Below are positions 1 through 64,000 of a stretch of DNA of 64,000 nucleotides, in pieces. The stretch lies in NCBI RefSeq assembly GCF_001907195.1, contig NZ_LVWA01000007.1, forward strand, positions 62,001 through 126,000. The letters are read 5' to 3'. Source of the stretch: Pontibacter flavimaris. GTDB taxonomy: Bacteria > Bacteroidota > Bacteroidia > Cytophagales > Hymenobacteraceae. Below the pieces are notes generated by a model, which saw nothing but the letters and a program-made list of their open reading frames with translations, had not been told where the DNA came from and searched no databases. A program made the translations under genes and the position numbers. The first letter of the stretch is position 1, and each line of letters starts with the position of its first letter.

Positions 1-335
1 CATTTCGACCTTCGGGAGAAATCTTATTAGAATTCCGGATAGATCTTTCACTGTGTTCGGGATGTTAGGTAGAAGAAGTAAGTATAAATTCCCCTCCTCA
101 GAGGGGCAAGGGGTGGTTTTATACTTTGTAGGGACAGGTCGCGACCTGTCCGCGCTGTACCAGCGGCTACAAAGCTTATACCTTGGCAAAAGTAATTACG
201 GGCTCCCCTCCTTGGACAAGGAGGGGTAGGGGTGGTTGGAACAAGTGCTGCAGAAGCTCCCTCTCCTGTTCTTAAGACAGGGCTGGGCTGGGGTAATCCC
301 CCTCTGTCAAATATTTCATCCGGGATGCATGATAG
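1..335. repeat. Intergenic repeat cluster at the left edge
   Basis: No gene is supported here. Bases 1-66 resemble the imperfect dyad repeat at 30114-30181 (shared AGAATTC core and a TTCG-GGATG end). Bases 91-154 are an inverted copy of the composite element also found at 14676-14739 and 30027-30092, with the 20-base palindrome GGACAGGTCGCGACCTGTCC at 132-151 next to a TATACTT and a C/G-rich block. Bases 205-226 form a perfect hairpin CCCCTCCTT / AAGGAGGGG. The short open frames here are not convincing genes. Confidence 0.7.
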
Positions 336-785
336 CTACTGCCTCCCCTCCCCCAACAGCCACTGCAGCGCCGTTTGTTGATCCATGAAAACCTCGTGCC
401 GGGCAGAGCCGTGGTGCTGGTACTTCTTCTGTGCCCGCTGCGTAAAACCGGTGAAGGAAACGAGGCTGTTGTAGTGGTCCGTGAGGAGAACTGCGATTTT
501 GCTGATGCCGGATGTTGCCACCAGGGCCGTCCACTCGTTCTCCACCCAATGCTGCTCCTGCGACGTGATCACGAAGATCTCAGCGTCATCGATCAGCCAG
601 TACCTTATATCGTTCCCGATGGAAAAGTCCAGGGCCCGGAGAAAGCCTTCCCGTCGCTCTTCAAAATCAATCTGCCGCAACCACTTTAGCGTTAGCAGCG
701 CGTGCGCCGCGTCATAACGTAAGGAGACAAACCCATTTCGCAAGATCTCTTCAGACACAAATTTATGATACTCGGCCTCCCCCAT
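336..785 (-). CDS. Hypothetical protein, SpoIIAA/STAS-like
   Basis: A soluble 149-residue protein with no signal peptide or membrane segment. It has an alternating beta/alpha pattern: a hydrophobic strand around LIDDAEIFVITS, a helix with WVENEW, a second strand IAVLLT and an amphipathic C-terminal helix ending ALQWLLG. This resembles the small SpoIIAA-like / STAS-fold proteins common in Cytophagales that often end in a similar (A)LxWLL helix; that comparison is from memory of the family. It stands alone, divergent from the M3 peptidase gene, beside repeat DNA. No catalytic motif is visible. The ATG at 785 is the only good start. Confidence 0.6.
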   Translation of the reverse strand: MGEAEYHKFVSEEILRNGFVSLRYDAAHALLTLKWLRQIDFEERREGFLRALDFSIGNDIRYWLIDDAEIFVITSQEQHWVENEWTALVATSGISKIAVLLTDHYNSLVSFTGFTQRAQKKYQHHGSARHEVFMDQQTALQWLLGEGRQ

Positions 786-1095
786 AAAGTGAGCTTCTGC
801 GCTAATTGCTGATAACTGCTGCTACATCCTCAATTTAAGGAACTTAGGCGAGAATCACAGAAAAACGACCATAAAAATTGACTTATTACCGCGTGCTAAG
901 CCACGGAAAGAGGCAATGCCATACCTTTCCTGCACGGAATTTGCGTGAACACGACCGTCCAAAGTATAAAATCAATATACGGGCCTTCTCTAACCCACAT
1001 GGCGGGAGCGGCTTTATAGTTGTTTTTTGTATCTTGTGGCTGATTTCAGTAACACCGCCTGAGGAAGGCATCATTCACCCAATTTTAAATAATCT
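786..1095. other. Intergenic spacer, no gene seen
   Basis: A 310-base gap between divergent genes, which must hold both promoters. It is AT-richer than its surroundings. One AAGTATAAAA lies near 960. A loose match to the Bacteroidota -7 box (TATCTTG near 1030) is too weak to call. Short open frames on both strands here overlap one another and look like chance. Confidence 0.5.
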
Positions 1096-3279
1096 ATGCA
1101 GAAGAAAATTATAACAGCAGGCAGCCTGATAGCTGTACTTGCCCTGACCAACTGTACCTCGGTAGAGGACAAGTCGCAGCAGGCGCAGGCTACCGTAGAG
1201 CAGGCGCAGGCCGAAACCAACCCGCTCCTGAAGGAGTGGACAGGCCCCTACGGCGGCGTGCCGGCCTTCGACAAAATGAACCTGGCCGACCTGAAACCGG
1301 CGATGGAAAAAGCCATGGCCCTGAACCTGGCTGAGATCGAGGCAATCGCCAACAACCCGCAGCCCGCCACTTTCGAGAACACCATCGAGGAGATGGAGCG
1401 CGCCGGCGAGGAGCTGGGTCGTGTGTTCACGTACTACGGCATCTGGGGCAGCAACGTGTCTACGCCGGAGTTCCGGAAAGTACAGGCGGAGATGGCGCCC
1501 AAAATCTCTGAGTTCAGCTCCAAGATCTCCCAGAACGAGAAGCTGTTCCAGCGCATCAAGACCGTTTACGAGAACTCCCAGAAAAACCCGCTGCCTGCCG
1601 ACCAGCAGCGCGTGGTGCAGCTGGTGTACGAGAACTTTGCACTGGAAGGCGCTGACCTGAGCCCGGAGGCCAAGAAGCGCTATGCCGAGATCAACAAGGA
1701 GCTCTCCTCGCTTTATACTTCGTTCTCTAACAACGTGCTGGCCGACGAGGAAAAGTACGTGGTTTACCTGACCAAGGAGCAACTGGGCGGTTTGCCGGAG
1801 TCGTTCGTGAAATCGGCGGCCAAAGAAGCCGAGGACCGCGGGCAGGCAGGCAAGTACGCTGTTACGAACACCCGCTCCAGCATGGACCAGTTCCTGACCT
1901 ACTCGGATGAGCGCGCCCTGCGTGAGAAAGTATGGAAGAACTACTACTCCCGCGCTGACAACGGCGATGCCAGCGACAACAACGAGAACATTGCCAAGAT
2001 CCTGAAGCTGCGCAATGAGCGCGTGAAGCTGATGGGCTACGACAACTACGCCGAGTGGCGCCTGCAGAACCGCATGGCCAAAACCCCGGAAGCTGCCATG
2101 GACCTGATGAACGCCGTTTGGCCGGCGGCCCTGGCCCGCGTAAAGGAAGAAGTAGCCGACATGCAGGCCATCGCCAACAAAACCAGCAAAACCAAGATCA
2201 CGATAGAGCCCTGGGATTACCGCTACTACGCCGAGAAAGTGCGCCAGGAAAAGTATGATCTGAACTCTGATGAGGTGAAGCAGTACCTGGAACTGGGCAA
2301 CCTGACGCAGGCTATGTTCTTTACGGCCGGTGAGCTGTTCAACTTCAAGTTCACGCCTGTGGCGGAAGGCTCAGTGCCGGTATTCCACGAGGACGTGAAA
2401 GTATGGGAAGTAACCGACAAGACAACCGGTGCACACATCGGCCTTTGGTACCTCGACCCGTTCGCGCGCCAGGGCAAGCGCTCCGGCGCCTGGGCTACTA
2501 CCTACCGCGCCCATACTACGTTCGATGGCAAGAAAAACGTGCTGTCGTCTAACAACTCCAACTTTGTGAAGCCTGCCCCGGGTGAGCCGGTGCTGGTGTC
2601 ATGGGATGATGCGAGTACTTTCTTCCACGAGTTCGGCCATGCGCTGCACTTCCTGGCCTCTAACGTGAAGTACCCGACCCTGAACAGCGGCGTGCGCGAT
2701 TACACCGAGTTCCAGTCGCAGTTGCTGGAGCGCTGGCTGTCTACCGACAAGGTGATCAACCAGTTCCTGAAGCACTACAAGACCGGCGAGCCGATGCCGA
2801 AAGAGCTGGTGGCCAAGATCGAGAAGGCCGCCACCTTTAACCAGGGCTTCGAAACGACTGAGTTCCTGGCATCTGCCTTGATGGACATGCACTTCCACCT
2901 GGCTGACCCTACGAATATGGATGCGGATAAATTTGAGCGCGAGACGCTGGCCAAGCTGAACATGCCGAAAGAGATTGTGATGCGCCACCGCTCCCCGCAC
3001 TTCGGGCACGTGTTCTCCGGCGAGGGCTATGCCACCGGCTACTACGGCTACCTGTGGGCTGACGTGCTGACCTCTGATGCCGCCGAGGCCTTTGCCGAGG
3101 CACCGGGCGGGTTCTACGACGAGGAAGTGGCTGCCAAGCTGGTGAAGTACCTGTTTGCCCCGCGCAACTCGATGGATCCGGCCGAGGCATACCGCCTGTT
3201 CCGTGGCCGCGATGCCAAGATCGACGCGCTGATGCGCGACCGCGGCTTCCCGGTACCGGGCCCGCAGTCTAAGAAGTAA
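1096..3279 (+). CDS. dcp: M3 family metallopeptidase, peptidyl-dipeptidase Dcp-like lipoprotein
   Basis: A zinc peptidase of the thimet oligopeptidase family that removes dipeptides or cuts short peptides. The first ~20 residues are a lipoprotein signal ending in LTNC, so it is likely anchored in the envelope facing the periplasm. The zinc motif HEFGH lies at residues 511-515 inside FFHEFGHALH, with the downstream metal-ligand Glu in the YTEFQSQLLERW segment. At 727 residues it is full length for Dcp. The C-terminal segment with HFGHVF and GYATGYYGYLWADV is typical of the family and closes the substrate channel. It appears monocistronic, with a terminator at 3332-3366. Identification as M3 is firm; dipeptidyl versus oligopeptidase specificity is inferred. 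Confidence 0.93.
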   Translation: MQKKIITAGSLIAVLALTNCTSVEDKSQQAQATVEQAQAETNPLLKEWTGPYGGVPAFDKMNLADLKPAMEKAMALNLAEIEAIANNPQPATFENTIEEMERAGEELGRVFTYYGIWGSNVSTPEFRKVQAEMAPKISEFSSKISQNEKLFQRIKTVYENSQKNPLPADQQRVVQLVYENFALEGADLSPEAKKRYAEINKELSSLYTSFSNNVLADEEKYVVYLTKEQLGGLPESFVKSAAKEAEDRGQAGKYAVTNTRSSMDQFLTYSDERALREKVWKNYYSRADNGDASDNNENIAKILKLRNERVKLMGYDNYAEWRLQNRMAKTPEAAMDLMNAVWPAALARVKEEVADMQAIANKTSKTKITIEPWDYRYYAEKVRQEKYDLNSDEVKQYLELGNLTQAMFFTAGELFNFKFTPVAEGSVPVFHEDVKVWEVTDKTTGAHIGLWYLDPFARQGKRSGAWATTYRAHTTFDGKKNVLSSNNSNFVKPAPGEPVLVSWDDASTFFHEFGHALHFLASNVKYPTLNSGVRDYTEFQSQLLERWLSTDKVINQFLKHYKTGEPMPKELVAKIEKAATFNQGFETTEFLASALMDMHFHLADPTNMDADKFERETLAKLNMPKEIVMRHRSPHFGHVFSGEGYATGYYGYLWADVLTSDAAEAFAEAPGGFYDEEVAAKLVKYLFAPRNSMDPAEAYRLFRGRDAKIDALMRDRGFPVPGPQSKK

Positions 3280-3331
3280 GCCACCCGCCGCGCGCTCAGA
3301 GTTTATACTTTAAAGTGCGTGGTTTATATAC

Positions 3332-3366
3332 AAAAGCCCTGCAGACGCTGTGTTTGCAGGGCTTTT
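3332..3366 (+). terminator. Intrinsic terminator after dcp
   Basis: Perfect 12-bp inverted repeat AAAAGCCCTGCA (3332-3343) and TGCAGGGCTTTT (3355-3366), with an 11-base loop and a T-rich 3' arm. Confidence 0.85.
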
Positions 3367-3470
3367 ATACTTTAGTGCGGATGCTGCCCCATACACCCCT
3401 CCTTTCCGTTCCAGAGTAACTTTTGGCCTCTTACCTCGTCAATAGAGAAGTAACTCTAACGGACGTAGCA

Positions 3471-4637
3471 TTGAAGATAGTTTTACCACACCGGTTATGT
3501 TTGCTGTTAGTCCTCTTTCTTTTCTTCAGCAAGGTGTGCCAGGCACAGGCCCCGGAAGAGAAGCCCGAGGAAAAACCATACCTGAAGCTGGGCGGCGCCG
3601 TGCGTTTTAACTATAACCTCTCTACCTGGAAGAAGGACCAACTGGAGCGCGGTGGCGATTTTGGCTTCGACATGTTCCGTATCAATGTGGAGTCCGCCTA
3701 CAAAGGCATCAAATTGAACGCTGAATTCCGCCACTACTCCCAGGCCTTTGGCGGTTCCTTTCTGAAACAAGCCTGGTTCCAGTACGATTTCGACGAGCGC
3801 TCCCAACTACAGGTCGGGCTGAACCAAGTACCCTTTGGCATTCAGCAGTATAACTCCAACAACTGGTTCTTTAACATCACCTACTATGTTGGCTTTGAGG
3901 ATGACCACGATATGGGCGTCAAGTATATCCGCGACTCCGGCCGCTGGCAGTGGCAGGCCGCCTACTATAAAAGCGCGGAGGAATTTGTCTTTGCCTTAAC
4001 CGATCCCAGTCCCAACCGCTACTCCTACGATGTGACGGGCCGGAACAAGGAAAACAACCAGCTCGACTTTAAACTGATACGGCGCCTGGGAGACAGCCTG
4101 GGCCATGAACTGGGAGTTTCTTTGCAGGGCGGGCTGCTCTACAACCTCGACACCGAACGTAACGGCACCCGCTACGCCGGGGCAGTCCACTATGAACATA
4201 AAACAGACCAAAGCCCCTGGAACATCAAGCTGCAGGCCATGCTCTACCATTTCAACCCAAAGTATGGACCCGGGGCCGACCCCGGTTTTGTGGAAATGGG
4301 CGCGTACGGGGCCAACTATAACGTGGCCAATAAGGGAGAGATTTATACGGCAGGCATCGCCTACCATATTCCTTTACAAACCCGCCTCGTACAAAGTATA
4401 GATGTGTACAACAACTACGGCTTTTACAACAAGCGTATCAGCGGTTACGAAAATGCCCATACAAACATACTTGGTGCGCTCATTACCGCCGGCCCCATGT
4501 ATATCTACACCGACGCAGCTTTCGGCTATAATCACCCCTGGCTGGGCCCCGAGTGGACGAACGCCTTGGCCGCAGGCACGCCTGGCAATACCAAATGGCA
4601 CATGCGCTTCAACATCAACATGGGGTACTATTTCTAA
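3471..4637 (+). CDS. Outer-membrane porin-like beta-barrel protein
   Basis: An exported protein with a C-terminal beta-barrel: many alternating aromatic/polar strands and a last residue Phe in a YYF ending, the usual outer-membrane insertion signal. An earlier TTG start at 3423 is open, but the TTG at 3471 puts the basic-hydrophobic signal peptide (LCLLLVLFLFF then SKVCQAQA) right at the N terminus, so I prefer 3471 (388 residues). It resembles the phosphate-selective-porin O/P type barrels of Bacteroidota. It is the first gene of a tight operon with a BCCT transporter (17 bases downstream) and a universal stress protein, so it probably lets an osmolyte or other small solute cross the outer membrane. 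Substrate is unproven. Confidence 0.75.
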   Translation: MKIVLPHRLCLLLVLFLFFSKVCQAQAPEEKPEEKPYLKLGGAVRFNYNLSTWKKDQLERGGDFGFDMFRINVESAYKGIKLNAEFRHYSQAFGGSFLKQAWFQYDFDERSQLQVGLNQVPFGIQQYNSNNWFFNITYYVGFEDDHDMGVKYIRDSGRWQWQAAYYKSAEEFVFALTDPSPNRYSYDVTGRNKENNQLDFKLIRRLGDSLGHELGVSLQGGLLYNLDTERNGTRYAGAVHYEHKTDQSPWNIKLQAMLYHFNPKYGPGADPGFVEMGAYGANYNVANKGEIYTAGIAYHIPLQTRLVQSIDVYNNYGFYNKRISGYENAHTNILGALITAGPMYIYTDAAFGYNHPWLGPEWTNALAAGTPGNTKWHMRFNINMGYYF

Positions 4638-4654
4638 CCTTAAAAACACGATGC

Positions 4655-6319
4655 ATGAGTAAAGTAAAAAGTGATACAAAGAAATCGTTAGGCCTGGATG
4701 TAAACGGCCCCGTGTTCTGGTCCTCCATCGTGTTCCTGGTGCTAACAATATCCCTGGTGCTTATTTTCAGGAAGGATGCAGAGGAGTTTTTCAGCGCCAC
4801 CCAGGTAGCCATTACCTCCAGCATGGGCTGGCTGTTTATACTTAGTGTCAACATCTTTGTGGCTTACTGCCTGTACATGGCCTTTAGCCGGTTTGGTAAA
4901 ATACGATTGGGTGGCAAGGATGCCAAACCGGAGTTCACTACTTCGGCTTGGTTTGCCATGCTTTTTAGCGCAGGAATGGGCATTGGCTTGCTGTTCTGGA
5001 GCATCGCAGAGCCCATCAACCACTTCCAGACGCCTCCGCTCGGGGAGCCCGGAACACCCGCTGCCGCCCGTCAGGCCATGAATTTCACGTTCCTGCACTG
5101 GGGACTCCATGCCTGGGCCATTTATGCCTTGGTGGCCCTGGCGCTGGCCTACTTTACCTATAACCGGCAGCTGCCACTCACCGTACGTTCGGCCTTCTAT
5201 CCTTTTCTGGGCGAGCGCATCCATGGCATGGTAGGGCATGTGATCGATATTCTGGCCGTAATCGCAACACTTTTTGGCCTGGCCACTTCGCTGGGGCTGG
5301 GCGTACAACAGGTGGCTGCCGGGCTAAACCACGTATTCCCGGCCATTATAAACAATATCACCACCCAGATCATACTTATCGTGGTGATCACGGGTGTGGC
5401 TACGATATCTGTCGTAACCGGGGTGGACAAAGGCGTGCGTATCCTGAGCGAGTGGAACATCCGCGTGGCGCTGTTTATACTAGTGGCCGTGATGGTGCTG
5501 GGTCCGACTGTTTTTATACTGGGTTCCTACGTGCAGAACACTGGCTCCTACATCGGCAACTTCATGCAGCTCTCCTTCTGGAACGAGGCCTATTCTACCC
5601 GGAACTGGCAAGGTTCCTGGACCGTATTTTACTGGGCCTGGTGGATCTCCTGGGCTCCTTTTGTGGGCATCTTTATTGCACGGGTTTCCAAAGGGCGAAC
5701 GATAAAGGAGTTTATATTGGGTGTTCTCATCGCCCCCTCCCTGCTCTGCTTCCTGTGGATGACGGCCTTTGGCAGCACCGCCCTGCGCGAAACCCTGGCT
5801 GGCGATCCAACCATAGCCGAGGCCGTGGCATCCGACATGTCCACTGCCTTGTTTGTGTTCTTTGAACAGCTGCCTTTCTCCACCATACTTTCAGTGATCG
5901 GCGTTATACTTGTAGCCGGCTTCTTTGTCACCTCCGCCGACTCAGGTTCGCTCGTGGTGGTGAGCCTGACCTCCGGCGGCAAGCTTAACCCTTCAGTTGG
6001 CATACGCGTCTTTTGGGCGTTGGCCGGTGGGGCGATTGCGGCCGTGCTTCTAATCGGCGGTGGCTTGCAGGCACTGCAGACAGCCGTCATCATCACGGGC
6101 CTGCCCTTTGCCATTATACTTTTGCTGATGTGCATCAGCCTGTACCGGGGCTTAAGCGAAGAAGCCGACGAGGAAACACGACTCGGCAAGGCCCAACAGC
6201 GGAAGGCCTACCAGCAACTGGTAGCCGAAATGCTGGCCCGGCGTGCCCAGAAACAAGATGCCAAAACAGTAGAAAGCAGAAAAGACACCTCCATATCACC
6301 AAATCCTGATACGTTATGA
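4655..6319 (+). CDS. BCCT family betaine/choline/carnitine transporter
   Basis: A 554-residue inner-membrane secondary transporter with about 12 membrane helices. Two family signatures are plain: GMGIGLLFWSIAEP near residues 107-120 and the Trp-rich substrate-binding helix WTVFYWAWWISWAPF near 321-336. These transporters import quaternary-ammonium solutes such as glycine betaine or choline with sodium or protons. The open frame extends upstream to 4553 inside the porin gene, but ATG 4655 gives a normal N terminus (MSKVKSD) and lies just after the porin stop. Its stop overlaps the next start in an ATGA, so the stress protein is translationally coupled. The long charged C-terminal tail could be a regulatory segment, as in BetP; that is inference. 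Confidence 0.93.
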   Translation: MSKVKSDTKKSLGLDVNGPVFWSSIVFLVLTISLVLIFRKDAEEFFSATQVAITSSMGWLFILSVNIFVAYCLYMAFSRFGKIRLGGKDAKPEFTTSAWFAMLFSAGMGIGLLFWSIAEPINHFQTPPLGEPGTPAAARQAMNFTFLHWGLHAWAIYALVALALAYFTYNRQLPLTVRSAFYPFLGERIHGMVGHVIDILAVIATLFGLATSLGLGVQQVAAGLNHVFPAIINNITTQIILIVVITGVATISVVTGVDKGVRILSEWNIRVALFILVAVMVLGPTVFILGSYVQNTGSYIGNFMQLSFWNEAYSTRNWQGSWTVFYWAWWISWAPFVGIFIARVSKGRTIKEFILGVLIAPSLLCFLWMTAFGSTALRETLAGDPTIAEAVASDMSTALFVFFEQLPFSTILSVIGVILVAGFFVTSADSGSLVVVSLTSGGKLNPSVGIRVFWALAGGAIAAVLLIGGGLQALQTAVIITGLPFAIILLLMCISLYRGLSEEADEETRLGKAQQRKAYQQLVAEMLARRAQKQDAKTVESRKDTSISPNPDTL

Positions 6320-7194
6320 TCACGATAGACGCCATGATGGTCTGCCTGGACCTGAGCGACATAGACGAAAAACTAGTTGCCTTTTCCCGCTCCATTTGCG
6401 AGCGCCTGGAAGTGCGCAAGGTATACTTCGTGCACAACATCAAGCTCTATGAGCTGGCCGATGATTTCCGGGAGATGATCGGGGATCTGGACCTTGGCAA
6501 GGAGGTAGAAGGCAACATCGCTGACATTGTAGCCGAGCAGTTCGGCAACATCACCGACCATGAAATACTCGTAAGCGAGGAGCCCAATACCGAGGTGATC
6601 CTGGCTGACATAGTAAAGCGCTATGGCATAAAACTGACGTTGCTGGGCAAGAAAATGGGCGACAAAAGCACGGGTGCCCTGGGCACAAAGCTGTTGCGCA
6701 TACTTCCCTGCAGCGTACTGGTTTTCCCCGAAACGGCCAGCTTCAACATCCGGAAAGTGCTCGTGCCGATAGACTTCTCGGATACTTCGCTGCACGCGGT
6801 CCGGCTCAGCAAGGAGCTGTCGGACCAGCTGGGGCTAGAGCTGGAGATCATGCACGTCTACCGGCTGCCGACACAGTTTTTCCCGCTCATCTCGGAAGAG
6901 GAGGCCGTCCGGAAAGCAGTGGAAGTGGTAAAACGAAAATTCGCCGACCTGCAGAAGCGGCACCGGGAAATGGCCGATATACCGTATACCCTGGTGCGGG
7001 CGGCCAATAGAAGTATAGCCGAGCGTATCGCCTTGCACCTGGAGAAAGGCCACCACGACCTGCTGGTGCTTGGCCTGAAAGGGAACAACCCGCTGCCTTC
7101 GCTGAGCCTGGGCAGCGTACCGACCGAAGTGTATAACTCAGACATCGATGTGCCCTTGTGGCTGGTATACTCCGAGGAGGCAATCAGGAAGTAG
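6316..7194 (+). CDS. Universal stress protein, two UspA domains
   Basis: A 292-residue cytoplasmic protein with two UspA folds in tandem. The first (about residues 1-140) starts IDAMMVCLDLSDID. The second (about 148-290) starts IRKVLVPIDFSDTS and ends with the nucleotide-loop region LVLGLKGNN...LGSVPTEV and VPLWLVY. The second domain keeps more of the ATP-binding pattern than the first. It overlaps the BCCT stop codon by four bases, so both are made from one message. UspA-type domains sit next to or fused to several transporters, and here it may sense nucleotide and tune osmolyte uptake. That role is inferred from position only. Confidence 0.88.
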   Translation: MITIDAMMVCLDLSDIDEKLVAFSRSICERLEVRKVYFVHNIKLYELADDFREMIGDLDLGKEVEGNIADIVAEQFGNITDHEILVSEEPNTEVILADIVKRYGIKLTLLGKKMGDKSTGALGTKLLRILPCSVLVFPETASFNIRKVLVPIDFSDTSLHAVRLSKELSDQLGLELEIMHVYRLPTQFFPLISEEEAVRKAVEVVKRKFADLQKRHREMADIPYTLVRAANRSIAERIALHLEKGHHDLLVLGLKGNNPLPSLSLGSVPTEVYNSDIDVPLWLVYSEEAIRK

Positions 7195-7233
7195 CAGGTA
7201 TAAAAGGAAGCAGGAACAGCTAGTGGTAAAAAA

Positions 7234-7914
7234 TTATAGCGGCACCAGGGGATAATTGAAAACCTCTACCTCTTTGCCATTCTTTATATGCAGCAAGCGG
7301 CTCGGGCGATGGCTTTGCGCTAATTCGTGCGCCCGGGCAAGTGCTGCATCTTCGTCCTGGAAAGTCTGTACTACCCTTTTGTTGTGGTCCAGCACCTGCC
7401 ACTGCTTCTTTTCCTCCTGCCAGCTAACCCTGTAAATAGTTTCAGCTATGCGGGGCTTATTCCGGATCAGGTCAAGTATAACTTTGCCATCGCTGAAACT
7501 GCCATCCGGGTAAGGCATGGGCAGCAGCGCAAAGAAGATGTAGTACATCGAAAAGTACGTAAACTGGTAGGTGAGCATACCGGCCTCCAGCGAACCATTT
7601 TCCACCAGGTACATGACAGCAAGGGCTGATAGGGCGTTAAACAGCACTCCCCCCGAAAAGATCAGCATATTGGAGAAGCGCTCATTGCGCTGCAGGTTAT
7701 CAAACGAGCAGTGGCCGTACCAGAAATAGTATTGCCGCACTTCCAGCATGCCCAGGCGGAAAACCACATCGCCGGTACCTACCGTTACTTTGATGTTCTT
7801 GCCGCCCATCAGCCAGGCAAAAAACACATGGCCTGCCTCGTGCAGAAAAGAAATGACCGGAAGCACCAGGAAGAAGGCCAGAAAAAACTTCGGAATGTCG
7901 TTGATGCCAAACAT
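7234..7914 (-). CDS. Membrane M50-like zinc metalloprotease homologue
   Basis: About 226 residues with several hydrophobic segments. The first helix carries HEAGH at residues 25-29, the metal-binding motif of membrane site-2-type proteases. A second hydrophobic region ends in LLPMPYPDGSFSDGK, in the place where M50 proteins have their third ligand (an Asp in a PxPxxDG motif). It is short and lacks a PDZ domain. The soluble C-terminal 90 residues resemble nothing I recognise. An upstream frame reaches 8067, but ATG 7914 (MFGIND) starts directly before the first helix and is preferred. Convergent with usp; it could also be a non-proteolytic relative. Confidence 0.65.
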   Translation of the reverse strand: MFGINDIPKFFLAFFLVLPVISFLHEAGHVFFAWLMGGKNIKVTVGTGDVVFRLGMLEVRQYYFWYGHCSFDNLQRNERFSNMLIFSGGVLFNALSALAVMYLVENGSLEAGMLTYQFTYFSMYYIFFALLPMPYPDGSFSDGKVILDLIRNKPRIAETIYRVSWQEEKKQWQVLDHNKRVVQTFQDEDAALARAHELAQSHRPSRLLHIKNGKEVEVFNYPLVPL

Positions 7915-8118
7915 ATGCCTTTCTGTTACAGTATCCCGGGAAATTGAGTACCCCAATTTTGTGGTGGGACGATCCCCAGTGAAGGATGAGTTGGTAAGAA
8001 GGCTGAAAGTGTAGAACCGGAGCCAGACGAAGTATAACCCAGCGGCGGGAGGCACCGCTTTAAACAAGAAGAGGAAGCACGGGGCTTCCTCTATCTGGCT
8101 GTCTATGCAGGCAAATAA

Positions 8119-8400
8119 TTAATCTCTGTATTTGTCCTTGCCAAGTTGCTTTACGAGCTTGTTGTATACGCCCAGCAGCAGGAAAGACGGTGCCCACTGG
8201 CCCACGAATAAGGCTTCCTCGTCTTTTTTCATCACTTTAAGTGTGGCTGATACAGCCATGGAGCCCAGGGCAGCCCACAGGTACATATCGGAAGGGATAC
8301 GGGCGGTATACTCTTCTATAGCTGCCGCCACCGGCCCTTCTTGCTTTTGCGGGTTCATCTTGTCGGCTTTGTTTTTCAGGTCGTTCATTGATGTTTCCAT
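8119..8400 (-). CDS. Small two-helix membrane protein, unknown function
   Basis: 93 residues: a charged N-terminal 30 residues (KNKADKMNPQKQEG), two hydrophobic helices (LWAALGSMAVSATLKVM and APSFLLLGVYNKLV) separated by a short KKDEEAL loop, and a basic C terminus. I recognise it as a type of small conserved protein seen in Cytophagales but know no function. It faces away from the ClC transporter gene. ATG 8400 or the Met four codons later could be the start. Confidence 0.7.
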   Translation of the reverse strand: METSMNDLKNKADKMNPQKQEGPVAAAIEEYTARIPSDMYLWAALGSMAVSATLKVMKKDEEALFVGQWAPSFLLLGVYNKLVKQLGKDKYRD

Positions 8401-8556
8401 AGTCTACTAATGGTTTAAATTTTGGTTTATCTCAGTAGAAACGGAGCAAGCTGTTTTAATGTTATGAAAAAGCGGGCAAATTTAGCCCTCCCCCATACTT
8501 TGCCGTCGTAACATTTCCCCTGGTTTATACTTGCGGCAGGTACACGTCGTCCGGAC

Positions 8557-10323
8557 TTAAAAAAAACGGTTTACCTTGGTCATCTCCTTGCGGTACTGCG
8601 TCAGCAGGCGGCTCTTGGAAATAAAGCCCTTGAACTTGCCTTGCCGCACCACCGGCAGCGACCACAGCTTGTAAGTATCCAGCTTATCCAGCACCTCCGA
8701 TGCCGACTCGTCTATCTCCGCCACGGCCTCCGGCGGATGCATCAGGTCGCGGGCAAGTATGGTGTCGTAGTTGGAGGTGTCGCCCAGGCGCTGGCGCAGG
8801 TCGTTCAGCGTGATGACGCCCCGCAGCATGCCCTGCTCATCCAGCACCTGCTGCACATTCCTGTTCGACTTGGCAAAACCCTCCACCACCTCCCGGAAAG
8901 TGGCGTTCTCCCTCACCGGCGTGTTGTCCTCATCCACCAGCTGCTTTATACTTAGCTGGTTCAGCAGGATACGGTCCACGCGCAGGGCCTTGCTCTGGCC
9001 GGCCGGCTGCACCACGCTGCCGCTCAGGTTCTCCATGTAGTACTTGAGGAAGTAGGACACGGCGCAAACCAGCATCAGGGGCACAAAGAGCTGGTAACTC
9101 TGCGTGATCTCGGCCACCAGGAAGATGGCGGTAACGGGCGCGTTCATGATGCAGGCAAACACACTGGCCATGCCCAGGAAGATGAACGTGGCCGGGTTGA
9201 GCGCGTAAAACGGAAGTATGAGCACCGTCACCTTGTAGAACAGAAAGCCCAGCAGGCCGCCCGTGATCAGGGAGGGCGCGAAGTAGCCGCCCTCCCCGCC
9301 AGAGTTCACGCAGATGCCCGTGCTGATCGGCTTCACCATCGTGATCAGGAAAAAGAAGAACAGGTTGAACCACACGGTGTTGGGCAGCACGGCCAGCGGC
9401 GAGTTCACCAGTAGCGAGCGCTCCTCGTTGTTGAGCAGCGCGTTTATACTTACATAGCCCTCGCCATACATGGGCGGCAGCAGAAAGATGATGCTGCCCA
9501 GGGCCAGCCCGCCCGTCAGCGCCCGCAGGTAGGCGTTCTCGATCTTGTTGAAGACCTTGGCGCAGTAGCTGTAGGTCCGGAGCAGGTAGTTAGACATGAG
9601 CCAGCCCAGCACACCCAGCAACACCACCAGCGGAATCTCCTCATAGGCAAAATCGGTGAGCGGCACCTGGAAGCGCAGGTGCTCGCCCATGATGAACTCA
9701 AAAAGGATCTTGCCGGCCGCCGCCGCCACCAGCAGCGGAATCAGCAGCGTGGGGGTGAACTCGGGAAGTATGGTTTCGAGGGCGAAGATGAAGCCCCCCA
9801 TCGGCGCGTTGTACACCGCCGAGATGCCCGCGGCCACGCCGCACCCGATCAGCAGCGTGCGCAGCCGGTAGCCCAGCCCGAGGAAACGCCCCACGTTGGA
9901 GCCCACGGCCGCCCCGCTCGAGATAATGGCCGCCTCCACGCCCGAGCTTCCGCCAAAGCCGATGGTAAGGCCCGTGGTGATGAACTTGGAATAAATAAGC
10001 CGCAGCCGGATAACGGAGGAATGGTTCTCGATGGCATCGATGACACTGCGCGCGCCCCCGAAGTAAGCCGTCTGGCTAAAGATGTTGCGGTTCAGGAACG
10101 TTACGATCAGGAAACCGACGAGCGGCAGCAGGAAGTACAGCAGCTGGGGGGCAAAGTATACGGCGTACTGCTCGAAGTAGAAGATGATGGTCTTGATAAG
10201 TATAGCCGAGAGCCCCACGATGGACCCCACCACCACGCTCAGCACAAAGGGCATGACACGGCTGTTGCTCTGCCGCCTGCGCCACCTCAAAAAAGCCAGC
10301 TGGTATCGGTTTAATCTGCTCAT
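8557..10323 (-). CDS. ClC family chloride channel/antiporter with CBS domains
   Basis: A 588-residue membrane protein. The N-terminal ~440 residues are a ClC core with about ten or more helices. GFGGSSGVEAAI near residues 118-130 stands where the family has GREGP, keeping the Glu at the gate position. GGYFAPSL near 340-352 matches the GxFxP selectivity motif. The C-terminal ~140 residues form two CBS repeats (IKQLVDEDNTPV..., LARDLMHPPEAVAEIDES...), which bind adenine nucleotides in other proteins. It probably exchanges chloride for protons; the gate Glu favours an antiporter but does not prove it. ATG 10323 (MSRLNRY) is preferred over 10368 because the added residues look unlike a membrane-protein N terminus. 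Confidence 0.9.
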   Translation of the reverse strand: MSRLNRYQLAFLRWRRRQSNSRVMPFVLSVVVGSIVGLSAILIKTIIFYFEQYAVYFAPQLLYFLLPLVGFLIVTFLNRNIFSQTAYFGGARSVIDAIENHSSVIRLRLIYSKFITTGLTIGFGGSSGVEAAIISSGAAVGSNVGRFLGLGYRLRTLLIGCGVAAGISAVYNAPMGGFIFALETILPEFTPTLLIPLLVAAAAGKILFEFIMGEHLRFQVPLTDFAYEEIPLVVLLGVLGWLMSNYLLRTYSYCAKVFNKIENAYLRALTGGLALGSIIFLLPPMYGEGYVSINALLNNEERSLLVNSPLAVLPNTVWFNLFFFFLITMVKPISTGICVNSGGEGGYFAPSLITGGLLGFLFYKVTVLILPFYALNPATFIFLGMASVFACIMNAPVTAIFLVAEITQSYQLFVPLMLVCAVSYFLKYYMENLSGSVVQPAGQSKALRVDRILLNQLSIKQLVDEDNTPVRENATFREVVEGFAKSNRNVQQVLDEQGMLRGVITLNDLRQRLGDTSNYDTILARDLMHPPEAVAEIDESASEVLDKLDTYKLWSLPVVRQGKFKGFISKSRLLTQYRKEMTKVNRFF

Positions 10324-10761
10324 GTACCCGTGTTCGTGCGGTTTCCCTCTGCTTTTGGCGTGATACACCCTGTCTCAGCAAGGCATTTATACTTTAGCGG
10401 GCATGGTGCAAGTCCAAAAGCCACCCCGCCTTCCCCTATCCGACAACGAAAGTTGAAGGAAATGGCTGCATTTAAATTTAACCGGCCTTATACGCACCCT
10501 GTAACGCATTGTATAACAAGTGCATAACCGACACTGCATAGCGCCATACGTATACTCTTTGCGTTTCTCCGGCCCTTGCTCCGGTGCATCTTATCTGCCT
10601 CTTTTTTTGAATTTACCCTCAAAAAAGCTTAGCTTGAGCTGAGCGGGATATACGTGCCTGGCCTCAGCAGGAGGCCAGGCCGCTTCTTTCACTCTCTTTT
10701 GGGGGCAGGGGAAGGTATCCTTTTTAAATCAATTTTTTCACCCAATCCAAAAAAATCCATT
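10324..10761. other. Intergenic spacer with a 5' leader hairpin
   Basis: 438 bases between the divergent clc and DUF4168 genes. A perfect 9-bp hairpin, GCCTGGCCT (10656-10664) / AGGCCAGGC (10672-10680), lies about 80 bases before the DUF4168 start, without a T-run, so it is not a terminator. It may be part of the mRNA leader. A run of T at 10604-10610 and a TATACTCTTTG near 10550 could belong to a promoter, but I cannot fix one. Confidence 0.45.
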
Positions 10762-11265
10762 ATGGTATTCATTAAGAAAGGGACGATTGCGGCCGCCTTT
10801 GTGGCGGCAACCATGTGCCTCGGCAGCGCGGCCTATGCCCAGGAGGCAGCCGCCACCCCGGACGGAGCCGGCCAGGAGCAGGCAACACAGCAGTACGCGG
10901 AGGAAGACCTCCGGAAATTCGTGGACGCTAACACCAGTGTGACCGACATCCAGAAAGCCAGCCGCGACACCATGGTTGCCGTGATCGAGGAAAACAGCCT
11001 GACGCTGGAGCGCTTTAACGAGCTGGCCAAGGCGCACCGTGCCAAAAAACTGGAAGAGGTGGCCGAGGGGCCGGAGGAGATCTCCGCCTTCAGCAACGCC
11101 GCGCAGGAGGTGGTAAAGCTGCAGCCTGAGAACAAGGAGAAAATAGAGGCGGCTGTGCAGGAGCATGGCCTGACAATGGAAAAGTATACCGCCCTGATGA
11201 AGGCCTACAAGGATGACCCCGAGGTGCAGAACCAGGTACGGAAAATAGTGGCAGAGAAGAAATAA
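10762..11265 (+). CDS. Secreted DUF4168 domain protein
   Basis: 167 residues: a signal peptide (KKGTIAAAFVAATMCLGSAAYAQ, cleavage after AYAQ) then a helical, highly charged mature region. Two copies of a DUF4168-like unit are visible, each with a xLxxFV/VVKL start and a (S)LTxExYxxLxKAY ending: EEDLRKFVDANT...LTLERFNELAKAH and AQEVVKLQPEN...LTMEKYTALMKAY. DUF4168 proteins are periplasmic and of unknown function. The frame is open to 10654, but ATG 10762 puts the signal peptide first. A strong terminator follows at 11284-11335. Confidence 0.82.
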   Translation: MVFIKKGTIAAAFVAATMCLGSAAYAQEAAATPDGAGQEQATQQYAEEDLRKFVDANTSVTDIQKASRDTMVAVIEENSLTLERFNELAKAHRAKKLEEVAEGPEEISAFSNAAQEVVKLQPENKEKIEAAVQEHGLTMEKYTALMKAYKDDPEVQNQVRKIVAEKK

Positions 11266-11283
11266 AATTGCTGCCAACCCCTC

Positions 11284-11335
11284 AGAATAAGAAAAAAGCT
11301 CCGGACATGACTGCCCGGAGCTTTTTTCTTATTCT
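11284..11335. terminator. Bidirectional intrinsic terminator
   Basis: Perfect 21-bp inverted repeat (11284-11304 with 11315-11335) around a ten-base loop. It has A- and T-rich outer arms, so it can end transcripts from both the DUF4168 gene and the convergent yceI gene. Confidence 0.9.
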
Positions 11336-11391
11336 GCGGATGTATACACTCACCCACGAATTACGAGCAAGCGCAACGCCAGGCATTATAC

Positions 11392-11928
11392 TTACGCCTG
11401 CTTCACCAGCTGGATCTCACAGTTCAGCTTAATCTCGTCGCTCACCACTACGCTGCCAGCCTCGGTTACGGCATTCCAGGTAAGGCCGAAATCCTTGCGG
11501 TTTACCTTCCCGGTTACGGTAAAGCCGGCTTTGGTCTGCCCATAGGGGTCCACCACAATGCCACCGTACTCCACGTTCACGGTCACCGGTTTGGTAGTGC
11601 CCCGGATGGTCAGGTCGCCGTGCAGTTTGTACTCGCCTTCGCCCACTTTCTCAAAACTCTTGCCCTCATACTTTACCTGGTCGTGGCTTGCGGCATCAAA
11701 GAAGTCGGCCGACTTCAGGTGCGTGTCGCGCTGCTCGTTGTTGGTGCTGATGGAGTCTACATCGGCCGTGAATAAGATCTGGGAGGCCTTGGTAAAGTCA
11801 TCCTCCTCAGTCTCCACCTCCACGTTAAATTTTCCGAAATAGCCCGTCACCGTCGAGATCATCAGGTGCTTCACTTTAAACTGCACTTCGCTGTGGGTGG
11901 GGTCTACTGCCCATTTTGTTGTTGCCAT
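11392..11928 (-). CDS. yceI: YceI family lipid-binding protein
   Basis: 178 residues with the YceI lipocalin-like barrel: N-terminal WAVDPTHSEVQFKVKHLMISTVTGYFGKF, the DSIST and RDTHLKSADFFDA segments, then HGDLTIRGTTKPVTV and GLTWNAVTEAG...VSDEIKL near the end. Family members bind polyisoprenoid or similar lipids in the barrel. No signal peptide is visible, so this copy is probably cytoplasmic, unlike E. coli YceI. It is a single gene divergent from carbonic anhydrase; paired palindromes in the shared upstream region (12056-12084) could control either gene. Confidence 0.92.
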   Translation of the reverse strand: MATTKWAVDPTHSEVQFKVKHLMISTVTGYFGKFNVEVETEEDDFTKASQILFTADVDSISTNNEQRDTHLKSADFFDAASHDQVKYEGKSFEKVGEGEYKLHGDLTIRGTTKPVTVNVEYGGIVVDPYGQTKAGFTVTGKVNRKDFGLTWNAVTEAGSVVVSDEIKLNCEIQLVKQA

Positions 11929-12055
11929 AATTATTCGTTTTTATATGTGTTAACTGATTACCAGAGAATTCTAAGCCCCTTACTGTCAGGGATGATTAAG
12001 ATAAACGGACAGCGAAGTATAACGTTCTCCCTTCGCCACGCTCCTCCTTAATCCA

Positions 12056-12084
12056 TACATTAAATGTACATACATGTAAATGTA
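12056..12084. promoter_or_regulatory. Two tandem palindromes, candidate operator
   Basis: TACATTAAATGTA (12056-12068) and TACATGTAAATGTA (12071-12084) are two copies of a TACAT-n-AATGTA dyad spaced by two bases in a divergent promoter region. This is a typical layout for a dimeric regulator, but the factor is unknown. Confidence 0.4.
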
Positions 12085-12190
12085 GAAAATGTTTGCCTAA
12101 TATCCCTGTCGCCCGTAAAAAAATATGCCGCTGGGCCTCCAAATAGCCTCCCGGCCATTATAGTTACGCGCTACTTTTGCCTGATTGTGC

Positions 12191-12198
12191 TATATTTG
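12191..12198 (+). promoter_or_regulatory. Candidate -7 box, carbonic anhydrase promoter
   Basis: TATATTTG matches the Bacteroidota TAnnTTTG consensus exactly, about 70 bases before the start codon. A TTTG lies only 11 bases upstream, too close for the usual -33 element. Confidence 0.35.
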
Positions 12199-12267
12199 AA
12201 TCTTGTAAATACTGTTGCCGTTCAGGAAAGCGGCACAGGCAGCATCTTAACTTAAATTCACCGCCCC

Positions 12268-12891
12268 ATGAGAGTACATACCAGAGAAACCCAGAGCAGC
12301 CTCACGCCGGAAAAGGCCATCCAGATTCTGAAAGAGGGCAACAACCGCTTCGTGGGAAATCTGAAGGCCAACCGCAACCTGTTGCAGCAGGTCAACGAGA
12401 CCTGCAACGGGCAGTTTCCCTTCGCCATCATCCTCAGCTGCATCGACTCCAGAACATCCGCAGAGCTTATATTTGACCAGGGCCTGGGCGATATCTTCAG
12501 TACCCGTGTGGCGGGCAATGTGGTGAACGAAGACGTTCTGGGAAGTATGGAGTTTGCCTGCAAAATAGCGGGCTCGAAGGTGGTGCTGGTGCTAGGCCAC
12601 ACACACTGCGGGGCCATAAAGGGCGCCTGCGACCGGGTAGAGATGGGCCACCTGACCGTCCTGCTGCAAAAGATCGAGCCTGCCATCAAGCTGGAAACCG
12701 CCACCATCTCCGACAGGAGCAGCAAAAACACTGCCTTCGTTCAGAACGTGGCCGAAAACAACGTGCACCTGATGATGGAACGCGTGCGGGAGGAGAGCCG
12801 GATCCTGAAAGAGATGGAGCAGATCGGTGAGATCCGGATCATCGGGGGCATGTATAACGTGGAAACCGGCAAGGTGGATTTTTACGAGTAG
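12268..12891 (+). CDS. Beta-class carbonic anhydrase
   Basis: A 207-residue zinc enzyme that interconverts carbon dioxide and bicarbonate in the cytoplasm. The ligand set is complete: Cys58-x-Asp60-x-Arg62 in ILSCIDSRTSAE, and His111/Cys114 in LGHTHCGAIKGA. The GNVVNEDVLGSMEFA stretch is typical of the clade. Length is normal. A TAnnTTTG promoter box lies about 70 bases upstream; no obvious terminator follows, only a loose TATACTTT/AAAGTATA dyad near 12893-12920. It probably supplies bicarbonate for carboxylations. Confidence 0.95.
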   Translation: MRVHTRETQSSLTPEKAIQILKEGNNRFVGNLKANRNLLQQVNETCNGQFPFAIILSCIDSRTSAELIFDQGLGDIFSTRVAGNVVNEDVLGSMEFACKIAGSKVVLVLGHTHCGAIKGACDRVEMGHLTVLLQKIEPAIKLETATISDRSSKNTAFVQNVAENNVHLMMERVREESRILKEMEQIGEIRIIGGMYNVETGKVDFYE

Positions 12892-12982
12892 GCTATACTT
12901 TTGTACATTATAGCAAAGTATAAGCGCATACTTCTTCCGCAGCTTTTCGTACTTTAGGGTTCCACCAAAACAAGCAAGATCT

Positions 12983-13954
12983 ATGCAGTACAGACGATTT
13001 GGCCGCACCGGCTGGGATATTAGCGAAGTAGGCTACGGCATGTGGGGCATGGCCGGCTGGACTGAGTCAGACGACCGGCAGTCGGAGCAATCCCTGGACC
13101 TGGCCGTGGCGCGCGGCTGTAACTTTTTCGATACGGCCTGGGGCTACGGCAAAGGGCACAGCGAGGAACTGCTCGGAAAGCTGCTGAAACGCCATCCGCA
13201 GAAAAGGCTATACATTGCCACCAAAATCCCCCCAAAAAACTTTACCTGGCCCTCCCGGCCGGAGTTTAAACTGGAAGAGGTGTTCCCGGCGAGCCACATC
13301 ATTGCGTACACCGAGAAAAGCCTGAAGAACCTGGGCGTGGAGACGATTGACCTGCAGCAGTTTCATGTGTGGGAAGATAGTTGGGCGGAGCACGAGGAGT
13401 GGCAGCGCGCCGTGGAGAAACTGAAGGCCGACGGCAAGATCCAGCACATGGGCGTGAGCGTGAACCGCTGGGAACCCGAGAACGTGCTCAGAACGCTGCG
13501 CACCGGCCACATCAGCGCCGTGCAGGTGATCTACAACATCTTCGACCAGGCGCCCGAGGATGAGCTGTTCCCGCTCTGCGAGAAGCTGGACGTTGGCATC
13601 ATCGCCCGCGTTCCGTTCGATGAGGGCACCCTGACCGGAACCCTCACCAAAGACACCACCTTCCCGGAGGGCGACTGGCGCAACACCTACTTCGTGCCCG
13701 AGAACCTGAACAGCAGCGTGGACCACGCCGAAAAACTGAGGCCGCTGGTGCCCGGAAGTATGACCATGGCCGAGATGGCCCTGCGCTTCATACTCAGCAA
13801 CCCGCAGATCAGCACCACCATACCCGGCATGCGCAAAGCCAACCACGTGGAGGCCAACCTGGCTGCCAGCGACGGCAATGGCCTGCCCCAGGAGCTGCTC
13901 CAGGAGCTGAAAGGCCACCGCTGGGACCGCCAGCCCACTGATTGGTCGCAGTAG
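12983..13954 (+). CDS. Aldo/keto reductase
   Basis: A 323-residue NADPH-dependent oxidoreductase with a TIM-barrel fold. The catalytic tetrad is visible: Asp50 and Tyr55 (FFDTAWGYGKGHSE), Lys81 (IATKIPPK) and His128 (QQFHVW). The cofactor-binding C-terminal half has ISTTIPGMRKANHVEANLAAS. It begins QYRRFGRTGWDISEVGYGMW, usual for this family. The substrate cannot be read from sequence. A compact terminator follows at 13980. Confidence 0.92.
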   Translation: MQYRRFGRTGWDISEVGYGMWGMAGWTESDDRQSEQSLDLAVARGCNFFDTAWGYGKGHSEELLGKLLKRHPQKRLYIATKIPPKNFTWPSRPEFKLEEVFPASHIIAYTEKSLKNLGVETIDLQQFHVWEDSWAEHEEWQRAVEKLKADGKIQHMGVSVNRWEPENVLRTLRTGHISAVQVIYNIFDQAPEDELFPLCEKLDVGIIARVPFDEGTLTGTLTKDTTFPEGDWRNTYFVPENLNSSVDHAEKLRPLVPGSMTMAEMALRFILSNPQISTTIPGMRKANHVEANLAASDGNGLPQELLQELKGHRWDRQPTDWSQ

Positions 13955-13979
13955 AAAGTATAAACAAAGTATAACCGGA

Positions 13980-14005
13980 GCCGCTGCCACACAGCGGCCT
14001 TTTTT
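13980..14005 (+). terminator. Intrinsic terminator after the aldo/keto reductase
   Basis: GCCGCTG (13980-13986) pairs with CAGCGGC (13992-13998) around a five-base loop, followed by a run of T. Confidence 0.85.
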
Positions 14006-14030
14006 ATGCTTATAGGTGCGGGATGTATAC

Positions 14031-14038
14031 TATATTTG
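14031..14038 (+). promoter_or_regulatory. Candidate -7 box, elaA promoter
   Basis: TATATTTG, an exact TAnnTTTG match, sits 31 bases before the elaA start and just after the previous terminator. No clear TTTG lies at the -33 position. Confidence 0.4.
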
Positions 14039-14069
14039 CAACCTGGATTCCTGATTTTAATTCCCCCGC

Positions 14070-14519
14070 ATGAGCCTGACCAAAATAAGCAAAGCTTTCC
14101 AAGAGCTTACCCCGCACGAAATGTACGAGATGCTGCGCCTGCGCAGCGAGGTGTTCGTAGTGGAGCAAACCTGTGTGTTCCTGGACATGGATAACAAGGA
14201 CCAGCAATGCCGGCACCTGCTGCTTTACAAGGAGGGAGAACTGGTGGCCACCTCGCGCCTGGTGCCGCCCGGCCTCTCCTACCCCGACGCCATGTCCATT
14301 GGCCGCATCGTGACAAGTATGCAAGTGCGCAGTACAGGTGTGGGCAGGATTTTAGTGGATTATTCGATAGAAGAATGCTACCGACTCCACGGCCACGGCC
14401 CCATCAAAATTGGCGCACAGGTATACGCGCAAGGCTTTTACGAGAGCTTCGGCTTTGTGCAGTCCGGCCCGGAGTACGATGAGGATGGTATCCCTCACAT
14501 TGAGATGACGAAAGCGTAG
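14070..14519 (+). CDS. elaA: ElaA-type GNAT N-acetyltransferase
   Basis: 149 residues. The start matches ElaA: HEMYEMLRLRSEVFVVEQTCVFLDMDNKD. The acetyl-CoA region follows as SIGRIVTSMQVRSTGVGRILVDYSIEE, and then the C-terminal KIGAQVYAQGFYESFGFVQSGPEYDEDGIPHIEM. ElaA-like proteins acetylate small amines or protein N termini; the target is unknown. Single gene with its own likely promoter. Confidence 0.9.
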   Translation: MSLTKISKAFQELTPHEMYEMLRLRSEVFVVEQTCVFLDMDNKDQQCRHLLLYKEGELVATSRLVPPGLSYPDAMSIGRIVTSMQVRSTGVGRILVDYSIEECYRLHGHGPIKIGAQVYAQGFYESFGFVQSGPEYDEDGIPHIEMTKA

Positions 14520-14675
14520 TTTTCCTTTCGACTGTTATAAAGGATTTTCTGCAATACCGGGTCCAACCGGCCCTCCCCCTCTGCTTCACCCCACCCCAGC
14601 CCTCCCCTAAAAACAGGGGAGGGAGCTATACTTGCTGCTTTAGTCCAAGTATAAGTTGCATTGCTACTTCCCTCA

Positions 14676-14739
14676 CGCGGACAGGTCGCGACCTGTCCCT
14701 ACAAGTATAAACCCACCCCCACCCCTCCAAGGAGGGGAG
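14676..14739 (+). repeat. Element A: palindrome plus TATAAAC plus C-rich block
   Basis: Contains GGACAGGTCGCGACCTGTCC (14679-14698), CTACAAGTATAAA and a CCACCCC...CAAGGAGGGG block. Other copies are 30027-30092 (same orientation, two changes in the palindrome) and 91-154 (opposite orientation). Confidence 0.8.
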
Positions 14740-14759
14740 TTCTGTTGAAGCTCCGTCAG

Positions 14760-14996
14760 CCGCGGCTATCGAATTGATACCCAGTCTTTGGGTTGAGCGC
14801 CTATGCGAGTTTTTCCGGTGCCGCAGGCAGCCCGAGGCACGAGGGCAGGAAAAGCTCCCAGCGCGATGCCCGAAGACGAGCCCTCTCGGGCTGGAGAGCA
14901 CCAAAGTATGAAGTGCAACTATGGGTGAGTAAGTCTAGAGGATCAGCAGTAGCTAACAAGGATAGCTTGGTTCAAGCGGAAGGAAGCAGGGGCTAA
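14760..14996 (+). repeat. Element B, ~240-bp interspersed repeat, copy 1
   Basis: Runs from GGCTATCGAA through GGGTTGAGCGCC, CCAGCGCGATGCC, CGAGCCCTCTCGGGCT and AGGATCAG to GAAGGAAGC. It shares these blocks in order with 30185-30432 and 52587-52832. Compared with copy 2 it lacks about 14 bases after CCGGTGCCG. The function and the mode of spread are unknown. Confidence 0.8.
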
Positions 14997-15004
14997 TAGA
15001 GGCA

Positions 15005-15119
15005 CAAGCGGACGCTTGCGCCAGGGAATGTATAAAGTATAGCCAAGTATAAGTATGGCTTTTCAAGCCAGTCAAGTTGCAAACCTGACGCCATAGTAGG
15101 ATACAAGTCTGAAGACTTG
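15005..15119 (+). repeat. Four short variable-stem hairpins
   Basis: CAAGCG-GA-CGCTTG (15005-15018), TGGCTT-TTC-AAGCCA (15056-15070), GTCAAGTT-GCA-AACCTGAC with one mismatch (15071-15089), and CAAGTC-TGAA-GACTTG (15104-15119). Three are followed by a (G)CGCCA/GCACCA-like tail. They belong to the dispersed family also seen at 30460-30521, 38511-38558 and 39454-39511. Confidence 0.8.
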
Positions 15120-15216
15120 CACCATAGAGAAAGACAAGTATAAAATACGGCCACGAAACGCCATGCTTCGGCAGCACCCATCATTACCTCAGCCAACTCC
15201 TAAACTCCCTAACTTA

Positions 15217-16467
15217 CTACCGCTCCTGCCCTGTAGACACCAGCACCGACGTATCGTCCTCCACAGCACGGCGGCTGGCGCGGAAGCGGATGGTGCGCTT
15301 GCCTAGCAGCAACAGCAGCAGGCCTACCAGGGAGCAGCCCGCCATCACGCTTACCATAGGCAGGGCGGTGCCCGTGTGCAGCACGCTCACCGCCGCCGAC
15401 ATCAAGCCTCCCATCGCCATTCTGAAGCTTCCCAATAGCGCTGCGGCACTGCCCGTGTTTTTGGTGAACGGCGCCAGGGAGAGCGCTGTGGCATTCGGGT
15501 TTAGCAAGCCCTGGCCGGTAAGGAATATGAACAGCAGCCCGATGAGCGATAATTTGCTGAACCAGCCATAGTACGTGCCCACCACCAACAATATGCCCGC
15601 GGCCGTCTGGTAGAAGAGGGTGAAGTTGATCACCTGTTCGCTTTTGAACCTGTTCAGGATGATGTGATTAAGTTGTGTGGACCCGATCATGGCGAAAGCC
15701 AGGAAGGCGAAGATCCAGCCGTACTCCTGCTCGCTCACCTTGTAAATGTTCATGAACACATCCGCGGAGCCCGCTATGTAGGCAAAGGGAGCCGCCGTGG
15801 CGATTCCCCCGGCCAGGGTATACAGCAGGAACTGCTCCTGTTTCAGCACCAGCACGAAGTTCTTAAGCACTGCCTTTGGCTTCAGCGAGATGGAGGCATC
15901 GGCGGGTCGCCCCTCGGGCAGAAAAAAGTACACCCCTAGCATGATCAGGGCCGTAATCACGGCAAGTATAACGAACACCGAGTGCCAGCCAAACGCAGCC
16001 GTTACATAGCCCCCCACCGTAGGCGCCACCATCGGCGAGACGGCGATAACCAGCGTGAGCAGCGAGAAGGCCTGCGCCGTCTTGTTCACCGGGAAGATAT
16101 CGCGCACCAGCGCCTGTGCCGCCACCATGCCCACACAGCCGCCAATGGCCTGCAAAAACCGCATCAGCACAAACGAGTTGATCGACTCGGTATAGGCGCA
16201 GGCCAGCGAGGTAAGGATGTAGATGAACAGGCCGGCGTACAAAGGCATTTTGCGCCCGTAGCGGTCCAGCAAGGGGCCGTAGAGCAGCTGCCCCACTGAA
16301 ATGCCCACCAGGTATGCCGTGAGCGAGAGCTGCACCTGCGCAATGGTGGTTTTCAGGTCGGAGGCGATGGCCGGGAAGCCGGGCAGGTACATATCAATCG
16401 AGAAAGGACTGATAGTGGCCAGCGAGCCCAGGATGAGTATGATTACAATGTATTGTTTACGCGTCAT
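15217..16467 (-). CDS. MFS drug-resistance transporter, Bcr/CflA family
   Basis: 416 residues with 12 predicted membrane helices. Helix 1 has the family start SPFSIDMYLPGFPAIASDL. The loop after helix 2 carries the MFS motif GPLLDRYGRKMPLYAG. The helix-4/5 region has RFLQAIGGCVGMVAAQALVRDIF and the drug/H+ antiporter motif C region VIAVSPMVAPTVGGYV. The family exports bicyclomycin, chloramphenicol or sulfonamides by proton antiport; this one's substrate is unknown. The ATG overlaps nothing important and faces away from the DUF3820 gene. Confidence 0.9.
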   Translation of the reverse strand: MTRKQYIVIILILGSLATISPFSIDMYLPGFPAIASDLKTTIAQVQLSLTAYLVGISVGQLLYGPLLDRYGRKMPLYAGLFIYILTSLACAYTESINSFVLMRFLQAIGGCVGMVAAQALVRDIFPVNKTAQAFSLLTLVIAVSPMVAPTVGGYVTAAFGWHSVFVILAVITALIMLGVYFFLPEGRPADASISLKPKAVLKNFVLVLKQEQFLLYTLAGGIATAAPFAYIAGSADVFMNIYKVSEQEYGWIFAFLAFAMIGSTQLNHIILNRFKSEQVINFTLFYQTAAGILLVVGTYYGWFSKLSLIGLLFIFLTGQGLLNPNATALSLAPFTKNTGSAAALLGSFRMAMGGLMSAAVSVLHTGTALPMVSVMAGCSLVGLLLLLLGKRTIRFRASRRAVEDDTSVLVSTGQER

Positions 16468-16584
16468 GTAAAGTATTCAGAAAAACGCCCCAAAGTTACA
16501 ACTTATATAAGTCTCTGCAGCGGCAGCACAGAGGTATATAACCCCATACTTGGCGCAATGTTCAGGATTGTTTACCTTGCTTGC

Positions 16585-16836
16585 ATGAATACCCACGAGG
16601 CGCAGCCTAATCCCAATATTTTGCAGGAACTGGTCCAGCACCGCATGCCTTTCGGCAAGTATAAAGACACCCTGCTCTGCGACCTGCCCGTGTCGTACCT
16701 GGAGTGGTTCGCCAGCAAGGGTTTCCCGCCGGGCAAGCTGGGAATGCAGCTGGCTACCATGTTCGAGATCAAAACAAACGGGTTGGAATACCTGCTGACC
16801 CCGCTCAGGCGCCAGGCAGGCAGGCGCAAAGTATAA
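16585..16836 (+). CDS. DUF3820 family protein
   Basis: 83 residues with the DUF3820 hallmark MPFGKYKDTLLCDLPVSYLEW, then FASKGFPPGKLGMQLATMFEIKTNGLEYLL and a basic tail. The frame is open upstream to 16453, but the family match begins just after ATG 16585 (MNTHEAQ). The E. coli homologue is a small protein linked to replication or repair in some literature; I would not assign a role. It converges on the rluE-like gene with only two bases between them. Confidence 0.88.
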   Translation: MNTHEAQPNPNILQELVQHRMPFGKYKDTLLCDLPVSYLEWFASKGFPPGKLGMQLATMFEIKTNGLEYLLTPLRRQAGRRKV

Positions 16837-16838
16837 AC

Positions 16839-17405
16839 TCAGCCTACATCGAAGCCGCCCACCTCGCGCACCTCCCCTGCCGCCATTTCAAACGCGCTCA
16901 TGTTGCCGATACGCACCCGCACCAGGCGCAGCGTCGGGAAGCCAACGGCGGCCGTCATTTTGCGCACCTGCCGGAACTTGCCCTCCGTCAGCGTGATGGA
17001 GACCCAGCTGGTGGGGCCATGGCGCTCGTCGCGAATGCGCTTTGCCCGCTCGGGCAGCGCCGGGGCAGTGGCTAGCCTGTATACTTTGCAGGGCCTGGTT
17101 TGGTGCCACTCTTTTTCGGTACGGATCTGGAGCCCCTGGCCCAGTTGCTGCAGCGCCTCCTCGGTTATCAGCCCGTCTACCTGCGCGTAGTACTCCTTCT
17201 CCACCTTACTGCTGCGCACCAGCTCGCTTGTTTTGCCATCGGTGGTCAGGGGCAGCAGCCCTTCGCTGTCCTCATCCAGGCGGCCAATAGCCATCGTGCC
17301 CGCGGGGAAATCGTACAGCTCACCCAGGACTTTTTTCTTGCTGGTTTCGCTGATAAACTGGCTGACATAGCCGTAAGGTTTGAAAAGTATAAAATGGCGG
17401 TGCAT
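16839..17405 (-). CDS. rluE: RluE-like rRNA pseudouridine synthase
   Basis: 188 residues, RsuA family without an S4 domain. The catalytic Asp44 lies in GRLDEDSEGLL. The start (HFILFKPYGYVSQF) and the C-terminal block PTSWVSITLTEGKFRQVRKMTAAVGFPTLRLVRVRIG match RluE, which modifies a uridine in 23S rRNA (U2457 in E. coli), more closely than RsuA or RluB. The frame is open to 17468, but ATG 17405 (MHRHFILF) fits the family. The exact target base is inferred. Confidence 0.88.
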   Translation of the reverse strand: MHRHFILFKPYGYVSQFISETSKKKVLGELYDFPAGTMAIGRLDEDSEGLLPLTTDGKTSELVRSSKVEKEYYAQVDGLITEEALQQLGQGLQIRTEKEWHQTRPCKVYRLATAPALPERAKRIRDERHGPTSWVSITLTEGKFRQVRKMTAAVGFPTLRLVRVRIGNMSAFEMAAGEVREVGGFDVG

Positions 17406-17600
17406 GCGGAAAGTGTTTTTCGGACGCAAAGGTACGGGTATGGAGGTATACTTTCCAGTTGCAACCAAACTTCCGTCGGAGGGGTCATCTCGTAAAATAC
17501 TTTCCGCTATCAGGCTGGTTATTAATTTATTGGTAGGGGGCGAAAGTATATCCGGTATGTAGTATATTGTATGAAGTTTCTCCTGCTGAGCAGTTTATAT

Positions 17601-18290
17601 ATGAAAACACGCGCCCGTTTATACATTGCTTTGCTGCTTTTAAGCTGCTGCCTCGCCTCCTGCGACCCAATCAAGTATGACTACGTGAGCAAGTACTGCC
17701 CGGGCTCCTGCACTACTTTAATAGGGCGGATTACCGACCAAAACGGGGAGCCAGTGGCAGGTGCAGAACTTTGGGTAAGCTGGCACAAACCAAACTACCC
17801 TCTGGGAGGCTCTACCCGTCAGAAAGCAGTTACAAATACGGATATTAACGGCAACTATGCATTGCGTTTCCTGCTGCGTGACCAGGAACTGGTGGAGGGC
17901 TACATCAGCCTGGAATCTGGCGTGTCATTGAATACCTACCTGAGCTGCAGTGGCAACAACCGGTGGTACGGAGGTGAAATTTCGCGCGACACTACCATTG
18001 TCCAGAACTTTACCAAAGCTCCCTCGGCCATGCTCCAGCTAAACACCACCCACATCCCCGACCAGCCACCCCGCTTTCAGGCCACCGTAAAGTATAAACT
18101 CAGCCCCGCTGATCCTGACAGCTGCACGTTTGCCTACGACGGCAGCCCGGGGTACTTTGAGGACGAGGTATATGTGCCGGCCAACATCCCCATCGTAGTA
18201 TACACCCATAAACCAGAGGCCGCGACAACCAGGAAAGAGTTGCTGACACTGCAGCCAGGCGAGGTACGCAGCTATATGTTAGATTTTTAA
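17601..18290 (+). CDS. Lipoprotein with a carboxypeptidase-regulatory-like domain
   Basis: 229 residues. A basic start and hydrophobic core lead to lipobox LASC (Cys21). Next, GRITDQNGEPVAGAELWVS...TNTDINGNYALRF is a transthyretin-like fold seen in Bacteroidota surface proteins. The C-terminal half is beta-rich without known motifs. The first in-frame ATG is at 17571, but 17601 gives the proper signal peptide. It ends four bases before the GNAT gene, so the two and the following outer-membrane protein are probably co-transcribed. Confidence 0.75.
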   Translation: MKTRARLYIALLLLSCCLASCDPIKYDYVSKYCPGSCTTLIGRITDQNGEPVAGAELWVSWHKPNYPLGGSTRQKAVTNTDINGNYALRFLLRDQELVEGYISLESGVSLNTYLSCSGNNRWYGGEISRDTTIVQNFTKAPSAMLQLNTTHIPDQPPRFQATVKYKLSPADPDSCTFAYDGSPGYFEDEVYVPANIPIVVYTHKPEAATTRKELLTLQPGEVRSYMLDF

Positions 18291-18294
18291 GCAG

Positions 18295-18576
18295 ATGAAA
18301 CACGAGATCATACACGAGGAGAAGTACCAGCAGTTTACCGCCAAGCTGGAGCAGGACGAGGAGGCCGAACTGGCTTACGCCAAGCCTGAAGACGGCGTGC
18401 TGGACCTGACCCATACTTATGTGCCCGAAGCTTACCGCGGCACCGGGCTGGCGCAGGAACTCATCAACACAGCCCTGGCTTACGCCCGCCAGCACAATCT
18501 GAAAGTCATCGCCACCTGTCCGGCCGTGAAGAAGCATATCGCCCGGCACCCCGAGCACCAGGACCTGCTGGCTTAA
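18295..18576 (+). CDS. Small GNAT-like N-acetyltransferase (YidJ/GTD type)
   Basis: 93 residues, the minimal GNAT core. It shows YVPEAYRGTGLAQELINTALAYAR (acetyl-CoA pyrophosphate loop RGTG), then VIATCPAVKKHIARHPEHQDLL, the typical ending of this family. The substrate is unknown. It sits between a lipoprotein and an outer-membrane protein, with 4- and 13-base gaps. Confidence 0.9.
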   Translation: MKHEIIHEEKYQQFTAKLEQDEEAELAYAKPEDGVLDLTHTYVPEAYRGTGLAQELINTALAYARQHNLKVIATCPAVKKHIARHPEHQDLLA

Positions 18577-18589
18577 CCTACACTTCCCT

Positions 18590-19264
18590 ATGAAACGATT
18601 TATACTTTATGCGTTCCTGCTGCTACTGGCTTTGCCGGCCCTTGCCCAAACAGAGACAGAGCCCTTGAAACAACACCTGGTGAGCCTGCAGGTGGGCAGC
18701 GCCTTTGTAAGCGGCAAGTTTGGCAAGGCTGCCTTCACGGATGCCTACCCGGCCTTTGCCCGCGACGGGCTGCTGCTTACCGGCAGTTACCGCTACAGCC
18801 TTGGCCCCCATGTGGGCGTCGGCACCTCGGTGAGTTACCGCCACAACCGCTACAACCTGGATGCCTTTGTGGAACCCGACGATGAATTGGTGACGGGCAA
18901 AAGCTCCGAGGCCTGGCGCTCCTGGTTTACGCTGGCCGATGTATACTTTAAAGTGCCCGTGAGGCAGGTGATGGAAGTATACCTAAAAGGCTCGGCAGGT
19001 GCCGCCTTTAACCGCAGCGCCTCCTGGCAAGTGCAAACTACTTATGGCGATATCCGGATGCCCGCCGACAAGGCCACGGCCCCGGCATGGGGTTGGGGCA
19101 GCGGCATTAATTTTATCACCAAACCGTTCCTCATCAGCCTGGAAGGGAAGATGCTTTACACCAAACCAATTCTTGAGGTGCTGAACACGCAGGGCAACTC
19201 CCTCCGCCACCGCCAATCCTTAAATACCTTTAACTTAAACGTGGGTGTGCTGTACGATTTTTAA
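18590..19264 (+). CDS. Outer-membrane beta-barrel protein
   Basis: 224 residues with a signal peptide (RFILYAFLLLLALPALAQ). The mature part has strands of alternating aromatic and small residues (LLTGSYRYSLGPHVGVGTSVSYRHNRYNL) and ends LNVGVLYDF, with the C-terminal Phe of outer-membrane proteins. It is small, so likely an 8-strand barrel. Function unknown. Last gene of a three-gene run. Confidence 0.75.
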   Translation: MKRFILYAFLLLLALPALAQTETEPLKQHLVSLQVGSAFVSGKFGKAAFTDAYPAFARDGLLLTGSYRYSLGPHVGVGTSVSYRHNRYNLDAFVEPDDELVTGKSSEAWRSWFTLADVYFKVPVRQVMEVYLKGSAGAAFNRSASWQVQTTYGDIRMPADKATAPAWGWGSGINFITKPFLISLEGKMLYTKPILEVLNTQGNSLRHRQSLNTFNLNVGVLYDF

Positions 19265-19467
19265 GGTGATGCTTTGGTGAGCAAAAATAATCAGTATATT
19301 TTTTCTGCCTTATCAGGACTCAAAAACCTTGTTTAGACATCATAATGGCAGGTTTTATACTTTCGCAGCCTCTGGTCCCAAAAAAATAGGTGATATTTTA
19401 CAACCCGCTGTAACCTTACTATGGGTGCCCCGTTAAAGAGAATGGCTAAAAGTTGAAAATAGATTAC

Positions 19468-19509
19468 AAAAAAGCCGGAGATTCTTCCCAAAGGATTTCC
19501 GGCTTTTTT
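19468..19509. terminator. Bidirectional terminator
   Basis: AAAAAAGCCGGA (19468-19479) and TCCGGCTTTTTT (19498-19509) form a perfect 12-bp dyad between the convergent barrel and FGGY kinase genes. Confidence 0.88.
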
Positions 19510-19526
19510 GTTTCCACACCTTCCCG

Positions 19527-21050
19527 TTATACTTTGCCCAACTGCTCAAAACTCTCCTTCAGCTTCGGGTACAGCGATTCGAAAATGGCATAGCTCCTGG
19601 CGTAGGTCTCATGGTTTTTCTGGTCAGGCTCAAGCGTTCTGCGCACGCGGATCATACTTTCGGCGGCCTCCAGCGAGGGTAGCAGCCCCAGCGCGTACAT
19701 GCCCATGATAGCGGCCCCAAAGGCAGAGCCCTCCCTTATCTCGGTCAGCTGCACTTTCTTGCCCGTCACGTCGGCCAGCATCTGCACCCACAGTTCCGAA
19801 AAGCAGAAGCCCCCATTGGCGTAAATCGACGATACGGGCCCGACCGTTTGCTCCAGTGCCTGCACCACACTGTTCACGCTGTAGATCACGCCTTCCATCA
19901 CGGCCCTCAGAAAATGCGCCCGTTTGTGGTTGTACCCTGCCCCGATGAAGCAGGCCCGGGCGGAGCCATCCCAGATGGGCGCGCGCTCGCCTAGCAGGTA
20001 AGGCAGGAACAGCAGTCCCTCAGCCCCGGGCTTTATACTTTCAGCCACCTCGTTCAGCAGCTCGTATATATCCTGTTCCTTTAGGTTGGCCTCCAGCGTT
20101 TCGGATGCATAAAACGTATCCCGGAACCAGCGCAGCGCCACGCCCCCGTTGTTCACGGCCCCGCCCAGCACAAAGTGGTCCTTATCCAGGATGTAGCTGA
20201 ATACCCGCTCCTGCAGGTCGGTGGCCGGCTGGTTGGCCATCATGCGCACGGCGCCGCTGGTGCCAATGGTGACCACCGCCTCGCCGGGGCGCACGGCATG
20301 CGAGGCCAGGTTGGCCAGGCAGCCGTCGCTGGCCCCGATCACGAAAGGCGTATCCGGGTTGAGGTGCAGCAGGGCCGCATCGGCAGGCTGCAAGCCCCTG
20401 AACGTATAGGTGGGCGGCACCGGCTCCGGCAGTTGCCCTGGCGCTACGCCTGCCACCTGCAGGGCATCCTCGTGCCAGCCAAACTTAAAGATATGGAACA
20501 GGCCCATGGCCGAGGCAACCGAGTAATCCACCTTGTACTCCCCAAACAGGCGGTGCAGCACAAACTCTTTTATGCCGATGAACTTCGCCGCCTGCCCAAA
20601 CAGTTCCGGCTGCTCCTGCCGCAGCCAGCACAGTTTCACGAGCGGCGACATGGGGTGCACCGGCGTGCCGGTCTGCAGGTAGATCTTGTGCCCAACGGTG
20701 CTGTTTTTGATCTCGTCGGCATACTTGTGGCTGCGGGAGTCGGCCCAGGTATAGCTGTTGCTTAGGAGCTTTCCGCTTGCATCCACCAGCAGCAGGCTGT
20801 GCATGGCGCCGCTAAAGCTCACGCCCGCCACCTCGTGTCCTTGCTCCCCCAACCACTTCGCCACCGCGCTCAAAGTATGCAGCACGGCCTGCAGCACCAG
20901 TTCGGGGTCCTGCTCTGCCTGCCCCGGCTCCCGGCTGATGATCGGGTACTCTTCCGAATGCTGGAACAGCGCCTCTCCGCCCATCCCAAAGGCCACGCTT
21001 TTGGTGCTGGTGGTGCCAATGTCCACGCCAATAACAATGCTTTTTCGCAT
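19527..21050 (-). CDS. gntK: FGGY carbohydrate kinase, probable gluconokinase
   Basis: 507 residues, actin-like ATPase fold. The phosphate-1 loop VIGVDIGTTSTKSVAF begins the protein. GVSFSGAMHSLL and TWADSR precede the segment TGTPVHPMSPLVKLCWL, which is closer to FGGY gluconokinases than to xylulokinases. VVTIGTSGAVR is the phosphate-2 region, and GLLFLPYLLGERAP is the second FGGY signature. It phosphorylates a sugar or sugar acid in the cytoplasm. ATG 21050 starts right before the nucleotide loop; the longer frame to 21089 is unlikely. Xylulose as substrate cannot be excluded. Confidence 0.85.
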   Translation of the reverse strand: MRKSIVIGVDIGTTSTKSVAFGMGGEALFQHSEEYPIISREPGQAEQDPELVLQAVLHTLSAVAKWLGEQGHEVAGVSFSGAMHSLLLVDASGKLLSNSYTWADSRSHKYADEIKNSTVGHKIYLQTGTPVHPMSPLVKLCWLRQEQPELFGQAAKFIGIKEFVLHRLFGEYKVDYSVASAMGLFHIFKFGWHEDALQVAGVAPGQLPEPVPPTYTFRGLQPADAALLHLNPDTPFVIGASDGCLANLASHAVRPGEAVVTIGTSGAVRMMANQPATDLQERVFSYILDKDHFVLGGAVNNGGVALRWFRDTFYASETLEANLKEQDIYELLNEVAESIKPGAEGLLFLPYLLGERAPIWDGSARACFIGAGYNHKRAHFLRAVMEGVIYSVNSVVQALEQTVGPVSSIYANGGFCFSELWVQMLADVTGKKVQLTEIREGSAFGAAIMGMYALGLLPSLEAAESMIRVRRTLEPDQKNHETYARSYAIFESLYPKLKESFEQLGKV

Positions 21051-21808
21051 ACCTCTTAATTTTAGTGTAGCATACGCAGCCACCGGCACAGGTTTATGGT
21101 TCTGCCGGGTATTCGTATAAAATCATACTTGGCCGCTTCCTTTGCGCCCCGGCTTTACGGGTAGCTGCTACAGCCACCCCGATACGTTCCTATTTATACT
21201 TTATACTTTTAATTTCCTACACACGCCCATGCGGCACAGCAGGCGCCGCCTCACCAGACACAGTAAGCTGTGTAACCTCCTTTATACTTTGCATCGTGTG
21301 CCATGGCGCGACAGAAACAGGTTTTACACACTTCTGCCCCAGGTTTCGCTCCTCACCCGCCTAAAGATCCTAGCCAACATTCTGATTTTCAGATTTATAC
21401 TTTGTGCGCGGTACCTGCGTTTACAAGTATGATTCTTAGGTAAAAGGGGAGATCTTAAACTGTTTAATTTCCTCCTGCTGCGCCTGCTCGCTGTATCCTT
21501 CCGCTTTCCGGGGCGGGAGCTGCCTAAGGATAACCTGCCAGGACCTCTCTCTGGCAGCAAGTTGCCGCGCACAGCCACGCCTATGGCCTTTCGGGGCTGT
21601 GGATAAAGTATGGAAATGTAGATAACGTATGGCCGGAATACCTCCACCAAAAGTATAAACAGCTCTTTTTCAAACGCTTTCAGCAAACACACCCGTGAGA
21701 CGCTTCCGCATCCGTGTAAAATTTGTCCACATTCACATTTCATGCATAGTGATTACCTATTTTTGTAAAGAATAAGGCGCTTACACAAACAGGTAACGGA
21801 CAGTAGCG
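21051..21808. other. Long spacer without a supported gene
   Basis: About 760 bases. It is rich in TATACTT (for example three around 21193-21210 and single copies near 21283, 21396 and 21650). A 139-codon minus-strand frame (21324-21743) and a 96-codon plus-strand frame (21142-21432) overlap each other and lack any protein-like pattern. Single DnaA-box-like sequences occur at 21598-21606 (TGTGGATAA) and 21723-21731 (TTGTCCACA), too few to suggest an origin. Confidence 0.5.
21758..21765 (+). promoter_or_regulatory. Candidate -7 box, HTH gene promoter
   Basis: TATTTTTG matches TAnnTTTG exactly, 43 bases before the HTH gene start. Confidence 0.4.
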
Positions 21809-22216
21809 ATGGTGAAGACTAACACACACAGAGGCGAGGTAATACGCGAGGCCATTAAGGCGAGCGGCGTGGCAATAGGCGTGGTGGCCGAAAAAATGAG
21901 CATCAGCCGTAAAACGCTTTACAATAAGTTTAAGGAGTCGAGCATTCCCTACAGCTTTATCCTGAAGCTGGGCGAGGTGATCCACCACGATTTCTCACAG
22001 GACTTCCCACACCTGGGTAAAAGTGTGAAAAAAGAGGCCCCGAAGCCGCAGCCACAAATGAGCACCAGCCTGCTCCTGCCCTTCGACAGCGAGCCCCAGG
22101 AAATCTACAAACCCAATAACCTCCGCGACTGCGAGCAGGAGCTGGTGAACCTGCAGCGCAAGTACATCAACCTGCTGGAGAAATTCAACGAGCTGCTGCT
22201 TAAGACGCAAGCATAG
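21809..22216 (+). CDS. Helix-turn-helix DNA-binding protein
   Basis: 135 residues. The N-terminal ~60 form an XRE/CI-type HTH: REVIREAIKASGVAIGVVAEKMSISRKTLYNKFKESSIPYSFILKLGEVI. After a Pro/Gln-rich linker (residues ~70-100) comes a coiled-coil tail (EQELVNLQRKYINLLEKFNELLL) that could mediate dimerisation. No ligand-binding domain is present. This design is common among small Cytophagales regulators; its targets are unknown. Confidence 0.8.
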   Translation: MVKTNTHRGEVIREAIKASGVAIGVVAEKMSISRKTLYNKFKESSIPYSFILKLGEVIHHDFSQDFPHLGKSVKKEAPKPQPQMSTSLLLPFDSEPQEIYKPNNLRDCEQELVNLQRKYINLLEKFNELLLKTQA

Positions 22217-22268
22217 CCCTGTGTGTAAGCGTAACGGGTTATGCCTGCGCCGATGGGACTCCTCCCCC

Positions 22269-22754
22269 TTAGTATTTGATGACGCCTCCCTGTCGGGCGT
22301 CGTTGTCGATGCTCTCTTCGGTGCCGGCCATAAAGGTGGCCACAGCGGTTTCGTTGGCGTAGAGCGTGAGCACCTCGCCGGAGATGCGGTAGCTATCCAC
22401 GCGGCTGAGTATGTCCAGCAGCTGGTTTTCCTGGTCCATGTCGGGGCAGGCCATGCGGGTGGAGCCGAGGCCGGACAGCGCCAGGTTTTGCCCGTTTAGC
22501 TCATACTTGCCAAAGAACCTGTTGCAGCCCGTAAAGCCATGCACACTGGTTTTGCCCTCCTCAAAACGGATAAAGGCTGTTTGGGTGTTTTGCGGCCGCT
22601 GCACGTCCTGCCCCTCCAGCGAGACCAGCGTCCAGTAGGCATCCAGGATACTGTCTGTTTCGACTGTCTGGTTCGTGTTCTGCACGGTGCAGGAGCCGGC
22701 CAGCAAAAGCAGCAGCCCCAGCACCGGAAGTATGTATGTCAGTCTTTTCATCAT
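22269..22754 (-). CDS. META domain lipoprotein
   Basis: 161 residues. The signal peptide ends in lipobox LAGSC. The META (HslJ-like) domain follows: LDAYWTLVSLEGQDV, the GFTGCNRFFGKYELNGQNLALSGLGSTRMACPDMDQENQLLDILSRVDSYRI core, and a final strand LTLYANETAVATF. META proteins in other bacteria relate to heat-shock or novobiocin tolerance, but the role here is unknown. Single gene, convergent with the HTH gene. Confidence 0.88.
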   Translation of the reverse strand: MMKRLTYILPVLGLLLLLAGSCTVQNTNQTVETDSILDAYWTLVSLEGQDVQRPQNTQTAFIRFEEGKTSVHGFTGCNRFFGKYELNGQNLALSGLGSTRMACPDMDQENQLLDILSRVDSYRISGEVLTLYANETAVATFMAGTEESIDNDARQGGVIKY

Positions 22755-22842
22755 CTGGCAAATTTAAGATAAAAGTATAACCACCCTACCTGGCGGCGAT
22801 GTTTATACTACGCAGCCGCCGCCCTAAAGTATGGCACAGAAA

Positions 22843-22867
22843 AAGCCCGCAGCTAAGCCGCGGGCTT
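22843..22867 (-). terminator. Terminator for the disordered-protein gene
   Basis: AAGCCCGC (22843-22850) pairs with GCGGGCTT (22860-22867). On the minus strand the hairpin is followed by a T-run, just after the stop at 22897. Confidence 0.75.
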
Positions 22868-22896
22868 CCTTATTTATACTTGCCGGCCGTCATACC

Positions 22897-23649
22897 TTAC
22901 CCTCTCGGAGATTCCATGCCGTAGCTGCTGGCGCCGGAGTCCGTGCGGTAATCCGGACCAGAAGTCTCGCCCGGGCGGCGGTAGCGGCTGCTGCGCTGGC
23001 TGTAGTCTATGCGCCCGGGGTCGGTGTTCCTGATCTCGCCACTGTAGTGCAGGTCGCTGTTATCGAAATCGCTGTCGTAGTAATTGCGCTGCTGGCTGCC
23101 GCGGAAGTCGTTATCGGATCGCCGTTCGGGTTGCTCGCCGCGGTCGTAATAGGCATCTATGCCCAGCATGTTGTAGCCATGGTCTGAGCGGCCCCTGTAC
23201 ATCTTCTCGTCGCGGTTAAAGTCTTCGTAGCGGCGGCCCTGGCCACCATACTGGTAGCTGTTGTCCTGGCGGCGGTAGCGGTCGCTGCCGGAGCCGGCGC
23301 TGTAGTTGGTGCCTCGGGCGGCGCCGTAAGTGCCGTAGTTATCCTCGGCGCCCCAGCCTGTGCCCCTATGCCGCTCATAGCCGCCGTTTTGCTCGTTGCG
23401 GCGGTTCCCCATGTAGGGGTTGGGGTCTCCGTAATGGTAATCGCTGCCCCGCCGATCCGTTTCGCCGCGGTAACCGGAGTTAGCGCCCGGGTTAGAGCTG
23501 CGCACGTTGCGGTACTCGGCGTGCTCATCATGCATGCCATAGTAGTTGCCATGGCGATTGCTGTAGCGGTCTCTGTAGTTGTCAAAGCCTTCGTTGCGGT
23601 TGTATCTATTATCGGAGTCTCGCTGATAATTTCTCTCGTTTCTTTCCAT
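22897..23649 (-). CDS. Low-complexity Tyr/Arg/Gly/Asn/Asp-rich protein, predicted disordered
   Basis: 250 residues almost free of aliphatic amino acids, with no signal peptide and no fold. Composition is dominated by Arg, Tyr, Asn, Gly, Asp and Ser in short motifs such as RYNRNEGF, NYRDRYSNRHGN, DRYRRQDNSYQYGGQGRRYED and RNYYDSDF. The only less biased part is around HGYNMLGIDAYYDRGEQ. The alternation of Tyr and Arg on a Gly/Ser/Asn background resembles proteins that form condensates or that protect against drying. It has its own terminator, and the reading frame is long and uninterrupted. Function unknown. Confidence 0.65.
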   Translation of the reverse strand: MERNERNYQRDSDNRYNRNEGFDNYRDRYSNRHGNYYGMHDEHAEYRNVRSSNPGANSGYRGETDRRGSDYHYGDPNPYMGNRRNEQNGGYERHRGTGWGAEDNYGTYGAARGTNYSAGSGSDRYRRQDNSYQYGGQGRRYEDFNRDEKMYRGRSDHGYNMLGIDAYYDRGEQPERRSDNDFRGSQQRNYYDSDFDNSDLHYSGEIRNTDPGRIDYSQRSSRYRRPGETSGPDYRTDSGASSYGMESPRG

Positions 23650-23872
23650 AGTAAAGTCAGTTTAATTTACATGTATACTTCCCTATAAACGCACTGCAGC
23701 GCTATACGTTTCCCTTTGCTGTCCGCAGCGCCCTCCTGGCCGCCCTTTCTCCACACGCTATACTTCCACCACCTGGCGCCGGACGCATCCGTTGCAGCAG
23801 GCCCTGCCGCTTCGGGGCGCCGTTTTCTTTTGCCCGCCGGAACATATGTGCCGGCGCAGGTGTAGTAACAGT

Positions 23873-24919
23873 ATGCTGGCAAACAAACACATCATCAGGC
23901 TTGTAGCGCTGCTCCTCCCCGCCCTGTACCTGGTCTCACCTTTCAACCTACAGGCCCAGAGCAGGCAAACCACCATTGCCTTCGGCTCCTGCAACAACCA
24001 GGACGAACCGCAACCGCTATGGCCGGCCATCCTGGAATCCCGGCCCGACCTGTGGGTATGGCTCGGCGACAACATCTATGGAGACACCCGGAACATGGAC
24101 ACGCTGGCCAGCAAGTATAACCGCCAGAAACAGCACCCGGGCTACCAGGCACTGCTGCAAAATACGGCCATTACCGGCACCTGGGATGACCACGACTACG
24201 GCTTTAACGACGCAGACGGCGAGTATAACCAAAAGGCGCAGAGCCAGCAGCTGTTCCTCGATTTTATGGGCGTTCCCGCCGATGACCCCGTGCGAAACCA
24301 GGAGGGGATTTACCGCAGTTATACGTTGGGGGAGGGTGACCAGAAGGTAAAAATCCTGTTGCTGGATGGCCGTTACCACCGCGACCCGTTCCACGAGCTG
24401 TTTGGCCTGTACCTGCCTAACTTCGGCGGCGATATCCTGGGGGAGGCGCAGTGGCAGTGGCTGGAGCGCGAGCTAACCAACTCCGATGCTCAGATCCACA
24501 TCATAGCCAGCGGCATGCAGATCCTCCCGACCGGCCACGCCTACACCAGTTGGTCGGCTTACCCCAATGCACGCAAGCGCCTGCTGCGGCTCCTCGAAAC
24601 CACGCAACCTGCCAACCCCATCCTGCTCTCCGGCGACCGGCACGTGGGCGAGCTGGCTAATATAAAACTGGAAGGATACAGGCAGCCTGTCTACGAGATT
24701 ACCTCCAGCGGCATGACGCACCACCGGGAGCCCAGCAAGCGCGGCAACCGCCACCGCATCGGTGATCAGGTAGGCGCGCTCAACTTCGGTATACTTCAGA
24801 TCGGTTGGGAAGAGGCAGCCACAAACCTGACCCTGCAGATTCGGGGCGTTCGGAACGAGGTGCTGCTGGAGCAAAAGCTGCAGTTCGACAAAATACCGGT
24901 GCAACTGTCCCGCCACTAG
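23873..24919 (+). CDS. PhoD-like alkaline phosphatase/phosphodiesterase
   Basis: 348 residues with a signal peptide (KHIIRLVALLLPALYLVSPFNLQAQ). Metallophosphatase motifs of the PhoD family appear in order: IAFGSCNNQDEP, WLGDNIYGDT, TGTWDDHDYGFND, and LSGDRHVGE near residue 260. The mature domain lacks the N-terminal Ig-like part of larger PhoD proteins and is closer to the short PhoD-like family. It likely cleaves phosphoesters in the periplasm with Fe/Ca-type metals. The frame is open from 23792, but ATG 23873 begins the signal peptide. Confidence 0.88.
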   Translation: MLANKHIIRLVALLLPALYLVSPFNLQAQSRQTTIAFGSCNNQDEPQPLWPAILESRPDLWVWLGDNIYGDTRNMDTLASKYNRQKQHPGYQALLQNTAITGTWDDHDYGFNDADGEYNQKAQSQQLFLDFMGVPADDPVRNQEGIYRSYTLGEGDQKVKILLLDGRYHRDPFHELFGLYLPNFGGDILGEAQWQWLERELTNSDAQIHIIASGMQILPTGHAYTSWSAYPNARKRLLRLLETTQPANPILLSGDRHVGELANIKLEGYRQPVYEITSSGMTHHREPSKRGNRHRIGDQVGALNFGILQIGWEEAATNLTLQIRGVRNEVLLEQKLQFDKIPVQLSRH

Positions 24920-24932
24920 CCTATCAAACAAA

Positions 24933-24967
24933 AAAAGCGGGCTGCCAACGTATGGCAGCCCGCTTTT
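24933..24967. terminator. Bidirectional terminator
   Basis: A perfect 15-bp inverted repeat (24933-24947 / 24953-24967) with a five-base loop and A/T tails lies between the convergent phosphatase and amidohydrolase genes. Confidence 0.92.
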
Positions 24968-24987
24968 GATTTAGCAGCAAGTATAAA

Positions 24988-26337
24988 CTATTTACCTGCA
25001 GCTGACGAGGTAGCCGTAGTAGGCACTTGCTGCTGCTGGTTTTTATACTTGTTCTCGAACTTCTCGTAGAGGTACTTCTGCTTGTTGTTCAGGTCCACCT
25101 GGCGGCCCTGAATAAAGGCGTGCGTTACGTTGTTGGTGCGCATGTCTAGCAGATCGCCGGAGGATACCACCAGTGTCGCATCCTTGCCTACCTCCACAGA
25201 ACCGGCCTGCTTATCGATACCCAGGATCTTAGCCGTGTTCAGCGTAACCGCCGCCAGCGCCTGCTCTTTGTCCAGGCCGTAGGCCGCGGCCGTGCCGGCA
25301 ATAAATGGCAGGTTACGCGTACCGTGGATGCTCAGGTCATAATCCAGCGCAAACGGGATGCCCGCCTTGTGCAGCAGGTACGGTGTTTTATAGGGCATGT
25401 CCACATCCTCCTCCGCTCTGGAAGGCAGGGCATGCACGCCGGAGTAGATCACTGAGATATTGTTCGTTTTCAGGAAATCGGCCACGGCTACGGCGTCTCG
25501 GGCTCCTACTACCACGATCTCCTTCACCCCTTGCTGCTTTGCGAAGTTCACGCCTTCGATGATCTCCTTGCCATAGTTAGCATGAATGTACAGTTTCCGG
25601 GAGCCATCGAACAGGCCCGTCATAGCGGCCAGTTTCAGGTTCAGGTTGTCATGCTTTCCGGCGGAGTACACGGCCGCATCACGGAACAGCTTCTCCAGCT
25701 CCAGGATCGTTTTCTCACGCTCCCCGGCCATACGCTTCAGGCGCTCGTCTGCCTCCTTGTTACCTGTTTCCACCAGCATGTAAGGCCAGTTCAGGTGCAA
25801 CCCCTCGTCGGCTTTCACAATGGCGTCTTCCCAGTTCCAGGCATCCAGCTGCACGATGGAGGAAGTACCGGAAATCGTGCCGCCGATCGGTGTCAGCTGC
25901 GTCATCAGCACGCCGTTGGCGCGCACCGTCGGGATAATGTCCGAGTCCGTGTTGTAGGCGATCACGGAGCGCACATTCGGGTTCATGTCGCCGATCTCAC
26001 GCCAGTCGATAGTCGCCTTCACACTCTCCACCTCGTTGAGGCCCAGGGTGGCGTTTGGCTGGATCAGGCCCGGGTAAATGTGCTGCCCTGTCACGTCCAC
26101 CACCTGGTAGCCGCTCAGGTTTGCGCCGCTCTGCGGACCGGCATACGTAATTTTCCCGTTGTCGAAGCCTACGGCGGCGTTCTCTACCACCTGTCCGTTG
26201 CCAATGTGCAGGGTCGCGCCCTTCAGCAGCACTGGTTTGCTTTGCTTGGGCGCCGGGGCGGGCACCTGCGCCATGACCGGCACCGCGAAGAGCATCGCCA
26301 CCAAAGCAGAAATATATCTTTTATGAATCTTCATCAT
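24988..26337 (-). CDS. Secreted amidohydrolase-fold protein lacking metal ligands
   Basis: 449 residues with a signal peptide (RYISALVAMLFAVPVMAQ). The architecture is that of imidazolonepropionase-like amidohydrolases: an N-terminal beta-sandwich (ATLHIGNGQVVENAAVGFDNGKITYAG) and a C-terminal GIDKQAGSVEVGKDATLVV block. The usual PGLIDxHxH metal site reads PGLIQPNATLG, and the late Ser-Asp metal region reads ALDYDLSIHG. It therefore probably does not bind the normal zinc pair. It is encoded 97 bases downstream of a double-domain relative, suggesting a heteromeric partner or a scaffold. The C terminus is Gln-rich. Confidence 0.82.
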   Translation of the reverse strand: MMKIHKRYISALVAMLFAVPVMAQVPAPAPKQSKPVLLKGATLHIGNGQVVENAAVGFDNGKITYAGPQSGANLSGYQVVDVTGQHIYPGLIQPNATLGLNEVESVKATIDWREIGDMNPNVRSVIAYNTDSDIIPTVRANGVLMTQLTPIGGTISGTSSIVQLDAWNWEDAIVKADEGLHLNWPYMLVETGNKEADERLKRMAGEREKTILELEKLFRDAAVYSAGKHDNLNLKLAAMTGLFDGSRKLYIHANYGKEIIEGVNFAKQQGVKEIVVVGARDAVAVADFLKTNNISVIYSGVHALPSRAEEDVDMPYKTPYLLHKAGIPFALDYDLSIHGTRNLPFIAGTAAAYGLDKEQALAAVTLNTAKILGIDKQAGSVEVGKDATLVVSSGDLLDMRTNNVTHAFIQGRQVDLNNKQKYLYEKFENKYKNQQQQVPTTATSSAAGK

Positions 26338-26371
26338 CTGAATTATTGAATTGCTGGATTTATTTGATTGA

Positions 26372-26422
26372 TGATTGCTAATTGTTGATTGTTTCTAATT
26401 CGAAAACAACAATTAGCAATCA
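26372..26422. other. Dyad between the two amidohydrolase genes
   Basis: TGATTGCTAATTGTTG (26372-26387) and CAACAATTAGCAATCA (26407-26422) form a perfect 16-bp inverted repeat with a 19-base loop, AT-rich and without a T-run. It may stabilise or process the dicistronic message. Confidence 0.55.
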
Positions 26423-26434
26423 ACAACTAACAAT

Positions 26435-29400
26435 TTAATAGGCAAAGTATGACTCCTCCTCGCTGTGCTGCACGTCCTCGCAATGAACCACGTGTGCTTT
26501 TCTGCTTCGGGGAGCCTGTGTTTTAGCGCCGTTGCCCTTCTCGTGCAGCATCTTCTGCACCAGGCGCATGCGCTCTTTCTCCAGTTCCTCACGCAGTTGC
26601 TCGTCGCGCTCCACATCGTAGTAGGCAATGCCATCCACAAAAGTCTTCAGCGGCTTGGCGTAGATAGAGAGCGGATGCTCGTTCCACAGCACGATGTCGG
26701 CGTCCTTTCCGGCCTTCAGGCTTCCCATTCTGTCGTCGAGGTGCAGGAGTTTGGCCGGGTTCAGGGTCACCATTTTCAGGGCGTCCTCTTCGCTCATGCC
26801 GGTATACTTCACGCTCTTGGCTGCTTCCTGGTTCAGGCGACGGGCCATCTCCGCGTCGTCGGAGTTGATGGCTGTCACCACGCCCAGTTGGTTCATGATG
26901 CCGGCGTTCTGCGGAATCGCGTCTTTCACCTCCATCTTATAGGCCCACCAGTCCGCGAAGGTAGAGCCGCCAATGCCGCGCTCCTTCATCTTGTCTGCCA
27001 CTTTGTAGCCTTCCAGGATGTGCGTGAACGTGTTCACCTTAAAGCCCATCTCGTCGGCCACGTTCATCAGCATGTTGATCTCAGACTGCACGTACGAGTG
27101 GCAGGTGATAAAGCGCTTGTCGTTGAGGATCTCCACCAGCGTCTCCAGTTCCAGGTCGCGGCGCGGGGCCACGGCTTTGGACTTCTGCTTTTTAGACAGG
27201 CTGTTATAGTTTTTCCAGGTCTGCTCATACTCTTTGGCGCGCTGGAAAGCATCCACGAACACCTGCTCCACCCCCATTCTGGACTGTGGGAAACGGATCG
27301 TTTGTGTGCCGCCCCAGTTCGACTGCTTCACGTTCTCGCCCAGCGCGAACTTGATGTAGCCATCGGCGTTCTCCACCAGCAGCTCATTGGCGCTCTTGCC
27401 CCAACGCAGCTTAATAATAGCTGACTGACCGCCGATCGGGTTTGCGGAGCCGTGCAGCAACTGAGAGGTAGTTACACCACCCGCCAGCTGACGGTAAATG
27501 TTGATGTCTTCCGGATCTACCACGTCGGCCATGCGTACCTCGGCGGTAACCGCCTGCGTACCTTCGTTCACGCCGTCCAGGGCAATATGCGAGTGCTCAT
27601 CAATGATACCCGGCGTTACGTGCTTGCCTGTGCCGTCCACCACTTTGGCTCCGGACTCACTCAGGTTTTTGCCTACTTTGGCGATTTTACCGTTCTTAAT
27701 CAGCACGTCGGCATTCTCCAGCTTTCCTTCCTTCTCATTCGTCCAAACAGTGGCGTTCTTGATCAGCACCGTCTCCTGCTTTGGCAATTGAGGCTGGCCA
27801 TAAGCCTGGAACGGGTAGATCATACTGCCCATGGCAATGCTTTCCTCTTTCTTCGCCTGGTCTTTCTTCGCCTTTTCGGTCATGGCTTCAGAGTAAGCTG
27901 CCACCCACTTCACAGCGGAAGCGTTTGGCAACTGGCCCTCGCCCTGTAGGTTTTTGTCAGCAACCCAGCCGCTCAGGCGAATGCTCTGCTTGCTGTCTTT
28001 GCTCTCGGCGAAAGAGATCGTCACCAGGTTTCCTTTGATGCTGATGTTGCCTTTTACCGTGTCCTTGGCAATTACCTGGAGCTCTGGCTTTTCGGCAGTG
28101 CCGGCAATCAGCAATTTACGGCCCGTGTCGTTTCCTAACTTTAAAGTATAAACGCCGCGGAAATCGGCCGGCACGTCAGCGATCTTATACTGCTCGCCCT
28201 GCACCCAGTTCTCCAGGATCACGCCATCCTCCGAGAAAAGATTGTCGGTGGTGATGATGAAGTTGGCCAGCATGCCTTTGTTCAGGCTACCTACCAGGTT
28301 TTCAGCGTTCAGGAGCTTGGCAGGTGTGGCCGTCAGGGCCTTTAAGGCCTCCTCTTCGCTCAGGCCATACTTCACGGCTTTGCGCAGGTTTGGCAAAAAG
28401 TCTTTCTTCTCTTTCAGATCATGCGCCGTGAAGGCGATGGTAACGCCGGCTTTCTGCAGCATAGCCGCGTTGGCAGGGGCCATCTCCCAGTGCTTCATGT
28501 CGTTGAGTGCCACACGACGGGCATCAAACGGGTCCTCCACGTTATAGGCGCTCGGGAAATCCAGCGACAGGATGATCGGCGCGTTGGTGGCCTTGATCTG
28601 CGGCAGCATCTGGTACTCGTCGCCGGCGCCTTTCATGATGTACTGCTTGCCGAACTCATCCCCCACCTTATCGGCGCGCAGGATGTTGAGCTTGCTGGAA
28701 GCCTCAAAAATTTGCGGGTAATTATTGGCTTGTGTAAAAGCGGCCAGGGAGATATTCTGCTCTTTCTGCGGATTCTGAGCGTTCCACTGGGCATCCAGGT
28801 ACGTCTGGCGCAGCAGGGCCACAGAGCCCATCAGCGAGTTCGGGTAATCCTGCTTCGAGGTGCCTTTCTCAAACGAGAGCGCTGCCGCGGCTCTGTCTTT
28901 CAGCACCACCTCGTTCTCGCGCTTCTCAGCCAGTGTTACGAGGGCGGCTGTACCACGGGCAATGCCGTCGCGATGCACGGCCAGCACCGTGCCGAAGCCC
29001 AGCTTGCGCAGCTCCTCCGCTTTCTTGGCGTCAACCTTAAACAGCTCCACGGCGTCCGTCTCCGGACGAATAGCCTCGTTCCAGTTAAAGGCGCCCTCTT
29101 TGGTGGACTCCATCTGCGGCGCCGCGCGCCAGCTGCGGCGCTCTGCCTTTACCTCCGGCACGCCGTAGTCGGTGAACATGTCCACCAGGCCCGGGTAAAT
29201 ATGCTTGCCCTTGGCATCCATCACCACGGCGCCGGCAGGCACTTTTACGTTCGTGCCCACGGCCTCCACTTTTCCGTCGCGGATAACCAGGGTGGCGTTG
29301 GGGATAATGGTCTTGTAATCGGTGTGAACGGTGGCGTTGGTGAAGACCACGAGTCCGGCGCGTTCGTCGTACACGCCGTTGCGCGGAAAAGTCTCCTGCG

Positions 29401-29458
29401 CCATTACACCACCTGCGCTGAATGCAAGGCAGGCTGCAATGGTTAGAATTTTCTTCAT
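26435..29458 (-). CDS. Secreted tandem amidohydrolase, one degenerate and one active-looking domain
   Basis: 1007 residues with a signal peptide (KKILTIAACLAFSAGGVMAQ). Domain 1 (about 25-480) has the fold signatures (ATLVIRDGKVEAVG, KGKHIYPGLVDM, LTATPAKLLNAENLVGSLNKGMLANFI), but the HxH site is replaced by DMFTDYG. Domain 2 (about 560-980) keeps the ligands: DEHSH with His622/His624, then TCHSYVQ, FTHILEGYK and NSDDAE, and ends SLKAGKDADIVLWNEHPLS. It resembles the secreted imidazolonepropionase/prolidase-like proteins of Bacteroidota; the substrate is unknown. The next gene encodes a ligand-less homologue. The Ala/Lys-rich C-terminal tail has no known motif. Confidence 0.85.
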   Translation of the reverse strand: MKKILTIAACLAFSAGGVMAQETFPRNGVYDERAGLVVFTNATVHTDYKTIIPNATLVIRDGKVEAVGTNVKVPAGAVVMDAKGKHIYPGLVDMFTDYGVPEVKAERRSWRAAPQMESTKEGAFNWNEAIRPETDAVELFKVDAKKAEELRKLGFGTVLAVHRDGIARGTAALVTLAEKRENEVVLKDRAAAALSFEKGTSKQDYPNSLMGSVALLRQTYLDAQWNAQNPQKEQNISLAAFTQANNYPQIFEASSKLNILRADKVGDEFGKQYIMKGAGDEYQMLPQIKATNAPIILSLDFPSAYNVEDPFDARRVALNDMKHWEMAPANAAMLQKAGVTIAFTAHDLKEKKDFLPNLRKAVKYGLSEEEALKALTATPAKLLNAENLVGSLNKGMLANFIITTDNLFSEDGVILENWVQGEQYKIADVPADFRGVYTLKLGNDTGRKLLIAGTAEKPELQVIAKDTVKGNISIKGNLVTISFAESKDSKQSIRLSGWVADKNLQGEGQLPNASAVKWVAAYSEAMTEKAKKDQAKKEESIAMGSMIYPFQAYGQPQLPKQETVLIKNATVWTNEKEGKLENADVLIKNGKIAKVGKNLSESGAKVVDGTGKHVTPGIIDEHSHIALDGVNEGTQAVTAEVRMADVVDPEDINIYRQLAGGVTTSQLLHGSANPIGGQSAIIKLRWGKSANELLVENADGYIKFALGENVKQSNWGGTQTIRFPQSRMGVEQVFVDAFQRAKEYEQTWKNYNSLSKKQKSKAVAPRRDLELETLVEILNDKRFITCHSYVQSEINMLMNVADEMGFKVNTFTHILEGYKVADKMKERGIGGSTFADWWAYKMEVKDAIPQNAGIMNQLGVVTAINSDDAEMARRLNQEAAKSVKYTGMSEEDALKMVTLNPAKLLHLDDRMGSLKAGKDADIVLWNEHPLSIYAKPLKTFVDGIAYYDVERDEQLREELEKERMRLVQKMLHEKGNGAKTQAPRSRKAHVVHCEDVQHSEEESYFAY

Positions 29459-29938
29459 TCTGTAGATGTAGGTGATAGTTTAAGGTTTAGACAAGTTTCG
29501 GCTATCAATGTAAGCATCAGGGAGATGAAATACTATATAATTGTATGGTTTTCCTGCTATACTTACCCCTGCTGCTGCATAATAGACAAGATTGCTTCCT
29601 TTGACTGCCGGGCCTGCGAAAAGCTTAATGGGGAGGGATAATTTTTGGAAATCTTCCTGATGTAGGGGTTTCTGACATGTCTGTAAACCCGTTAGCCTGC
29701 AATGCATAATTTATACCTGGGCCATACTTTTATACTTATACTTTAGCTGTAGTTTTATACTTTCTTCTGCTGTGGACATCCTTGTCTGTGTTGCTGCATT
29801 GGCGGGTCCAACCACCCCTGCCAAAGTATAACCCCTCCCCAACCCTCCCCTTTTATCGAGGGCCCCTACCCCCAGAACAGGGGAGGGAGCTTTTGCAGTA
29901 CCAAATCAAACCACCCCTACCCCTCAGAGCTGCGCTCG

Positions 29939-29965
29939 CTACCTTCGAACTCTCGTTCTCGGTAG
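29939..29965 (+). repeat. Hairpin with a 17-base conserved loop, copy 1
   Basis: CTACC and GGTAG flank the loop TTCGAACTCTCGTTCTC. The same loop occurs at 52541-52557 inside a different stem (CAAGT / ACTTG). Here the hairpin interrupts a C-rich block that is continuous in other copies. Confidence 0.75.
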
Positions 29966-30026
29966 TCCAAGGAGGGGAGTCTGTAATTGCTTTGGCTGAA
30001 GTGTAAGTCTTATAGCTGCTGGTATT

Positions 30027-30092
30027 GCGCGGACAGGTCACGATCTGTCCCTACAAGTATAAACCCACCCCTAGCCCCTCCCAAGAGGGGAA
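30027..30092 (+). repeat. Element A, copy 2
   Basis: The palindrome is degenerate here (GGACAGGTCACGATCTGTCC), followed by CTACAAGTATAAACCCACCCCT and a C/G block ending in GAGGGGAA. Compare 14676-14739 and 91-154. Confidence 0.8.
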
Positions 30093-30113
30093 TTATACTT
30101 GTCAATTTCTCCT

Positions 30114-30181
30114 GTCATCCCGAAAGAAGTGAGGGATCTAGTGAGAATTCTAAAGAGATCTCTCACTACGTTCGAGATGAC
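30114..30181. repeat. Imperfect dyad repeat around AGAATTCT
   Basis: GTCATCCCGAA...GTGAGGGATCT and AGATCTCTCAC...GTTCGAGATGAC are imperfect inverted arms around a central AGAATTCT. It is of the same type as 1-66; the half site GAGATGACAAA recurs near 54125. Confidence 0.7.
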
Positions 30182-30184
30182 AAA

Positions 30185-30432
30185 GCCGCAGCTATCGAAT
30201 CTGTTCCCAGCCTTTGGGTTGAGCGCCTATGCGAGTTTTTCCGGTGCCGAACGCTAGTGAGGCAGCCCGAGGTACGAGGGCAGGAAAAGCTCCCAGCGCG
30301 ATGCCCAAAGGCGAGGCCTCCCGGCCTTGAGGGAGCCAAAGTATAAAATGAAGCGAGACGCTTGTAAGACTGAGGATCAGCGGCAGCTAGTAAAGATAGC
30401 TTGTGTCAAAAAGAAGGAAGCAGCGGCTAAGG
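30185..30432 (+). repeat. Element B, copy 2
   Basis: Carries the same ordered blocks as 14760-14996, with the extra GAACGCTAGTGAGG segment and a GAGACGCTTG variation after the internal AAAGTATAAA. It ends at GAAGCAGCGGCTAAGG. Confidence 0.8.
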
Positions 30433-30459
30433 AAGTATAAATCAAGTATAAGCAAAGTA

Positions 30460-30521
30460 TGGCTTTCCAAGCCAGTCGGGTTGAAAACCCAACGAATAAA
30501 AGGACACGGGCTGCAAGCCCG
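30460..30521 (+). repeat. Three short variable-stem hairpins
   Basis: TGGCTT-TCC-AAGCCA (30460-30474), GGGTT-GAA-AACCC (30478-30490) and CGGGCT-GCA-AGCCCG (30507-30521). The last is followed by CGCCA. They parallel the series at 15056-15119 with different stem sequences. Confidence 0.8.
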
Positions 30522-30580
30522 CGCCAGCGGAAGTATGGGCGGCTATGAAAGTATAAATCAGCAAGTATAAAAAGGCAAAA

Positions 30581-30621
30581 GCGGACGCCCCGAAATACTC
30601 CGGGACTTTCAGCTTGCGCCA
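30581..30621 (+). repeat. Variable-stem hairpin interrupted by a second hairpin
   Basis: The AGCGGACGC ... CTTGCGCCAGGG arms of the hairpin seen intact at 15005-15022 are split by about 24 bases that contain their own CCCG/CGGG hairpin (30589-30604). Confidence 0.6.
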
Positions 30622-30724
30622 GGGAAGTATAAAGTATAACCCAAGTATAAGTATAACCTACACGGATAAGGGTGTCTGGAACAGCGGTGAGAGGAGCTTG
30701 TAGAGTGGTAACGACCTGCTAAAA

Positions 30725-30762
30725 CAAAACCGGCCGCTGCACAAGGTACAGCGGCCGGTCTT
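30725..30762 (-). terminator. Terminator of the nuo-purF transcript
   Basis: ACCGGCCGCTG (30729-30739) pairs with CAGCGGCCGGT (30749-30759). On the minus strand the stem is followed by TTTTGTTTT. Confidence 0.88.
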
Positions 30763-30788
30763 AAGTATGGATTTATACTTTATACTTC

Positions 30789-32684
30789 CTAGTAAGCCCT
30801 TCCGGACTTGTTCTCGACAAAGTTCATGAAGGCACGGTTTACCACGCCGGTACCGCCTGGTGTGGGGTAGTTGCCGGTGAAGTACCAGTCGCCTTTATGG
30901 TTCGGGCAGGCCTGGTGCAGGTCCTCGATGGTCTGGTAGATCACCTGTACCTCTGCCTTAACATCCGGCGCCTTCACGATCTCGGCAACCTTGTTCGAAA
31001 TCTCATCATGCGTGAACATGTTGTATAGCTCCTGCACGAAGTTAGTTTCTTTGAAGGCTGGCGTTCCGGCGGCGGCAAGGCATTTTTTATACGTCTCCTG
31101 CACCCTTATTACCTTGCCTCTATCCTTGAGCAGGGCCAGCAGCGCCCTGAAAGCCACAAACTCCTTCATCCGCGACATGTCGATGCCATAGCAGTCGGGG
31201 TAGCGGATCTGCGGCGCGCAGGACACGATGATGATCTTCTTGGGCTCCAGTTTGTCGAGCATCTTGATGATGCTTTTCTCCAGCGTCGTGCCGCGCACGA
31301 TCGAGTCGTCCAGCACTACCAGCGTGTCCACACCCTTCTTCACCACCTCGTAGGTAGTATCGTACACGTGCGTTACCAGGTCGTTGCGGCTGCTGTCGTC
31401 GGTGATGAAGGTACGCAGCTTGGCGTCCTTGATGACCAGTTTCTCGGCCCGCGGCTTAAACTGCAGGATCTCGTCGAGTTCCTCCTCCGTCAGCTTCTGG
31501 TTGAGTATGGCCTGCTTGCGATAGTCGCGCAGGTAGTTCTCGATGCCCTTCATCATGCCCAGCCACGAGGTTTCGGCTGTGTTGGGGATGTAGGAGAAAA
31601 CGGTGTTCTTCAGGTCGTAATTGATGGACTCCAGTATCTGCTTGCAAAGCAGCTTGCCCATGTTCTTGCGCTCGGTATAAATCTCCGGGTCGTTGCCGCG
31701 GGAGAAGTAGATGCGCTCAAAGCTGCACGAAAGCTTTTCGCGCGGCTCCACGATCTCCCTCAGTTGCGGGTTGCCGGCCTTGTCCACGATCAGGGCGTGG
31801 CCCGGGGCAATCTCCTTTATCTGGCTGTACTCAATGCCAAAAGCGGTTTTAATGGCCGGCTTCTCCGAGGCCACTACCACCACCTCGTCATCCATGTAGT
31901 AATACGCCGGACGGATGCCGTTCGGGTCGCGCATCACGAAGGAGGCGCCATAGCCCGTGAGGCCAGCCATGGCATAGCCCCCGTCAAAATCCTTGCCGGC
32001 GCGCCTGAGCACACGCTGCATGTCCAGGTTCTGCTCTATGAGTTGGGTGATCTCTTTGTTGGTGTAATCGCCTTGCTTGTAGTTGTCGAACAGCACCTGG
32101 TTCTCCTCGTCGAGGAAGTGGCCGATCTTTTCCAACACCGTGGTGGTGTCGGTCTTCTGCTTGGGGTGCTGGCCCAGCTCCAGCAGTTTCTCGAACTGCT
32201 CATCCACGTTGGTCATGTTGAAGTTGCCGGCCACGGCCAGCGAGCGGCTGCGCCAGTTGTTCTCGCGCACCATCGGGTGGCAGTTGTCCACGCTGTTTAC
32301 GCCGTGGGTGCCGTAGCGCAGGTGGCCCAGGTACACATCACCTAAAAACGGCATGTTCTCCCACACCCACTCCACATCCTCGGCCTTGTCGGGGTACTGC
32401 TCCTGCAGCGCCTTGTACTCCTTGCTGATCTTGCCAAAGATGCTGTCGATGGCGCGGGTCTTCACGGAGCGGAAGCGGCTGATGTAATCGATGCCGGGCA
32501 GGGCGTTGATCTTGATGCTGGCCACGCCCGCGCCGTCCTGGCCGCGGTTGTGCTGCTTCTGCATGAGCAGGTACAGCTTGTTGATGCCATACATCGGCGT
32601 GCCGTACTTCTTGGCGTAGTAACTAATGGGTTTGCGGAGCCTGATTAAGGCGATACCACATTCGTGCTTTATTGCGTCGCTCAT
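30789..32684 (-). CDS. purF: Amidophosphoribosyltransferase-like protein (PurF family, long form)
   Basis: 631 residues. The N-terminal glutaminase domain (class II) starts HECGIALIRL with nucleophile Cys9, then NRGQDGAGVAS and LGHLRYGTHG...NCHPM. The phosphoribosyltransferase domain has the PRPP loop VVLDDSIVRGTT near residue 460 and IIIVSCAPQIRYPDCYGID. This enzyme makes phosphoribosylamine, the first step of purine synthesis. It is about 130 residues longer than E. coli PurF, with extra sequence in the glutaminase half (WVWENMPFLGDV region) and a C-terminal extension; such long forms occur in Bacteroidota beside a standard PurF. It lies eight bases after nuoN and ends the nuo transcript. 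Confidence 0.85.
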   Translation of the reverse strand: MSDAIKHECGIALIRLRKPISYYAKKYGTPMYGINKLYLLMQKQHNRGQDGAGVASIKINALPGIDYISRFRSVKTRAIDSIFGKISKEYKALQEQYPDKAEDVEWVWENMPFLGDVYLGHLRYGTHGVNSVDNCHPMVRENNWRSRSLAVAGNFNMTNVDEQFEKLLELGQHPKQKTDTTTVLEKIGHFLDEENQVLFDNYKQGDYTNKEITQLIEQNLDMQRVLRRAGKDFDGGYAMAGLTGYGASFVMRDPNGIRPAYYYMDDEVVVVASEKPAIKTAFGIEYSQIKEIAPGHALIVDKAGNPQLREIVEPREKLSCSFERIYFSRGNDPEIYTERKNMGKLLCKQILESINYDLKNTVFSYIPNTAETSWLGMMKGIENYLRDYRKQAILNQKLTEEELDEILQFKPRAEKLVIKDAKLRTFITDDSSRNDLVTHVYDTTYEVVKKGVDTLVVLDDSIVRGTTLEKSIIKMLDKLEPKKIIIVSCAPQIRYPDCYGIDMSRMKEFVAFRALLALLKDRGKVIRVQETYKKCLAAAGTPAFKETNFVQELYNMFTHDEISNKVAEIVKAPDVKAEVQVIYQTIEDLHQACPNHKGDWYFTGNYPTPGGTGVVNRAFMNFVENKSGRAY

Positions 32685-32691
32685 GAGTGCT

Positions 32692-34197
32692 TTATAGTGT
32701 CTGCGCCAGCAATTGCTCTATCCAGCCAAGCAGCAGGTCGGGTTTAAAGAACAGGACCAGCAGCGGCAGGGCGAACAGCGCCAGCAACAGTTTTTCTGAC
32801 GGTGAAATAACTAAATTTTCGTGAGATTGATTCCCTTTGAAGAAAAGGTAGTATGGTATCTTGATATAGTAAAAAAGCGCCACCCCCGTCAGCAGGATCC
32901 CCAGTATTAACAGGGCCAGCAGCATGTTGTTTGCCGACAGCGTGTACGCCTCCCACACATTGCTAAAGATAAGCAGCTTGCCCATAAAACCGGCCAGCGG
33001 CGGCAGCCCCGTGAGCGAGAGCAGGTACACCAGGGCCATCACCCCGAAGTATGGCTGCAGCCGGCCCAGGCCCGAAAAGCCCTCCAACGTATACACGCCA
33101 TACTTTTCCTCGGCCACCTGCAGCAGCAAAAAGATGCCGAAGTTCATGAACAGCAGCACCGTGAGGTAAAACAGCACGCTAGAAGTGTAACCGGTGCCGA
33201 AAGCCAGCAGCGCCATCAGCAAAAAACCGGCATGCGACACCGAGGAATAGGCCAGCAGCCGGCGTGGCGTGCGTTGCCACAGCGCCGTAAAGTTTCCGAC
33301 AGCCAGTGTTGCCAGGACCGCCACGCCCAGCAGCAGCTGCACATCGGCGAAAGCATCCGCATCGGTAAAGTTGTTGATGAAGCGAAGTATAACCAGGATG
33401 CCCGCCATCTTCGGGCCGGTGGAGAACAGCGCCACCACGGGCATCGGTGCGCCCTGGTACACATCCGGGGTCCAGAAATGAAAAGGGGCGGCGGAGATCT
33501 TAAAAAAGAACCCAGCCAGCACCAGCACCGCAGCCACGGTTACCAGCAGCGTATCAGCGCGGTACAGGCCCATCACGAAGCTCTCTGAAGTATAAGCCAG
33601 CGTGCCCGTCAGGCCATAGAAAAACGACATGCCGTACAGCATCACGCCTGCGGAGAAGGTTCCGTAGAGCACATACTTCAGGCCGGCCTCCACGGCGCGT
33701 TTCTCGGCTTTAAACGTAAGGGTAAGGATATAGGAGGCGATGGAAACCAGCTCGATGGCCAGGAACACCATCAGCAGGTTCACCGACTTGGCCATCAGGT
33801 TGAGGCCCAGCACAAGTATGAGTACAAGCGCGTAGAATTCGCCCCTACCCTCCTGCAGCTTCTCCAGGCGCGGGTGCTGCAAAGCCATGAGCACCGTAAA
33901 AATACCCGCCGCGCTAAACAGGATGCCCCCGTAGCGGGCAAGGCCATCCGAAAGGAGCAGATCCAGGAAAGGCGTGTCGCCGGAAGTATAGCCGCCCAGC
34001 ACCTGCAGCACCAGCACCCAGAACAAACCGGTCAGCGCCAGCCAGGGCAAGAGTATTTTTATACTTCGGGCTTTAAAGAGATCGAGCGTGACGACCAGCA
34101 GGAAGAAGCCGGCCAGCACCAGCTCGGGCAGCAGCGAGCCCGCCCCGGCAAGTATGGCGTCCAGCTTATCCGACAAGTATACCGCCTGTTCGTTCAC
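32692..34197 (-). CDS. nuoN: NADH-quinone oxidoreductase subunit N
   Basis: 501 residues, about 14 membrane helices, one of the three antiporter-like subunits of the complex I membrane arm. Family segments: FFFKISAAPFHFWTPDVYQGAPMPVVALFSTGPKMAG with the conserved Lys of the proton channel, LLAYSSVSHAGFLLM, and LSLTGLPPLAGFMGKLLIF. The start is GTG at 34197, placed immediately after the nuoM stop, so translation is probably coupled. Confidence 0.93.
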   Translation of the reverse strand: MNEQAVYLSDKLDAILAGAGSLLPELVLAGFFLLVVTLDLFKARSIKILLPWLALTGLFWVLVLQVLGGYTSGDTPFLDLLLSDGLARYGGILFSAAGIFTVLMALQHPRLEKLQEGRGEFYALVLILVLGLNLMAKSVNLLMVFLAIELVSIASYILTLTFKAEKRAVEAGLKYVLYGTFSAGVMLYGMSFFYGLTGTLAYTSESFVMGLYRADTLLVTVAAVLVLAGFFFKISAAPFHFWTPDVYQGAPMPVVALFSTGPKMAGILVILRFINNFTDADAFADVQLLLGVAVLATLAVGNFTALWQRTPRRLLAYSSVSHAGFLLMALLAFGTGYTSSVLFYLTVLLFMNFGIFLLLQVAEEKYGVYTLEGFSGLGRLQPYFGVMALVYLLSLTGLPPLAGFMGKLLIFSNVWEAYTLSANNMLLALLILGILLTGVALFYYIKIPYYLFFKGNQSHENLVISPSEKLLLALFALPLLVLFFKPDLLLGWIEQLLAQTL

Positions 34198-35940
34198 TTA
34201 TTTCAGGGTTGATAAAATTAAGCCCAATTGCTCCTGCCCGCGCAGCAGCACCATCTCCGTGTAGCCGTTCACCGTCAGTCCGATCTTGTCGAGCAGCAGG
34301 TGCGGGAAAATACCGAAGACCAGGGCTAGCACCGCCAGCGGCACCAGCATCAGGTATTCTCTTGTGTTCAGGTCGGTGATGAGGGCATTCGGGCGCAGCT
34401 CGGGGAAAATCCAGAACTTACCAAAGAACATGCGCTGCAGCGCCCACAGGTAGTAAGCCGCGCTCAGTAGCAGGCCAAACACCGCCACCACCGTCAGCCA
34501 GCGCGGCAGCAAGCCTGTGGCCTCCGGCGCACCAAAGCCGCCCACCAGCACCAACAGCTCCGAGATAAACCCGGAAAAGCCCGGCATCCCCAGCGAGGCA
34601 AAGAAAGCGATTACCACAAAGGCAGTATAAGCCGGCATCGCGTTGGCCAGTCCCCGGAAGTTATGGATCATGCGGTCATGGGCACGGTCATAAATCACGC
34701 CTACCACCAAAAAGAGCATGGCCGAAATAATGCCGTGGCTGAACATCATGTAAATGGCACCGTTCACGCCCTCGTTGGTAAGCGAGGCCAGCCCCAGCAG
34801 TACAAAGCCCATGTGCGACACCGAGGAGTAGGCAATAAGCTTCTTGAGGTCTTTCATGGCCAGCGCGTTCATCGCCCCATAGATAATCGAGAGCACACCC
34901 AGCCCGCCGACAAGTATGGAAAAGTAAGTGCCGGCATCCGGGAAGATGGGGTACACAATGCGGATCAGGCCATAGCCACCTACCTTTAAAAGTATAGCCG
35001 CCAGCAGCACCGAAATGGGCGTGGGCGCCTCCACGTGCGCATCGGGCAGCCAGGTGTGCACCGGCACCGACGGCACCTTGATGGCAAAACCGGCAAACAA
35101 CAGCAGAAACGCGATAAAGCGCAGCGGCAGGTTCCAAAGCACGCTTCCCGAGAGCACGTGCAGCAGGCTGTCAGGGATAAAATTGGCCGGCTCCATCATG
35201 GCCGGAATGCTGAAGGTACGCACCAGGTTGTAGTTGCTGATCTGGTTGCGCTGCAGCATCTGCTGCACCTGTGTGAGTACCTCGGTACTGGCCGTTTGCC
35301 CCCGCTCCAGCAGCCCCATCTCCACCGCCGTCGCCGCCGGGTCAATCACCGAAGTATAAAGCCCGATCATCACGATCAGGATAAACAGCGAGCCGACCAA
35401 GGTATAAATGAAGAACTTGATGGCCGCATACTCGCGTTTCGGGCCGCCCCAGATGCCGATGAGGAAGTACATGGGCAGGAGCATGAACTCGAAGAAGAGG
35501 TAGAAGAGGAAGAAGTCGAGGGCCAGGAAGCAGCCCATCACGCTCGTCAGGAGCAGCAGGTAAAGCAGGAAATAGCCTTTCACGTTTTTGGTGATGTTCC
35601 AGGAAGAGATCACCCCGATCACGCCTACCAAACCCGTGAGCAGCACCAGGCTGATGCTCACGCCGTCCACGCCCACAAAGTAGTCGATCTGGAAGCGGCC
35701 CAGGCTGCCGAGCGAAAAGCCGATCCAGTTGAGCTGCTGCACAAACTGGTAGCCTGTCTGCCCGTTGGCCACCGTTGCGCCATCAAACCGGAAGTATAAA
35801 AGTATGGCCAACCCCATCTGCACCAGCGCCGCCAGCAGCGTCACCGCCTTGATCGGCTTTTGCAGGCGCACCGGCAGCAGCAGGATGACAAGCGCTGCCA
35901 ATAAGGGTGTAAAAATGAGGCTACTAAGTATAAAATCCAT
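34198..35940 (-). CDS. nuoM: NADH-quinone oxidoreductase subunit M
   Basis: 580 residues with about 14 membrane helices. It shows FFEFMLLPMYFLIGIWGGPKREYAAIKFFIYTLVGS, PSVPVHTWLPDAHVEAPTPISVLLAAILLKVGGYG near residue 290 (proton-channel Lys/His region), LKKLIAYSSVSHMGFVLLG, and LGMPGFSGFISELLVL. An insertion between the first and second halves (about residues 190-245) makes it longer than E. coli NuoM. Pumps protons as part of complex I. It abuts nuoN. Confidence 0.94.
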   Translation of the reverse strand: MDFILSSLIFTPLLAALVILLLPVRLQKPIKAVTLLAALVQMGLAILLYFRFDGATVANGQTGYQFVQQLNWIGFSLGSLGRFQIDYFVGVDGVSISLVLLTGLVGVIGVISSWNITKNVKGYFLLYLLLLTSVMGCFLALDFFLFYLFFEFMLLPMYFLIGIWGGPKREYAAIKFFIYTLVGSLFILIVMIGLYTSVIDPAATAVEMGLLERGQTASTEVLTQVQQMLQRNQISNYNLVRTFSIPAMMEPANFIPDSLLHVLSGSVLWNLPLRFIAFLLLFAGFAIKVPSVPVHTWLPDAHVEAPTPISVLLAAILLKVGGYGLIRIVYPIFPDAGTYFSILVGGLGVLSIIYGAMNALAMKDLKKLIAYSSVSHMGFVLLGLASLTNEGVNGAIYMMFSHGIISAMLFLVVGVIYDRAHDRMIHNFRGLANAMPAYTAFVVIAFFASLGMPGFSGFISELLVLVGGFGAPEATGLLPRWLTVVAVFGLLLSAAYYLWALQRMFFGKFWIFPELRPNALITDLNTREYLMLVPLAVLALVFGIFPHLLLDKIGLTVNGYTEMVLLRGQEQLGLILSTLK

Positions 35941-36149
35941 TTCTTTTTAAGACACAAGTATCACGTATCACGACACAAGACTTTTCTTCTGAATGCACTT
36001 GTGTTGGATCTTCTGGCTGTCTATACTATAAGCTACAGTTGCAAACAGGAAGTATAAACTCCGGAAACCAGGAGAAATAAATCGTCTCACTATTCATGGC
36101 GAAATCCTGCCAATCCTTTCCTCCTAAAAATCCTGATCCCAAAGGTAAA

Positions 36150-38312
36150 TCAAAACAGGATGATATATAGCATGAGTAAAATAAATCCAAACAGCGAGTA
36201 AGCGAAGTAACTTTGCACCTTGCCGTTCTGCAGCCCGCGGCCCACGCGCCCCATTACCTTCGAGAGTGCCCCCACCAGCCACACCAGCCCATCCACTACC
36301 CAGCGGTCTACCCAGGCCACGATCTTGGCCAGGATCACCAGCGCCTTGCTGCCGTTGTTCAACGTATAATCGATGATGCGTTTGTCGATGCGGTACAACT
36401 GGTGGCCGAGCGCGAGCGTTGGCTGCACGAAGGTTCTATCGTAGAACTCGTTCAGGCGGAAATGCTGGTGCGAGAACTGCGCCAGTTTGCCCTTTGGCTG
36501 CTCCTGCAGCAACTGTTCGGCGGGTCGGTTTCTATACTTTAAAATAGCCCAACCAATGCCCGCCACCCCCAGCAACGTGGAAAGTATACCGAACACCAGG
36601 TGCAACGTATGGTTGGCCGCATCACGTGCTATCACCGCCTGCACCAGCTCATCCGCCAGGATGTAGGAGGTGGACAGTCTTTCCAGGCTGATGCCCTGCA
36701 GAAGCCAGCTGCCGCCGAAGCTCAGTGGGTTTAGCGAGAAGAAGATGCTCAGCGAAAGTATGGCAAGCAGGATCACCGGAAGCAACATCACGCGCTCCAC
36801 CTCCTGCCCTGCCGCTAGCCGCACATCCTGCACCGGAAAAGCTGCCCTGAACGCGCCGAAGAAGATAAACCACATGTGCCGCGCCATGTAAAAAGCCGTG
36901 AGCAGCACTACCGTAAACCCGATAATGGGAATCACAAAGTATAAACCGCCCCCCATGGTCTGGGCCCAGGTCCAGCTGCCCGAAAGTATGGCGTCTTTCG
37001 ACAGGAAACCTGAAAACAGCGGCAAGCCTACCAGGGCGGCAGCGGCGATAAGATAAGTATAAAACGTGAGCGGCATGGCTTTGCGCAGCCCTCCCATGTT
37101 TCGGATGTCCTGCGCGTCGAGGGGCAGGTGGTGCTGGTGCAGCCCCCGGTGTATGGCGTGGATGATGATGCCCGAGTTGAGGAAAAGTGCTGCCTTGAAA
37201 AATGCGTGGGTAGACAGGTGAAACAGCGCCGCGTCGTGTGCGCCCGTGCCCATGCCCATCACCATGTAGCCCAGTTGTGAGATGGTAGAGAAAGCCAGTA
37301 CAGCCTTAATATCATACTGCGTAAGCGCCACCAAAGCACCTACCAAGGCGGTAATAGCACCAATGATAGCGATAACGACAAGCGCCTCCGGCGTGAAAAA
37401 AGCATAGCAGCGCGCTACCAGGTACACCCCGGCTGCCACCATGGTAGCCGCGTGTATCAGCGCCGAAACCGGCGTAGGCCCCTGCATGGCATCGGGCAGC
37501 CAGACCTGCAGCGGAAACTGCGCCGACTTGCCCACGCAGCCCATAAACAGCCCCAACCCCGCCACCGTCAGGAAGATAGGCCCCAGCTCCACCCGCCAAT
37601 CCTGTCCGTCCAACGTATACGTGGCGATAAAACTGCCACCCTCCCAAATACCGTTCCCGATGAGCAGGCGCAAGGCTTCCAGGTCGAAGGTGCGGAAGTA
37701 CGTATAAAAGGCGAACAGCCCAAGCAGCAACCCGATATCGCCAATGCGGTTAATGAGGAAAGCCTTTTTGTTGGCCGCCACCGCCGCCGGTTTATGGAAC
37801 CAGAAGCCAATGAGCAGGTATGAGGATAATCCTACCAGCTCCCAGAACATGAACAGCAACAGCAGGTTGTCCACCAGCACAATGCCCAGCATGCTAAAGG
37901 TAAACAGGCCCAGGAAAGCGAAGTAACGGCTGTACCCCTTGTCGCCGTGCATGTAGCCCACCGAGAACAGCTGCACCAGCAGCGAGATGAAGGTCACGAT
38001 TACCAGCATCAGCACCGTGAGATTATCCAGCAGGATGCCGGCCGTGAAATCAGTCAGGGAATTACCCGGCAGACTGAACCAGGTAGTGCGCATGTGAAAC
38101 GTGGCGGTGTTCCAGGTCTGCGTAAACAGCCATCCGGAAAGTATAAACGCCCCCGTCGTCAGCCCGATGCCCAGCCAGTCGCCGTGCCGCGGCAGGCGCC
38201 TGCCAAGTATAAACAGCACCAGAAAGCCCAGCAGCGGCAGCAACAGCACCACCAGCGCGGTGGTGGTTTGGGGCGTGGCTGCCAACGGCTTCAAGAGTTC
38301 GGATAGCTCCAA
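36150..38312 (-). CDS. nuoL: NADH-quinone oxidoreductase subunit L
   Basis: 720 residues. Typical NuoL features: SVGYMHGDKGYSRYFAFLGLFTFSMLGIVL, FWELVGLSSYLLIGFWF, KSAQFPLQVWLPDAMQGPTPVSALIHAATMVAAGVYL near residues 265-300, and FSTISQLGYMVMGMG. The C-terminal lateral helix region that spans the other pumps is present, and the protein is about 100 residues longer than the E. coli one. Separated from nuoM by 209 bases and from nuoK by 258 bases that hold short hairpins. Confidence 0.94.
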   Translation of the reverse strand: MELSELLKPLAATPQTTTALVVLLLPLLGFLVLFILGRRLPRHGDWLGIGLTTGAFILSGWLFTQTWNTATFHMRTTWFSLPGNSLTDFTAGILLDNLTVLMLVIVTFISLLVQLFSVGYMHGDKGYSRYFAFLGLFTFSMLGIVLVDNLLLLFMFWELVGLSSYLLIGFWFHKPAAVAANKKAFLINRIGDIGLLLGLFAFYTYFRTFDLEALRLLIGNGIWEGGSFIATYTLDGQDWRVELGPIFLTVAGLGLFMGCVGKSAQFPLQVWLPDAMQGPTPVSALIHAATMVAAGVYLVARCYAFFTPEALVVIAIIGAITALVGALVALTQYDIKAVLAFSTISQLGYMVMGMGTGAHDAALFHLSTHAFFKAALFLNSGIIIHAIHRGLHQHHLPLDAQDIRNMGGLRKAMPLTFYTYLIAAAALVGLPLFSGFLSKDAILSGSWTWAQTMGGGLYFVIPIIGFTVVLLTAFYMARHMWFIFFGAFRAAFPVQDVRLAAGQEVERVMLLPVILLAILSLSIFFSLNPLSFGGSWLLQGISLERLSTSYILADELVQAVIARDAANHTLHLVFGILSTLLGVAGIGWAILKYRNRPAEQLLQEQPKGKLAQFSHQHFRLNEFYDRTFVQPTLALGHQLYRIDKRIIDYTLNNGSKALVILAKIVAWVDRWVVDGLVWLVGALSKVMGRVGRGLQNGKVQSYFAYSLFGFILLMLYIILF

Positions 38313-38510
38313 GGTATGCTTCTGGTTTTGTTAGGGACTGGCGTGGCCGGGGCCAGCAAACAGCGGGCAAAGTTACATATATTGCTTTAAACTAATAAGT
38401 ATACTTTGGGGGAGATTTCAGGGCTAGTTAAGCCAGCTGCGGAGCAGAAAAGTATAAATGAGTACTTTAATCGGGATGCCCTTTAGCAGATACCCTGGTC
38501 CTCCGGCCCA

Positions 38511-38558
38511 GTTGAGTTACAAACTCAACCTCATGCAAAGCCACAAGTTGAAAACTTG
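38511..38558 (+). repeat. Two short variable-stem hairpins between nuoK and nuoL
   Basis: GTTGAGTT-ACA-AACTCAAC (38511-38529) and CAAGTT-GAA-AACTTG (38544-38558), the second followed by CGGCA. Same family as 15005-15119. Confidence 0.8.
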
Positions 38559-38570
38559 CGGCAGGAAAAG

Positions 38571-38879
38571 TTACTCCTGTGTCGCCACCTCACTCAGGTT
38601 GGCCGTTTTAAAGTACTGATACACCCGCAGCACGATGGCCAGCGCGACGGCTGCCTCGGCAGCGGCCACCAGGATAACAAAGAGGGAGAACATTTGGCCC
38701 TGCAGCAAAGCAGGGTCGTGGCGGCTGAAGGCGACCAGGTTGAGGTTGGCAGCGTTGAAAATAAGCTCAATGCCCATCAGCACCACCACCGCATGGCGCT
38801 TGGAGATAACGGCCAGCACCCCAATGCTGAAGAGCGCGGCGCTCAGGAGTAAAATATGCTCTAACGGAATCTGCTCCAT
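38571..38879 (-). CDS. nuoK: NADH-quinone oxidoreductase subunit K
   Basis: 102 residues, three membrane helices. The helix-2 segment VVLMGIELIFNAANLNLVAF carries the conserved buried Glu of NuoK, and the ending VALAIVLRVYQYFKT is typical. Begins two bases after nuoJ ends. Confidence 0.94.
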   Translation of the reverse strand: MEQIPLEHILLLSAALFSIGVLAVISKRHAVVVLMGIELIFNAANLNLVAFSRHDPALLQGQMFSLFVILVAAAEAAVALAIVLRVYQYFKTANLSEVATQE

Positions 38880-38881
38880 AC

Positions 38882-39394
38882 TTATGCGTTCTGTTTTTCG
38901 GTGGCCACGTAAGCGGCACCCATCAGGGCGATGAGCAGCAACAGCGAGGCCAGTTCAAAGGGCAACACAAAATCGGTCATCAACTTAATGCCTATACTTT
39001 GCACCGTGCTTTTCTGATTGCCCAGCACCTCTATTTCGGTATTCTGCAGCCAGGGCAGCGAGGCAATATTCGCCTTAAGTATGGCATAGCTCAGCCCGAC
39101 AAGTAGAAGCCCGGCCACTAAGGTTCCCCATACTTTGTTCACGCTCTCCGACAGCACCGATTTGTTGTGCACGCGGCTGCTGAGCATGATACCGAATAGG
39201 ATGAGCACCAGCACTCCGCCCACGTACACCATCAGTTGCGTAACGGCGATAAAATCCGCAAACAGCAGCACGTAAATGCCAGCTATGCTCAGCAAGGTGA
39301 TCAGCAGCGAAAAACCCGCATACAGCAGGTTGCGCGTCAGCACCACGTAGGCCGCCGAAAGTATGGCAAGTATGGCGAAGAGGTAGAAAAGCAC
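38882..39394 (-). CDS. nuoJ: NADH-quinone oxidoreductase subunit J
   Basis: 170 residues with five membrane helices. The conserved helix 3 reads ADFIAVTQLMVYVGGVLVLILFGIMLSSR, including the pi-bulge region that couples quinone reduction to proton pumping. It is followed directly by nuoK. Confidence 0.93.
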   Translation of the reverse strand: MLFYLFAILAILSAAYVVLTRNLLYAGFSLLITLLSIAGIYVLLFADFIAVTQLMVYVGGVLVLILFGIMLSSRVHNKSVLSESVNKVWGTLVAGLLLVGLSYAILKANIASLPWLQNTEIEVLGNQKSTVQSIGIKLMTDFVLPFELASLLLLIALMGAAYVATEKQNA

Positions 39395-39453
39395 GGTTTC
39401 GATGGTCCTTAATCGTTGTTAGTTAATCGTTATTCGTTGTTCGTCTTCTGGCG

Positions 39454-39511
39454 CAAGCGTCCGCTTGTGCCTTGTTAGCATTTCTACTGCGGCAGCACAA
39501 GCGGACGCTTG
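39454..39511. repeat. Two opposed CAAGCG hairpins between nuoI and nuoJ
   Basis: CAAGCG-TC-CGCTTG (39454-39467) and CAAGCG-GA-CGCTTG (39498-39511), flanked as GGCGCAAGCG and CGCTTGCGCT. They are inverted relative to each other, so the pair could fold into one larger cruciform. The same core occurs at 15005-15018. Confidence 0.8.
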
Positions 39512-39559
39512 CGCTATGTTTTTTTATTTTAACAATTAAACAATGCAGCAATTTAACAA

Positions 39560-40159
39560 TTAATCTTTTTTCCTCGCTGCCAGCGCCGCTGCTTTGGCCG
39601 CTGCCATCTCCTCCTGCTGTTTGGCCAGTAGCTGCTTCTTCTCCTCAGACTGCTCCGGCGTGAGGTCGGTGAAGTGGTAGACCATGTTCTTGATATCTAC
39701 TTCGGCAAAATCGTATACCGGCGTCATGGTGAGGCAGTCGGTGGGGCAAACAGTGGTGCAGAGGCCGCAGTAACAGCACTTGGCCATATCGATGTCGAAT
39801 ACCGGCGCGTAGAGGCGCTTTTTGGTGCCGTCGGAGGTCATGCCAATCTCTTCCGTAGCTTTTACCGACTCAATGGTGATGCAGTTGACCGGGCATACTT
39901 TGGCGCAGAGGTCGCAGACAATGCAGTCGTCGATCTCGTTGTGCAGGCGGTAGCGGCCGTTGTCGGGCACGGGGAGGGCCTCGTACGGGTACTTGAGCGT
40001 CGCCATACCATCGGGCTGCTTAAAGTAATTCTCGTCCGACACATACTCCGGCGTGCGGCGGTTGCGGGCATTCTTAAAGTGCCGCCACGTCAGGCCAAGC
40101 CCGCTCACCAGCGACTTCACCACGAACCCAAAACCTGTATGTTTTTTCACTTCTTTCAA
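39560..40159 (-). CDS. nuoI: NADH-quinone oxidoreductase subunit I
   Basis: 199 residues. Two tetranuclear iron-sulfur sites are plain: CIVCDLCAKVCPVNC and CCYCGLCTTVCPTDC. They pass electrons toward the quinone site in the connecting module of complex I. The C-terminal ~30 residues are an Ala/Lys/Glu-rich tail (QQEEMAAAKAAALAARKKD) not found in most NuoI proteins. The 165-base gap before nuoJ holds two opposed hairpins. Confidence 0.95.
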   Translation of the reverse strand: MKEVKKHTGFGFVVKSLVSGLGLTWRHFKNARNRRTPEYVSDENYFKQPDGMATLKYPYEALPVPDNGRYRLHNEIDDCIVCDLCAKVCPVNCITIESVKATEEIGMTSDGTKKRLYAPVFDIDMAKCCYCGLCTTVCPTDCLTMTPVYDFAEVDIKNMVYHFTDLTPEQSEEKKQLLAKQQEEMAAAKAAALAARKKD

Positions 40160-40191
40160 GTTAAGAATTTTGAGTTAAGCGTTCAACGCAC

Positions 40192-40833
40192 TCAGAGCGC
40201 ATCCTCCTCCAACTCATTTATTATACTTACCAACTCACTCAGCATCATGGCTGTGGCGCCCCAGACCGTATGGCCGTCCACACCAAAGTAAGGCGCAGAA
40301 ATCTCGACATTGTCAGCTACCACCATATTCGTGATACCCCTGAAGCTTTTGTCGAGCAGCGTGGAGAGCGATACTTCTATCAGTTGGTCTACCTCTCTCG
40401 GCTCAATTAAAAAAGCCGGCTTATACTTCATATAACCAACTACCGGATGCACCATGTGGTTGCTGGCAAATACAAAGAGATCGCTCAGGTGGCCAACAAC
40501 GGTAACATCTGCCGGGTTGATGTCTATTTCTTCCTGCGCCTCTCTTAAGGCTGTTTGGTAGAAATCTGCATCGGCTTTTTCCTTTCTGCCTCCGGGCAGC
40601 CCTATCTGGCCACTGTGTACGCCCGCGTAAACGGGCCTCAGGATAAGTGGCAGCTTTATGTTGTCTTCATCCTGGTAAAACAAGATCAGTACCGCGCTTT
40701 CTTTCGTCTGGCTGTCAGGCTTCGGCCTGATTTTAAGGTTACTCCGGGTGGCGCTTGCCATTAAATTATGCGCTGCTTCACCAGGCAGTGGCTCCTGCAA
40801 TCTCTTCCTGAGTGCCTCAATAAAGTTGTGCAT
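40192..40833 (-). CDS. NUDIX hydrolase, CoA pyrophosphatase-like
   Basis: 213 residues. The Nudix box is GGRKEKADADFYQTALREAQEEI, preceded by VYAGVHSGQIGLPGG as in the NUDT7/YeaB group that splits coenzyme A and related dinucleotides. It sits between nuoI and the nuoH side of the operon, where no complex I role is known. Cleavage of CoA or NADH-type molecules is inferred from the subfamily pattern. Confidence 0.85.
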   Translation of the reverse strand: MHNFIEALRKRLQEPLPGEAAHNLMASATRSNLKIRPKPDSQTKESAVLILFYQDEDNIKLPLILRPVYAGVHSGQIGLPGGRKEKADADFYQTALREAQEEIDINPADVTVVGHLSDLFVFASNHMVHPVVGYMKYKPAFLIEPREVDQLIEVSLSTLLDKSFRGITNMVVADNVEISAPYFGVDGHTVWGATAMMLSELVSIINELEEDAL

Positions 40834-40853
40834 CGGACTGGGCTATGGTGCGT

Positions 40854-41270
40854 CTATGCACTATAGGTGTTGTTGTGCCTTCGTAGCTTTTTGCTTTTAT
40901 CCAGAATAATCCAAATCAGAATAGAGAAAGAGAGCGTTATGATTGCAAAGTATTTCTCAAAATCTGTCTTTGCTACAATGTTTCCAATGGTGTTTAAGAT
41001 AAATAATACCAGAAATGCCCATAAAACAGTGTTAACAATTTTCAGGGGTAAAATCTGCTTCACATACTCTCCTTTTATTAAAAGAACGAAACCCAGAAAG
41101 AAATTGATTGCTAAAGATATTGATTCGAACACATACATCTCAGAGTCACTTTTCAATCTACCACCCCATGTAATTTCATAAGGAATAACCTTGAAAAGAA
41201 TAGCCATGTGAAAAATCGTGATAGTTACGATTAGCCACAACATTATTTTAATTGCTACTCTCTTATCCAT
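40854..41270 (-). CDS. Four-helix membrane protein of unknown function
   Basis: 138 residues: IMLWLIVTITIFHMAILFKVIPYEI, then a periplasmic or cytosolic loop TWGGRLKSDSEMYVFE, and three more helices ending KSKKLRRHN. The WGGRL-x5-EMYVFE motif is shared by a group of Bacteroidota membrane proteins, from memory. Its DNA is clearly AT-richer than the flanking nuo genes, suggesting later insertion into the operon. Function unknown. Confidence 0.75.
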   Translation of the reverse strand: MDKRVAIKIMLWLIVTITIFHMAILFKVIPYEITWGGRLKSDSEMYVFESISLAINFFLGFVLLIKGEYVKQILPLKIVNTVLWAFLVLFILNTIGNIVAKTDFEKYFAIITLSFSILIWIILDKSKKLRRHNNTYSA

Positions 41271-41352
41271 ATCCTTATAATTTTAATCTTTATGACGCAC
41301 TACAACCGGCTATCAAAGCATCTGATTTCCCTCTCCACTCTTTCGTCCAAAA

Positions 41353-42456
41353 TCATATCATCAACAAACGCCAGATGCCAGCTATTAAAACGACGGCCAG
41401 CGCTACCGGCGTAAGCACTTTCCAGCACAGGTGCATGAGCTGGTCTACGCGCAGGCGTGGGTAAGTCCAGCGGAGTTGCAGTTGCAGGAATAAAAGTATA
41501 AACGTCTTGCTTAGCAGCCAGAAGATGCCCCAACCTATACTTGATAGTTCGCCGGGCGTGCCGGAAGTCCAGTAAGCCAGCGCCACAGGGCCGATGTTGG
41601 GCAACGGCGTGTTCCAACTACCCAGGAAAAGTATGACAGCCACCAAACTCACCAAGACCATCATACTGTACTCGGCCAGGAACAATATGGCAAACCGAAA
41701 CCCTGAGTATTCTACGTGGAAACCGGCCACCAGCTCCGATTCCGCCTCCGGAATGTCGAACGGGGCGCGGTTGCTCTCGGCCAGCGAGGCGATGAAGTAG
41801 ATCACAAAGGCTACCAGAAGTATGGGAGCCCGGAAAATGTTCCAGGTCGTGATGCCGCCGATCGTGGTGGTGTTGATGCCCAAGGCTTCGATGCCGAAGA
41901 GCCAGTTCATCTCGTACTCCAGCCCCGGAAACTGGTTCATTAAAGCGCCCTGCTGGTAGCTAATCTCCTGGAAGTCCAGCGACTGGCACACCATCACCAC
42001 CGAAAGTATGGCCAGCCCCGCCGGAATCTCATAGGAAACGATCTGCGCCACCGAGCGCATCGCTCCCAGCATGGCATACTTGTTATTGGAGCCCCAGCCG
42101 GCCATCAGCAGCCCCACCACATCCAGCGAGATAATGGCCAGCAGGTAAAACACGCCAATGCCAATGCCAGCGGGTATAAGATCCGGGGAAAACGGAATCA
42201 CGGCAAAGCCCGCAAAAACAGCAGCAAAAATGAGGATAGGCGCCAGCTTGAAGAGTTTTTTATCGGCCGCGGCAGGCACAATGTCTTCTTTCTGCAGCAG
42301 CTTCAGCACGTCGGCCACGGCCTGTAGCGAGCCCTGCGGCCCTGCCTCGGTAGGCCCCATGCGGTCCTGCATAAAAGCGGCCACCTTGCGCTCGGCGTAG
42401 GCCAGCGCAATCACCACTCCCAGCAAGGCTCCTAAGGTCAGCAGAAAAGCGAGCAT
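41353..42456 (-). CDS. nuoH: NADH-quinone oxidoreductase subunit H
   Basis: 367 residues, eight or nine membrane helices. The quinone-chamber signature YAERKVAAFMQDRMGPTEAGPQGSLQAVADVLKLLQKEDIVP starts near residue 20, and FRAPILLVAFVIYFIASLAESNRAPFDIPEAESELVAGFHVEYSG is near 230. It is the first gene of this partial nuo run: the next gene upstream is an unrelated lipoprotein and a -7-like box precedes nuoH, so NuoA-G must be encoded elsewhere. Confidence 0.95.
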   Translation of the reverse strand: MLAFLLTLGALLGVVIALAYAERKVAAFMQDRMGPTEAGPQGSLQAVADVLKLLQKEDIVPAAADKKLFKLAPILIFAAVFAGFAVIPFSPDLIPAGIGIGVFYLLAIISLDVVGLLMAGWGSNNKYAMLGAMRSVAQIVSYEIPAGLAILSVVMVCQSLDFQEISYQQGALMNQFPGLEYEMNWLFGIEALGINTTTIGGITTWNIFRAPILLVAFVIYFIASLAESNRAPFDIPEAESELVAGFHVEYSGFRFAILFLAEYSMMVLVSLVAVILFLGSWNTPLPNIGPVALAYWTSGTPGELSSIGWGIFWLLSKTFILLFLQLQLRWTYPRLRVDQLMHLCWKVLTPVALAVVLIAGIWRLLMI

Positions 42457-42480
42457 ACGCGGTTAGGCTTTGTGAACAGG

Positions 42481-42488
42481 CAAAGGTA
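42481..42488 (-). promoter_or_regulatory. Candidate -7 box, nuoH promoter
   Basis: On the minus strand TACCTTTG matches TAnnTTTG, 24 bases upstream of nuoH. It supports the view that the operon starts at nuoH. Confidence 0.45.
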
Positions 42489-42575
42489 GGGCTAAATTTG
42501 GAAATTTGAAGATATGGGAATTTGGAGATGACTTTTGTCTGAATGAGGTTTTGCAGGATTTAGGGATGGGCTGAA

Positions 42576-43187
42576 CTATGAGAACCATTTCACGCTTTTC
42601 TTTACAACGATCCACTTTCCATTAGTCTTCTCTAATACATACTCTTTCCCATACCCACACAACTTATAGCACCTGTAGTTCATTTCTACATAGACTTTAG
42701 TTTTATCAGCAGAGAAAAGTGGTATAGACAATTCGTAGAAAGCCGTATGCTCCTGAGCTCTAAGTTTCGGTTCTTGTTCCTCCCAGGTTGTAAAGTGGAT
42801 ATTTCTATAGATACCTCTGTCTAACACAAACCCTTGTAGCTTCTCGTATTGAAAAAGTAGATAAGAAGAGTCTTGTACTGTGAAAGGAGAGGTTTTCCCA
42901 TGTAAACCTATAAGCTCATAAAAATTGCTCTTCCAAGGTACAGGTGGAGGATCTTGCCCGTTTAGGGTAGCATCAGGGAAGTATAAATCAAGCCTGAAGA
43001 GATCTGTCGATAGTGGTATATCGCTACTCTTACCATAAAACAAGCTATCCTGAACAACAATTGCATGAATCACTTCATTTATATCCTGCTCTGTAAGGCG
43101 TGAATACTCCTCCTCCTGCACTTGCTTACAGCAAAAGACCAGCAGGCACAGGGGTAATGTATAGCTATACTTCAGAAATCGCCACAT
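42576..43187 (-). CDS. Hypothetical lipoprotein
   Basis: 203 residues. The signal peptide (WRFLKYSYTLPLCLLVFC) leads to a lipobox-like LVFC with Cys19 (Cys20 follows). The mature region is mixed alpha/beta, rich in Tyr and Phe; it ends in VLEKTNGKWIVVKKSVKW, a pattern of NTF2-like or other small secreted proteins. The DNA is AT-richer than its neighbours, a sign of recent gain. The frame also has a TTG two codons upstream. No function assigned. Confidence 0.65.
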   Translation of the reverse strand: MWRFLKYSYTLPLCLLVFCCKQVQEEEYSRLTEQDINEVIHAIVVQDSLFYGKSSDIPLSTDLFRLDLYFPDATLNGQDPPPVPWKSNFYELIGLHGKTSPFTVQDSSYLLFQYEKLQGFVLDRGIYRNIHFTTWEEQEPKLRAQEHTAFYELSIPLFSADKTKVYVEMNYRCYKLCGYGKEYVLEKTNGKWIVVKKSVKWFS

Positions 43188-43234
43188 CTTCAAATTTTCC
43201 TATGCAGTTAAACGGCGGGAGGCTGTGCCGAGGT

Positions 43235-43993
43235 TTATATCCCGTTCGCTTTGGTCAGGATGATCGGCTCTCCGTCGGTGATGAGGATCGTGTGTTCGTG
43301 CTGGGCCACATACCCGCCCTTTTCGGCCAACAGCGTCCAGCCGTCGCCTTTCTCGTGAGTATAACTGCCTTTGGTGGAGATAAACGTTTCTACGGCTACT
43401 ACGGTGTTTTTCCGGAAGCGCTGCGTGTTGTAACGGTCGTAAAAGCAAGGGATCTCATCCGGCGCCTCATGCAGGCTTCTTCCTACGCCGTGCCCAACCA
43501 GGTTCTTGATCACTTTAAAGCCGTTTCTTTTGGCTTCCGTTTCAATAATTCTCCCTATCTCGGAGATTCTTTTTCCGCCTCTGATTTCCTTCAGCGCCTT
43601 GTGCAGCGCACTTACAGACGTCTCCACCAGCTTATTCAGGCCGTGCACATCCTTGCCAAGTATAAAAGAGCCCCCGTTATCGGCATAGAAGCCATTCAAC
43701 TCCGCCGACACGTCAATATTTATTAAATCTCCTTCTTTCAGTACCGTGCTCTCAGAAGGGATGCCGTGTGCCGCCTCGTTGTTGATGCTGATGCACGTAT
43801 AGCCGGGGAAGTCGTAGGTGATTTTTGGTGCGGACGCAGCCCCGAAGGATTGCAGCACCTCATAGCCATATTCGTCCAGCTGTTTTGTGGTGATGCCTGC
43901 CTTGGCATATTCACGCATTTTCCTTAGTGTAACAGCAACAGCCTCGCTTACCTGCTGCATGCCGGCCAACTCTTCCTCTGATTCTATTGTCAT
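43235..43993 (-). CDS. map: Type I methionine aminopeptidase
   Basis: 252 residues. It removes the initiator Met from new proteins. Metal ligands fall in the usual order: Asp in INIDVSAELNG, Asp in FYADNGG, His in VGHGVGRSLHE, Glu in VAVETFIS and Glu in AQHEHTILIT. The signature AAHGIPSESTVLKEGD is present. The frame runs to 44095, but ATG 43993 (MTIESEEELAGM) is the natural start. It lies 19 bases after the ATP-grasp gene, probably in one transcript. Confidence 0.93.
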   Translation of the reverse strand: MTIESEEELAGMQQVSEAVAVTLRKMREYAKAGITTKQLDEYGYEVLQSFGAASAPKITYDFPGYTCISINNEAAHGIPSESTVLKEGDLINIDVSAELNGFYADNGGSFILGKDVHGLNKLVETSVSALHKALKEIRGGKRISEIGRIIETEAKRNGFKVIKNLVGHGVGRSLHEAPDEIPCFYDRYNTQRFRKNTVVAVETFISTKGSYTHEKGDGWTLLAEKGGYVAQHEHTILITDGEPIILTKANGI

Positions 43994-44012
43994 CGTGTGT
44001 TTAAAGTATAAA

Positions 44013-45200
44013 TTATTCCACCAAATGCGGCACAAACTGCGAGAGGTTGGTGATGATACCCTTCTCCCTTCTGAAGCCAATCGCGCAGCCTTCACCTGCC
44101 CAAAACACGCCCGCCTGGTAAGTATAGCCCTTGCTGTCCTCGGGCAATTCGCACCAGCGCTGGTACACCTGCTGCTGGCTATCGTAATCGCCCCGTACTT
44201 TGGTTATACGCACTTTATCCACCACTTCTATACTTTGTCCTTCGCGCCCGAAGTATGGCTTGCGGATATACTTGCCCGTGAGCGGCGAAAGGTCGGTTTC
44301 GAGGAGGAGCGGGTGGTACGGGTACGCCTTCCAGAGCCAGGCCAGCATGCCTTTGCTTTGGAACAACAAGGTATAAGCCGGGTTGGCGATGACCACCGTG
44401 CGGGAAGCGGAAAGTTGCGTCAGGCTGTCGCAAAGCTCGGGCTCGTCCCAGGCAATCTGCTCCCAGGGCAGCAGCTTGAAGAGGAACGGGAACTGCCGCC
44501 ACTGCTCCGCCTCCACCTGCGCCCAAACGCCCCGCTCCGCTCCCTCTGTAGACACGCTCATCTCCTCAGCCGCGCAAAGGTGCGGGACAAAGCCCGCCTC
44601 GGTGGCAGCCTGGGCTATGACGGCGCAGTTGGCTTCGTCCTCGGCGCTGCCGCCCATGTAGGTGAGCAACAGCGCGGGAGCCAGGTCATCGTTGAGCATG
44701 CGCCAGGTTTTCAGCTGCTCTACCAGCGCCTCGTACAGGCCCGAGTACTGTTTTGCCTCGTTTTTACCGGCGGCGGCCAGGCTGGCCCACTGCACCACGG
44801 CGGTTTCGGGGATGGAGGTAGCGGTATCGGCGTTAAACTCCAGCAGCTTTGGCCCCTCCGGCGTCTGCGCCAGGTCAAAGCGGCCATATAAATGCCAGTG
44901 CCTGTCGTCGTTCCACGACTGCCGCACCAACTCCCACAGGTTTTCCGGAATCCCGAGCACCCGCAGAAAGTCGTCCGGCAGATTATCCGGAATGGCATTG
45001 GTCATCATCTCGTAGAGCGTGTCGGCAGCCTCCAGCAGGGAATCCGCCTCCGGCTCGGGCAGCACCACCGCCTCGCCGGGCACATAGTTGGCGCAGCCGT
45101 CTTCCACGCACCACTCCCAGCCCAGGCCACGCACGGCCGTTTCCACGTCGCCGGAGTGCGGCTCCACGTGGATCTTGTTATTCTTCTGCATCAAACTCAA
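44013..45200 (-). CDS. Glutathionylspermidine-synthase-like ATP-grasp protein (YgiC family)
   Basis: 395 residues. The family pattern runs WEWCVEDGCANYVPGEAV, then HWHLYGRFDLAQTPEGPKLLEFNADTATSIPETAVVQW, and near the end RKPYFGREGQSIEVV and VFWAGEGCAIGFRREKGIITNLSQFVPHLV. These carry the ATP-grasp metal and nucleotide residues. E. coli YgiC/YjfC resemble the synthetase half of the bifunctional Gss but have no amidase. Six bases separate it from an upstream lipoprotein that resembles YgiB, the same pairing as in E. coli. It probably ligates an amine or peptide to an unknown carboxylate. Confidence 0.85.
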   Translation of the reverse strand: MSLMQKNNKIHVEPHSGDVETAVRGLGWEWCVEDGCANYVPGEAVVLPEPEADSLLEAADTLYEMMTNAIPDNLPDDFLRVLGIPENLWELVRQSWNDDRHWHLYGRFDLAQTPEGPKLLEFNADTATSIPETAVVQWASLAAAGKNEAKQYSGLYEALVEQLKTWRMLNDDLAPALLLTYMGGSAEDEANCAVIAQAATEAGFVPHLCAAEEMSVSTEGAERGVWAQVEAEQWRQFPFLFKLLPWEQIAWDEPELCDSLTQLSASRTVVIANPAYTLLFQSKGMLAWLWKAYPYHPLLLETDLSPLTGKYIRKPYFGREGQSIEVVDKVRITKVRGDYDSQQQVYQRWCELPEDSKGYTYQAGVFWAGEGCAIGFRREKGIITNLSQFVPHLVE

Positions 45201-45206
45201 CTGAAA

Positions 45207-45755
45207 TTAAGCGCCTGCCCCACCACTTCGGCCTCTGAAAAAGCCGCTTCTACCGGAGCGTGGCGCAGTGCTTTGCTGCCGGTAGGTCTGCACGTTCTGG
45301 CGCCAGGCGGCGGTATTGTTCATGGTGTTCGGGTTGGCGTAATAACCGGCGCGCGGCCCCATGTTGCGGCCGGCCATATAGCCCAGCGCACTCCACCACA
45401 GCACATTACCCATGCCGAAGCCACCCTGCTGGTACACCTGCTGGTTATCAGCAAGGGCCTTCAGCTGGTTTTGCAGCTCCAGGCCCTGCAGCGTGTCTAC
45501 GCGCACATCGTTATACTTCAGGATGGCCATACTTTGGCCGGGAGCCGTGGTGCGCTCGTCCGTGATTTTCCATTGGTCCGGCGCCTCCTCGGTCAGCTCT
45601 GTGATAATACCGTCCGGCACCTTCACTTCATCGCCGGTATTCCACTCCTCGTTCTGGTTATTAGGCCCGCAACTGGTCAGGCCCATGCAGGCAGCGGCGG
45701 CCACAATAAAGGCATTGCGCTTCAGGTCGCCTATGGTCAGGTATTTCTTCTTCAT
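45207..45755 (-). CDS. YgiB-like (DUF1190-type) lipoprotein
   Basis: 182 residues. The signal peptide ends in lipobox LTSC. The central region has ADNQQVYQQGGFGMGNVLWWSALGYMAGRNMGPRAGYYANPN, which parallels the MAGYMMGR segment of E. coli YgiB, and the last 15 residues are Gly/Arg/Ser-rich (GRSGFFRGRSGGAGA). The gene precedes the YgiC-like ATP-grasp gene by six bases. The similarity to YgiB is partial and judged by eye; the conserved pairing is the stronger evidence. A glycine-rich tail would be a suitable substrate for a peptide ligase. Confidence 0.7.
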   Translation of the reverse strand: MKKKYLTIGDLKRNAFIVAAAACMGLTSCGPNNQNEEWNTGDEVKVPDGIITELTEEAPDQWKITDERTTAPGQSMAILKYNDVRVDTLQGLELQNQLKALADNQQVYQQGGFGMGNVLWWSALGYMAGRNMGPRAGYYANPNTMNNTAAWRQNVQTYRQQSTAPRSGRSGFFRGRSGGAGA

Positions 45756-45913
45756 CAGGATTCGTCTTGATTAGCATATAAAGATAAGCTTTTTACGCGG
45801 AAGGCCCTGAAAACAGCGGTTTATACTTAATAGATCTTGATTCACAGAGGGGGTCTAACCACCCCTACCCCATACTTTCTAACCTTCTAACTTCCCAACT
45901 TTCTAACTCAAAA

Positions 45914-46729
45914 CTACTCCCACAACGGGTAATGCTCCAGATGCACTTTGCGCTTGAAGAAGATGCGGGTGCTTTCCTCGAAGGAGCGGGTGAAGTCGGA
46001 GACGTAGAAGGTGTGCTCACCGGAGCGTTTTTCGGCCAGCAGGCCATGCTGCTCCAGGTAGCCCTTCACCTGCTGCGCCACGATCTGGCTGGCATCCAGC
46101 ACGTCCACCGCGCCTTTGTAATAATTCTCGATCTGCTTCTTGATGAGCGGGTAATGGGTGCAGCCAAGTATAAGCGCCTCAATTTGCTGCAGGTGCGGGT
46201 CCGAGAGGTAGGCGTGGATCACGCTTTCGGAGATGGAATCGTTGAAGAAGCCCTCTTCGATCATGGCGGCCAGCAGCGGTGTGGCCACCGGCCTCAGCTC
46301 AATGTTGCGGTCCAGCTCATCCACCTTTTTGCGGTACACGTTGGAGTTCACGGTTTGCTTGGTGCCGATCAGGCCCACGGTTTTATTAGGGTAGGCCTGG
46401 CCGATGTACTGCACGATCGGGTCGATCACGTTGAGTACCTTGGCCTTGCTGCCCACATATTCCTTCACCAGTTCATAGGCCGCCGCCGAGGCCGAGTTGC
46501 AGGCGATAAGTATAACCTTGCACTGCTGCCGTATCAGCAGGTCGCAGATCTTCACAGCGTAGGCTTGTATCGCCGGCGTGGATTTATCGCCATAAGGCAG
46601 GTGGGCCGTGTCGCCAAAGTATACGAGGCGCTCGTTTGGCAGCACGCTTATAATGGCCTGAGCCACAGTAAGTCCGCCTATCCCACTGTCAAAAATCCCT
46701 ATCGGCCTGTCTTTTATTTCCTGGTTCAT
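45914..46729 (-). CDS. murI: Glutamate racemase
   Basis: 271 residues. It makes D-glutamate for peptidoglycan. The two catalytic cysteines are Cys77 in LIACNSASA and Cys190 in LGCTHYPL, and the N-terminal IGIFDSGIGGLTV and VYFGDTAHLPYG segments are classical. Complete and of normal length. Single gene; divergent from the RDD gene. Confidence 0.95.
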   Translation of the reverse strand: MNQEIKDRPIGIFDSGIGGLTVAQAIISVLPNERLVYFGDTAHLPYGDKSTPAIQAYAVKICDLLIRQQCKVILIACNSASAAAYELVKEYVGSKAKVLNVIDPIVQYIGQAYPNKTVGLIGTKQTVNSNVYRKKVDELDRNIELRPVATPLLAAMIEEGFFNDSISESVIHAYLSDPHLQQIEALILGCTHYPLIKKQIENYYKGAVDVLDASQIVAQQVKGYLEQHGLLAEKRSGEHTFYVSDFTRSFEESTRIFFKRKVHLEHYPLWE

Positions 46730-47063
46730 GAGCTGCGAAATTAACTAAAACATATACAACGATGCTGTTCACCATCCAAATATGTACGTTCACAATATTT
46801 TGTAACCTTTCCGAATTTATACTTCACCATAAAAGTTATATTAGCGAAAAGATAAATCACATAACCCGGAAGCCCAAATAAAAAATATTCAAACTATTTG
46901 CTGTTTTACAATAAAAGTGTATTTTTAACAGCAATTACGCCACACTTAGCTAACGTTGCAGGTAGCTAACCTTGCCAAAGGTGCTCCTCCTGGTGAAGGG
47001 AGGGAAGAAGAGTATGAAAGCCTCACCACAGGCCCCCGAAAACCATATACCCTACTACTGCTC
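46730..47063. other. AT-rich divergent spacer
   Basis: 334 bases between murI and the RDD gene. AT-rich, with one ATACTT near 46821 and T/A runs around 46885-46930. No hairpin or clear -7 box is convincing, and no small ORF stands out. Confidence 0.5.
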
Positions 47064-47567
47064 ATGCAAAGCACTTATACGCTCTCGCCCGCACCCACGG
47101 TAAAACGTTCTGCCTTATACGGTACGCTTTCTGCCCGCTTCGTTTCTTTTCTGGTGGACACCACGCTGCTGGTTTTTTTCTACACGTTTATCATTTACGG
47201 GCTAGGCGGCAAGCTGGAGCATGTCTACACCTGGGATAAGATCTTTAACGATGGCGCCGCCCTGAACGAGTTGACGGCAGTGGCCAAAATGCTTTTCCTG
47301 AACCCATACTTCCCCCTCCTCCACTGGTTGTACTACACCGTGCTGGAGTCGTCGCAGAAGCAGGCTACCATTGGCAAGTTCACTATCGGCCTGCGGGTGA
47401 CCGACCTGCGCGGCCGGCCCATCACGTTTGCACAGGCTAACCTGCGCTACTTCTCCAAGCTGCTCTCCCTTATTCCGCTGGGGCTGGGCTTCGTGCTGAT
47501 GATAAACTCGCGCAGGCAACAGATGCTGCACGATTACATAGCGCGTGCGTTGGTTGTGAACGAATAG
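47064..47567 (+). CDS. RDD family membrane protein
   Basis: 167 residues. The RDD hallmark is SARFVSFLVDTTLLVFFYTFIIYG (Arg then Asp-Thr in the first helix), followed by a helix with PLLHWLYYTVLESSQKQATIGKFTIGLRVTDLRGRPI and a last helix LLSLIPLGLGFVLMI ending QQMLHDYIARALVV. The frame is open to 46956, but the family match begins just after ATG 47064. RDD proteins may be transport-related; no role can be assigned. Confidence 0.9.
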   Translation: MQSTYTLSPAPTVKRSALYGTLSARFVSFLVDTTLLVFFYTFIIYGLGGKLEHVYTWDKIFNDGAALNELTAVAKMLFLNPYFPLLHWLYYTVLESSQKQATIGKFTIGLRVTDLRGRPITFAQANLRYFSKLLSLIPLGLGFVLMINSRRQQMLHDYIARALVVNE

Positions 47568-47643
47568 CCATTCACTCAAAGAATTGCACTATTTTTTACA
47601 CTAATTTACCCGGGCTCGTATAACAACCTGTAGACTAATTACG

Positions 47644-47651
47644 AAAGGAGG
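47644..47651 (+). promoter_or_regulatory. Strong Shine-Dalgarno sequence
   Basis: AAAGGAGG lies seven bases before the SPW gene ATG. It is the only near-perfect ribosome-binding site I noticed here; most starts in this window have none, as usual in Bacteroidota. Confidence 0.8.
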
Positions 47652-47657
47652 TTTAAT

Positions 47658-48047
47658 ATGAGATTTATCCCAACCCGATTCCACGGGATATTAGATTATG
47701 TGGTGGGGTTGTTATTTATAGCAGCTCCCTGGTTATTCGGTTTTTCTGACGTTGGCGACGCTACCTGGGTGATGGTGGTGGCCGGTATCCTGATCCTGCT
47801 GCAGACCATCTTCACGGACTTTGAGGTAGGGCTGATCCACAAGATTCCGATGCAGTCGCACCTGATGGTGGACTTTGGCCTGGGCGTGATCCTGGCCCTG
47901 TCGCCGTGGCTGTTCAGCTTCGCAGACCGCGTGTACATGCCGCACCTGATCGGTGGTGTTTTCGCGATACTTGCCTCGCTTACCACCCACCGCAGACCGA
48001 GCGAAGCCTTCAGCAGGCACCATGCCACCCACGACACCATACACTAG
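47658..48047 (+). CDS. SPW repeat membrane protein
   Basis: 129 residues with four membrane helices. The SPW motif occurs twice, as APWLFGFSD and SPWLFSFAD, each in the second helix of a repeat. An HGILDYVVGLL start and a His-rich C-terminal tail (RHHATHDTIH) are further features. The function of the family is unknown. It has an unusually strong Shine-Dalgarno site, suggesting high expression, and a terminator at 48067-48099. Confidence 0.9.
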   Translation: MRFIPTRFHGILDYVVGLLFIAAPWLFGFSDVGDATWVMVVAGILILLQTIFTDFEVGLIHKIPMQSHLMVDFGLGVILALSPWLFSFADRVYMPHLIGGVFAILASLTTHRRPSEAFSRHHATHDTIH

Positions 48048-48066
48048 AACCAAGCTTAACCGCAGC

Positions 48067-48099
48067 AAAAAGGCTGGCCCCATAAGGCCGGCCTTTTTT
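48067..48099 (+). terminator. Terminator after the SPW gene
   Basis: AAAAAGGCTGGCC and GGCCGGCCTTTTTT form a hairpin (48072-48079 / 48086-48093, one G-T pair) with a six-base loop and a T-run. Confidence 0.85.
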
Positions 48100-48150
48100 A
48101 TACTTGCCCGTTTTGTAGCGCCGGCATTATCTTTTGTGTCAGCACATCGC

Positions 48151-48158
48151 TAACTTTG
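48151..48158 (+). promoter_or_regulatory. Candidate -7 box just before the ABC-F start
   Basis: TAACTTTG, an exact TAnnTTTG match, ends five bases before the ATG at 48164. If used, transcription would begin at or within a base or two of the start codon. Confidence 0.4.
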
Positions 48159-48163
48159 TACCT

Positions 48164-50053
48164 ATGAATTACCTCTCTGCAGAAAATATTGCTAAAAGCT
48201 TCGGCGACCGCTGGCTTTTCAAAAACCTGAACTTTGGCATCAGCCAGGGGCAGCGCGTGGTACTGGTGGGCGTAAACGGCTCCGGCAAAACCACCCTGCT
48301 CAACATCCTGGCCGGCAAACTGCCGCCCGACGAGGGCAGTGTGAGCGTGCGCCGGGAGGTGAGCATCGGGTACCTGGGCCAGAACCCGGAGTTTAACGAG
48401 GAGCTGACCGTGCAGCAGACCATTTTCTCGATGCAGAACGAGACCCTGGAGCTGGTAAAAGACTACGAGACCGCCATCGCCAACCCCGACACCAGCGCCG
48501 AGCGAATGCAGCACCTGATGGAGCGCATGGACGAACTGCAGGCCTGGGACTTTGAGGTGAAAGTGAAGCAGGTCCTCTCCAAACTGGGCATCAACAACCT
48601 GGACGTGCCGATCAAAAGCCTCTCAGGGGGGCAGCGCAAGCGCGTGGCCATGGCCCGCGTGCTGATAGAGGAGCCCACCATGCTGATACTGGATGAGCCC
48701 ACCAACCACCTGGACCTGGACACCATTGAATGGCTGGAGGGGATGCTGAGCACCCAGAACACCACCCTGCTGATGGTAACCCACGACCGCTACTTCCTGG
48801 ACAAGGTGGCCAACGAGATTGCAGAGCTCGATAACGGCGAGATTTATACTTACAAGGGCAACTACAGCTATTTCCTGGAGAAGAAGGCCGAGCGCGAGCT
48901 TTCCGCCGCCGCCGAAACCGAGAAGGCCCGCAACCTGATGCGCAAGGAACTGGACTGGATACGCCGCCAGCCTAAGGCACGCGGCACCAAGGCCAAGTAT
49001 AGGGTGGATGCTTTTGAGGAGCTGAAGGAGAAGGCTGCCAAAAAGATTTCCGGGCCGCAGCTGGAGCTGTCGGTGAAGACCACGCGCCAGGGTGGCAAGA
49101 TCATCGAGGTGGACCATATCTCGAAATCCTTTGGGGAGAAGAAGATCGTGGACGACTTCAGCTATGTGTTCAAGAAAAAGGACCGCATCGGCATTGTAGG
49201 TCCGAACGGCGCCGGCAAATCCACCTTTCTGAACATGCTGACGGGCAAGCTGCAGCCGGACTCCGGTATAATAGATGCCGGCCAGACCACTGTGTTCGGC
49301 TACTATACCCAGGATGAGTTGACGTTTAAGGAAGACCAGCGCGTGATCGACATCGTGAAGGAGATTGCCGAGGTGGTGGAGATGGCTAACGGCGAGGTGA
49401 TCACGGCCAGCCAGTTTCTGCAGCATTTCCAGTTTGCGCCGCCCCAGCAGTATACCTTCGTAAGCAAGCTGAGCGGCGGGGAGAAGCGCCGCCTGCAGCT
49501 ACTGCGCGTGCTCATCAAGAATCCGAACTTCCTCATCCTCGATGAGCCCACCAACGACCTGGACATTATCACGCTCAACATCCTGGAGGATTTCCTGCTC
49601 AACTTTGGCGGCTGCCTGCTCATCGTGAGCCACGACCGCTACTTTATGGACCGGCTGGTGGAGCACCTGTTCGTGTTTGAGGGCGAGGGGCAGATCCGCA
49701 ACTTCCCGGGCAACTACACCGACTACCGCGAGTGGCAGAAAGAGCAGGAGAAACAGGGCAAGCTACAGCAGGAAGAGGCCAAAGCAGCAACACCCGCGCC
49801 TGTGGTAGAGAAACAGCCGGAGCAACCAAATAACAAGCGCAAGGCTACCTACAACGAGAAAAGGGAGTATGAGCAACTGGAGAAGGAAATAGCACGGCAC
49901 GAAACCCGCAAAGCAGAGATCATCGACACCATGAACAGCGGCGGCGTCACCGACCACGAGGCACTGCATGCGCTTGCCGCGGAGCTGAAAAGTATAAACC
50001 AGCAGCTGGAGGAAAAGGAATTCCGGTGGCTGGAGCTGGCCGAGCTGATGTAG
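48164..50053 (+). CDS. ABC-F family ATP-binding protein (Uup-like)
   Basis: 629 residues with two ABC ATPase domains and no membrane part. Walker A sequences are GVNGSGKTT (about 38-46) and GPNGAGKST (about 346-354), signatures LSGGQRKR and LSGGEKRR, and Walker B ILDEPTNHLD and ILDEPTNDLD. A linker helix (KKAERELSAAAETEKARNLMRKELDWIRRQPKARGTKAKYRVD) joins them, and the C-terminal ~100 residues are a charged coiled coil as in Uup. ABC-F proteins act on ribosomes or on DNA repair intermediates. ATG 48164 fits the family; the frame is open ten codons further. Confidence 0.94.
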   Translation: MNYLSAENIAKSFGDRWLFKNLNFGISQGQRVVLVGVNGSGKTTLLNILAGKLPPDEGSVSVRREVSIGYLGQNPEFNEELTVQQTIFSMQNETLELVKDYETAIANPDTSAERMQHLMERMDELQAWDFEVKVKQVLSKLGINNLDVPIKSLSGGQRKRVAMARVLIEEPTMLILDEPTNHLDLDTIEWLEGMLSTQNTTLLMVTHDRYFLDKVANEIAELDNGEIYTYKGNYSYFLEKKAERELSAAAETEKARNLMRKELDWIRRQPKARGTKAKYRVDAFEELKEKAAKKISGPQLELSVKTTRQGGKIIEVDHISKSFGEKKIVDDFSYVFKKKDRIGIVGPNGAGKSTFLNMLTGKLQPDSGIIDAGQTTVFGYYTQDELTFKEDQRVIDIVKEIAEVVEMANGEVITASQFLQHFQFAPPQQYTFVSKLSGGEKRRLQLLRVLIKNPNFLILDEPTNDLDIITLNILEDFLLNFGGCLLIVSHDRYFMDRLVEHLFVFEGEGQIRNFPGNYTDYREWQKEQEKQGKLQQEEAKAATPAPVVEKQPEQPNNKRKATYNEKREYEQLEKEIARHETRKAEIIDTMNSGGVTDHEALHALAAELKSINQQLEEKEFRWLELAELM

Positions 50054-50072
50054 AAGTATAAAGTATAAGTAT

Positions 50073-50108
50073 AAACCCCTTTCTGTCTGCAGGAAGGGGT
50101 TTATTTTT
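50073..50108. terminator. Bidirectional terminator after the ABC-F gene
   Basis: AAACCCCTT (50073-50081) and AAGGGGTTT (50094-50102), extended by two more pairs, form a hairpin followed by ATTTTT. It follows three tandem AAGTATAA copies and overlaps the stop of the convergent gene. Confidence 0.8.
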
Positions 50109-51219
50109 CCAGCCCTTTTACCACCACGCCAGAGCGCAGGTTCTTTTGCCCCTGCTTCACAAAAGCATTCTGAAAATCCCTGGGGTCGTTGAGCACCTCG
50201 TAAAACTGATCCAGGTATTTGGTGGTCTGCCGGATATAGCGCCTGTCCAGCAGCGGGAAGCCTTGGTAGACCTGGTAAACAGCCCGCTTGCGTGTATTCA
50301 ATAAATCCCGCACCTGCACGTATACTTCGTTGGGAAAAGTATAGCCCCTGAAAAGCCGCTGCCGCACCGAGTTTATACCTAGCTCCGGGGGCGGGGAGGC
50401 ATAGGGCGTACCCACAACGCCGGCATAATCGAAGTCAAAAGGCACAGGTATGGGCGGAGCAAGCGGGTCCATCAACAGCAGGTCGATGTTGTGGCGGTAG
50501 GGCACCGACCAATCGGTGTTACCAACCAGGAACTGGAAGAACGCCACCCGGGCCATAGCCACCGTTTCTGCCCTGTCCATTCGCACCAGCGCCTGCTCCG
50601 GCATCACGGCTGCTCCATTGCGCGCGGCCATCACATCGTCATCCTCAATCAGAAAAGCATAACCGGCTTCTGTCTCGCGCCTGCCTTTCTGGTCCTCGTA
50701 CTGCACCCGGCACAGGCGTACCCGATAGCTGGCATCAGTCAGGGTGTTGTATACTTTGTAGACCAGGTACTCGCGCAGCACATACTCGTCGTTGATACAG
50801 TGCGTCACCAGTTTCAGCTTATTCACCTTGCCAAAAATGGTGTTCTCCACGGTTTTGCGCGAGAAGTTGAGCTGCAGCGGCGGAAAATTGCACACTGAGG
50901 GGTCGCGGCGGCGGTTGCCGCGCACTTTTACCTTCAGCTTCTCCGCCACCTCTGTTCCGTCCGCATCTTTGTAAACAAGAACCGCCTCATGCGACTTCCG
51001 GTCATCCCCTACATCGCGCAGCACTGTTTTCAAGTCCATGCGCAGGGTAAAATGCAGCACCTCCTCGCTCAGGAAAAGCGGGTTTTGCAGCGCCCGCAGG
51101 CTGTCCGCGAGCTTCTTTTCCGGAGCGGCAAGTATAGTGGTGTCCTCCTGAGCCCAGAGACGCGACGGCATGCCGGGCAGCAGCAAAAGAAACAGGAAGT
51201 ATAGTAGCCACGATTTCAT
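50101..51219 (-). CDS. Secreted CotH-kinase-like protein
   Basis: 372 residues with a signal peptide (SWLLYFLFLLLLPGMPSRLWAQ). The core has NKLKLVTHCINDEYVLREYLVYKVYN, then FLVGNTDWSVPYRHNI and PIPVPFDFDYAGVVGTPYA. The N-x-D-W-S...HN and DFDYAG elements resemble the catalytic Asn and metal-binding DFD of CotH-type secreted kinases, but I see no unambiguous full motif. Related proteins are widespread in Bacteroidota as hypotheticals. Possibly phosphorylates envelope components. The next gene upstream encodes a secreted phosphatase-fold protein. Confidence 0.65.
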   Translation of the reverse strand: MKSWLLYFLFLLLLPGMPSRLWAQEDTTILAAPEKKLADSLRALQNPLFLSEEVLHFTLRMDLKTVLRDVGDDRKSHEAVLVYKDADGTEVAEKLKVKVRGNRRRDPSVCNFPPLQLNFSRKTVENTIFGKVNKLKLVTHCINDEYVLREYLVYKVYNTLTDASYRVRLCRVQYEDQKGRRETEAGYAFLIEDDDVMAARNGAAVMPEQALVRMDRAETVAMARVAFFQFLVGNTDWSVPYRHNIDLLLMDPLAPPIPVPFDFDYAGVVGTPYASPPPELGINSVRQRLFRGYTFPNEVYVQVRDLLNTRKRAVYQVYQGFPLLDRRYIRQTTKYLDQFYEVLNDPRDFQNAFVKQGQKNLRSGVVVKGLEK

Positions 51220-51264
51220 ACGTACAGCGGCTTAAAGTTTATACTTTCCGGGAGGGCGCTAGGG

Positions 51265-52338
51265 CTATTTGAAGAGCTCTTCTATCACCCTGGCCTTCAG
51301 CACGGTTGTATCCATCACAATCTCCAGTCGCATAGAGTCTTGCCCAAGTGGGGCCTGGGCACTGTCGGCCGGAAATGTTACATAGGTGGTATCCACGCGC
51401 GGCACCACTACCAGCGAGTCCATGGAAAAGTGAAGCAGGCGGGCCACAGTGGGGGCCAGATCGATGAGGGTATGCTTTGTCTCAACGGTACCGCGCCTGA
51501 AATCGGGGCCCAGCGCCAGCAGGTAAATTTGCTGGCAGCCAGGGCAGCTATCGCCATGTTCCATGTATCCGCCATCTATCCCATTCAGGTGCCGGCCGTG
51601 GTCCGCCGTGATAAACAGCGTGGTTTTGCCTCGGAAGGCCTCATCTTTGTTCAGAAAATCCCAAAGCTCTTTTGCGTACCGGTCGTCCCTGGCGATGCCC
51701 CTTAAATAGTTATCCCAGTTGCCGGCGTGGGCGAAACCATCGGGCTCCATAAAGTTGATGAGCATCAGGTTGGGTTTATAAGTCGTCAGGATGCGCTTAG
51801 CCTCTATCAAGGTCAGCGAGTCCATGCGGTAGCCAGTGCCGGGGCCGTTTACGCCCGCATTTACCGACGGCTGAAACGTGTTCTCCCAGTCGGGCCTGTT
51901 GGTATTGGCAAGTATGTGCAGTTTGTCTTTGCTCGATACGATCCAGGCCGCCGTTGTCGGTTTTCCGCTCTGCTTTAGGAAGTACTGGAAGATAGAGGGA
52001 TTGGCCGGAAGCTCGTCGCCATAGTTATCAATGGGCTGGTTTACGCCGGTAGTGATGGCTGTGTGGCCGGAGTTGGTATACGTATAGGCATCGTTGAGGA
52101 AATGGGGCAGAAAAACGCCTTTCGGCTTCAGGACGGTGGACATGTTGGGAATAAGGCCCGGCACGCTATCCCAGGTCTCAGACATGCGCGTACCGTCTAT
52201 CACCAATATTATGACATGCTCTGTTTTGGGTTTGTCTGAGGCAGAAGGTGACGAGGTACAGGCAGTTAGCACAACCAACAGCAGGAGCAACAACGCTCTG
52301 CCGGCGCATTTATACTTTCCTATAGCTGTTGCTGCCAT
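51265..52338 (-). CDS. Alkaline-phosphatase-superfamily lipoprotein (phosphodiesterase/sulfatase-like)
   Basis: 357 residues. The signal ends in lipobox LTAC. Metal-site pieces of the alkaline phosphatase superfamily appear in order: VIILVIDGTRMSET (Asp ligand), TNSGHTAITTG (nucleophile Thr candidate), LMLINFMEPDGFAHAG (Asp/His) and LFITADHGRHL (Asp-His). It resembles nucleotide pyrophosphatase/phosphodiesterases more than sulfatases. Substrate unknown. ATG 52338 is chosen over 52353 because the charged start sits directly before the signal. It shares orientation with the CotH-like gene 46 bases away, probably one transcript. Confidence 0.85.
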   Translation of the reverse strand: MAATAIGKYKCAGRALLLLLLVVLTACTSSPSASDKPKTEHVIILVIDGTRMSETWDSVPGLIPNMSTVLKPKGVFLPHFLNDAYTYTNSGHTAITTGVNQPIDNYGDELPANPSIFQYFLKQSGKPTTAAWIVSSKDKLHILANTNRPDWENTFQPSVNAGVNGPGTGYRMDSLTLIEAKRILTTYKPNLMLINFMEPDGFAHAGNWDNYLRGIARDDRYAKELWDFLNKDEAFRGKTTLFITADHGRHLNGIDGGYMEHGDSCPGCQQIYLLALGPDFRRGTVETKHTLIDLAPTVARLLHFSMDSLVVVPRVDTTYVTFPADSAQAPLGQDSMRLEIVMDTTVLKARVIEELFK

Positions 52339-52535
52339 ACTTCCGCCCTCCACACGTCTAATTTTGTATACGATTTGTATAAATGTTTAGATGAAGAGAA
52401 AGGGCGTGTCCACTGTCCCTGCCCCGAAACAAGTTCGGGATCCGAGACTTGTCTAAGGCGGGGAATCCGCTATTACTCATACCAAAGTATAAGTTCTATA
52501 GTCAAAGTATAAACACCCCTATTGACCTATGGTCG

Positions 52536-52562
52536 CAAGTTTCGAACTCTCGTTCTCACTTG
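52536..52562 (+). repeat. Hairpin with the 17-base conserved loop, copy 2
   Basis: CAAGT and ACTTG flank TTCGAACTCTCGTTCTC (52541-52557), identical to the loop at 29944-29960, whose stem is CTACC/GGTAG. Confidence 0.75.
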
Positions 52563-52586
52563 TCCTCAAGGGGACAGTAGTAATAG

Positions 52587-52832
52587 CAGCAGCTATCGAA
52601 CTGATACCCAGTCCTTGGGTTGAGCGCCTTGTGAGATTCCGGTGCCGAACGTGAGTGAGGCATTGCGACGTCAGGAGCAAAGGAAGGGAACACAGCGCGA
52701 TGCCAAAGGACGAGCCCTCTCGGGCTTGAGAGCACCACTACAGGAAGTGCAACAGTAGGTTTGTGGGAACTACAGGATCAGCGGAAGCTAGAAAATATAG
52801 CTTGTGTCAAATTGCAGGGAGCGGCGGCTATG
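52587..52832 (+). repeat. Element B, copy 3
   Basis: The most diverged copy: AGCTATCGAACTGATACCCAG, GGGTTGAGCGCC, CAGCGCGATGCC, CGAGCCCTCTCGGGCTTGAG, AGGATCAGCGG and ATAGCTTGTGTCAAA keep the order of copies 1 and 2, but the middle (GACGTCAGGAGCAAAGGAAGG) is rearranged. Confidence 0.75.
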
Positions 52833-53055
52833 GGAAGTATAGCCGAAGTATAAAGTATAGCTCAAGTATAGGTAAAGTATAAACGCACAAGTATAACCAA
52901 GACTCCTACTGCACCGGCAAAACCGGATCAGCGGCAAAAACCTACTCCCGCCATTTGCGTTTAACCCAAAAGTTCGCATTATTGCAACCGTAACAGAACA
53001 CATGCATCAACCAGCAGCCATAGCGACCACACTATCCCGACCAACATCCCTTGGT

Positions 53056-53145
53056 ATGGCGCTGCTGCACACTGCCTATTCTTATTGCCTGAGCGTGTAT
53101 AGCTATTACAGCTATTATTATCGCTATTACAGCACCCGCAGCTAA
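53056..53145 (+). CDS. Tyrosine-rich leader peptide of phhA
   Basis: A 29-codon ORF that ends in TAA at 53143-53145. Ten of 17 consecutive codons are Tyr (TAYSYCL then SVYSYYSYYYRYY), far beyond chance. A Met at 53002 in the same frame would give a 47-codon version. It is followed by 72 bases, a strong intrinsic terminator (53218-53252) and phenylalanine 4-hydroxylase, the enzyme that makes tyrosine. In known attenuators, ribosome stalling at codons for the end product lets the terminator melt. Here low tyrosyl-tRNA would switch on phhA. No obvious antiterminator pairing is visible by eye. Confidence 0.75.
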   Translation: MALLHTAYSYCLSVYSYYSYYYRYYSTRS

Positions 53146-53217
53146 GGCAATCACCAACAACTAGCATTTTAGACTCGGGGAGTAACGCCACAAGGCCCTC
53201 CCACCGGTGAACCTGCC

Positions 53218-53252
53218 AAAGCAGCGGCTCAAGCCCCTGCTTTTTTCTTTTT
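53218..53252 (+). terminator. Leader terminator (attenuator) before phhA
   Basis: AAAGCAG and CTGCTTT, with inner GGC/GCC and one C-C mismatch around a TCAA loop, then TTTTTTCTTTTT. It lies downstream of the leader ORF, and the nearest gene upstream is on the other strand, so it can only regulate phhA. Confidence 0.88.
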
Positions 53253-53284
53253 GTACCCAATTCAAAGCATCAAACCATAAAAAC

Positions 53285-54028
53285 ATGAACCTGACACAAA
53301 ACTACAGCACCTACACCGAAGAGAACCATACCGTTTGGGCCATACTTTTCCAGCGCCAGATCGAGAACCTGCCCGGCAAAGCCATTCCTGAGTTTTTTGA
53401 GGGACTCAAGCTGGTGAACTTCCAGCCGGAACGCATCCCCAACTTTGCGGAGGTGAACGAGCGCCTGAAGCCCCTGACCGGCTTTGAGGTGGTGGCCGCC
53501 CCCGGTATTGTGGACGACGCGCTGTTCTTCGGCCTGATCGCGGAGAAGAAATTCCCGGCCACGGTGTGGATCAGAAGGATGGATCAGCTCGAGTACCTGG
53601 AGGAGCCGGACATGTTCCATGATGTGTTTGGCCACGTGCCGCTGCTCACTATTCCGGTGTACTGCGAGTTTCTGGCCAGGTTATCGGCCCTGGCGCTGCA
53701 GCACGTAGACCGCCCCGACATCGTGGACCGACTGACGCGCATCTACTGGTACACCATCGAGTTCGGCCTGTTCCGGAAGCCCGGCGCGGAGGCACGCATT
53801 TACGGCGCCGGCATCCTTTCGTCGGTGGGCGAGAGCCGGCTGTCGGTATCGGAGCAAAGTATAAAGCATGAATTCGACGTGCAGCACATCCTCGACACAG
53901 CCTATATCAAGGAGACATTCCAGAGCCAGTACTTCTGCATCGAGAGTTTTGAGCAGCTGCTGGAAAGCCTGCCGCAGTTGGAGAAGGCTATCCTGAAGTT
54001 GCGCGAGGAGCCTGTGGAGGTAGCCTAA
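53285..54028 (+). CDS. phhA: Phenylalanine 4-monooxygenase
   Basis: 247 residues. It hydroxylates phenylalanine to tyrosine using a tetrahydropterin, oxygen and non-heme iron. The iron ligands His112, His117 and Glu159 are in DMFHDVFGHVP and WYTIEFGL. FFGLIAEKKFPATVWIRRMDQLEYLEEPD is the family core. Only the catalytic domain is present, as in other bacterial forms. ATG 53285 is preferred over an upstream start at 53207, which would overlap the attenuator. Expression is probably controlled by the tyrosine-rich leader. Confidence 0.95.
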   Translation: MNLTQNYSTYTEENHTVWAILFQRQIENLPGKAIPEFFEGLKLVNFQPERIPNFAEVNERLKPLTGFEVVAAPGIVDDALFFGLIAEKKFPATVWIRRMDQLEYLEEPDMFHDVFGHVPLLTIPVYCEFLARLSALALQHVDRPDIVDRLTRIYWYTIEFGLFRKPGAEARIYGAGILSSVGESRLSVSEQSIKHEFDVQHILDTAYIKETFQSQYFCIESFEQLLESLPQLEKAILKLREEPVEVA

Positions 54029-54219
54029 AGTATGGGATTGAGGCATTTAGGGGTCGTCTAGCCCTTCGTGTTAAATCCGAAAATGGCCACCGCTCTGCAA
54101 GAAACCAGATCTCTCCTTGCATCTGAGATGACAAAAAAAGACTTTAATCCGCTGAGCTGACTGCATCAGGATTAGGTTTACCCTTAACAAAAAAGAGTTT
54201 TAGTTTAAAGATTGACGAG

Positions 54220-54248
54220 AAAAGGCCCGGGTGCTGCCCGGGCCTTTT
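54220..54248. terminator. Bidirectional terminator
   Basis: AAAAGGCCCGGG (54220-54231) and CCCGGGCCTTTT (54237-54248), a perfect 12-bp dyad with a five-base loop, lie between phhA and the convergent gene. Confidence 0.9.
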
Positions 54249-54273
54249 GTGTGTGTGCAAAGTATACATGCGT

Positions 54274-54981
54274 TTAATGCGTCAGCTCCGGGCTTATCTG
54301 GAAACCGAGCTTGCGCGGCTTGGTCAGGTGCATGTTCTCCAGCTTTTGCTTCAGGGTAATGCGCTCGATGTCGCTCACGTCCTGGCCCATCAAGTCGTTG
54401 TTCACGGCGGCGATCATGGCGCTCTCCACGATAATACGCAGCACCCTGTCGCTGAGCTTGTTCTCGGCAATATTGCTGATCTTCTCCAGCGGCAGGTCCA
54501 GCTGCTTCACACCCTCAATGCAGTAATGGTTCTCGATGTTGATGAGCATGCGGCCGATCAGGTAGCCGGGGTCGTCGAGGCGGTTATACTTTATCGTGTC
54601 CGCCATAAAGTTATAGGCCATGATGTGCCCGAAGAACCGCCTCCTGAAGTCCTCGTCCACGTAGTCGTTGCGCATGATCTCGTAATCGTCGGGGAAGGTG
54701 ATGATGTTGGTGTGCATCACAAAGACCAGCAGGTCGCCGGAGAACTTTATCTGGAACTCATGTTCGCCAATGTTACGGTACTCTATCACCACATCCGCAT
54801 CCTGGCGCGTTACCCGCTCGGTCAGCTCCGCCACCAGATCCTGTGAGATCTCCTTCAGGCGCTCAAAGGCCTGCTTGGTGTTGCGGTAAATCTCCTGCTT
54901 TGTCTTGGACTTGTGGTGAAGCCCGCTGATGATATCGTCTAATCTAGTGGTCTCCAGCTTTTTCTCTTCTTTTTCTTCCAT
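54274..54981 (-). CDS. Conserved hypothetical cytoplasmic protein
   Basis: 235 residues, no signal or membrane segment. The first ~35 residues are charged (EEKEEKKLETTRLDDII). Then come a helical region KQAFERLKEISQDLVAELTERV, a beta-rich segment VVIEYRNIGEHEFQIKFSGDLLVFVMHTNIITFPDDYEI, the block FFGHIMAYNFMADTIKYNRLDDPGYLIGRMLINIENHYCIEG and a long C-terminal helix. I recognise it only as a protein conserved across Cytophagales. ATG 54981 is preferred (earlier Met residues read an odd, Ser/Thr-rich start). Confidence 0.7.
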   Translation of the reverse strand: MEEKEEKKLETTRLDDIISGLHHKSKTKQEIYRNTKQAFERLKEISQDLVAELTERVTRQDADVVIEYRNIGEHEFQIKFSGDLLVFVMHTNIITFPDDYEIMRNDYVDEDFRRRFFGHIMAYNFMADTIKYNRLDDPGYLIGRMLINIENHYCIEGVKQLDLPLEKISNIAENKLSDRVLRIIVESAMIAAVNNDLMGQDVSDIERITLKQKLENMHLTKPRKLGFQISPELTH

Positions 54982-55104
54982 AGTTTGAATGCCTTTGGGT
55001 GTGTCAGATCTAGTTTTTACCCCACTTTCAGCCACTTTGTTTAATTTCCGCGGATTTGCGGAAGTATAAACGAAACGGTGAACAGCGTTGCCAGGCGAAT
55101 TTTG

Positions 55105-56244
55105 TCAGCAACTTGGACCACTATCGCCCTCAGCCCCACCACTATTATACGTGGGCGGCGGGCTTAGCTCCAGCTCCTGCTGCCCCTGCAGCCGGAAGGC
55201 CACCTGCCGCAGCCCCGGCTTGCCATGGGGCTGTTGCAGCAACAACTGCTGCGCCTGCGGCAGCCCGAAAACCTCCGGTAGGGTATGCACCGCGCCGGCA
55301 GGCACGTGCCGGGTGTGCAGCTGCCGCAGCAGGCTTTCCCGCTCCTGCTGCGCTATAAGCTGGCGCAGCCGCCCGTTTACCTCCTGCCGGTGCTGCACAC
55401 GCGCATAGTTGGTTTTATACTTCGGATCATCAGCCATACTTTCGGCGCCAAGTATAGCGCACAGCCTCCTGAACTGCCGGTCGTCGCCGATGGCCAGCAC
55501 GAGTTGTTTGCCGCATTTACAAGTATAAACCGAGCCGTAAGGTACGATGTTGGGATGCTCGGAGCCCATGCGCTGCGGCTCCTGCCCCGCCACCAGGTAG
55601 TTGGTGGCCTGGTTGGCCAGCGCTGAGACCGCCGCCTGCAGCAGCGACACCTCCACCAACTGCCCCAGTCCGGTGCGCTCCCGCTGCAGCAGCGCCACCA
55701 GCAGCCCCTCCTTCAGCTGGTGCGCCGTCAGGATATCCATCAAAGCGACGGGCATCTTGACAGGCTGTCCATCCGGTTCACCATTCAGGTGCATAAAGCC
55801 GCTCTCGGCCTGCACCACCGCATCGTAGCCCGCGCGGGCATCCTTGGGACCGTAGCCGGTGATGTGGCCGTACACCAGGCGCGGATTTATACTTTGCAGC
55901 GTCCTGTAATCTACCTGCAGCTTCTCCGCGTCGCCGGGTTTGTAGCTGGCAATGACCACGTCGGCCTGCCTTACTAAGGTATACAGTCGCTGCAGCTGCT
56001 CCGGCTCCGTTAAATTCAGGGCCAGGGAGGTTTTGCCCCAGTTGGCGGCGCAGAAGTAAGCAGGGGTGTCGGTTTGGGCAGGTTCAGACTTCAGCTTCCA
56101 GCTGCGGGTCACGTCGCCGTGGGTGGCGGCGTTCTCCACCTTGAGCACGCGCGCGCCCAGCTCGGCAAAAAACTGCCCCACGCTTGGCCCGGCCAGCACG
56201 CTGGCCAGCTCCAGCACCAGTAGGTCTTTAAAGATCGGTTGCAT
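55105..56244 (-). CDS. CaiB/BaiF (class III) CoA-transferase
   Basis: 379 residues. The family signatures are LLVLELASVLAGPSVGQFFAELGARVLKVE, the GYDAVVQAESGFMHLNGEPDGQPVKMPVALMDILTAHQL stretch with the catalytic Asp in LMDILT, and a C-terminal YGSVYTCKCGKQLVLAIGDDRQFRRLC region. It moves CoA between carboxylic acids, for example formyl-, succinyl- or bile-acid-type; the substrate cannot be read. ATG 56244 (MQPIFKDL) is preferred; the frame runs ten codons further up. Single gene downstream of the yebC terminator. Confidence 0.9.
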   Translation of the reverse strand: MQPIFKDLLVLELASVLAGPSVGQFFAELGARVLKVENAATHGDVTRSWKLKSEPAQTDTPAYFCAANWGKTSLALNLTEPEQLQRLYTLVRQADVVIASYKPGDAEKLQVDYRTLQSINPRLVYGHITGYGPKDARAGYDAVVQAESGFMHLNGEPDGQPVKMPVALMDILTAHQLKEGLLVALLQRERTGLGQLVEVSLLQAAVSALANQATNYLVAGQEPQRMGSEHPNIVPYGSVYTCKCGKQLVLAIGDDRQFRRLCAILGAESMADDPKYKTNYARVQHRQEVNGRLRQLIAQQERESLLRQLHTRHVPAGAVHTLPEVFGLPQAQQLLLQQPHGKPGLRQVAFRLQGQQELELSPPPTYNSGGAEGDSGPSC

Positions 56245-56269
56245 TGATTTATACGTTGCGGAATCTCCA

Positions 56270-56301
56270 AACAAAAGGCCGCAACCCCTTGGCTGCGGCC
56301 C
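56270..56301 (-). terminator. Terminator after yebC
   Basis: GGCCGCA (56277-56283) pairs with TGCGGCC (56294-56300). On the minus strand the stem is followed by TTTTGTTT. Confidence 0.8.
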
Positions 56302-56319
56302 TGTTTATACTTTGTTGCG

Positions 56320-57075
56320 CTACTCCAGTTCTGCCAGCACTTCCTCGCTCAGCTCCAGGTTGTGGTATACTTTCTGCACATCGTCGTCGTCCTCCAGCGC
56401 GTCGATCAGCCGCAGCACCTTGCGCACCGCTACCGGGTCCTCCACTTTCACGGTGGTCTGCGGCAGGCGCTGCAACTCGGCGCTCTCCAGGTCCAGGCCA
56501 AGCTCCTCCACCTTGCGCTGCATGGCCCCGAAATCCTCCATGGCGCTGTAAATGGTCACGTAGCCCTCCTCAAACTCCACTTCCTCGGCGCCCCCGTCGG
56601 CCAGTTCCAGCAACAGCTCGTCCTCGTTTATACTTTGCTCCGGGGCTAACCTGGCCACAAACACGCCCTTGCGGTCGAAGAGGTAGTCCACCGAGCCGCT
56701 GGTGCCCAGGCTGCCGCCGCTTTTGTTGAACATGGTGCGCAGGTTCTGCACGGTGCGGTTAATGTTATCGGTGAGGCACTCCACCAGCACCGCCACGCCG
56801 CCGGGCCCATAGCCCTCGTAGCTTACCTCGCTGTAATCGCCGGCATCGCTCCCCTCCCCTTTCTTCACAGCGCGCTCAATGTTATCCTTGGGCATGTTGG
56901 CAGCCTTGCTCGTCTGGATGGCCAGGCGCAGGCGCGCGTTGCCGTCCGGGTCGGGGCCGCCCTCTTTCACGGCCACCGTGATCTCCTTTATCAGCTTGGT
57001 GAAAATCTTCGAGCGTTTGGCGTCCAGCGCCCCTTTCTTCCGCTTTATCTGCGACCACTTGTTATGTCCTGCCAT
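56320..57075 (-). CDS. yebC: YebC/PmpR family transcriptional regulator or translation factor
   Basis: 251 residues. The N terminus is the hallmark AGHNKWSQIKRKKGALDAKRSKIFTKLIKEI, followed by GGPDPDGNARLRLAIQTSKAANMPKDNIERAVKKG, YEGYGPGGVAVLVECLTDNINRT and FDRKGVF. The C-terminal half is the second and third YebC domain. The family was first taken as a regulator; recent work on some members points to relief of ribosome stalling. Normal length. A TAnnTTTG box lies upstream at 57110-57117. Confidence 0.94.
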   Translation of the reverse strand: MAGHNKWSQIKRKKGALDAKRSKIFTKLIKEITVAVKEGGPDPDGNARLRLAIQTSKAANMPKDNIERAVKKGEGSDAGDYSEVSYEGYGPGGVAVLVECLTDNINRTVQNLRTMFNKSGGSLGTSGSVDYLFDRKGVFVARLAPEQSINEDELLLELADGGAEEVEFEEGYVTIYSAMEDFGAMQRKVEELGLDLESAELQRLPQTTVKVEDPVAVRKVLRLIDALEDDDDVQKVYHNLELSEEVLAELE

Positions 57076-57109
57076 AAGCTATATTCTAATCTTAGTTTAC
57101 AATACACCC

Positions 57110-57117
57110 CAAACGTA
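57110..57117 (-). promoter_or_regulatory. Candidate -7 box, yebC promoter
   Basis: On the minus strand TACGTTTG matches TAnnTTTG; an upstream TTTG lies 22 bases away, near the -33 position. It is 34 bases before the yebC start. Confidence 0.5.
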
Positions 57118-57161
57118 CTCCCCCACTAAGCAAAATAAGCAAATTTTAACCGGAAAGGCAT

Positions 57162-57195
57162 AAAAAAGAGCGGCCCTGCTTTCGCGGGGCCGCTC
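57162..57195 (-). terminator. Terminator of the small-protein gene
   Basis: GAGCGGCCC (57168-57176) pairs with GGGCCGCTC (57187-57195), followed on the minus strand by six T. No other gene ends here, so it marks the end of the 57233-57319 transcript. Confidence 0.85.
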
Positions 57196-57232
57196 CTGTA
57201 CGTGTGTATGGTAACATCTAAGGATGCCGCTG

Positions 57233-57319
57233 CTACACCAGCAGCATAAAGATGGCATTTACAATATTAAGGCCTACCAGTAGGAATAAGTTAGGAGACT
57301 CTTGTATAACTTTTTTCAT
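57233..57319 (-). CDS. Small single-helix membrane protein (28 residues)
   Basis: An ATG to TAG frame encoding 28 residues: a short charged start (MKKVIQESPN), then a hydrophobic helix LFLLVGLNIVNAIFMLLV to the end. It has no Shine-Dalgarno site, as normal here. A dedicated intrinsic terminator follows 38 bases downstream. There is no other minus-strand gene between the helicase and yebC, so this explains the terminator. The protein could be a membrane regulator or a type I toxin-like peptide; no antitoxin RNA is identified. Function unknown. Confidence 0.6.
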   Translation of the reverse strand: MKKVIQESPNLFLLVGLNIVNAIFMLLV

Positions 57320-57725
57320 GACTTTGTTGGAGTTAATATATATTTTTTATGATGTTATGATTTACGTTGTTTTGAAGTTGTTTACGCCTTCTCTGCGCCA
57401 ATGTTTCAGTAAATTATAATTTTACTTACAAAGATTAACATATATAGATATTATAATATGCTTTCTACGCCTCTCAACAAACATTCAGGAAAATTCGGTT
57501 TCCCTTTAAATTGGACTAATCCAATTTAACCGCATCATTCACCTCTCCCAGCTGTCCTATTTTTTACAAACATAATACATCCTTTTGAATACTCACAACA
57601 TTATCCTAAAAAATATTTGAAAAAATGCATATATTTTTAGTCAGCATATTTCTAGTATCTTTACTCGGAAAAGCGGCTGATGGAAAAAGATGGCCGCCAT
57701 GTACTAAACCAAAACATTAAACACA
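57320..57725. other. AT-rich spacer upstream of the helicase gene
   Basis: About 400 bases, the most AT-rich stretch in the window, with A/T runs and no AAGTAT hexamer that I saw. It likely holds the promoter and a long untranslated leader of the DEAD-box gene; a TATCTTTA near 57656 is a near match to the -7 box. DEAD-box genes of this kind are often cold-regulated through long leaders; here that is only a possibility. Confidence 0.5.
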
Positions 57726-59171
57726 TTGGACTTCCATTCTTTTAACCTACACGAGGATGTGCTGACGGGCATCAACTCCATGGGCTACAACAACCCCACC
57801 CCCGTACAGCAGCAGGCTATCCCGCTGATCCTCGAGCAGAAAGACCTGATTGCCTGCGCCCAGACCGGCACAGGAAAAACGGCAGCCTACCTGCTGCCGC
57901 TCATCGACCGCATTTCGAACGAGGGCTACGAGCACACCAGCACGCTTATTCTGGTACCAACCCGCGAGCTGGCCAAGCAGATAGACGAGCAGGTAGAAGG
58001 CTTCGGCTATTTCGCCTCCGTTAGCTCCATTGCCATTTACGGCGGCAACAAAGGCGATGACTGGGAGCAGCAGAAACGCGCCCTCACCACCGGCGCCGAC
58101 ATCATCATCGCCACGCCGGGCCGCCTGCTCTCGCACATGGCCATGGGCTACGTAAGGCTGGACCAACTCAACCACCTGGTGCTCGACGAAGCCGACAAGA
58201 TGCTGGACATGGGCTTCATGGACGATCTGATCAAGATCATCAGCCAGCTGCCCAAGCAACGCCAGACGCTTCTGTTCTCGGCTACTATGCCTAAGAAAAT
58301 TCGTGACCTGGCCCAGCAGATCCTGCAGCAGCCCGCCGAGGTAAACCTGGCCATCTCCAAGCCAGCCGAAGGCATTGATCAGCGCCTCTACCTGACATAC
58401 GACAACCAGAAACTGCCTTTGCTGGAGCACCTGCTGCGCGAGCTGGAGGTGCAAAGTATGATCATCTTCACGTCCCGCAAATCCAACGTGACCCCGATCG
58501 TGCGCTCGCTTAAGAAGATGGACTTCACGGTAGAGGGCATCTCCTCGGACATGACGCAGGATGAGCGCGAGAAGGCACTGCAGGGCTTCAAGAACAAGCA
58601 ATACCAGATCGTGGTAGCCACCGACATCCTCTCCCGGGGCATCGACATCGACAGCCTGAGCCACGTGGTGAACTTCGACATGCCGCAGGACGCCGAGGAC
58701 TACGTGCACCGCGTGGGCCGCACGGCGCGTGCCGCCTCCACGGGCATGGCCATCACGTTTGTGAACGAGAAGGACATGTACCGGGTACAGAAGGTGGAGC
58801 GACTGATCGAGCGGGAGCTGCCGAAGCTGCCGCTGCCGGAGAACTTCGGACCTGGCCCTGCCTTTGACCCTACCCGCAGAGACGGCGGCAACCCACGGCA
58901 CCGTGGCGGCAACAAGCCCGGCGCAGGAAACAAGGCAGACAGCCACCGCAGCAAGCACCACAGAGGCCCCAAACCCGGAGCACCACGCCCTGAGGGCGCG
59001 CAGCCGAAGGGAGAGGGCAACGACAGGCCGGTAAAACTAGCCGGGCAGGCGGGCGGCGAAGGCCAGGGCAAAAGCAGGAACCGCAACAGGAACAGAAACC
59101 GTAACAGGAACAAAGGCGATAATCAGGGTGGCAGCCCGGCAAGCAGTGCCACCACCACGCCACAAGTATAA
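57726..59171 (+). CDS. rhlE: DEAD-box RNA helicase, RhlE group
   Basis: 481 residues, TTG start (LDFHSFNL reads as MDFHSFNL). Motifs in order: Q motif with Phe upstream and GYNNPTPVQQQAIP, Walker A AQTGTGKT, PTRELAKQ, VLDEADKMLDMGF, FSATMP, VVATDILSRGIDID and HRVGRTAR. It unwinds RNA in ribosome assembly or decay. From about residue 380 the tail is basic and disordered, ending in Asn-Arg repeats (NRNRNRNRNRN) that probably bind RNA. Sits 15 bases upstream of pncA. Confidence 0.93.
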   Translation: MDFHSFNLHEDVLTGINSMGYNNPTPVQQQAIPLILEQKDLIACAQTGTGKTAAYLLPLIDRISNEGYEHTSTLILVPTRELAKQIDEQVEGFGYFASVSSIAIYGGNKGDDWEQQKRALTTGADIIIATPGRLLSHMAMGYVRLDQLNHLVLDEADKMLDMGFMDDLIKIISQLPKQRQTLLFSATMPKKIRDLAQQILQQPAEVNLAISKPAEGIDQRLYLTYDNQKLPLLEHLLRELEVQSMIIFTSRKSNVTPIVRSLKKMDFTVEGISSDMTQDEREKALQGFKNKQYQIVVATDILSRGIDIDSLSHVVNFDMPQDAEDYVHRVGRTARAASTGMAITFVNEKDMYRVQKVERLIERELPKLPLPENFGPGPAFDPTRRDGGNPRHRGGNKPGAGNKADSHRSKHHRGPKPGAPRPEGAQPKGEGNDRPVKLAGQAGGEGQGKSRNRNRNRNRNRNKGDNQGGSPASSATTTPQV

Positions 59172-59185
59172 ACCCAACAAGTATC

Positions 59186-59800
59186 ATGCGCGCTTTACTG
59201 CTGATAGACATACAGAACGATTTCCTGCCGGGCGGCGCTCTGGCCGTGCCGGAAGGGGATGCCATCATCCCGATCGTGAACCGGCTGCAGAGCCAGTTTG
59301 AGCTTGTAGTGGCTACCCAGGACTGGCACCCGCCGCAGCACAAGAGCTTTGCCTCCCAGCACGAAGACAAGAACGTGTTTGAGGTGACGGACCTGAACGG
59401 GCTGGAGCAGGTGCTGTGGCCTGACCACTGTGTGCAGGGCACGTTTGGCGCTGAGTTCTCGGCGGAGCTGGAGCAAAACCGCATCGAGGCGATCTTCCGT
59501 AAGGGCACCGACCCGGAGGTGGACAGCTACAGCGGCTTTTTTGACAATGGCCGCCGGAAAGACACCGGACTTGCCGGCAGCCTGCGGGCCAAGGGGGTAA
59601 CGGAAGTATACTTGGCCGGCCTCGCCGCTGACTTCTGTGTGTACTTCTCAGCCAGGGATGCGCAGGCCGAGGGCTTTAAAGTATACTACCTGGAGGATGC
59701 CGTCAGGGCCATCAGCGCGGAAGGCCTCGGGAAAGCCAAAGCAGACCTGGTGGAACGGGGCGTACAGCTTATACCCAGCCACACCTTGCTACTGCAATAA
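59186..59800 (+). CDS. pncA: Nicotinamidase/pyrazinamidase
   Basis: 204 residues. It turns nicotinamide into nicotinic acid in NAD salvage. Catalytic triad: Asp8 in LLIDIQNDFLPGG, Lys106 in FRKGTDPEVDSYSGF, and Cys151 in AGLAADFCV. Metal-site residues are in TQDWHPPQHKSF (Asp46, His48, His52) with DHCVQGTFGAEF behind. Length and order are normal. Probably co-transcribed with the helicase; terminator at 59819-59847. Confidence 0.95.
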   Translation: MRALLLIDIQNDFLPGGALAVPEGDAIIPIVNRLQSQFELVVATQDWHPPQHKSFASQHEDKNVFEVTDLNGLEQVLWPDHCVQGTFGAEFSAELEQNRIEAIFRKGTDPEVDSYSGFFDNGRRKDTGLAGSLRAKGVTEVYLAGLAADFCVYFSARDAQAEGFKVYYLEDAVRAISAEGLGKAKADLVERGVQLIPSHTLLLQ

Positions 59801-60120
59801 AGTATAAATCCGACAGAGAGCCACCCTTTACCGGGTGGCTTTTTTTATGATCCCATACCATAGGAGCAGTTACAGGCAAATAATCTACCCGTCAATTCCT
59901 GTACTCACAACTGTTGCTATATGGTTTATCCAATAAATATTTTATACTATATATACTCTATATTAAAATTCTGCGTTATCTTTCCAAACACAAAAACTTT
60001 TTGGGCAGGGATAGGCTGGACGGCCTTGGGAATTTAGGGGAAAGTGAGAGCCTGGAAGTATAAGTATAGGCTCGCTTATACTTGGTGCATTACCGTACGC
60101 TCACACTAACCTAAGTATAC
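59801..60120. other. Spacer between pncA and the TonB-type receptor gene
   Basis: 320 bases: the pncA terminator, an AT-rich stretch around 59935-59990 (ATATTTTATACTATATATACTC), and several AAGTAT/ATACTT copies near 60056-60118, the last just before the receptor ATG. No small gene is evident. Confidence 0.5.
59819..59847 (+). terminator. Terminator after pncA
   Basis: AGCCACCC (59819-59826) pairs with GGGTGGCT (59833-59840), followed by seven T. Confidence 0.9.
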
Positions 60121-62571
60121 ATGAAACAAACCTTCCTGCTGGCCCTGTGCCTGATGCTCTGTTCCATTTCCTGGGCCCAGAGCCCTCCCACCGGCACCAT
60201 TACAGGGATAGTGATAGACTCCGCTACCCAGGCTCCACTCAGTTATGTTACCGTGGTCGTCAGTCCGCCAGACAAGGACGAGGCCCTGAAAACCACCTTC
60301 ACGCAGGCTAACGGTAGCTTTGAAGTGACGGGATTGCCGCTGTCCCCTTACAAGCTTATACTTACCTATGTGGGCTACAAGCCCTTCTCGGTGCAGGTGC
60401 CGGCGGTGGAGGCAGGCAAGGCCACTGACCTGGGCAAGCTCCGCATCGTTACCTCGGCCAAGCAGCTGCAGGAGGTGGAGGTGACCGCTGAGAAACTGCT
60501 CGTGACCCAGGACATCGACAAAATCGGCTACAACGTAGAGTTCGACCCGGAGAGCAAGACCTCCACGGCCCTGGAGATGCTCCGCAAAGTGCCCATGCTC
60601 AGCCTCGACGCCGAAGATAACATACAGCTCAACGGCAGCAGCAATTTCAAGGTGCTGGTGAACGGCAGAAACTCCACCCTCTTTGCCCGCAGCCCCAAGG
60701 ATGTGTTCCGCAGCATGCCGGCCAACACCATCAAGCGCATCGAGGTGATCACCGACCCACCAGCCAAGTATGACGCTGAAGGCATTGGCGGCATCATCAA
60801 CGTGATCACGCACGACAAGCCGCAGAACGGCTACAACGGCAGCGTATACTTCTCGCAGGCGATGCCCGACAGCCGCTTCGGCTCCGCCAACATCAGGGCG
60901 AAAGTGGGCAAGCTGGGCATTTCGGCCTACGGCGGCGCCAACAGGTTTACCAGCCCCGATTCCTATTCCACTTTTGAGCGACGCGACAACAGCACAGGCA
61001 CCACCTTGCGGCAGCAGGGCCAGGGGAGCAACGAGAACCAGTACAACTACTTTAACAGCGAGCTAAGCTATGAGATAGACACGCTGAACCTGCTCACGGC
61101 CAAATTCGACATAAACAGGAGCGAGTTTGAGTCGGCGTACCTGCAGACGGTGGAGGAGTTTAACATTGGGCGCGACCGCACGCAGGCCTTCGAGCGCAAC
61201 ACCTACGGCCTGGGCTCCTGGGGCAGCTACGAGGTGGGGCTGGACTACCAGCATACGTTTAAGCGCAACAAAGAACAGCTGCTCACACTCTCTTACAAGA
61301 TCGGCGACAACTCCAACGCCAACGACTCGGACCTGGAGTTTGTGCCTACCCTGAACTACACAGGCCCCGTTGGCACGCGCACGCAAAACGACGGCAAATC
61401 CATAGAGCAGACGGCCCAGGTGGATTACGTGCATCCCTTTAAAAAGCATACCCTGGAGGTGGGCGCCAAAACCATCCTGCGCGATAATGGCAGCGACTAT
61501 TTTTACCGCAACTATAACCCCGAAACGGGTACCTATATTGAGGTGCCAAGCCTGACGAACGAGTTTGATTACAACCAGGATATTTACGCCGCCTATACTT
61601 CCGCCAGCCTTCGGTACAACAAATGGGGCATTCGCGCGGGCGCCCGCCTGGAGCAAACCGTAGTAGATGCCAACTTCAAGTCTTCCAAGTCAGTGGCCGA
61701 CCAGGATTACCTGAACCTGATTCCGAGCGCCACGCTGACGCGCACCCTCAAAAACATGGCTACCCTGAGACTGTCTTACACGCAGCGCATCGAGCGGCCC
61801 AGTTTGTGGTACCTGAACCCGTACGTGAACCGGCAGAACGAGAAAGCCATTTCCTTTGGTAACCACAAGCTGAAAGCTGCTACCAGCCACGTCTTTAGCC
61901 TGGGCCATAGCATGTTTAAAAACGGCAAATCGCTAAACAGCACCCTGACCCATACGTTTACTAACAATGCCATCCAGAGTTATACTACCTTTAACCCCGC
62001 CGACTCGGTGAGCAGCACGACCTACGACAACATCGGCAGAAACAACACCACGACCCTCTCCATCAACAGTAACGCCACATTTTTCAAGAAACTCAGCGTG
62101 AACCTGAATGGCTCCATGTCTTACAGCCAGCTTAGCGGCAACATAGCAGGCGTTAACCTGAAGAACAGCGGCATCAGCGGGAACGTCTACAGTTATGCCA
62201 GCTACAGGTTCGAGAAAAACTGGCGGGCCGGCGTAAACCTGGGCTACTACGCGCCGCGCGTCATGCTGCAGGGCGAGTCGGCCGGGCAGTTCTGGAACGG
62301 CTTCTCGCTGAGCAAGAGCTTCCTGAAGGACGAAAAGGCGAGCATCAGCCTCTCGGTACAGAACCCGTTCGGCAAGTACTATACCGGCTACAGCGAGCTG
62401 AGTGGCCTGAACTTCGAGCAACGCAGCGAGTACCGTCATGTTCGTCGCCGGGCCAACATCGGCTTTAACTACAGGTTCGGCAAACTGAAAGTGGACATTA
62501 AACGCACCAAGCGCGGCATCAAAAACGATGACCTGAAAGGCGGCGAGAGCACCGGCGGAGGCGGTAATTAG
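60121..62571 (+). CDS. TonB-dependent-receptor-like outer-membrane protein with an N-terminal carboxypeptidase-like domain
   Basis: 816 residues. A signal peptide (KQTFLLALCLMLCSISWAQ) is followed by a CarboxypepD_reg-like domain (GTITGIVIDSATQAPLSYVTVVV...GYKPFSVQVP). Next comes a plug-like domain (ALEMLRKVPMLSLDAEDNIQLNGSSNFKVLVNGR...IKRIEVITDPPAKYDAEGIGGIINVIT), then a large barrel of the OMP_b-brl_3 type. The C terminus after the barrel is basic (VDIKRTKRGIKNDD) and ends Gly-rich, which is unusual. No TonB box is clear. The ligand is unknown; no SusD-like partner is adjacent. Confidence 0.88.
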   Translation: MKQTFLLALCLMLCSISWAQSPPTGTITGIVIDSATQAPLSYVTVVVSPPDKDEALKTTFTQANGSFEVTGLPLSPYKLILTYVGYKPFSVQVPAVEAGKATDLGKLRIVTSAKQLQEVEVTAEKLLVTQDIDKIGYNVEFDPESKTSTALEMLRKVPMLSLDAEDNIQLNGSSNFKVLVNGRNSTLFARSPKDVFRSMPANTIKRIEVITDPPAKYDAEGIGGIINVITHDKPQNGYNGSVYFSQAMPDSRFGSANIRAKVGKLGISAYGGANRFTSPDSYSTFERRDNSTGTTLRQQGQGSNENQYNYFNSELSYEIDTLNLLTAKFDINRSEFESAYLQTVEEFNIGRDRTQAFERNTYGLGSWGSYEVGLDYQHTFKRNKEQLLTLSYKIGDNSNANDSDLEFVPTLNYTGPVGTRTQNDGKSIEQTAQVDYVHPFKKHTLEVGAKTILRDNGSDYFYRNYNPETGTYIEVPSLTNEFDYNQDIYAAYTSASLRYNKWGIRAGARLEQTVVDANFKSSKSVADQDYLNLIPSATLTRTLKNMATLRLSYTQRIERPSLWYLNPYVNRQNEKAISFGNHKLKAATSHVFSLGHSMFKNGKSLNSTLTHTFTNNAIQSYTTFNPADSVSSTTYDNIGRNNTTTLSINSNATFFKKLSVNLNGSMSYSQLSGNIAGVNLKNSGISGNVYSYASYRFEKNWRAGVNLGYYAPRVMLQGESAGQFWNGFSLSKSFLKDEKASISLSVQNPFGKYYTGYSELSGLNFEQRSEYRHVRRRANIGFNYRFGKLKVDIKRTKRGIKNDDLKGGESTGGGGN

Positions 62572-62576
62572 GCCCT

Positions 62577-62634
62577 AAAGTATAAAGTATAGCCAAGCTG
62601 AAACTGTGATCGGTTGGGCTATACTTTATACTTT
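62577..62634. terminator. Long dyad built from AAGTATA copies after the receptor gene
   Basis: A perfect 18-bp inverted repeat: AAAGTATAAAGTATAGCC (62577-62594) and GGCTATACTTTATACTTT (62617-62634), with a 22-base loop. It starts six bases after the stop. AT-rich with a T-rich 3' end, so it may act as a weak terminator or 3' stabiliser. Confidence 0.6.
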
Positions 62635-62742
62635 CGGTTTATATATTGTACTAGCGGAGGATTTAAGAAATTCCGTACATAGTGCAGATAAGCCGAATAG
62701 ACTTCTGTTTAGCCACAAGTTATGGGTAATTAAAACAATAAT

Positions 62743-63252
62743 ATGCACAGCTTTGATGACTTAATATACAGAAGTATAGCATTTACATTGAATGCATTGG
62801 AAGAAGCGAATTCAAAAATATTACATGAACTTCAGACAGGGGCATCAACTATTGCTGTTAAGAATTTACAAATGATTCAATTACAAAAAGTAATATTAGC
62901 TACTGGTATGTTTTCCATGTTTGAATCAATATTACAGGAAGAGTTATCATGCCGCAACGGTTTCGAAGAGGCCAAAAATATACTTATTCAAAAAGGAAAA
63001 GATGAACTCCATGACCGTTTCATCAACTTCTATTATGCTATTAATGTACTTGAACATGGCAAAGGGAAAAGCTATGACGCACTAGTAGCAAAATCTGGCT
63101 CATTACCCTTTAGGATAAAATTACCAGGAGAAAATTTCTTTGAAGAAGGAGATGTTTCAGAAGTTTCTACATTAGTAGAGGTAGATGACCAGTTCGTTTT
63201 AAACTGCGCTGATTTGATAGAGCAGATTTCTAAAGAGATAAGGATTGAATAA
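62743..63252 (+). CDS. AT-rich orphan protein of unknown function
   Basis: 169 residues, soluble, mostly helical in the first two thirds (SFDDLIYRSIAFTLNALEEANSKIL, FINFYYAINVLEHGKGKSYDALVAKSGSLPFRIKLP), then an acidic end. The segment AINVLEHGKGKSYDAL with its preceding Arg loosely recalls HEPN-type helices, but no clear Rx4-6H motif exists. The codons are much AT-richer than all neighbouring genes, suggesting horizontal gain. No partner gene is present. A complete frame with an ordinary ATG. Confidence 0.7.
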   Translation: MHSFDDLIYRSIAFTLNALEEANSKILHELQTGASTIAVKNLQMIQLQKVILATGMFSMFESILQEELSCRNGFEEAKNILIQKGKDELHDRFINFYYAINVLEHGKGKSYDALVAKSGSLPFRIKLPGENFFEEGDVSEVSTLVEVDDQFVLNCADLIEQISKEIRIE

Positions 63253-63408
63253 TAACAACCCATAACAACACCTAATCGTCAGTCTTCGGCCGACGGCCTT
63301 GCCCGTCGTTTAGCCCAACCGTTCCTCACCCCCAAAAACCTTTCTCCCCCAGCCATAGTTTAAAATCTGGTACTTCCCTAACTTAACGGGACCGATAAAG
63401 CGACCAGC

Positions 63409-64000
63409 ATGTGGTTTACCAAATCATTTGAGGAGGTTGTGGCAGACCTCGATGCCAATCCCGCCCAGGGCCTCTCGGGGGAAGAGGCAAAAGCCCGACT
63501 GCAAAAGTATGGACCCAATAAACTGAAGGGCAAGAAGAAGAAAAGCGTCCTACAGATGTTCCTGGCCCAGTTGCAGGACTGGCTGATTTACGTGCTCTTC
63601 GCGGCCGTGGTGATCACGATGATTATGGGTGAGTACGTCGACAGCATCATCATCCTGGCCGTGATCATACTGAACGCCATACTGGGCGTGGTGCAGGAGG
63701 TAAAAGCCGGTAACGCTATCGAGGCGCTGCAGAAAATGGCCTCGCCCAAAGCCCTGGTGCGCCGCGATGGCACAGTGCAGGAGGTGGACGCTGAAACCCT
63801 TGTGCCCGGCGAGATGCTGATACTGGATGCCGGACGCTACATTGCCGCCGACGCGCGCCTGGTGGAGTCGGCAAACCTGCAGGTGGAGGAGTCGGCACTC
63901 ACCGGCGAGTCAGTGCCCTCCACAAAAGACGCGACCCAAATCCATACTTTAGAAACGCCCCTCGGCGACCGCTTCAACTCTGTTTTTATGTCGACGCTGG
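63409..64000 (+). CDS. P-type cation-transporting ATPase (partial, right edge)
   Basis: The first 197 codons, cut by the window end. It starts WFTKSFEEVVADLDANPAQGLSGEEAKARLQKYGPNKL, the N-terminal domain of P-type ATPases of the Ca2+/Na+ (P2) class. Two helices follow (LIYVLFAAVVITMIMGEYVD, IIILAVIILNAILGVVQEVKAGNAIEAL), then the actuator domain with LTGESVP. The phosphorylation site lies beyond the window. Probably a calcium-type export pump. Confidence 0.9.
   Translation, partial: MWFTKSFEEVVADLDANPAQGLSGEEAKARLQKYGPNKLKGKKKKSVLQMFLAQLQDWLIYVLFAAVVITMIMGEYVDSIIILAVIILNAILGVVQEVKAGNAIEALQKMASPKALVRRDGTVQEVDAETLVPGEMLILDAGRYIAADARLVESANLQVEESALTGESVPSTKDATQIHTLETPLGDRFNSVFMSTL

Follow-up and report, generated by a model that had tools for sequence, protein, structure and literature searches.

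A tyrosine-codon leader and probable transcription attenuator upstream of phhA in Pontibacter flavimaris

In transcription attenuators of the pheL and trpL type, the ribosome translating the leader reaches or blocks a terminator and an antiterminator that compete with each other. In the Escherichia coli examples, pheL-pheA and trpL-trp, the operon is preceded by a short leader ORF with many codons for the end product, as outlined in passages of a review (PMC11802643). Passages of the same review also give what we regard as the nearest published case to the one described here, the AroR leader of Corynebacterium glutamicum, in which a Phe-Tyr-Phe motif precedes aroF, a gene of the aromatic pathway; the motif given there contains one Tyr codon and, according to the review, the aroF operon is unaffected by the availability of tyrosine (PMC11802643). 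Attenuators have likewise been predicted upstream of a tyrosine gene, tyrA, in the Merino list, and the term 'leader peptide' does not occur in the text of that source, whose passages on the subject name no phhA attenuator (PMC1173090). In Pseudomonas the operon of phenylalanine hydroxylase is a catabolic one, and in passages of the same source the phhABC genes of Pseudomonas aeruginosa are controlled by PhhR, which is not a leader RNA but an activator of transcription at a sigma-54 promoter (PMC1173090). Judged by titles and abstract openings, full-text searches on leaders and attenuation brought up no paper on a Tyr leader for phhA, in a collection from which subscription papers are mostly absent.

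The window analysed here, a stretch of 64,000 nucleotides from Pontibacter flavimaris, contains a phhA gene preceded by a Tyr-rich leader ORF and an intrinsic terminator (Table 1). Sequence comparison and folding demonstrate the leader, its Tyr run, the terminator and an antiterminator, together with their conservation. On the strength of sequence and modelled structures we consider it very likely that these elements make up a classic ribosome-mediated transcription attenuator, which would sense tyrosine and control phhA. As in the pheL and trpL type, the locus combines a run of control codons, here for Tyr, with a terminator, a mutually exclusive antiterminator, a switch between stalling and completion in constrained folding and a gene that supplies the amino acid. 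It differs from the E. coli systems in its Tyr control codons, in its target, phhA, in its occurrence in Bacteroidota and in the form of its antiterminator, a long branched helix interrupted by internal loops.

Table 1. Features of the phhA leader region, in window coordinates
Feature	Position	Strand	Details
Promoter-like pair, Bacteroidetes type	52954..52984	+	TTTG 52954-52957, 19-nt spacer, CATTATTG 52977-52984
Leader ORF, 47 codons	53002..53145	+	10 Tyr codons (8 TAT, 2 TAC)
Possible 5' hairpin, perhaps a pause site, weakly supported	53012..53067	+	53012-53018 pairs with 53061-53067
Segment 1, candidate anti-antiterminator	53084..53093	+	able to pair with 53142-53151, withholding the antiterminator strand
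Main Tyr cluster, proposed stall site	53098..53130	+	8 Tyr in 11 codons
Segment 2, antiterminator 5' strand	53136..53155	+	contains the leader stop and GGCAATCA (53146-53153)
Segment 3, antiterminator 3' strand	53206..53227	+	overlaps the terminator 5' arm
Intrinsic terminator	53218..53251	+	stem 53218-53243, T-rich run 53241-53251; -12.6 kcal/mol by folding
phhA, phenylalanine 4-monooxygenase	53285..54028	+	PF00351 E 9.3e-41; NF008877 over cut-off

The preliminary description of this DNA had placed phhA at 53285, a leader ORF at 53056-53145 or from 53002, ten Tyr codons within 17 and a terminator at 53218-53252, with the upstream gene on the other strand. The position of phhA is confirmed. 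Its product is a biopterin-dependent aromatic amino acid hydroxylase that matches PF00351, passes the cut-off of NCBIfam NF008877 and falls below that of TIGR01267, and its closest named relatives come from Pontibacter (Hymenobacteraceae, Cytophagales). The next long ORF upstream, 51265-52353, does run on the opposite strand. The leader ORF also stands, reading from ATG 53002 to TAA 53143-53145 with the translation MHQPAAIATTLSRPTSLGMALLHTAYSYCLSVYSYYSYYYRYYSTRS; the start at 53056 does not. Because the sequence is conserved from 53002 on in 40 aligned relatives (the genus loci whose phhA is more than 70% identical), and because a promoter-like pair is found immediately before it, the leader almost certainly begins at ATG 53002. 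There are indeed ten Tyr codons, spread over 18 codons (53077-53130) and not 17. Folding confirms a terminator and shifts its bounds slightly, to those given in Table 1. A simple terminator scan of 52700-53400 reported none, although folding gives one, probably because the stem holds a mismatch. A hairpin with a T run was called between the leader ORF and phhA in all 40 relatives, with energies from -7.4 to -17.4 kcal/mol.

Across the genus, phhA was found in 42 of 50 genomes, and upstream DNA was taken for all 42. A Tyr-rich leader precedes phhA in every one of these carriers; close relatives without the leader or its Tyr run, which had been named in advance as what would speak against attenuation, were looked for and none was seen. 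We scored the leaders by a cluster rule, an ATG ORF of 8-80 codons with at least 4 Tyr in 10 codons, which was passed by 42/42 genus loci on the coding strand, by 0/42 on the reverse strand and by a mean of 0.65 of 42 in mononucleotide shuffles. Leu, Ala and Ile meet the same rule in 24, 16 and 13 of the 42 loci, respectively, and the argument therefore rests on the conservation of the Tyr columns and not on the rule alone. In the 40 relatives the leader can be aligned from the first Met through the end of the Tyr run, with the ORF open throughout. Three alignment columns hold Tyr in 40/40 and two more do so in 39/40 and 37/40. The two divergent loci of the genus, L041 and L042, have shorter leaders, MNLMNNAYYYYYYHQSRRFGVGCVCS and MKITNNAYAYYYYRRNSCFGMGCVCLM, that are still rich in Tyr.

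Outside Pontibacter the rule was passed by 16 of 59 named loci (1.0 in shuffles) and failed by 43, and among 20 further loci of the order 5 passed (0.25 in shuffles) and 15 failed; these two sets share some genomes. From other orders, classes and beyond, one locus in 20 passed, L167 (0.1 in shuffles). Among the passing named loci are those of Hymenobacter, Solirubrum, Roseivirga, Echinicola, Fulvivirga and Nafulsella, as well as some from metagenome bins that bear the labels Sphingobacteriales and Chitinophaga. Leaders outside the 40 differ greatly in sequence and mostly keep the order of Tyr run, stop and T-run hairpin. The hairpin lies 20-35 nt past the stop in 53 of 56 rows (duplicates included), and 41, 63 and 195 nt past it in the others. 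The Tyr-rich part itself varies between lineages, as in YSYYSYYYRYY, AAYYCYGYYYRC, AYYYYYYH and RYYAYAYYAP. We also observed His codons among or beside the Tyr codons in leaders of other families (L101, L102, L122, L134, L135, L141 and L185), examples being AHHYYYYY, KYYSHYYH and MNPTPRTYVHHSYHLLV. In 7 of the 59 named loci there is an ORF in which a stretch of 10 codons includes 4 or more His.

The role of PhhA can be approached through the distribution of phhA and tyrA. TyrA was counted as a PF02153 match over the cut-off, with six genomes that gave weak partial matches counted as absent, and on this basis it is present in 27 of the 50 genus genomes, 19 of which, the source genome included, have both TyrA and phhA. 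The eight genomes without phhA all have tyrA and the 23 without tyrA all have phhA, with 0/50 lacking both at the Pfam cut-off. The hypergeometric probability for all eight phhA-less genomes having tyrA is 0.004 when the genomes, which are related, are treated as independent. In the wider family at least one genome, G050, lacks both genes. Mutant fitness in Echinicola vietnamensis led to the proposal, set out in passages of that study, that tyrosine is made there along two routes, via PAH and via a prephenate or arogenate dehydrogenase (PMC7311316). This species belongs to Cytophagales, the same order as Pontibacter, and Tyr leaders are present at L102, L107 and L133, which come from three further species of Echinicola. 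In other relatives phhA lies downstream of a DAHP synthase gene (L124, L113), of trpA (L130) or of tyrA (L119). In L197 and L199 the gene before phhA has an end resembling, as we take it, 4-hydroxyphenylpyruvate dioxygenase, and a Pfam scan of L197 placed this gene in the glyoxalase/dioxygenase superfamily; neither locus has a Tyr leader by the cluster rule. From the phhA/tyrA distribution PhhA looks anabolic in these genomes, and the published passages on Echinicola genetics agree (PMC7311316), which supports the earlier assumption that PhhA is a tyrosine maker. In the source genome phhA is not the sole route to tyrosine, since tyrA is present too.

Bacteroidetes promoters have the consensus TTTG / TANNTTTG. 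Scored against this consensus, the promoter-like pair reaches a mean best score of 7.7 of 10 in the 40 relatives, as against 4.5 in mononucleotide shuffles, and a promoter probably lies just upstream of 53002. The Tyr codons of the 40 leaders are mainly TAT (281 TAT and 84 TAC, or 281/365), as against 167 TAT and 347 TAC (167/514) in the long ORFs of the window, for which 32 of 34 ORFs were left after a composition filter. The Tyr run is thus built from the less used codon, which would fit a site made for slow decoding. In the 40 relatives the leader has a pN/pS of 0.62 as a whole and of 0.44 within the Tyr region. The leader gave no family match in NCBIfam or Pfam at E ≤ 0.1, and an Rfam scan of 52300-54200 gave no match at E ≤ 1, either to a T-box or to any other Rfam riboregulator.

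No clear antiterminator had been found by eye in the preliminary description, which called for RNA folding of the leader region. Such folding yields both a terminator and an antiterminator, and with a ribosome placed on the Tyr codons the antiterminator is found in 39 of 40 relatives at the stage before the terminator 3' arm. When the RNA spanning the leader end and the terminator loop is folded, the leader end pairs with the terminator 5' arm, and consensus folding of two alignments recovered the antiterminator without guidance. Segment 2, its 5' strand, consists of the last leader codons and about 10 nt. In the window the antiterminator pairs are 53136-53139/53224-53227, 53141-53143/53220-53222, 53146-53149/53214-53217 and 53151-53155/53206-53210; these were taken from the consensus structure and placed by sequence, and three were checked in the window fold. 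The two alignments comprised 16 and 21 of the 40 relatives, and L017, L023 and L033, which have an odd layout, are in neither. In the set of 21, 97.8% of cells are paired and three pairs have changed on both sides (23 cells). The covariation score of this set was reached by 0/500 shuffles, and sliding the partner along gave at most 44.4% paired. The three double-change pairs may represent few events, because they follow one main split of the set. The set of 16, which is the window's own subgroup, has 98.8% of cells paired and shows no covariation and no double changes. The motif GGCAATCA is shared by 35 of the 40 relatives, lying after the leader stop in 15, in frame 2 in 12 and in frame 0 in 8. 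Of the remaining five, L004 retains just GGCAA, and L011, L017, L023 and L033 have neither. Retention of the same bases in different reading frames argues that the motif is kept as RNA and not as protein.

The pairing was also assessed as a duplex between the leader end and its own terminator arm. The 81 leaders used were what remained of 96 after removal of eight repeats of the same segments and seven others: L006 and L189, whose terminators are weaker than -9 kcal/mol, three duplicates that were badly cut, and L055_791 and L062_1802 (wrong ORF or wrong hairpin). Tested against leader-end shuffles, the duplex comes out better at p ≤ 0.05 in 37 of the 38 close relatives. Among the 43 leaders beyond them, a group that includes L041 and L042 of the same genus, it does so in 9. 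Compared with the arms of other lineages, the cognate arm was among the best 5% in only 18/81, so the pairing is not always specific. Segment 1 of the window can pair with segment 2 in a way that resembles the 1:2 hairpin of classic attenuators, and this helix (53084-53093 with 53142-53151) appears when the window leader is folded without a ribosome. It does better than shuffles (p ≤ 0.05) in no more than 7 of the 40 relatives, and with this partial support we do not count it as a statistically supported helix.

To follow the competition between the two structures, the 40 leaders were folded with an assumed ribosome footprint of -20 to +15 around the A site. The transient state was defined by RNA polymerase standing just before the terminator 3' arm, and an antiterminator was scored when it made 4 or more pairs with the 5' arm. 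A ribosome placed at the cluster's second Tyr gives a transient fold that contains the antiterminator in 39 leaders (L006 is the miss), as against 4 leaders (L021, L027, L034 and L036) for a ribosome at the stop; without a ribosome it appears in 35/40. Full-length folding with a ribosome at the stop yields the terminator in 38/40, the exceptions being L006 and L020. When the leader is complete and the ribosome stalled, the terminator forms in 33/40 and the antiterminator persists in 5/40. For the window the stalled state has an energy of -54.5 kcal/mol with the antiterminator, polymerase at 53228, and of -57.4 kcal/mol with the terminator, polymerase at 53245. Since the finished RNA favours the terminator in most leaders even when the ribosome is stalled, antitermination would have to be kinetic in this model.

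Two elements near the 5' end of the leader were also considered. The possible 5' hairpin exceeds codon shuffles in stability (p ≤ 0.05) in 26 of the 40 relatives, yet no double change occurs among the 38 that were aligned (L016 and L017 were left out); we have not accepted it as a conserved pause site and keep it as a weak candidate. The heptamer CGCTGCT at 53060-53066, earlier suggested as a 7-bp antiterminator partner of the terminator 5' arm, mostly belongs to this separate hairpin. We rejected it in that role, as the pairing is not in the full fold and is not needed. The region does pair with the terminator arm (53064 with 53225, 53068 with 53221) in the transient state when a ribosome occupies the stop.

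The proposed mechanism would run as follows. RNA polymerase would start just upstream of 53002 and a ribosome would translate the leader. With Tyr-tRNA plentiful, the ribosome would reach the stop codon and cover segment 2, the terminator would form, and transcription would end before phhA. With Tyr-tRNA short, it would stall in the mostly-TAT run of the main cluster, leaving segment 2 free to pair with segment 3 and so to take the terminator 5' arm, whereupon phhA would be transcribed and PhhA would convert phenylalanine to tyrosine. The model thus predicts ribosome stalling, a response to tyrosine, readthrough of the terminator, charging of Tyr-tRNA as the signal and phhA expression that follows this signal. 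That low tyrosyl-tRNA stalls the ribosome and allows phhA transcription had been the central suggestion of the preliminary description, and we grade it as supported by the Tyr leader in 42/42 carriers, the antiterminator in 39/40 relatives, the phhA/tyrA distribution and the Echinicola genetics. If it is true, phhA would be marked as biosynthetic in Pontibacter and in the other Cytophagales that carry the attenuator, and tyrosine would join the amino acids sensed by leader peptides. The leader would also provide a sequence hint separating anabolic from catabolic copies of phhA.

Could the peptide, rather than the decoding of its Tyr codons, be what matters? In nascent-peptide arrest of the TnaC kind the Tyr-rich peptide would itself stall the ribosome, with free tyrosine or another small molecule sensed in the tunnel, and the N-terminal part of the leader peptide is well conserved in the genus. 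However, arrest peptides depend on a sequence that is fixed around the stall site, and across the lineages compared no conserved peptide sequence was found there; the Tyr-rich part changes order and spacing between lineages and only the many Tyr codons are kept, so that we consider peptide arrest very improbable. A small functional Tyr-rich protein encoded by the ORF, with the terminator as a simple constitutive brake, is the least probable of the explanations considered. The pN/pS below 1 and the frame that stays open in the 40 aligned relatives are points in its favour, but the C-terminal end varies in length and frame between subgroups while GGCAATCA stays, the searches of NCBIfam and Pfam gave no family, and the partner of the terminator 5' arm sits at the end of the ORF.

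The codon bias raises a further question, namely whether the attenuator senses the decoding of TAT by tRNA-Tyr, for example through wobble queuosine, beside or instead of the supply of tyrosine. His and Tyr tRNAs are both queuosine tRNAs, and the mixing of His with Tyr codons in several leaders of other families, like the excess of TAT over its share in the long ORFs, could be read in this way. TAT may, however, merely keep the RNA unstructured or slow the ribosome, and a regulated enzyme that makes tyrosine is explained by the plain reading. We regard the sensing of TAT decoding as less probable again than peptide arrest, and prefer attenuation that responds to tyrosine through Tyr-tRNA.

A second leader of this kind was found in the same genome, where tyrA (at L200:1429) is preceded by a Tyr/Phe-rich leader, MKLNLAPYFPFYYYYFYLRKEQGHLWQ, at L200:1174-1257 (G000 contig C5); inspection by eye shows a hairpin and T run after it. 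Tyr-rich or Tyr/Phe-rich leaders occur in 6 of 23 tyrA loci (L200, L204, L205, L213, L215 and L219); these 23 were examined of 27 in the genus, and three of them are fused ORFs in which the stretch read lies inside the gene. All six genomes with a tyrA leader also carry phhA. It is possible, if rather doubtful, that a small set of Tyr-codon attenuators governs tyrosine supply in some of these Bacteroidota. The set would comprise at least those on phhA and tyrA of one genome, tuned by the choice of the disfavoured codon TAT, so that one tRNA would read two alternative routes to tyrosine and its wobble queuosine would perhaps be sensed too. Room for queuosine comes from the bias to TAT and from the His codons that accompany Tyr in some lineages, and the breadth of such a set is weakened by the eight phhA-less genus genomes, none of which shows a Tyr leader before its tyrA.

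A search for further Tyr runs in the source genome gave seven matches at three places: the leader itself, the inside of a long ORF (L201) and a TATTAC repeat (L202). The last is an ORF at L202:680-826 (G000 contig C5) with ten consecutive Tyr from TATTAC repeats, apparently intergenic, and a long inverted repeat was seen by eye after it. Genomes of g5, a genus of the family, carry an additional phhA paralogue that in several of them stands in tandem with the first; its leader is short and has no Tyr run. Among the matches listed it occurs in L055, L057, L059, L060, L062, L063, L065 and L067-L070. The paralogue leader of L069 reads, by eye, MLNQVAKKKCLSNIRPMWDGVGLLCRYGS, and several paralogue leaders contain GGAGTCGGGCT, which appears by eye able to pair with the terminator arm AGCCCGACTCC.

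One further observation concerns the window as a whole. The octamer AAGTATAA is its commonest 8-mer, with 112 copies (66 on the forward strand and 46 on the reverse) against 0.94 expected, and resembles a highly iterated oligomer. It is often followed by A; copies are found, for example, at 30433-30656, 50054-50074 and 52485-52896. Of the 112 copies, 61 lie in stop-free stretches of at least 150 codons, which cover 84% of the window, and 30 genus loci of about 3.7 kb each contain between 0 and 12 copies.
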